Shown one piece after another: positions 1 through 23,403 of a stretch of DNA of 23,403 bases. Made by a program: the position numbers and the translations under genes. The DNA comes from Candidatus Acetothermia bacterium (lineage in GTDB: Bacteria > Bipolaricaulota > Bipolaricaulia > Bipolaricaulales > Bipolaricaulaceae). The first letter of the stretch is position 1. Every line of letters begins with the position of its first letter. The DNA lies in contig DSBZ01000171.1 of assembly GCA_011057175.1 (NCBI GenBank), forward strand, positions 1 to 23,403. Direction: 5' to 3'. Under the pieces are notes generated by a model that was not told the origin of the DNA, did no database searches, and saw only the letters and a program-made list of their open reading frames with translations.

Positions 1-399
1 CTCGTCCTCGGTGAACGGCCAATCGAGTCTGCCGTGGGGACGGCCGTCGAGGAGGAGCACCAGGTTGGGGGCCCGCCGCACGCCCCACGCCGCCCCCATC
101 CGCCCGCCTTCGTCCACCAGGAAGGGCAAACCCAGTTCAGCGGAGGCAACCGAAACTTCCTCGCTCTCCCACGGCGAGAGAAGGAGAAAACCGATCTCGG
201 GAAAGCTCTGGTGTACCTGAGAGAACCAGCTCAGAGCCTCCTCGCACGCCGGGCAGCCGGGAAGGACGAGAGCAAAGACGGCCCACCGTCCGCGGGCAGT
301 CTGCGCGGGGTCGAGGGCAGGCGCGGTCGCGTCGCTGGCGGTGGACCCGAGCGACACGGCGATCCCGAGGATGGACGCCCCAACCGCAAGGAGCCTCAT
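1..399 (-). CDS. Secreted thioredoxin-fold protein (partial, C-terminus off window)
   Basis: The reading frame is open from an ATG at 399 to the window edge (133 codons, no stop). The first ~22 residues look like a signal peptide: Met-Arg, then a hydrophobic stretch (LLAVGASILGIAVSLG) followed by a small-residue region. The mature part has a beta strand (WAVFALVLPG) leading into CPAC at residues 49-52, the place of the thioredoxin CxxC redox pair, and later a strand-turn with PFLVDEGG and RRAPNLVLLLDG, as in TlpA/peroxiredoxin-like thioredoxin folds. It probably acts outside the cytoplasmic membrane in thiol exchange or as a redox carrier; the partner is not visible. A GGGGGAAG ribosome site sits just upstream of the ATG. 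It lies 94 bases downstream of tgt but seems to have its own promoter. The fold is well supported, the specific role is not. Confidence 0.75.
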   Translation of the reverse strand, partial: MRLLAVGASILGIAVSLGSTASDATAPALDPAQTARGRWAVFALVLPGCPACEEALSWFSQVHQSFPEIGFLLLSPWESEEVSVASAELGLPFLVDEGGRMGAAWGVRRAPNLVLLLDGRPHGRLDWPFTEDE

Positions 400-422
400 C
401 GCTTCCCCCGATGGGTCACAAG

Positions 423-454
423 ATTGTACCCCCCCCCCCGGGGGCTCGTGTCAA
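423..454 (-). promoter_or_regulatory. Sigma-70-like promoter with 11-base C/G homopolymer in the spacer
   Basis: On the minus strand TTGACA (449-454) is followed after 20 bases by TACAAT (423-428), 24 bases upstream of the ATG at 399. Both boxes are close to consensus, but the spacer is about 3 bases too long and contains an uninterrupted run of 11 G (C on the plus strand, 429-439) next to a 5-base C run (440-444). Spacer length would change with slippage of the run. Box identity is seen; promoter activity is inferred. Confidence 0.5.
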
Positions 455-475
455 GAGGTACTCTTGGCGCGCCTG

Positions 476-494
476 GCCCCTCCTAGCAAGGGGC
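476..494 (-). terminator. Short GC hairpin at the end of tgt
   Basis: A 6-bp perfect stem (476-481 with 489-494) with a 7-base loop begins at the last base of the tgt stop codon. No T-run follows on the minus strand, so this is at best a weak or Rho-assisted terminator or an mRNA 3'-end stabiliser. Confidence 0.3.
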
Positions 495-1693
495 TACAGC
501 CTGTGGAGAGGAAGAACCGCCGACAGGTCCTGGCCCGTCACCACGGCGGCGCGGACCCGCTCGAGGAGCCGGACCATGAACCGCACGTTGTGGAGCGTGG
601 CCAAACGATAGTAGGAGAGCTCGCCCGCCTGCGAGAGATGCCGGAGGAACGCGCGCGGGTACCGGGCGCAGGTCGGGCAGTCGCACCCTTCTTCCACAGG
701 ACAGTCATCGCGGGCGAACCGGGCGTTCTTGATCGCGATCCGGAACCCTTCCTCAGCGAACGTGAGGAGGACCCCATTCCGAGCGAGGCGCGTCGGGGTC
801 GCGCAGTCGAACGTGTCCACGCCCCGTGCAACCGCCTCCAGGATGTCCTCCACGCCCCCGATCCCAAGGAGGTGCCGTGGCCGGTCGTCGGGGAGAACGT
901 CTACCGTCCACTCGATCACGCGCAGCATGTCCTCCTTCGACCGACCCAGCGACCCCCCGATTGCGAACCCGGGGAACCCCATCCCCGCGATCGCCTTGGC
1001 CGACCTCCGCCTGAGGTCCTCGTACGCGCCGCCCTGGACGATCCCCCACAGGGCTTGACCCGGGTTCGGCCCGAGCCCCGTCGTGCGCTCGAACGCGGCC
1101 AGGGCACGCTCCGCCCAGCGGTGGGTGCGTTCCATCGCCGCCCTCGTGTACGCCCGATCGTGGAACGGGGACGTGCACTCGTCCAAGGGGAGGATCACAT
1201 CCGCCCCAAGGAGACGTTGGAGGCGGATCACCTCCTCCGGGGAGAAGAACACACGCGACCCATCGACCACGGAGCGGAAGCGGGCCCCCCCCTCGCTGAG
1301 GGCCACGAGCGATGTCCCCGTCGGCTTCATCGGGACATCGCCGGGGAAGATGGGCGCGATCTTCCCTACCCCGTGGATCTTCCCCGCGCCGAGGCTGAAC
1401 ACCTGGAACCCCCCGGAGTCGGTGAACCACGGGCCCGTCCATCCCGTGAACCCGTGGAGCCCGCCGAGGGCCCCGATCGCCTCCGCTCCCGGGCGGAGGG
1501 CGAGGTGGTAGGTGTTCCCGATCAGAACCTCGACGCCCAGGGAGAGGAGGTCGTCCACACCGAGGGACTTCACCATCCCTCGGGTGGCCACGGTGACGAA
1601 CGCCGGGGTGCGGATCGTCCCGTGGGGGGTCACGAGCTCTCCCAGCCGAGCTGCGGAACCGGGCGCGCGGGCAGTGATGCGGAACGCGGACAC
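494..1693 (-). CDS. tgt: tRNA-guanine transglycosylase, probably queuine-accepting
   Basis: Exchanges guanine-34 of GUN-anticodon tRNAs for a 7-deazaguanine base. The 399-residue protein has the expected TIM-barrel landmarks: GNTYHL (59-64), DSGGFQ with the conserved Asp at 92, DECT (171-174), a FDC motif with the nucleophile-type Asp at 296, PTR (300-302), and the zinc site C337/C339/C342 with H368. Start: GTG at 1693, 2 bases after the upstream stop; no better start or clear ribosome site is visible, so expression is probably coupled to qng1. The substrate loop is unusual: residues 244-251 read AIGGSLGR, one residue shorter than the common bacterial AIGGLxVGE and lacking its Glu, the region known to discriminate preQ1 from queuine. 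Together with the qng1 neighbour this suggests direct use of queuine. Enzyme family certain; substrate choice inferred. Confidence 0.95.
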   Translation of the reverse strand: MSAFRITARAPGSAARLGELVTPHGTIRTPAFVTVATRGMVKSLGVDDLLSLGVEVLIGNTYHLALRPGAEAIGALGGLHGFTGWTGPWFTDSGGFQVFSLGAGKIHGVGKIAPIFPGDVPMKPTGTSLVALSEGGARFRSVVDGSRVFFSPEEVIRLQRLLGADVILPLDECTSPFHDRAYTRAAMERTHRWAERALAAFERTTGLGPNPGQALWGIVQGGAYEDLRRRSAKAIAGMGFPGFAIGGSLGRSKEDMLRVIEWTVDVLPDDRPRHLLGIGGVEDILEAVARGVDTFDCATPTRLARNGVLLTFAEEGFRIAIKNARFARDDCPVEEGCDCPTCARYPRAFLRHLSQAGELSYYRLATLHNVRFMVRLLERVRAAVVTGQDLSAVLPLHRL

Positions 1694-1695
1694 GG

Positions 1696-2643
1696 TCAGT
1701 AGAAGAACGTCCGGACGCGGGGATGGGGAACCGAAAGCGGGCCTTGGGACAGGTTCCACAGGATCCAGTCCACCTCGAACGCCCGCACGCCCCTCCCGCC
1801 CGCGCGGAGCGCGGCGGTGAGCTCCTCGACGGCCATGATCGTCGCGGCCCTCAGCTCGACCTCCTCCGGGGACCCCGGGCGGAGCTCCTCCCCCCGCTTG
1901 AGGCGGCCAGCGAGCGTGGGGTGGAGGACAAGGCCTCCCTGGGCCCACAGGAGCTGAGGGAGCTTGTAGTCCGCGAACGCGGTGAGCCAGTCGAGGTCGT
2001 GGAGAGCGCCGGGTCCCTCACCCCCGAACGTCCCCCACAGGTCCGCGCACAGGATTTGGGCCCGCTTGTGGAAGACAACCTCCCGGCCCCGATACAGGGC
2101 GGAATCGCGGAACAGGGGAAGGTGGGAAGTGACGAGCTCCACAAGCCGAAGGCACGAACCCTGGGCACAGGCAAAGAACTCCCGCGCCGAACCGAACCGG
2201 AGCAGAGCCGCCCCCACCTCCCGCAGGGCGCGGGCCCGCCAGGGGAGGAGGGGGACCTCCCCCAGGATCGCGCGCACCCAGCCCACGGTTGCATCCGCCA
2301 GCGCCCGTGGTTCGAGGGACGACGGGTCCCCCTCCGCCCTCCGGCGGAGGGCGTAGGCGAGGGCGAAGTAACCGGTCAGCCTTTCTCCGTCCGGTCCGGG
2401 GACGGCCCACTTCCCCCCGCTCGATCCCGAGGGAGGCCAGAAACAGAAGTTGAGCGCATCGAGGGCGAGGAGGTAGCGGAGGGTGAGCTCCTCCTCCCCC
2501 TGGAAGTGGTACCGCCCCTCCCAGGGGGGGACGGGGAGGTCCCGGATCCGCCGGGCGACGTCCTCCACACCCCGCCCGTCCACGCGCACGTGGCGCGCCC
2601 AGCGCGTGACCCAGCGCGCCCCCGCTCGAACCGGGTTCTCCAC
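1696..2643 (-). CDS. qng1: Queuosine-nucleotide N-glycosylase / queuine salvage protein (DUF2419)
   Basis: Members of this family (DUF2419, Qng1) release the base queuine from queuosine 5'-monophosphate, allowing recycling of the modified base. The 315-residue length fits the family. Recognisable blocks are NFCFWP (65-70), GYFALAYALRRA (91-102), KRAQIL (193-198), TAFADYKLPQLL (221-232), EVELRAATI (261-269), VDWILW (291-296) and the C-terminal PHPRVRTFFY. Asp in FADYK and VDW are the likely active-site acids by family knowledge. Start: GTG at 2643, one base after the recG stop; the frame is also open upstream, but that part lies inside recG and has no family similarity. The gene sits between recG and tgt with 1- and 2-base gaps, so the three are surely one transcript. 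The tgt neighbour fits a queuine salvage role. Confidence 0.9.
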   Translation of the reverse strand: MENPVRAGARWVTRWARHVRVDGRGVEDVARRIRDLPVPPWEGRYHFQGEEELTLRYLLALDALNFCFWPPSGSSGGKWAVPGPDGERLTGYFALAYALRRRAEGDPSSLEPRALADATVGWVRAILGEVPLLPWRARALREVGAALLRFGSAREFFACAQGSCLRLVELVTSHLPLFRDSALYRGREVVFHKRAQILCADLWGTFGGEGPGALHDLDWLTAFADYKLPQLLWAQGGLVLHPTLAGRLKRGEELRPGSPEEVELRAATIMAVEELTAALRAGGRGVRAFEVDWILWNLSQGPLSVPHPRVRTFFY

Positions 2644-2644
2644 C

Positions 2645-4921
2645 TCACACCCCAAGGAGGGACAACGCCTCCCCGAACCTCCGCTCCACCTCGCGGGCGA
2701 GGTCGTCCGGCACGCCCTCCGCAACCAGACGCCGCGCCTCGCTGCGGGCCTTCTCCAGCAAGCCCAGGTCCCGCGTGAGGTCCGCCACCCGCAGCCGGGA
2801 CACGAACCCCGACTGCTCGGTGCCAAGGAGGTCGCCGGGCCCGCGAATGCGGAGGTCGGCCTCGGCGATCTTGAACCCGTCAGCAAGGTCGCGGAACGCG
2901 GCCAGCCGCTGGCGCGCCTCATCGGTCGTAGGGTCGGCGAGGGCATAGCACACTGCATCCTGGCCCTTGCGCCCGATCCGCCCGCGCAGCTGGTGAAGCT
3001 GGGCCAGCCCCAGCCGGTCGGCGTGCTCGATCACGAGGAACGAAGCATCGCGGACATCGAGCCCGACCTCGACCACCGTCGTCGCCACGAGGAGCTGGAC
3101 CTCGCCGGCCCGGAACGCCGCCATCGCCCGCCGCTTGTCCTCGGACGGCATCCGACCGTGGAGGAGGGCGACGCCATGCCCGGGAAACCGCTCCCGCAGC
3201 TCATCGTACCCCTCCGATGCCGCGCGGAGGTCGAGCTCCTCCGACTCGGCAATGAGGGGGAACACCACATAGCCTTTCTCCCCCCGGGCGAGCAGGTCCG
3301 CCACTCCCCGATACACGTCCTCCCTCCGGGACAAGGACAGCCACTCCGTGCGCACCCTTCCCCGCGAGGTCGGCATCTCGTCGAGGACGGACACCGTGAA
3401 GTCACCGTACAGGGTGAGGACGACCGTGCGCGGGATCGGGGTCGCGGACATGACGAGGATGTTCGTTTCCGCTCCCTTCGCCTCCAGCGCCGCGCGCTGG
3501 ACCACCCCAAATCGGTGCTGCTCGTCGATCACGGCCAGCCCCAGATCGCGGAACGCGACGTCCTCCTCGATCAAGGCGTGGGTCCCCACGACGATGTCGA
3601 GCTCACCGCCCGCGATCGCGTCGAGCAGCGCCTGCCGTTCCCTGCGCCCGATCCCCCCGGCGAGGCATCCCACCCGCACGGGAAGGCCCGCGAGCAGTTC
3701 TTGAAGGACGAGGTGGTGCTGCTCGGCGAGGATCTCGGTCGGCGCCATCACCGCGGCCTGGGACCCCGCCGAGGCGGCGAGGAGGCAGGCCGCGGCGGCG
3801 ACCACGGTCTTCCCCGAGCCGACGTCCCCCTGGAGGAGGCGCAGCATGACCTGGGGGGAGCGGAGGTCCCGTTCGATCGCGTCCAGCGCGCGCTGCTGGG
3901 AGGGAGTGAGCGCGAAGGGGAGGCCCGCTACGAACCGGTCGAGGATCCCCTGCTCGGGCTCGAGCCGCCGTCCGACGGTCGAGGTCGGACCCCGGCGGCG
4001 GGCGATCCCCACTTGGAGGAGGAGGAGTTCCTCGAACGCGAGCGCCCGTCGCGCCCGTTCGAAATCGTGGGGGTCCCGCGGGGCATGGATCCGCAAGATC
4101 GCCTCCCACCGCGTGGGGAGCGCTTGCCGTTCCCGGATCTCCTGCGGCACCACATCGCCTACCCGATCGGCGAACTCAGCGAGCGCATGCTGGATGAGGC
4201 CTTGAAGGACAGGTTGGGTCAACCCCTCCGTCGCCGGGTACACCGGGACCCAGCGCCCGGTCTGAACGTCGGTTCCCTCCTTCTCCCACACCGGGTTCTC
4301 CAACTGGAGCTCGCCGTAGCGGAGCTGGGCCTTGCCGTAGAGGGCGTACCTCTCCCCCTGGACGATCTGAGCCCACACCCAGGGTTGGTTGAACCAGATC
4401 GCAAACAGGAATCCCGTCCCATCGTCCACCGCCACCTTGATGAGCTCGAGGCCGCGTCGGACCTTGACCCGCGATTTGGCGCGCACCGCGCCGCGGACGA
4501 GGACCGTCTCCCCATCCCGTACCTCGCCGATCGGGCGGAGCCGGGACCGATCCTCCAGGCGGCGGGGAAACGTGGTGAGGAGATCCTCCACCGTGCGGAT
4601 CCCGAGGCGGCCAAGGAGCTCGACCCGCTTCTTGCCCACTCCGGGAAGGCGGGAAATGGGGATCGCCGCGAGCGGCTCCTGCGGCCGAGCGGAGGACGGC
4701 CTTCCCAGCCAGCGCTCGAGCTCCTCCACCGCCCGCGCTCGGGAGGGAGGGTCGAGCTCAGCGTAGCCCGCGACGAGATGACGCGCTTCGGGAAAGTGGC
4801 GGGACACAAACCTCTCCAGGCCGCCGAGGACGGCCGTGTCCGCGAACGCCTTGTCCCTCTCCAGGGAGAGGACCTTGGCCACGAGCGCGCGCTGCATCCC
4901 CCCCCGTTCAATTGTCGCCAC
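2645..4921 (-). CDS. recG: ATP-dependent DNA helicase RecG
   Basis: RecG remodels stalled forks and branch-migrates Holliday junctions. The 758-residue protein has an N-terminal helical extension, then the helix-hairpin-helix-like LPGVGKKRVELLGRLGI, the OB-fold wedge domain, and the SF2 helicase core: Walker A GDVGSGKT (around 365), DEQH (around 465), SATPIPRT motif III, VVEVGLDV, and the motif VI-type QLRGRIGRKG. All key motifs are intact. Length lies between E. coli (~690) and Thermotoga (~780) forms. Start: GTG at 4921 with GAGGG 8 bases upstream; an ATG at 4897 preceded directly by a G-run is an alternative. It is divergently placed from def with a 48-base gap, and leads the recG-qng1-tgt unit. 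Confidence 0.95.
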   Translation of the reverse strand: MATIERGGMQRALVAKVLSLERDKAFADTAVLGGLERFVSRHFPEARHLVAGYAELDPPSRARAVEELERWLGRPSSARPQEPLAAIPISRLPGVGKKRVELLGRLGIRTVEDLLTTFPRRLEDRSRLRPIGEVRDGETVLVRGAVRAKSRVKVRRGLELIKVAVDDGTGFLFAIWFNQPWVWAQIVQGERYALYGKAQLRYGELQLENPVWEKEGTDVQTGRWVPVYPATEGLTQPVLQGLIQHALAEFADRVGDVVPQEIRERQALPTRWEAILRIHAPRDPHDFERARRALAFEELLLLQVGIARRRGPTSTVGRRLEPEQGILDRFVAGLPFALTPSQQRALDAIERDLRSPQVMLRLLQGDVGSGKTVVAAAACLLAASAGSQAAVMAPTEILAEQHHLVLQELLAGLPVRVGCLAGGIGRRERQALLDAIAGGELDIVVGTHALIEEDVAFRDLGLAVIDEQHRFGVVQRAALEAKGAETNILVMSATPIPRTVVLTLYGDFTVSVLDEMPTSRGRVRTEWLSLSRREDVYRGVADLLARGEKGYVVFPLIAESEELDLRAASEGYDELRERFPGHGVALLHGRMPSEDKRRAMAAFRAGEVQLLVATTVVEVGLDVRDASFLVIEHADRLGLAQLHQLRGRIGRKGQDAVCYALADPTTDEARQRLAAFRDLADGFKIAEADLRIRGPGDLLGTEQSGFVSRLRVADLTRDLGLLEKARSEARRLVAEGVPDDLAREVERRFGEALSLLGV

Positions 4922-4940
4922 GACCCGATCCCTCTATAAT
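4912..4940 (+). promoter_or_regulatory. Promoter for def-fmt
   Basis: TTGTCG (4912-4917), a 17-base spacer and a perfect TATAAT (4935-4940) precede the def ATG at 4970; GGGGAGG (4951-4957) is the ribosome site. The -35 box lies inside the first codons of recG on the other strand, so the two genes share a very compact divergent control region. Confidence 0.6.
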
Positions 4941-4969
4941 AAGAGCCGCTGGGGAGGCGATCCAGACCG

Positions 4970-5479
4970 ATGATCATCACTTACCCAAACCCGATTCTGC
5001 GCCGGCCGACGCAGCCCGTCGAGCCGGGGAGCCGCGAGGCCCAAGAGGCAGCGAGCGCCTTGCGCGCGGCATTCAGACAGATCGAGGCACTGGGCCTCGC
5101 TGCGAACCAGATCGGGCTTCTGGTGCGAGCCGTCCTCGTGCGGCTGGGGGAGGAGGAGCGCGTGCTGTTCAACCCCGAGATCATCGCACGGAGCGTGGAG
5201 GTCGTCGTGGACCGGGAGGGTTGCCTGTCGCTTCCCGGCGTGGAGGCCGAGGTCCCTCGGGCGAGGGACGTGGTCGTGCGGGCCATGGACGAAGGGGGAG
5301 CGGTGGTCGAGCTTGGCCTTTCCGAGCTCGAGGCCCGCCTCCTGCAGCACGAGGTCGACCACATCAACGGCACCCTGTATGTGGACCTCCTCTCCAAGGA
5401 GGAGAGGCGACGGGTGCTCGCCGAGTTCCGCCTCGCTCGTGGCGGGAAACCGAAGGAGCCGACGCCTTCGCCCAGATAG
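4970..5479 (+). CDS. def: Peptide deformylase
   Basis: Removes the N-formyl group from nascent proteins, a metal-dependent hydrolase acting at the ribosome exit. The 169-residue protein carries the three family motifs: GLAANQ (42-47; the first Gly of the usual GxGxAAxQ is Ala here), EGCLSLPG with metal ligand Cys at 85, and QHEVDH with metal ligands His127 and His131 and catalytic Glu128. Start ATG at 4970 is supported by a G-rich ribosome site and a nearby promoter. It is followed after 2 bases by fmt, the enzyme making the formyl group, the classic def-fmt pair. Confidence 0.96.
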   Translation: MIITYPNPILRRPTQPVEPGSREAQEAASALRAAFRQIEALGLAANQIGLLVRAVLVRLGEEERVLFNPEIIARSVEVVVDREGCLSLPGVEAEVPRARDVVVRAMDEGGAVVELGLSELEARLLQHEVDHINGTLYVDLLSKEERRRVLAEFRLARGGKPKEPTPSPR

Positions 5480-5481
5480 GA

Positions 5482-6405
5482 TTGCGTATCGCATTCGCGG
5501 GGACCGGGGCGTTCGGGGTGCCGGCGCTACGTCGCCTCGCCGAGACCTACGGGGTCCTCCTCGTGATCACCCAGCCCGATCGGCCGGCCGGCCGGGGCCT
5601 CAGAATGACCCCCCCACCCGCCAAGGAAGCGGCCCGCGAGCTGGGGATCCCGATCGTCCAGCCACGCTCGATCAACGCGCGCGCGGTGCTCGACAAGCTG
5701 CGGTCGCTCGCGATCGAGTTCCTCGTCGTGGCGTCGTTCGGGCAGTTCCTGCGGGAGCCGGTCCTCACCCTTCCCAAGTACGGGTGCGTGAACATCCACG
5801 CCTCCCTCCTTCCCCGCTATCGCGGGGCGGCGCCGGTGGCGTGGGCGATCATCCGCGGGGAGGAGGAAACGGGCGTCACGACGTTCATCCTCGATGAAGG
5901 GATGGACACCGGCCCCCTTCTCCTCCAGCGGGCGATCCCCATCGGGCCCGACGAGACGGCAGGCGAGCTGGAGGCACGCCTCGCCCAGGTGGGCGCGGAC
6001 CTCATCGTGACCACGCTCGCGGGGATGGCAAGGGGGGAGCTCGTCCCGACGCCGCAGCCGGAGGGAGGGACGCTCGCCCCGAAGCTCCATAAGGAGGATG
6101 GGCGGATCCGTTGGGAGCGGGAGGCGCGGCGGATCCACGACCTCGTGCGGGGCACCAACCCGTGGCCCGGGGCCCACACCACGCTCCGGGATAAGCTCAT
6201 CAGGGTACACCGAACGCGGGTGGTGAGCGAGGAGTCGGCCGATCTCCCACCGGGAGCGATCCTCCCGCGACGGGACCGGCTCCTCGTCGCCACGGGGAAA
6301 GGGTCCGTGGAAATCCTCGAGCTCCAGCCAGCCGGGTGCCGGGCGATCTCCGGCCCGGAGTTCGTCCACGGCTACTGCCGGGCCCCTGACGGGCGCTTCT
6401 CCTAA
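5482..6405 (+). CDS. fmt: Methionyl-tRNA formyltransferase
   Basis: Formylates initiator Met-tRNA with 10-formyl-tetrahydrofolate. The 307-residue protein begins with the Rossmann-type RIAFAGTGAFGVPAL, then TQPDRPAGRG, the catalytic N104/H106 in VNIHASLLPRYRGAAP and Asp142 in DEGMDTGP, followed by the C-terminal OB-type tRNA-binding domain (from roughly residue 205). Start: the frame is open far upstream through def, but family similarity begins at a TTG (5482) right after the def stop; no other in-frame start fits. The TTG and the lack of a strong ribosome site suggest translational coupling to def. Confidence 0.95.
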   Translation: MRIAFAGTGAFGVPALRRLAETYGVLLVITQPDRPAGRGLRMTPPPAKEAARELGIPIVQPRSINARAVLDKLRSLAIEFLVVASFGQFLREPVLTLPKYGCVNIHASLLPRYRGAAPVAWAIIRGEEETGVTTFILDEGMDTGPLLLQRAIPIGPDETAGELEARLAQVGADLIVTTLAGMARGELVPTPQPEGGTLAPKLHKEDGRIRWEREARRIHDLVRGTNPWPGAHTTLRDKLIRVHRTRVVSEESADLPPGAILPRRDRLLVATGKGSVEILELQPAGCRAISGPEFVHGYCRAPDGRFS

Positions 6406-6577
6406 CGCTCCCCGAGAACGGGGCTCGATCCCACGGGGTCGCGGTTCAGGCTGAACTGCGGGCCGACCCAGGGAGTGGAGGAAGCCATTCAGGCGAGCGG
6501 CTCCCGCAACGGGAGGGCGACTCCAGGGAGAGGTACGGACAGGAATCGGACCGACGCGAAGGCAGACGGACGTCCGC
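6406..6577. other. Gene-free gap after fmt with several inverted repeats
   Basis: Part of a 328-base stretch without a gene (6406-6733). It holds a nested inverted repeat: 6436-6441 pairs with 6464-6469, and inside it CGGTTCAG (6442-6449) mirrors CTGAACTG (6451-6458) around one base, more like a protein-binding palindrome than an RNA stem. A possible branched fold follows: 6472-6476 with 6520-6524, enclosing 6484-6486/6492-6494 and a tight hairpin 6501-6506/6510-6515. A self-complementary CGGACGTCCG (6567-6576) abuts the next promoter. No T-run terminator and no known RNA family were recognised. Confidence 0.4.
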
Positions 6578-6605
6578 TTGACAGCTGGTTCCACCCGAGT
6601 AGAAT
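6578..6605 (+). promoter_or_regulatory. Strong sigma-70-like promoter for the RHH/MshEN-like gene
   Basis: A perfect TTGACA (6578-6583), a 16-base spacer and TAGAAT (6600-6605). It would start transcription near 6612 and give a leader of about 120 bases before the ATG at 6734. The leader can form small hairpins (6614-6617/6624-6627; 6640-6645/6651-6656 with a GCGAA loop; 6659-6662/6676-6679). A palindrome at 6567-6576 touches the -35 box and could be an operator. Confidence 0.65.
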
Positions 6606-6733
6606 GTAAACAAAGGCAACGGAGCCTGATCAACGCTAACCCATCGCGAAGGTGGGGGCCAAGACGGAACCCAGATTGGATCCGGGGGGGCGCCGGGGAC
6701 CGGGCGTGTTCGAAGCAGAAAGGAGGGGAGGGG

Positions 6734-7054
6734 ATGCAGGCCACACTCTACTACCGCGATGAGGACGACTACTTGTTGGACCTTGTGGACCGTGAAGCAG
6801 AGCGGCGTCGAACCTCCCGGTCCGCGGTGATCATGGCCATCCTCGAGAAGCACTTCGAACGCGAGAAGAGGCTAGGAGAGATCCTAGTGGACATGGGCAT
6901 CGTCTCCCCCGAGAACGTGCGGGCGGCGTTGGCGCACCAGCAGTCCGGAAAGAACCCGCGTCCGATCGGAGAGATCTTGGTCGAGAAGAGGCTTGTGGCG
7001 CAGGAGGAGGTCCGACGGGCCCTCCTCGTGCAAGAACGGGCTCGGGCGGGGTAG
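6734..7054 (+). CDS. Small ribbon-helix-helix / MshEN-like (c-di-GMP-type) fusion protein
   Basis: A 106-residue protein with a very strong ribosome site (AGGAGGGGAGGGG directly before the ATG). Residues 2-42 look like a ribbon-helix-helix DNA-binding fold: a short strand (ATLYYR), a first helix (DYLLDLVDREAERRR), a turn with TSRSA and a second helix (VIMAILEKHFE). Residues 46-69 match the 24-residue MshEN pattern RLGxxLVxxG(x6)[LV]xxxLxxQ exactly, and residues 77-100 are a second copy in which RLG is PIG and the inner Gly is Arg. In the MshE/T2SS ATPase family such tandem motifs bind cyclic di-GMP. A plausible role is a DNA-binding regulator that senses c-di-GMP, but ligand and target are unknown; it could be only a protein-protein module. 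Followed by a ferritin-like broken gene, 170 bases on. Confidence 0.8.
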   Translation: MQATLYYRDEDDYLLDLVDREAERRRTSRSAVIMAILEKHFEREKRLGEILVDMGIVSPENVRAALAHQQSGKNPRPIGEILVEKRLVAQEEVRRALLVQERARAG

Positions 7055-7224
7055 GGAAGGCTGCGCGCAGGGAAGGCGGATCCGACGCGATCCGAGACGG
7101 TAGGGCGATCGGCCGCCCGGTTCGTAATGCTGCTCCTCCGATCCCCCGCGGAATCGAGCAGCTGACCCACTGGCTCACCTCAAGATAGAGCCGGCCACAA
7201 TCGTGCGACGATTCGTTCTCGGCG

Positions 7225-7710
7225 GTGTTGCCACGCCGTGGGAAGGGGGCGCTGCTCCTCGAGAAGCGAGGGAAGGCGCTGTACGAGGCGAGCGCACGCG
7301 GCGCGCAGGATGAGGGAGCGCAGGAGATCTTCCTCACCTTGGCCGAGGAAGAAGGACGCCACATCGAGGTCCTCTCACAGGCGTTCGCTGACCTCATGCG
7401 CACCGGGTAGGTAACCAGGGGGGCCCCGGCGGAGGGGCCGACCGAGATCACGACCAGCGTGCTCACCGATGCGATCGAGGCGGAGATCTCCGCTGCCTCG
7501 TACGAAGCGGCGGCGCTCTACGCCGCGATGGCGCTCGAGGAACGGTCGGTCGCGTTCTACGCCGATGCGGAGAGGAACTCCTCCGGCGCGGCGCGGTCCC
7601 TCTTCCGCTGGCTCGCCGGGTGGGAACGGTCCCACCTCGATCTCCTCACCTCCCTCGACCAAGAGCTGCGCCAGAGGGTGTGGAACGACCAGCGCTTCTG
7701 GCCGTTCTAG
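7225..7710 (+). pseudogene. Ferritin-like (rubrerythrin-family) gene interrupted by in-frame TAG
   Basis: Two open segments in the same frame, 7225-7407 and 7411-7710, are separated only by a TAG at 7408-7410. The first encodes a ferritin-like helix pair with EKRGKALYE and EEEGRH (ExxH diiron motif); the second encodes the matching pair with LEERSVAFY and WERSH (ExxH) and ends in a rubrerythrin-like WNDQRFWPF. Read through the stop they give a ~161-residue four-helix diiron protein of normal layout, with a natural linker around the stop. The GTG at 7225 has no ribosome site, and the N-terminus before GALLLEKRG looks unconvincing. A 6-bp GC hairpin (7422-7427/7434-7439) lies 12 bases past the TAG. 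Most likely a decaying gene; readthrough or two separate half-proteins are alternatives. Its final TAG overlaps the priA stop on the other strand. Confidence 0.7.
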
Positions 7711-9776
7711 CCGAGCCACATCGGGTCGGGGTCGACCTTGAGCCACCGCGGCAGCGTGGGGAGGGCGTGACTCAACGCATCCACCACATCCTCCTTCCCC
7801 CGTACGAGGAGCTGGGCGCGAGGGACCCCACGGCGCGGGAAGAGGCGGGCCGGGCCGAGGACCTCGAACCCGCGGCGCGCCAGCTCGCGGGCGACGTTCT
7901 CCGCTTTCCCCTCTGCCCCGCGGCCGGCGGCCACCATCCGCACGAGGCGAGAGAAGGGGGGATAGCGGAGGGCCTCCCGATACCCCATCTCTTCCCTGTA
8001 GAACGCGGTGTAGTCCCCGCGCACCGCGCAGCGGATCGCGTAGTAGTCGGGTTGATCGGACTGCACGATCACCTCGCCGGGGAGGTCACTCCGGCCGGCT
8101 CGCCCGGCAGCGCCGGCGATGAGCTGGTAAGAACGCTCCCCGGCCCGGAAGTCGGGGGTGGAAAGGAGCTGATCGGCGTTGATGATCCCGACGAGGGAGA
8201 TCCCGGGGAAGTCAAGGCCCTTCCCCACCATCTGCGCCCCAACAAGGATCTGGATCTCGCCCTTGGCGAAAGAGGACAGGATCCGGTCGCGGTGCCGTGC
8301 CGTGTCCGCGTCGAGACGGGCCACCGTCGCCCGGGGGAAGAGCCGCTTCGCCTCATGCTCCACCCGTTCCGTGCCCACCCCGAACAAGTGAAAGTGCGTC
8401 TCTCCACAGTTCGGGCACGCCGGGTCCCGCCAGGCCCGCCCGCAGGCGTGGCAGCGGAACGTCCGGTCGGTGAGGTGGAACACGAGGGGGATCTCGCAGT
8501 CAGGGCAGCGCAGGATCGCCCGGCAGCGGCACGCCGCGCCGGTGTAAAACCCAAGGCGGTTGATGAAGAGGAGGATCTGCCCTCCGCGAGCGAGGTGACA
8601 TCCCACTGCCTCCTCGAGGGCAGGGCCGATCACCTCATCCCCCCGGGGGACGATCCGAACCGCGGGCGCGGCGCCCACGACGCGCTCGGGAAGCCGGAGG
8701 AGCCCGATCTCCCCTCGTTCGGCGCGGAAGTAGGTCTCCACCGCGGGGGCGGCTGCGCCCAGGACCACCGCCGCGCCCTCCCGGTCCGCGCGGAGCTCGG
8801 CCACCGCCCGGGCGTGGTAGTAGGGGGCCATCTCCTCCTGCTTGTAGGCCGGCTCCCCTTCCTCGTCGAGCGCGATGACGCCGAGGTTCGGGAACGGCAC
8901 GAACACGGCCGACCGCGTGCCCACCACACAGCGGATCCGCCCCTCCTGAGCACCGCGCCAACTCTCCCATCTCTCCCCGGGCCGCAGCTCGCCGAAGTAC
9001 GTCGCGGGGGGGGAGCCAAGGACCCGCCCCGCCCGCGCCCACAGCTGAGGGAGGAGGGACACCTCCGGGGCGAGGAGGAGGCCCCCCTTCCCCTGCGCCA
9101 GCCCTTCACCAACGGCACGCAGGTACACCTCGGTCTTCCCCGCGCCGGGGGGGCCGAACAGGAGGTACCTCCGTCCGCTGCCGATCCCCGCGCGAACCGC
9201 CTCCACCGCCTCCTCCTGAGCCGAGGTCAGCGCCAGTGCTCCGCCTTCCTCTCGATACGAGAACGGCAGCCGCCGCGGGCGGATGAACCCCTTGCGGAGG
9301 AGCGCCGCCACTGCCCGCTCCCCGCCGGGGAGCCGGCGCAGCTCCCCGACCTCGCCCGTCCCCTCCGCGACCGCAGCAAGCACCCGCGCCTGGGCCGGGG
9401 CCCGGCGGGCGAGCTCCGCGGCCGTACCGCGGGCTTCCTCCACCGGGAGGCTCAACTCGACCTCGCGGGTCCGGGCCCGGCTCGGGAGGGGAACGAGGCG
9501 TGCCAGGGCCATACCCGGCGGGGTGAACGAGCGGCGTGCGACCTCCTCGATGAGGGAGACGGTCGAAGGGGGCAGGAAGGGACCCGAGGCGGCTTCGATG
9601 GGGAGGAGCCGCCCGGGGAACGTGGGTTCTGGAACGACTCCCACCACGATCCCCCACAGATGGCGAGGCCCAAACGGGACGCGCACGCGATGGCCAACCG
9701 CCACGGAGAGACCGGGGGGGACCTCGTAGTCGAACGGGGCGGCCCGCGGGATGGGAAGGGCCACCCGAGCGATCAC
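7707..9776 (-). CDS. priA: Primosomal protein N' (PriA)
   Basis: PriA recognises stalled forks and reloads the replicative helicase. The 689-residue protein has the N-terminal 3'-DNA-binding domain (VALPIPRAAPFDYEVP), Walker A GPPGAGKTEVY (near 209), the GTRSAVF motif, an eight-Cys zinc-binding insertion (CRC, CPDC, CHACG, CPNCG, about 412-458), and late motifs GKGLDFP, PDFRAGER and GAAGRAGR. Two core motifs are altered: the usual DEEH is DEEG (near 302) and SATPS is AAAPA (near 339), which may uncouple ATP hydrolysis from unwinding. Start: GTG at 9776, GGAGGGAG 5 bases upstream; it forms a GTGA overlap with the upstream metallo-hydrolase stop. The frame is open further upstream without similarity. 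It is the last gene of the leftward block; its TAG overlaps a plus-strand TAG in CTAG. Confidence 0.93.
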   Translation of the reverse strand: MIARVALPIPRAAPFDYEVPPGLSVAVGHRVRVPFGPRHLWGIVVGVVPEPTFPGRLLPIEAASGPFLPPSTVSLIEEVARRSFTPPGMALARLVPLPSRARTREVELSLPVEEARGTAAELARRAPAQARVLAAVAEGTGEVGELRRLPGGERAVAALLRKGFIRPRRLPFSYREEGGALALTSAQEEAVEAVRAGIGSGRRYLLFGPPGAGKTEVYLRAVGEGLAQGKGGLLLAPEVSLLPQLWARAGRVLGSPPATYFGELRPGERWESWRGAQEGRIRCVVGTRSAVFVPFPNLGVIALDEEGEPAYKQEEMAPYYHARAVAELRADREGAAVVLGAAAPAVETYFRAERGEIGLLRLPERVVGAAPAVRIVPRGDEVIGPALEEAVGCHLARGGQILLFINRLGFYTGAACRCRAILRCPDCEIPLVFHLTDRTFRCHACGRAWRDPACPNCGETHFHLFGVGTERVEHEAKRLFPRATVARLDADTARHRDRILSSFAKGEIQILVGAQMVGKGLDFPGISLVGIINADQLLSTPDFRAGERSYQLIAGAAGRAGRSDLPGEVIVQSDQPDYYAIRCAVRGDYTAFYREEMGYREALRYPPFSRLVRMVAAGRGAEGKAENVARELARRGFEVLGPARLFPRRGVPRAQLLVRGKEDVVDALSHALPTLPRWLKVDPDPMWLG

Positions 9777-10672
9777 GTCGCTCCCTCCCGCCGGGAGAGG
9801 TAGGCGGCTGCCCCACGCACGGACATCGCCAAATCCCCCCAGGCCGGCCCAGGCGGGACCAACCCCTCCCGCGCTGCTTCGGCAACCACGTTCCTCACGA
9901 GCTCGTTTTCGTTTCGACACGTCCCGCGGAGGCGGCCCACCCGCTCCACCCAGGTCCGAAGGAGCTCCGCGTACCGGGAGAGGAGGGCAGGGGATCCGGG
10001 CCCAAAGTGCGTGAAGAGGAGCACCTCCGGGTCGAGCCCGATCAGGCGGTCCAGGGTGGAGAGGGACAGCCCGAGGTCGAAGCTCGGGGGGACCGTGGAC
10101 GGGAGGAGGACCCCATCGAGGTACAGCCCGACCGCGTCCCCGGTGAAGAGGAGCCGCACCCCTTCCGCGAAGAAACACAGGTGGTGGGGGGCGTGCCCCG
10201 GCGCATCGAGGGCCCGGATCCGGAACCGTCCCAGCGGGAAGGCCTCGCCGTCTTGAGCCACGTGGAGGCGGTCCGCGGGGATCGGGTCCATCGTCCCATA
10301 GAGGGGGAACCGCTCCCGGACCGCATCGCGAACCGAGGCGACGAGCCGCGAGGGGTCCACGAGGTGGCGCGCTCCCCGCGCATGCACGACCACCTGCGCT
10401 GCCGGCAGCTCCCGGAGGAGGGTGCCCGCCCCGCCGGCGTGATCGAGGTGGATGTGGGTGAGGAAGATCCACGCCACCTCGTCATGGGCGATCTCGAGAC
10501 GGTCCAAGGCGGCGAGGACCCGTTCTCGGGCGAGCGAGGTCCCCGCATCAACGAGGGCGGCCGGCTCTCCGCAGACGATGTAGACCCCCCCCTGACCGGG
10601 GACCCCGAACTGGTCAGCATCGAGGAGCCACACGCCCCGGTGGACCTCGGTCAACGGCAGGTCCTGCGGCAT
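9773..10672 (-). CDS. Metallo-beta-lactamase-fold hydrolase
   Basis: A 299-residue protein of the MBL-fold superfamily, glyoxalase II-like branch. It shows the metal-binding THIHLDHAGG (HxHxDH), a later His in DAPGHAPHHLCF, Asp in FTGDAVG and a final His in LFTHFG, so all usual metal ligands appear present. The last ~70 residues (from LSRYAELLRTW) are a helical tail. The substrate cannot be read from sequence; thioester or phosphoester hydrolysis is usual in this fold. Start: ATG at 10672 shares one base with the transporter's stop (TGATG), and its own stop overlaps the priA start (GTGA), so it is translated in a coupled chain. Confidence 0.9.
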   Translation of the reverse strand: MPQDLPLTEVHRGVWLLDADQFGVPGQGGVYIVCGEPAALVDAGTSLARERVLAALDRLEIAHDEVAWIFLTHIHLDHAGGAGTLLRELPAAQVVVHARGARHLVDPSRLVASVRDAVRERFPLYGTMDPIPADRLHVAQDGEAFPLGRFRIRALDAPGHAPHHLCFFAEGVRLLFTGDAVGLYLDGVLLPSTVPPSFDLGLSLSTLDRLIGLDPEVLLFTHFGPGSPALLSRYAELLRTWVERVGRLRGTCRNENELVRNVVAEAAREGLVPPGPAWGDLAMSVRGAAAYLSRREGAT

Positions 10673-11979
10673 CACAGGAACCACCCGGTGGCGATCCCCA
10701 CCCACAGGAAAGCGCTCGCGATGAGGCAGGAGAGGACGGCCACTGGGATCCCATCGCGGAACCACGCCCTGTAGCTCAGGGGTTGTCCGGCCTGTTCGGC
10801 GACGGACACGAGGACCATGTTCGCAGCCGAGCCGAGAGGTGTCCCGTTGGCCCCAAGCCCCACCCCGAGGGCGAGGGCCCACCAAAGGGGGGTGAGAGGG
10901 ATCCCCATTCTGGCCAGCCCCCGCACGAGGGCCACGAGGGTCACGGCCGCCGGGAGCGCGCTCACGACCCAGCTCAGGAGCGCTCCCAGCCACAGGAGGA
11001 AGAGCGCCAAGAGGAGGATGGACCCCCTGGCGGCGCTGACGACCCACTGCCCGACGGCCTCCAACGCCCCGCTCGCCTCAAGGCCGCCCGTGATCACGAG
11101 GAGCGCGGCGAGGAAGATGAGAAGGTCCCATTCCACCCCGTGCAAGAACGACTCGATGTTGGGCCGCAACAGGAGGACGCTCAGGGCCGCCCCGAGGAGG
11201 GCCACCACCCCCGGGGTCAGCCCGAGGGCGCGGTGGGCAACGAACAGGGCGAACACGAGACCGAGCACGACGAGGAGCTTGGCGGCCGTCCGCGGATCGG
11301 ACAGGGCGCGACGCTCCTCCATCCTCATCACCGCCTCCACGTCCGGGGCCCCGGAACCAGCAGATCGACGGAACCGGGGGAGGAGGAACGCCATCGCACT
11401 GCCCAGGACGATGAGGGACACGGGCAGGGTGTGGGTGAGGAACGCGTTGAACGAGAGCCCCCCCGCCGATCCGATGAGGATGTTCGGAGGATCCCCCACG
11501 AGCGTGGCGATCCCCCCGATGTTGGCCGCCATCGCCTCCAGGAGGAGGAGGGGCTGAGCGGGCAGGGCGAGGACTTCGGCCACGGAGATGGTGACGGGAA
11601 CCACCGTAAGCAGCGTGGTCAGGTTATCGAGGAACATCGACGCCGCCGCTGTGAACACGCCGAGCGAGAGGAAGAGGACGGTCGGGTTCCCGTGGGCGAG
11701 CTTCGCGGTGCGGATCGCCATGTACTGGAAGAAACCGGTCGCCCGCAGCAGCCCCACGATGACCATCATCCCGAACAGAAGCCACAATGTATCGGTGTCG
11801 ATGCTCGCCACGGCCTCGTGCGGGGAGTAGAAACCGAGGGCCGTTCCGGCCAGGATCATTGCCACCGCTCCCACGAGGGCGGCCAGGGTCCGGTGGACAT
11901 GCCGCGAGAACAGGAGAGCATAGGACGCGGCGAAGACGAGACCTGCGACGACGAACGTGGGCCAGCCCACGGCCCTCAC
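10672..11979 (-). CDS. ArsB/NhaD-type ion transporter (membrane protein)
   Basis: A 435-residue integral membrane protein with around 11-12 hydrophobic segments. The first half holds the ion-transporter superfamily landmark DNLTTLLTVVPVTI and then NIGGIATLVGDPPNILIG, typical of ArsB/NhaD/P-protein members; the second half has a matching re-entrant region with LLSWVVSALPAAVTLVALV and GANGTPLGSAANMV. A charged cytoplasmic loop near residues 205-230 separates the halves. It could export arsenite or exchange Na+/H+; no arsenic genes are nearby and the ion is not decidable here. Start: GTG at 11979, overlapping the NUDIX stop in GTGA. Coupled to NUDIX and the MBL hydrolase. Confidence 0.88.
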   Translation of the reverse strand: MRAVGWPTFVVAGLVFAASYALLFSRHVHRTLAALVGAVAMILAGTALGFYSPHEAVASIDTDTLWLLFGMMVIVGLLRATGFFQYMAIRTAKLAHGNPTVLFLSLGVFTAAASMFLDNLTTLLTVVPVTISVAEVLALPAQPLLLLEAMAANIGGIATLVGDPPNILIGSAGGLSFNAFLTHTLPVSLIVLGSAMAFLLPRFRRSAGSGAPDVEAVMRMEERRALSDPRTAAKLLVVLGLVFALFVAHRALGLTPGVVALLGAALSVLLLRPNIESFLHGVEWDLLIFLAALLVITGGLEASGALEAVGQWVVSAARGSILLLALFLLWLGALLSWVVSALPAAVTLVALVRGLARMGIPLTPLWWALALGVGLGANGTPLGSAANMVLVSVAEQAGQPLSYRAWFRDGIPVAVLSCLIASAFLWVGIATGWFL

Positions 11980-12404
11980 CCCCCGCGGCGGGCGTGGAGG
12001 AACGCCGCGGCGCGGTGGAGGGCATCCCGCTGTTCGGGGTACGTGAGGCGAGCGAGGGCCTCCGGTAGGGGGAGCCAGACGAGGGACTCCACCTCTCCCC
12101 TCCCGGGGACCCCGTCTTCATCGACCTCAGCGAGGAACAGGGTGACCTCCTTGTGCACGACCTCCCCTCCTCGGGGGAACCGGTACGCGATGCGCTCCGC
12201 GAACCCCGGCTGGGTGATGAGGCGCGTGATCCCCACTTCCTCCGCCACCTCGCGCTGGGCAGCTGCCATCTCGTCCTCTCCAGGTTCGATGTGCCCTTTC
12301 GGGAACCCCCAATGGCCTCCCCCCCGCTGCTTGATGATCAGGTACTCGCGGTGGGGGCGGCAGTCGCGGAACAGGATGAACCCGGGCGCTCGTTCGTCCG
12401 GCAT
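11976..12404 (-). CDS. NUDIX hydrolase (Ap4A-hydrolase-like)
   Basis: A 142-residue NUDIX protein. The NUDIX box Gx5Ex7REUxEExGU is complete: the Gly of GHIEPGE, then REVAEEVGI. The N-terminal APGFILFR and the pattern YLIIKQRGGGHWGFPKG are those of diadenosine tetraphosphate hydrolases, so the likely substrate is Ap4A or a related nucleotide, though the family is promiscuous. The ATG at 12404 is 4 bases after the rpoB stop (TGAGCCC ATG begins within it), so it directly follows rpoB where rpoC is expected. Its stop overlaps the transporter start. Confidence 0.92.
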   Translation of the reverse strand: MPDERAPGFILFRDCRPHREYLIIKQRGGGHWGFPKGHIEPGEDEMAAAQREVAEEVGITRLITQPGFAERIAYRFPRGGEVVHKEVTLFLAEVDEDGVPGRGEVESLVWLPLPEALARLTYPEQRDALHRAAAFLHARRGG

Positions 12405-12408
12405 GGGC

Positions 12409-15400
12409 TCACCCGATCTCCAGCTCGCGATCGTTCTCGTCGTAGGCCTTGGCGGACAGCCCCAAGCACCGCAACTCCTGCCACAGGACGCGGAACGATT
12501 CGGGGATGCCCGGGCGGGGGAAGTCCTCCCCGCGTAGGATCGCTTTGTAGAGCTGCACCCGACCCTTCACGTCGTCGCTCTTCAGGGTCAGCATCTCCTG
12601 CAGCAAGGCCGACGCCCCGTACGCCTCCAGGGCCCACACCTCCATCTCCCCCAGCCTCTGCCCCCCGAACTGGGCCTTGCCCCCCAGGGGCTGCTGGGTG
12701 ATGAGGGCGTACGGCCCTGTGGAGCGGGCGTGGATCTTCTCCGCAGCGATGTGTTCAAGCTTCAGGAGGTAGAGGACGCCGACCGTGATCGGGGACTGGA
12801 AAGGCTCCCCGGTGCGGCCGTCGCGGAGCACGACCTTCCCATCGCACCGGCTCCCGTCGGCAAGGCCGTGCTCGACGAGGGCCGCGGTGAGATCGCGGAG
12901 GATCTCCTCTTCATGAGCGCCATCGAACACCGGTGAAGCGACCGTCTCCCCGCGGAGCGCCGCCAACCACCCCAGATTGGCCTCGAAGATCTGCCCTAGG
13001 TTCATCCGCGACGGAACGCCAAGCGGGTTCAGGACAACATCAAGGGCGGTCCCATCGGGGAGGAACGGCATCTCCTCCTCGGGAAGGACGGCAGCGATCA
13101 CGCCCTTGTTCCCGTGGCGGCCGGCGAGCTTGTCCCCCACCGCGATCCGCCGCCTTTGGGCCACATACACCTTCACCAGCTCGTTGACCCCCGCCTCGAG
13201 CTCATCGCCGGCGGCGCGGGACATCCTCTTCACGCGGATCACGGTCGCCGTCCCGGAGATGGGCGGCATGCGCAAGGACGTGTTCTTGAAGTTCCGCATC
13301 CGCTCCCCGAAGATGGAACGGAAGATCCGTTCCTCGGGGGTCGGCTCGGCCTCCCCGCGGGGGGTGATCTTCCCCACGAGCACGTCCCCCGTCTGGACCT
13401 CGGTCCCCGGGCGCACGATCCCGTGCTCGTCCAGGTTGCGGAGCGCCTCCCGCGAGATGTTGGGGATGTCGGCGGTGATCTCCTCGGGCCCGAGCTTCGT
13501 CTCCTCGGCGCGGACCTCGAACTCCTGGATGTGGATCGAGTCGAGGCGGTTCTCCCGCACCAGCCTCTCGGAGAGGACGATCGCGTCCTCGTAGTTGTAC
13601 CCCTCGAATGGGAGGAACCCCACGAGGAGGTTCGTCCCCAACGCGAGCTCCCCATCTACGGAGGACTGAGAGTCGGCGAGCACGTCCCCCCGTTTCACGT
13701 TGTCCCCCGTCCGCACTGCGGGGTACTGGTGGAGGATCGTGTCCTGGTTCGAGCGCTCGTAGTTGAGGAGGCGGTAGACCTTCGTCTCCTTCTTCCCCTT
13801 GACCTCGATCCGCTGGGCGTCGACATAGGTCACGACCCCATCCTCATCGGCGAGGAGGGTCGCCCCCGAGTCGCGGGCCACCTTGCCCTCGAGGCCTGTC
13901 CCCACGAGCGGGCTCTCGGGACGGAGGACCGGGACCGCCTGTCGCTGCATGTTCGCACCCATCAAGGCCCGGTTGGCGTCGTCGTGCTCGAGGAATGGGA
14001 TCAGCGCCGCCGATGCTCCGACGATGATGTCGGGAGCGATCTCGACGAAGTCCACATCCTCGGGGGGCACGAAGCGGACCTCTTCCTTCCCCGTCCTCAC
14101 TTGAACGCGCTCATTCTTGATCCGACCGTCCTTGCCGATGGTGATCGTGCCGGGAGCGATCCTATACTGCCGCTCGTCGTCAGCCATGAGGTAGCGGACC
14201 TCGCCCGTCACCCGCCCGTTCTTCACCACCACGTACGGAGCTTCGAGGAAGCCGAAGTCGTTGACGCGGGCGTGGAGGGCAAGCGATGTGATGAGGCCGA
14301 TGTTCTGGCCTTCGGGGGTCTCAATGGGGCAGATCCGGGCGTAGTGCGAGGCGTGCACGTCGCGGATCTCGATCTTCGCCCGGCGGGCGGTGAGGCTGCC
14401 CAGGGCCGACAGCCGCCGCTTGTGGGTCAGCTCCGAGAGCGGGTTCGTCTGCTCGAGGAACTGGGACAGCCGCCCGGTGTAGAAGAGGTAGTTCATCGAA
14501 GCCTGGATCGTCCGTGCGGACACGATCCTCCGGATCGCATCCTTGTCCTCCGGGTCGTAGTGGGACAGCTTGTCCTGGGCGATACGCGCCATCCGGGTCA
14601 GCCCCTCACGGAGGGCGATCTGGGCCTGCTCGCCAGGGAGACGAACCCGCTTGTTGGCCAGATCGTCCGTCTCATCGACGAGGGACAGATCGTCCGGCGT
14701 GCGCAGCAGCAACGCGAGCGCGGCGAACAGATCCTGGGGAGTGAGGCACGTCTCCTCCCCCGCCCGCCCGAGCTTTCGGTTCACCTTAAACCGCCCCACC
14801 TTGGTCAGCCGATACGAGTCCTCGTTGAAATACAGGTTGTGCAAGTACTCGTACGCTTGGGTCGCAGTCACCCGCTCCCCGGACCGGAACCGGAGGTAGA
14901 TGTAGCGAACCGCCTCCTCCTGGGTTGTGATCCGCTTCTCGTGTTCCTCTTCAAGCGACTTGCCGATCGCGGGGTGAACGAGGCGCACCTTGGCCCGGCC
15001 GAGCCGAGCGAGGGCGGTGGCCCGCTCCCGGGTCAACTCCTCCCCCAGCCGCCAGGCCCCCTCGCCCGCGGCCACCTCTTCGGCGAGGATGCCCCGCTTC
15101 CACAGGTCCAGATGCTCCGGGAGGTCCTCCACTGCCACCTCGACCGCGTAGCGGGTGAGGATGTCCTCCTCGGAAAGGCCGAGGGCGCGGAGGAGGGTCG
15201 TCACCGGGACCTTCCCCCGCCGATCCAGGTTGGCGCGCAGCGTCCAGCGTCGCGTATCCAGATCCAGCTCCAACCACGCCCCTGACTCGGGAAGGAAGTG
15301 GGCCCGGTAGAGGTGGGGCTCCTCCTGGGTCAGGTACACCCCCGGTGAGCGGACGAGCTCGTTCACGAGGACGTTCTCCGTCCCGTTGATCACGAACGTT

Positions 15401-15735
15401 CCCCGCGGCGTCATGAGCGGGATCTCGGCGAGGTAGAGCTCGGCCTCCTGGCGAAGACGGTCCTCCTCCCACAACCGGCCCGTGGCCTTGAGGGGCGCAG
15501 CGTAGGTAAGATCCTTGTCCCGGCACTCCCACTCGTCATGGCGGGGCTCCCCGAGATAGGGATCGACCAGCTCGATGTACAGGCCATCTCGGTTCGGAGC
15601 CCGAATCGGGCTCACCTCGGCGAACGCCGCCGGGAGGTCCTGACGCAGGAATCGCTCATAGGAGGTGACCTGATCAGCGATGAGGGCCGGTGGATCGATC
15701 CACCGACGGGCTCGGCCGTACGAGCGTCGTCCCAT
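12409..15735 (-). CDS. rpoB: RNA polymerase beta subunit
   Basis: Catalytic beta subunit, 1108 residues from the ATG at 15735, a short form like that of Thermus. Landmarks: SYERFL near the N-terminus, GTFVINGTENVLVNELVRSPG, the rifampicin region SQFLEQTNPLSELTHKRR (about residue 420), CPIETPEGQNIGL, EGYNYEDAI, KLAGRHGNKG and the C-terminal GGQRLGEMEVWALEAYGA. Two oddities: the normally invariant GPGGLTRERAGFEVRDVH is shortened by two residues and reads GSLTARRAKIEIRDVH, and rpoC does not follow. The start is uncertain: a TTG at 15750 has a better-spaced ribosome site (GGAAGGGGAG just after the rplL stop) and would add five residues. The gap to rplL is 34 bases; it is the fifth gene of the rplKAJL-rpoB unit. 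Confidence 0.97.
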   Translation of the reverse strand: MGRRSYGRARRWIDPPALIADQVTSYERFLRQDLPAAFAEVSPIRAPNRDGLYIELVDPYLGEPRHDEWECRDKDLTYAAPLKATGRLWEEDRLRQEAELYLAEIPLMTPRGTFVINGTENVLVNELVRSPGVYLTQEEPHLYRAHFLPESGAWLELDLDTRRWTLRANLDRRGKVPVTTLLRALGLSEEDILTRYAVEVAVEDLPEHLDLWKRGILAEEVAAGEGAWRLGEELTRERATALARLGRAKVRLVHPAIGKSLEEEHEKRITTQEEAVRYIYLRFRSGERVTATQAYEYLHNLYFNEDSYRLTKVGRFKVNRKLGRAGEETCLTPQDLFAALALLLRTPDDLSLVDETDDLANKRVRLPGEQAQIALREGLTRMARIAQDKLSHYDPEDKDAIRRIVSARTIQASMNYLFYTGRLSQFLEQTNPLSELTHKRRLSALGSLTARRAKIEIRDVHASHYARICPIETPEGQNIGLITSLALHARVNDFGFLEAPYVVVKNGRVTGEVRYLMADDERQYRIAPGTITIGKDGRIKNERVQVRTGKEEVRFVPPEDVDFVEIAPDIIVGASAALIPFLEHDDANRALMGANMQRQAVPVLRPESPLVGTGLEGKVARDSGATLLADEDGVVTYVDAQRIEVKGKKETKVYRLLNYERSNQDTILHQYPAVRTGDNVKRGDVLADSQSSVDGELALGTNLLVGFLPFEGYNYEDAIVLSERLVRENRLDSIHIQEFEVRAEETKLGPEEITADIPNISREALRNLDEHGIVRPGTEVQTGDVLVGKITPRGEAEPTPEERIFRSIFGERMRNFKNTSLRMPPISGTATVIRVKRMSRAAGDELEAGVNELVKVYVAQRRRIAVGDKLAGRHGNKGVIAAVLPEEEMPFLPDGTALDVVLNPLGVPSRMNLGQIFEANLGWLAALRGETVASPVFDGAHEEEILRDLTAALVEHGLADGSRCDGKVVLRDGRTGEPFQSPITVGVLYLLKLEHIAAEKIHARSTGPYALITQQPLGGKAQFGGQRLGEMEVWALEAYGASALLQEMLTLKSDDVKGRVQLYKAILRGEDFPRPGIPESFRVLWQELRCLGLSAKAYDENDRELEIG

Positions 15736-15769
15736 CCCAGGAGGGGTCAAGAGGTGTGCGCTCCCCTTC

Positions 15770-16144
15770 CTAGCGCAGCTCGACCTCGGCGCCCGCGGCG
15801 ACGAGCTTCTTCTGGATGTCGTCACCCTCCTCCGGGCTCACCCCGGCCTTGATCACCGCGGGGAGCTTGTCCACGAGGTCCTTGCACTCCTTGAGGCCCT
15901 TGCCGGTGATGTCCTTCACGACCTTGATGAGCTGGATCTTCTGCTGCCCGGCGTTCGTGAGGACGACGTCCACGGTGGACTTCTCCTGAGCACCGGCATC
16001 CGCAGGGGGAGCGGCGGTGGCCACGGCCACCGGGGCCGCGACCTGGGACGAGACCCCAAACCGCTCTTCGATCGCCGACACGAGCTCGGCGAGGTCCTTC
16101 ACCGTCATCTCTTCGATCGCCTGGAGAAACTCTTCTTTTGTCAT
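15770..16144 (-). CDS. rplL: Ribosomal protein L7/L12
   Basis: Stalk protein that recruits translation GTPases. The 124 residues show the N-terminal dimerisation helices (TKEEFLQAIEEMTVKDLAELV), the Ala/Pro-rich hinge (AAPVAVATAAPPADAGAQ, near 36-53) and the globular C-terminal domain with KIQLIKVVKDITGKGLKE and PAVIKAGVSPEEGDDIQKKL. Length is normal. GGAGGG lies 7 bases before the ATG, itself 3 bases after the rplJ stop. Confidence 0.98.
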   Translation of the reverse strand: MTKEEFLQAIEEMTVKDLAELVSAIEERFGVSSQVAAPVAVATAAPPADAGAQEKSTVDVVLTNAGQQKIQLIKVVKDITGKGLKECKDLVDKLPAVIKAGVSPEEGDDIQKKLVAAGAEVELR

Positions 16145-16147
16145 CGT

Positions 16148-16672
16148 CTATCCCTCCACTTCCTTCTTTTTCCCTACTTCGGTGAGCGCGACCGCGAGCT
16201 GGCGGATGACCCCGGACAGGGTCACCGCCAGCCCGCGGATCGGGCCAGCGAGAGCCCCCGCCAACCGCCCGAGGAGCTCCTCCCGCGTGGGGAGGGTCGC
16301 ATACCAATCCGCCTCTCCCGCTGAAACCGATACCCCATCAAACACCCCGGCCTTCACCTTGATCTGGGGGTAGCGCCGGACGCACTCCCGCGCCACCCGA
16401 AACGGGACCGCAGGGTCCCCTTCCCCCAACAGAAGGGCATTCGTACCGACGAGGGCCGCAACAAGCCCCTCGACCCGCGTCTCCTGGGCGGCCATCCGCG
16501 TCAGCGTGTTCTTGACCACCCGCAGCTCCACGCCCTGCTTGCGGGTGAAGCGGCGGAGGGCGGTCATGTCCGGCCCGGTGAGCCCACGGTAGTCGAGGAG
16601 CACCACCGCGCGGGCACGGGAGAGCCTTTCCCGCAGGTCCTCGACCGCTGCCACCTTCTCCGGTCGCGGCAT
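16148..16672 (-). CDS. rplJ: Ribosomal protein L10
   Basis: Base of the ribosomal stalk that holds L7/L12 dimers. The 174-residue protein begins MPRPEKVAAVEDLRERLSRA and has LLDYRGLT, LRVVKNTLTRMA and a C-terminal helical stalk-binding tail. Start ATG at 16672 follows the rplA stop by 4 bases and has GGTGAGGGG directly upstream. The usual long rplJ leader that lets L10 regulate its own mRNA is absent because rplA abuts it, so any autoregulation must use another site. Confidence 0.96.
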   Translation of the reverse strand: MPRPEKVAAVEDLRERLSRARAVVLLDYRGLTGPDMTALRRFTRKQGVELRVVKNTLTRMAAQETRVEGLVAALVGTNALLLGEGDPAVPFRVARECVRRYPQIKVKAGVFDGVSVSAGEADWYATLPTREELLGRLAGALAGPIRGLAVTLSGVIRQLAVALTEVGKKKEVEG

Positions 16673-16676
16673 CCCC

Positions 16677-17387
16677 TCACCCCCTCTTCTGGGCGGCGGC
16701 CACGAGCTCGGCCTCGTCGACCCGGATCCCCGGCCCCATCGTCGCGGAGATGGAGACCCGCTGCACGTACCGCCCTCGCACCCCTTCGGGGCGCCGCTCG
16801 AGCACAGCATGAACGAGGGCGATCAGGTTCTCGGCGAGCTTCTCCGCCTCGAAATCCGCCTTCCCGACGATGGCGTGCACGATCCCGTACCGGTCAGTAC
16901 GGAACTCGATCATCCCCGCCTTCAGCTCCCGCACCACGGCCCCCACGTCCATTGACACCGTCCCCGTCTTGGGGGAGGGCATGAGGCCTCGCGGACCGAG
17001 GATCTTCCCCAGCCTCCCCACCACCGACATCATGTCCGGGGTGGCCACCACGCGCTCGAATTCCAGCCACCCTTCCTTCTGGATCCTCTCCGCGAGTTCC
17101 TCGCCGCCCGCATACTCCGCACCCGCCGCCTCGGCCTCGCGGACCTTCTCCCCCCGGGCGAACACGAGAACCCGCACCGCTTTCCCCGTGCCGTGAGGAA
17201 GTGAGCACGTTCCCCGTACCTGGTGCTGCGATGGGTTGATCCCCAACACGATCGCCGCTTCCGCCGTCTCGGGAAACCTGGCCGTGCTCGTCTTCTTGAG
17301 GAGCTCGATCGCCTCGCGAAGCGGGTAGACCTTCTCTCTCTCCAGGAGGGCAATCTTGGCGTTGTAGCTCCGACTGCGTTTCATCAT
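16677..17387 (-). CDS. rplA: Ribosomal protein L1
   Basis: L1-stalk protein, 236 residues, normal length. Landmarks are SRSYNAK at the N-terminus, [14 protein letters not shown], and the signature [25 protein letters not shown] block (about residues 126-146) followed by the C-terminal [13 protein letters not shown] and [13 protein letters not shown]. The ATG at 17387 overlaps the rplK stop by 4 bases (ATGA); a second ATG follows directly and would remove one residue. Translationally coupled to rplK. Confidence 0.98.
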
Positions 17388-17809
17388 ACCACCTCGAGCC
17401 CCATGTTCTCCGCCGTTCCCATCACCATGCGGATCGCGGCCTCCAGGTCGTCCGTGTTGAGGTCGGGAAGCTTCCGCTCCGCAATCCGGCGGACTTGCTC
17501 CATGCTCACCCGCCCCACGCGCAACCGCTTCGCGGTGGGGGAGCCCTTATCCACTCCGGCCGCCTTGCGGAGGAGGACCGCCACCGGTGGCTGCTTCAGG
17601 GCGAGGTCGAACGAGCGATCCTGGTACACCGTGATCTCCACGGGGATGATGAGGCCGGGCTCCTCTCCCTTCGTCGCCTCGTTGAACTTCTTGCAGAAGT
17701 CCATGATGTTGACCTTGTGCTCCCCGAGCGCCGGCCCCACGGGAGGGGCGGGATTGGCCTGCCCGGCTGGGATCTGGAGCTTGATCTTCGCCACCTGTCG
17801 TTTCGCCAC
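17384..17809 (-). CDS. rplK: Ribosomal protein L11
   Basis: L11 of the GTPase-associated centre, 141 residues. It has the N-terminal [20 protein letters not shown], the linker, and a C-terminal rRNA-binding domain with KAAGVDKGS and [11 protein letters not shown]. The start is a GTG at 17809 with GAGGAG overlapping the nusG stop 6-8 bases upstream, 10 bases after nusG. Order nusG-rplK-rplA is the common bacterial one. Confidence 0.98.
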
Positions 17810-17819
17810 CGTCGTCTCC

Positions 17820-18929
17820 TCACACCTTCTCGATTCCGTCGAACGAGATACGGACCGGCGTCTCCCGCCCGAAGATCTTCACCATGACCACCGCTTCCTC
17901 CGCCTCTTTGTCGATCTCGCGGACCTCTCCTGTGAAGTCGGCGAACGGGCCCTCCACGATTTGGATGACCTCCCCGACCTCGAACTCGACCTCCACCCGC
18001 GGCGCTTTGGCCGCTTCCACCGCCTGGGGGGTCTCCACAAGGCCAGCCTTGCGCTGTACGAGCAGGATCTCGGGGCCCTCGATCGGCACGGGGCGAGTCT
18101 TGCTCCCCACGAAGCGAGCCGATCGTTCCAGGCCGCGGATGAGCTCGAACATCTCCTCCTCGTCCAGGCCCATCTTCGCGAACACGTAGCCCGGAATCAG
18201 GCGACGCTTCTCGATCCGCTGCACGGACACCTCGCGCTTGTCCTTGTACTCCTTGACCTTGATCAACCCCGAGGCTCGAGCGTGGATCTTGTGCTCCCGT
18301 TCGATCTCCGCCCCCTCCGGGAGCGCCGCCCCGAGACGGACCTGCGGGGAGAGGTAGGCCTCAGGGATGATCCGTTCCTCCTCGGTGCCATCCTCGTACC
18401 GGAGGACGACGCGCTTCACCCGCTCGCGAGCCACGATCTGGCCACGCTCCTCCGCCATGTAGCGCTCATCGGCGTCCACCGTGAGGGGAAGCCCCGGACG
18501 GGTCTTCTCCCCAACCCGGACGTCCCGGCGCAATCCCTTCTCCTGGGGGATGAGGTGCTCGATCTCGGTGCGGGTGGGGGTCTCCACGACGACTCGCCAC
18601 AGGGGCTCGACCGCGGCCACCTCCGCCGGACGAGCGAGGTGCCTGGGGGGACGGCGGGCGATCAGGTCGCCGCGCTGGATGCGCTCGTTTGTGGTCACAA
18701 GCAAGTCGTAGTCGTAGGGAACGCGGTACTCGCTCGCCCGCCCGCGCCCGGAACGGGACGTGACCACTTCCTCTACGGGGACGAAGAAGTACTCCTGCCC
18801 TTCCTCCGTGGGCAGGGGCTCGAACAGTGCCTGCCACCCGAGGTGACGGACCCGCTCCTCGAGCTGGTGCTTGAGGCGCAGTTCCGAACCCGCATACGTC
18901 TGAATAGCATACCACCGCTTCCGCTGCAT
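17820..18929 (-). CDS. nusG: Transcription factor NusG with large inserted domain
   Basis: NusG travels with RNA polymerase and links it to ribosome or Rho. The usual length is ~180 residues; this one is 369. The NGN domain starts ([12 protein letters not shown], 5-16), is interrupted from about residue 60 to 235, and resumes with [12 protein letters not shown] (242-253) and ARFVGS; the KOW domain is at 315-369 ([16 protein letters not shown], then GRETPVRI). The inserted part has repeated basic beta-rich blocks ([39 protein letters not shown]), matching the position and character of the extra domain known in Thermotoga and Aquifex NusG. ATG at 18929, 10 bases after secE. Confidence 0.96.
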
Positions 18930-18939
18930 CGTCGGACCC

Positions 18940-19134
18940 CTAACCGCGGAGGAGGAGCCGGAGGACCTGCGTGATGATGAGATCAGCCAGTCCCAGGTAG
19001 ATGCCCAGCACAACCGACAGGAGGATGACGAGCACGGTGAGGCTCACCACCTCCTTGCGGGATGGCCAGCTGACACGGCCGATCTCGGTGCGCACGGATG
19101 CCACATAGTTCCGGATCCTCGTCATCGCATTCAT
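18940..19134 (-). CDS. secE: Preprotein translocase subunit SecE
   Basis: Small essential subunit of the SecYEG channel. The 64-residue protein has the conserved amphipathic region with TEIGRVSWPSRKEVV and one membrane segment (TVLVILLSVVLGIYLGLADL). Short single-span forms are usual outside the enterobacteria. Start: ATG at 19134 with GAGGG spaced 6 bases; another in-frame ATG at 19125 is possible. Lies between tRNA-Trp and nusG as in many bacteria. Confidence 0.95.
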   Translation of the reverse strand: MNAMTRIRNYVASVRTEIGRVSWPSRKEVVSLTVLVILLSVVLGIYLGLADLIITQVLRLLLRG

Positions 19135-19147
19135 CCTCTTCCCTCGC

Positions 19148-19223
19148 TGGCAGGCCCGGGAGGACTTGAACCCCCAGCCTGCGGATTTGGAGTCCGCCGC
19201 TCTGCCACTTGAGCTACGGGCCT
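19148..19223 (-). tRNA. tRNA-Trp (anticodon CCA)
   Basis: A complete cloverleaf: acceptor AGGCCCG/CGGGCCT, D-arm with TAGCTCAAGTGGCAGAGC, anticodon CCA at 19188-19190, T-arm with TTCAAGT and a G discriminator. The 3' CCA is encoded (19148-19150). Located between rpmG and secE, a conserved position. Confidence 0.97.
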
Positions 19224-19266
19224 CGAAGCCCACGACAGGAACCGGCGTCGCGGGGCTACTTCCTTC

Positions 19267-19428
19267 TCACGTCTCCTTGTGCGCGGTGTGCTTCGTGCAC
19301 CACGGGCAGTACTTGCTCAAGGCAAGCTTCTGCCGGGTGTTGTTCCGATTGCGGGGAGTATGGTAATTGTGCCGCCCGCACACGGAACAGGCCAACGTCA
19401 CGAGCTGGACTGTATCCTTCTTCGCCAT
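19267..19428 (-). CDS. rpmG: Ribosomal protein L33
   Basis: A 53-residue protein, [18 protein letters not shown] at the N-terminus. It has two zinc-type CxxC pairs (CSVC near 14-17 and CPWC near 41-44), [10 protein letters not shown] and KLALSKYC, so it is the zinc-binding form of L33. ATG at 19428 is one base after the tuf stop (TGACATG), implying coupling to tuf. tRNA-Trp and secE follow, the usual order. Confidence 0.95.
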
Positions 19429-19429
19429 G

Positions 19430-20644
19430 TCACTTGATGATCTTCGTCACCACGCCCGCACCCACGGTGCGGCCTCCCTCCCGAATCGCGAACCTGAGCC
19501 CCTCGAACATGGCGATGTGCTTCAGCAGCTTGCACCCCAGCCTGTCCACGTTGTCGCCCGGCATGACCATCTCCACGCCAGGCGGGAGCTGAACTTCTCC
19601 CGTGACATCGGTCGTCCCGAAGTAGAACTGGGGCTTGTAGCCGTTGAAGAACGGGCTGTGGCGCCCCCCCTCGTCCTTGGACAGGATGTACACCTGGGAC
19701 TCGAACTCCGTATGGGGCGTGATGGAACCGGGTGCGGCCAAAACCTGCCCGCGTTCCACCTCGTCCTTCTCGATGCCCCGCAGGAGCACCCCCACGTTGT
19801 CCCCGGCGATCGCTTGGTCGAGGGTCTTGTTGAACATCTCGAGGCTCGTGGCGACGGTCTTGCGGATCTCATCCGACAGGCCGACGATCTCCACCTCCGC
19901 GCCGGGGACGATCTTCCCCCGGTCCACACGGCCCGTGACCACCGTGCCCCGTCCCTTGATGGAGAAGATGTCCTCGATCGGCATCAGGAAAGGTTTATCT
20001 TCCTCGCGCTTCGGGAGGGGGACGAAGGCGTCCACCGCCTCCACGAGGTCCACGATCGGCTTGATCGCCGGGTCATCGATGGAGTCCGCCTGAAGGGCCT
20101 TGAGGGCCGAACCACGGATGATCGGGGTCTCGTCGCCGGGGAACTCGTACTTGTTGAGGAGGTCACGGATCTCGATCTCCACGAGATCGACGAGGTCCGG
20201 ATCCTCCACCGCATCCACCTTGTTCAGGAACACCACGATCGCCGGCACGTTGACCTGGCGCGCCAAGAGCACGTGCTCCCGGGTCTGCGGCATCGGTCCA
20301 TCGGCCGCGGAGACAACGAGGATCGCCCCGTCCATCTGCGCAGCGCCGGTGATCATGTTCTTGATGTAGTCCTGGTGCCCGGGGCAGTCGATGTGCGCGT
20401 AGTGGCGGTTCTCCGTCTCGTACTCGACGTGCGCCACGTTCACGGTGAGGATCTTCGTCGCATCGCGGCGAAACAGCTTCGCGTCGGCCTTGGCCACCTC
20501 GTCATAGGACCGTTGCTTGGCGAGTCCCTTGAGGGCCAACACCTTCGTGATCGCCGCGGTGAGCGTCGTCTTCCCATGATCGATGTGCCCGATGGTACCG
20601 ATGTTGACGTGCGGTTTCGTTCGAACGAATTGTTCCTTTGCCAT
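19430..20644 (-). CDS. tuf: Elongation factor Tu with divergent switch I
   Basis: EF-Tu brings aminoacyl-tRNA to the ribosome. The 404-residue protein has normal length and all G motifs: GHIDHGKT (19-26), DCPGH (86-90), NKVD (141-144) and SALKAL (179-184), plus intact domains II and III ([33 protein letters not shown]). The effector (switch I) segment is rewritten: instead of the near-universal PEEKARGITI, residues 59-68 read [10 protein letters not shown], keeping only the Mg-binding Thr and a basic residue. CPGHAD is CPGHQD, and domain III reads [12 protein letters not shown] where HPIAMEEGLRFA is usual. ATG at 20644 with AGGAGG upstream. It follows three tRNAs and precedes rpmG, as tufB does in E. 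coli. EF-Tu identity is clear; whether it is the main or a second copy is unknown. Confidence 0.96.
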
Positions 20645-20707
20645 CCTCCATCCTCCTCGTTTTCCTCCCCAGCTTGGACCGAGGCGGTCGGACCGCCCGC
20701 CCCTAAG

Positions 20708-20780
20708 AGCCCGCGGTCGGAATCGAACCGACGGCCTCTTCCTTACCAAGGAAGTGCTCTGCCGACTGAGCTACACGGGC
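20708..20780 (-). tRNA. tRNA-Thr (anticodon GGT)
   Basis: Full cloverleaf: acceptor GCCCGTG/CGCGGGC, D-arm TAGCTCAGTCGGCAGAGC, anticodon stem CTTCC/GGAAG with loop TTGGTAA (anticodon GGT), T-arm GGTTCGATTCC, discriminator T. CCA is not encoded. Lies 64 bases upstream of tuf. Confidence 0.97.
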
Positions 20781-20824
20781 GACGAGGCAAAGTCTACCCT
20801 ACCGCGCCCGTGGCGCGCAAGTCA

Positions 20825-20911
20825 TGGTGGAGGGGGAGGGATTCGAACCCCCGAAGGCCGCAGGCCGCCGGGTTTACAGCCCGGTGCGTTTGGCCGCTTC
20901 GCTACCCCTCC
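20825..20911 (-). tRNA. tRNA-Tyr (anticodon GTA)
   Basis: Class II tRNA with a long variable arm (CGGCCTGCGGCCTTC): acceptor GGAGGGG/CCCCTCC, anticodon stem-loop CCGGG CTGTAAA CCCGG (GTA), T-arm TTCGAAT, discriminator A. The 3' CCA is encoded (20825-20827). As a GUN-anticodon tRNA it is a natural target of the tgt product. Confidence 0.97.
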
Positions 20912-20943
20912 CGGCAAAACCAGCTCCCCAGTGCTACGGTCCT

Positions 20944-20979
20944 GCGGTTGGCCTCTACAACCGGAGCATCGCCAACCGC
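20944..20979 (-). repeat. 9-bp inverted repeat between two tRNAs
   Basis: GCGGTTGGC (20944-20952) and GCCAACCGC (20971-20979) are perfect inverted copies with an 18-base gap, in the 82-base spacer between tRNA-Tyr and tRNA-Thr(TGT). A further 6-bp pair (AACCAG/CTGGTT on the minus strand) encloses it. It lies in the general region of the cluster where other bacteria have an extra tRNA-Gly; it may be a processing hairpin or a relic. Confidence 0.5.
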
Positions 20980-20993
20980 TGAACTGGTTGGTG

Positions 20994-21066
20994 AGCCAGT
21001 GGCCCGAATCGAACGGGCAACCTTCCGCTTACAAGGCGGATGCTCTGCCACTTGAGCTACACTGGC
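20994..21066 (-). tRNA. tRNA-Thr (anticodon TGT)
   Basis: Full cloverleaf: acceptor GCCAGTG/CACTGGC, D-arm TAGCTCAAGTGGCAGAGC, anticodon stem TCCGC/GCGGA with loop CTTGTAA (TGT), T-arm CGTTCGATTCG, discriminator T. CCA is not encoded. First gene of the tRNA-tuf transcript. Confidence 0.97.
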
Positions 21067-21107
21067 AGCGACGCCAAAGGAACCGCGCTCCCGGGGGAAC
21101 CGAGCAG

Positions 21108-21136
21108 AATATACCGGGAGGGGCAGAACGGGGCAA
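21108..21136 (-). promoter_or_regulatory. Promoter of the tRNA-tuf-secE-nusG-ribosomal block
   Basis: On the minus strand TTGCCC (21131-21136), a 17-base spacer and TATATT (21108-21113). Transcription would begin near 21101, about 35 bases before tRNA-Thr(TGT). A GC-rich stretch (CTGCTCGG) follows the -10 box, as in stable-RNA promoters under stringent control. Upstream, a perfect 12-base palindrome TCCGCATGCGGA (21166-21177) separates it from yjbQ. Activity is inferred. Confidence 0.55.
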
Positions 21137-21204
21137 GGCCCGGATGCCCCAGCACCACAAAGCCATCCGCATGCGGAGGTCAAGCGGGAAGGAGGCCCGG
21201 CTGC

Positions 21205-21612
21205 TCAGTGAACAGGGAACGCCCACACCCGGCGCTCGCGGGGGCCATCGAACTCGCAGAAGTAGATCCCCTGCCACGTTCCGAGGGCGAGCTCCCCGGC
21301 GAGAACGGGGAGGAGGAGGGAGGGACCGAGGAGGGCGGAGCGGACGTGGGCAGGGGAGTTGCCCTCCGCGTGACGGAACGGTAAGTCCGGCACGAGCTTC
21401 GCCAGCGCCGCTCCCACGTCGGCCCGCACGTCCGGGTCGGCGGCTTCGTTCACGGTGAGCGCAGCCGTGGTGTGGGGACAGAAGAGGAGAACTGCTCCAT
21501 CGGTGATTCCCAAGGCGCGGACGACGTCCCCCACCGGCCCTGTGATATCGCGGATCTCCTCGCGGGCCTGGGTGCGAACCGGGATCTCCACATGCCCGGT
21601 GCGAGCGGTCAT
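21205..21612 (-). CDS. YjbQ family protein (UPF0047)
   Basis: A 135-residue protein of the YjbQ/UPF0047 family, annotated in some databases as a secondary thiamine-phosphate synthase because E. coli YjbQ has that weak activity; the true role is unsettled. Signatures are CPHTTAALTVNE (45-56), a His in RHAEGNSPAHV, and LGTWQGIYFCEFDGPR near the C-terminus. ATG at 21612 overlaps the upstream CBS gene's stop (ATGA), so the two are coupled. Confidence 0.92.
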   Translation of the reverse strand: MTARTGHVEIPVRTQAREEIRDITGPVGDVVRALGITDGAVLLFCPHTTAALTVNEAADPDVRADVGAALAKLVPDLPFRHAEGNSPAHVRSALLGPSLLLPVLAGELALGTWQGIYFCEFDGPRERRVWAFPVH

Positions 21613-22169
21613 CGCAGCCTCCCCTCGAGCTCAGAAAGGAGTTGTGCCGGATCCTGAACCCCCTGGACATGGATGACGACCTCCCCCGACCGGCCACGGA
21701 GGACGGACACCAGGGACAGCCCCTTCGCCTCCAGGGCCCGCAGGGCGCGGTACGCATCGGCGGAGGACGAAGTTCGAATGAGAATCCGCGTCCCCTCTTC
21801 CCCCAACCCAGCCATGTGGGCAAGCCCCCGCAGGAGCCCGACATTGGTGAGGATCCCCACGAGGCGTCTCTCCTCGTCCACCACCGGGAGGAGGAGGTAG
21901 CGCTCGGAGAGGAGGACCACCGCGCGCTCGAGGGGGTCGTTCGGGCTCATCGTGACCGTGGGCGGGGCGGCAGCCTTCCCCGCCGGGAGGGACCCGTCAG
22001 GGGCCGCGGCAAGCGCCTTACGGGTGAGGAAACCGACAAGGCGCCCCTCCGCATCCACGACGAACAGCACGGCCACCCCGGACTCGCAAGCGACCTTCTG
22101 GGCCTCGGAGAGGGGAGCATCCGCCCGCGCCAGGGGCGGGTCGGGGGTCATGAAATCGCTAACTCGCAT
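21609..22169 (-). CDS. Tandem CBS-domain protein with C-terminal ACT-like domain
   Basis: A 186-residue cytoplasmic protein. CBS 1 spans about residues 1-60 (VSDFMTPDPP ... VLFVVDAEGRLVGFLTRKAL) and CBS 2 about 70-125 (VTMSPNDPLERAV ... LLLPVVDEERRLVGILT). The last ~60 residues (RILIRTSSSADAYRALRALEAKG ... GEVVIHVQG) have an ACT-like strand-helix pattern, giving the AcuB-like layout CBS-CBS-ACT. Such proteins sense adenine nucleotides or small metabolites; ligand and target are unknown. The ATG at 22169 overlaps the EF-G-like gene by 11 bases; a second ATG at 22151 is an alternative start. Coupled to yjbQ downstream. Confidence 0.85.
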   Translation of the reverse strand: MRVSDFMTPDPPLARADAPLSEAQKVACESGVAVLFVVDAEGRLVGFLTRKALAAAPDGSLPAGKAAAPPTVTMSPNDPLERAVVLLSERYLLLPVVDEERRLVGILTNVGLLRGLAHMAGLGEEGTRILIRTSSSADAYRALRALEAKGLSLVSVLRGRSGEVVIHVQGVQDPAQLLSELEGRLR

Positions 22170-23403
22170 CAGCGGCCCGCAGCTGGGCGAGCAGGCGCTC
22201 TTGCAGTTGCGCGGGGACGAAATCGTAACGGGCAAAGGACATCTGAAACGTGGCCCGGCCCTGGGTGAGCGCCTTCAAGTCGAGGGCGTAGGACAAGGTC
22301 TCCGCCATGGGGACCTCCACGCGAATCGTCGTCCGTCCACCCTCGGCCTCCATGCCCAGGATCCGGCCCCGTCGGGAGGTGATGTCGGAGATGATGTCCC
22401 CGGTGAACGCCTCGGGCGTCGTCACGGCGAGGGACATGATCGGTTCCAAGAGCGTAGGCTCAGCGTTCTCGGCCGCCATTTTGAACGCGGTGCGGGCCGC
22501 GATCTTGAACGAGAGCTCCGAAGAGTCCACCTCGTGGTAGGTCCCGTAGTACACGGCCGCCCTCACGTCCACCACCGGGAAGCCAGCGAGGACCCCCTCT
22601 TCGAGCGCCTCGCGGACCCCTTTCTCCACGCCGGGGATGAACTGCTGGGGGATGACCCCGCCCTTGATCTCGTCCACGAACTCGAACCCTGCCCCGCGAG
22701 GGAGGGGCTCGATGCGCAGGTGGACCTCGCCGAACTGACCGTGCCCACCGGTCTGCTTCTTGTGGCGGTACATGGCGGTTGCCGTCTTGCGAATCGTCTC
22801 CCGATACGGGACCTTGGGGACCCTGTACTGGACCTCCACCCCATATCGGTTGCGCAGCCGTTCCGCGAGCACGTCGAGCTGGACATCGCCCATCCCCGAC
22901 ACGAGCCCTTCCTTGGTCACCGGATCGCGCTGAAACAGGAGCGTGGCCTTCGTCGTGGCGAGGTCGCGGAGGCCGGTGCTCACCTTCTCCTCCTCGGCCT
23001 GGGACTTGGCGGCCATCGCCCGGACGAACACGGGCTTCGGAAACGGGATCGGAGGCTCGGGCTCCGCGTTTGGGTCAGCACCGAGCGTTGCCCCCAGCTC
23101 GACCCCCTCCAGCTTCGCCAGGGCAGCGATGCTTCCCGCGCCGGCATGGCCCACCTTCTCCAGCTTCGCCCCGGAGTAGGCGTACACGTCGCGGACCTGG
23201 ACCTTGTCCTTGGTCGTGAGATTGAACAACGTATCCCCATCCCGGACCTCACCGCTTTGGACCTTCACGTAGGCGAGGCGGCCGAGATAGGGGTCGAGGG
23301 CGAGGGAGAACACGCGGAGCCGGGTCTCCGCGGAGTCCGCTCCGTCCGGCGCAAGCGACAGGGAAGCGTCGAGGAGCTCCCGCACCCCATGCCCCTCCGA
23401 TAC
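22159..23403 (-). CDS. Elongation factor G-like GTPase, EF-G2 type (partial, N-terminus off window)
   Basis: The frame is open to the window edge; 414 residues are visible, covering domains II to V, while the G domain lies outside. Domain II has LDPYLGRLAYVKVQSG, domain III has GMGDVQLDVLAERL, and domain IV has YRHKKQTGGHGQFGEV, PGVEKGVREALEEGV and the loop GTYHEVDSSELSFK with the His that enters the decoding centre in EF-G. Domain V has EPIMSLAVTTPEAFTGDIISDITSRRGRI. The TGGHGQFGE form and RHKKQTGG suggest the EF-G-like paralogue (EF-G2) rather than canonical fusA, but the G domain would be needed to decide. Followed by the CBS gene with an 11-base overlap. Confidence 0.88.
   Translation of the reverse strand, partial: VSEGHGVRELLDASLSLAPDGADSAETRLRVFSLALDPYLGRLAYVKVQSGEVRDGDTLFNLTTKDKVQVRDVYAYSGAKLEKVGHAGAGSIAALAKLEGVELGATLGADPNAEPEPPIPFPKPVFVRAMAAKSQAEEEKVSTGLRDLATTKATLLFQRDPVTKEGLVSGMGDVQLDVLAERLRNRYGVEVQYRVPKVPYRETIRKTATAMYRHKKQTGGHGQFGEVHLRIEPLPRGAGFEFVDEIKGGVIPQQFIPGVEKGVREALEEGVLAGFPVVDVRAAVYYGTYHEVDSSELSFKIAARTAFKMAAENAEPTLLEPIMSLAVTTPEAFTGDIISDITSRRGRILGMEAEGGRTTIRVEVPMAETLSYALDLKALTQGRATFQMSFARYDFVPAQLQERLLAQLRAADAS

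Follow-up and report, generated by a model that had tools for sequence, protein, structure and literature searches.

Three discrete forms of switch I in elongation factor Tu of several bacterial phyla

Switch I of elongation factor Tu (EF-Tu) contacts the nucleotide, the tRNA and the ribosome. This loop is regarded as all but invariant, and work on mechanism, ancestral reconstruction and phylogeny makes use of it. The window analysed here, the whole 23,403-nucleotide contig DSBZ01000171.1 of a Candidatus Acetothermia bacterium (phylum Bipolaricaulota; assembly GCA_011057175.1), contains a tuf gene whose product lacks the canonical switch I sequence PEEKARGITI. The question raised by this locus is whether such a gene is an artefact, a functionally altered or specialised elongation factor, as a sequence-only reading had proposed, or an ordinary EF-Tu with a different loop.

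The tuf gene of the window

The gene and the elements of its product referred to below are as follows:

20644..19430, minus strand: tuf (elongation factor Tu) coding sequence, 404 aa; the sole full-length tuf found in the genome
20567..20590, minus strand: G1 P-loop GHIDHGKT, residues 19–26; intact
20432..20509, minus strand: +5 switch I cassette, residues 46–71, from alignment with canonical P0104; type-specific columns 51, 54, 56, 60 and 66
20441..20470, minus strand: +5 core, residues 59–68; contains the residues invariant in aligned +5 proteins
20375..20389, minus strand: G3 DCPGH, residues 86–90; intact, followed by Q91, which is Ala in most aligned EF-Tu rows
20213..20224, minus strand: G4 NKVD, residues 141–144; intact, adjoined by residue 145
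20102..20110, minus strand: G5 SAL, residues 179–181; intact, with residue 185 nearby

The product scores 647.8 bits against NCBIfam model TIGR00485 (cut-off 522.4) in a match over residues 1–404, and the G1, G3, G4 and G5 motifs are all present together with the switch I threonine (T67), in agreement with the earlier view that the protein is otherwise well preserved. The three-domain fold and the G motifs are common to this protein and canonical EF-Tu (E. coli, Thermus; TIGR00485), but its switch I is rewritten, lacks the Pro-Glu-Glu and Gly, and is five residues longer in alignment with P0104, a canonical EF-Tu of the same phylum. The variant proteins P0001, P0108 and P0111 all score above the TIGR00485 cut-off, indicating that PEEKARGITI is not a defining element of this family model.

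Counting back from the threonine (T67), D61 corresponds to E55 and K64 to R58, in the E. coli numbering of the switch I residues (P53, E54, E55, R58 and G59). The core has no equivalents of P53, E54 or G59, with R59 in place of the proline and I65 in place of the glycine. Residues R59, R60, D61, K64, I65, L66 and T67 are invariant among 45 aligned +5 proteins. The non-canonical sequence claimed for residues 59–68 is therefore confirmed, as is the retention of the Mg-binding Thr and a basic residue. The interval originally marked, 20435–20491 (residues 52–70), does contain the altered stretch, but the five-residue extra length had been missed; the glycine is gone as described, whereas one member of the acidic pair is retained.

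Two nearby changes, GHQD and AMFEG, had been regarded as companions of the altered loop, and this association is not general across +5 sequences. AMFEG is confined to the closest relatives, 3 of the 120 best homologs having it. The GHxD alanine is retained in 88 of 126 aligned +5 sequences; its substitution is commoner in the variants (38/126 for +5 and 9/61 for +2, versus 3/132 for canonical), but in independent pairs this position does not differ in 7.1 of 8 on average. Other changes in this region include G3 sequences reading DAPGHRD in four Chloroflexota proteins with canonical switch I (L246, L247, L248 and L250), where Cys is replaced by Ala and the Ala of GHAD by Arg, and DAPGHAD in three from Bipolaricaulota (L175, L178 and L180).

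Assembly error and decay are both rejected by the comparison with homologs. The switch I class of the window is present in 119 of the 120 best homologs, a set that leans to variants, the query itself being one; the remaining sequence is P0104. The same search with P0104 as the query listed 120 homologs, all canonical. Within the window family (32 sequences), residues 50–61 and 63–71 show only synonymous codon changes, and five different Leu codons encode residue 57. The combination of no amino-acid change with many synonymous changes points to purifying selection on a working protein. An assembly error at 20435–20491, for which the sequence-only reading had allowed, is thus ruled out, and its judgement that decay is unlikely is borne out.

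A second, canonical tuf, which that reading had suggested seeking, was not found as a full-length gene in the window genome (94% complete, 3.6% contaminated, 271 contigs), where the only further matches were two partial ones (31% and 28% identical). With one full tuf found in this genome, there is no canonical copy beside which the window gene would be a specialised second EF-Tu of the actEF-Tu or EF-Tu3 kind. Because no second full-length gene was found at 94% completeness, the assembly indicates that the window tuf serves as the housekeeping EF-Tu. Judging from its conservation and sole-copy status, its product would deliver aminoacyl-tRNA and act as a GTPase on the ribosome. A tRNA-Trp gene lies downstream of tuf (19148–19223, minus strand); upstream are tRNA-Thr(GGT), tRNA-Tyr and tRNA-Thr(TGT), all on the minus strand within 20707–21066, and the frames beyond these tRNAs resemble, on inspection, secE, nusG, ribosomal protein genes and rpoB.

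Distribution of the three switch I forms

EF-Tu switch I occurs in three discrete forms: the canonical PEEKARGITI, a +2 form (AKGG..RD..K) and the +5 form of the window (VAKA......RRD..K). Among 306 genomes classified in eight phyla, 165 are canonical, 85 are +5 and 56 are +2, so that 141 of the 306 lack PEEKARGITI; the phyla were picked for holding variants, and the counts are not prevalences for bacteria. The counts for each phylum are:

Bipolaricaulota: 43 +5, 6 +2, 19 canonical
Chloroflexota: 1 +5, 0 +2, 46 canonical
Nitrospirota: 4 +5, 0 +2, 20 canonical
Omnitrophota: 0 +5, 13 +2, 16 canonical
Planctomycetota: 4 +5, 12 +2, 20 canonical
Verrucomicrobiota: 17 +5, 4 +2, 22 canonical
Myxococcota: 1 +5, 2 +2, 22 canonical
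Elusimicrobiota: 15 +5, 19 +2, 0 canonical

All three types are found within each of Bipolaricaulota (the phylum of the window), Planctomycetota, Verrucomicrobiota and Myxococcota. The altered motif had been presented as a rare exception; it is instead common in ordinary EF-Tu sequences of known phyla, an outcome that the sequence-only reading had itself named as refuting it.

The census covered 460 genomes, of which 349 gave a match at E 1e-90 or 1e-100. The tuf loci were read in 310 of these, four lacking the N-terminus and leaving the 306 classified; the 39 matched genomes outside this reading were mostly lower-scoring rows. The 111 genomes with no match probably reflect, for the most part, tuf genes that failed to assemble. 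Genomes with no tuf at the limit set numbered 27 of 81, 21 of 46, 14 of 43, 16 of 42 and 24 of 60 in five phylum samples, whereas two further samples of 44 genomes each had 2 and 0. Since the missing copies in these bins probably failed to assemble as well, absence of tuf from a bin is unreliable.

At least 119 stretches matched a degenerate DNA pattern built on the core motif, and all 119 matches listed translate to EF-Tu-like sequence around the site. The records bear the names of Bipolaricaulota, Omnitrophota, Elusimicrobia, Nitrospirota, Chloroflexi, WOR-3, Planctomycetota, Lentisphaerae, Kiritimatiellae, Patescibacteria groups, Myxococcales and others, and are metagenome-assembled by title, with three being chromosomes. 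Some record names are doubtful: in the 320-row tree described below, L064 (‘Thermotoga’) groups with Bipolaricaulota and L120 (‘Actinomycetes’) with Planctomycetota. When 43 genomes with variant loci from this set were searched, the gene was present in all 43 (partial in G114 and G123); the variant tuf is the single match at E 1e-60 in 37 of them, and six have two matches. A specialised second copy thus finds no support, given a sole full-length tuf in the window genome and a sole match in most variant genomes.

Switch type and the rest of the protein

The relationship between switch type and the remainder of EF-Tu was examined in a tree of protein bodies, built without residues 30–78 from 382 EF-Tu rows that are 375 aa or longer (loci to L416), less 63 identical sequences and with the query added. 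The resulting 320 rows include 132 canonical, 126 +5 and 61 +2 sequences; one (L251) fits none of the three forms, and L332 (KGGEQRGETKILTI) was placed in the +2 class by hand. The tree mostly agrees with phylum: the phylum label changes 12 times on it for nine phyla with at least five rows, and switch type changes at least 21 times as canonical versus variant or 32 times as three types. Shuffling labels within phyla (20 shuffles) gives 76–91 changes; type is therefore inherited, yet flips often.

A more careful tree of 76 of these rows, for which the bootstrap had not fully settled, has 16 canonical/variant changes and 21 changes among three types. The phylum label changes 13 times on it, where the minimum is 8, so the body tree is itself not perfectly vertical. 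All Bipolaricaulota rows fall on one side of a well supported branch (99/97), as do all Nitrospirota rows (97/90), and both phyla contain both types, while Myxococcota (5 changes), Chloroflexota (3), Planctomycetota (3) and Verrucomicrobiota (2) are not single groups. Seven independent flips occur on starred branches. Forcing the 41 variant rows into one clade lowers the log-likelihood by 220 and is rejected (p-AU 9e-75), in a test set up after the quick tree had already been seen. The types are thus discrete, co-occur within a phylum and have switched repeatedly across the body tree.

Differences between closely related proteins of unlike type are concentrated in the cassette. Between P0108 (+5) and P0111 (+2) there are differences at 14 of the 26 positions of the cassette versus 13 of 368 in the body (Fisher 6.6e-12), and between P0047 (+5) and P0124 (canonical) at 22 of 26 versus 36 of 369. 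In the set compared, the cassette of P0111 is closest to that of L086 (Omnitrophota), although their bodies differ by 27%. P0111 is a single 1,943-base metagenome contig and may be an assembly chimera; the deeper flips are independent of it. The spread within phyla has a standard deviation of 0.30 at residues 43–68, compared with at most 0.16 in 26-residue windows clear of 46–71. Correlation of the switch I window with the rest of the protein is low (0.28), as it is for some very conserved windows.

In each of the seven phyla compared, columns 51, 54, 56 and 60 separate the types fully or almost fully, and column 66 mostly so. Outside residues 42–74 the strongest association with type is at residues 185 and 145, and at neither is it near complete. 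These residues, which follow G5 and G4, respectively, lean with type in several phyla, residue 185 being mostly Glu in canonical proteins and most often Gln in variants; in independent pairs the median p for the two positions is 0.06 to 0.25. The lack of a strong association elsewhere indicates that the cassette is largely self-contained.

Origin, function and meaning of the cassettes

We consider it probable that the window encodes an ordinary housekeeping EF-Tu with one of three interchangeable switch I cassettes, exchanged by short-tract recombination and serving an ordinary GTP switch. The cassette would pass from one tuf gene to another in a short tract of homologous recombination, with exchange probably occurring via a transient second tuf. 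The high conservation of the flanks and the frequency of genomes with two tuf copies (e.g. G103, G105 and G235) make recombination the likeliest route; no donor or tract was seen at the DNA level. Intragenic recombination has reportedly been described for archaeal EF-1alpha. It is conceivable, but unlikely, that switch I is a mobile cassette exchanged between phyla, its diversity maintained by agents which bind the canonical loop or attack it. One such agent would be the Lit protease, whose cleavage site in E. coli EF-Tu, Gly59-Ile60 (PMC3014915), is a bond absent from the +2 and +5 forms. The Lit family PF10463 had no match in 80 genomes, but none in the 14 controls either, so that its absence carries no weight. 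A tblastn search for a mobile carrier matched 19 phage and 86 plasmid records, with best identities of 64.8% (among the 10 phage records listed) and 68.3% (among the 15 plasmid records listed); a mobile element with a close variant tuf is thereby rejected as the carrier only among the matches listed.

Much less likely than recombination is that the three forms are structural solutions reached repeatedly by mutation in each lineage. The strong local constraint and the lean of residues 145 and 185 with type are consistent with such convergence, but the equal insertion length and the identical variable residues across phyla argue against it, as illustrated by KASESQGRRDPTKILTIAIS, common to Nitrospirota L295 and Verrucomicrobiota L361. 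Convergence also sits poorly with the block differences between near-equal bodies and with the finding that L251 alone of 320 rows (L332 being hand-assigned) lies outside the three forms. About as improbable are ancient co-resident tuf paralogs, gene-converted everywhere except switch I and then differentially lost. This reading draws on the frequency of two-copy genomes, on the gene conversion between tufA and tufB described in PMC4342817, and on G134 (a bin named Deltaproteobacteria), whose L253 and L254 are one +5 and one +2 tuf, 68% identical; here two types may truly reside together, or the bin may be contaminated. Such paralogs would, however, have had to persist through most of the history of bacteria, and all 23 genomes of the phylum samples in which two copies were read have copies of a single type. 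This count also tells against recombination, since the co-resident stage assumed for exchange is accordingly seldom if ever seen. Among the six variant genomes with two matches, the second copy shares the type of the first in four (G100, G103, G105 and G140). In G137 (Chloroflexi), the second tuf (L251) is degenerate, of canonical length and 61% identical to the +5 copy there; its switch I reads AIAESQHGVGINIAH, with the Thr gone and the frame still open over its full length. That the variants are specialised or altered EF-Tu proteins, as the sequence-only reading held, is very improbable: the contacts made by switch I and the loss of its Gly, a cation ligand according to PMC4342817 if the same Gly is meant, speak for it, but the motifs of the window protein are intact, and the variant is the only tuf found both in the window genome and in 37 of the 43 variant genomes searched.

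The +5 cassette keeps the Thr that binds Mg and the gamma-phosphate, together with one acidic and one basic residue, and replaces the Pro-Glu-Glu and Gly. It most likely performs the same job as the canonical loop: it orders over GTP, contacts the tRNA and ribosome, and releases after hydrolysis, and ordinary elongation by an alternative loop design appears likeliest. A switch I Asp has a role in Mg binding of the GDP state. A switch I Gly is described as a monovalent-cation ligand in translational GTPases, and others without this Gly are listed (PMC4342817). If the ligand is G59, the variants may coordinate the ion through a different backbone carbonyl or have another way of binding it.

An AlphaFold model of the +5 protein has a mean pLDDT of 80.4, with values below 50 at residues 55–71 and 89–102, the loop itself being unmodelled; the canonical control model is poor (mean pLDDT 59.9). 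Among the 50 structural matches listed, closed-form EF-Tu entries (GTP-analogue, ribosome-bound, kirromycin or aurodox) give query-normalised TM scores of 0.78–0.87 and open-form entries 0.48–0.57; most of the latter are GDP forms, EF-Ts complexes and ancestral reconstructions, although 5opd among them is named GTP-bound. The predicted domain arrangement of the +5 model is the closed one. Of 88 PDB sequences matched, those among the 60 listed that reach residue 81 are 3–5 residues shorter there, and the three printed alignments show the +5 insert missing.

No report of switch I cassettes was found among the titles and abstract openings listed by searches of the openly licensed literature, and an earlier mention elsewhere is possible. 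The actinobacterial second EF-Tu (actEF-Tu, Streptomyces EF-Tu3; PMC4342817) is likewise a distinct EF-Tu-like form in bacteria, but is a second, divergent paralog, whereas the window tuf is the only one found and has an ordinary body; switch I classes are not described for it in the available part of that paper. The patchwork of eukaryotic EFL and EF-1alpha (PMC3699394, PMC2664479) similarly involves patchy alternative forms, but there the alternation is of entire genes, and here it is limited to some 26 residues. A 2026 study clusters EF-Tu by predicted switch I conformation (PMC13351119), and neither ‘insertion’ nor ‘phyla’, nor any of three phylum names looked for, occurs in its accessible text. 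In the accessible text of a paper on PVC signature indels (PMC3444138), EF-Tu appears only as a tree marker.

Discrete switch I cassettes with many flips in a universal protein are unexpected and testable. If three such forms change independently of the remainder of the gene, a core GTP switch has several working designs, and nature can do without the canonical Gly and Pro-Glu-Glu. Trees of EF-Tu and its reconstructed ancestors would then be mosaic at the switch I loop, and enzymes or drugs aimed at the canonical loop would have natural non-targets. What is needed of the individual switch I residues would become directly testable by cassette swap.
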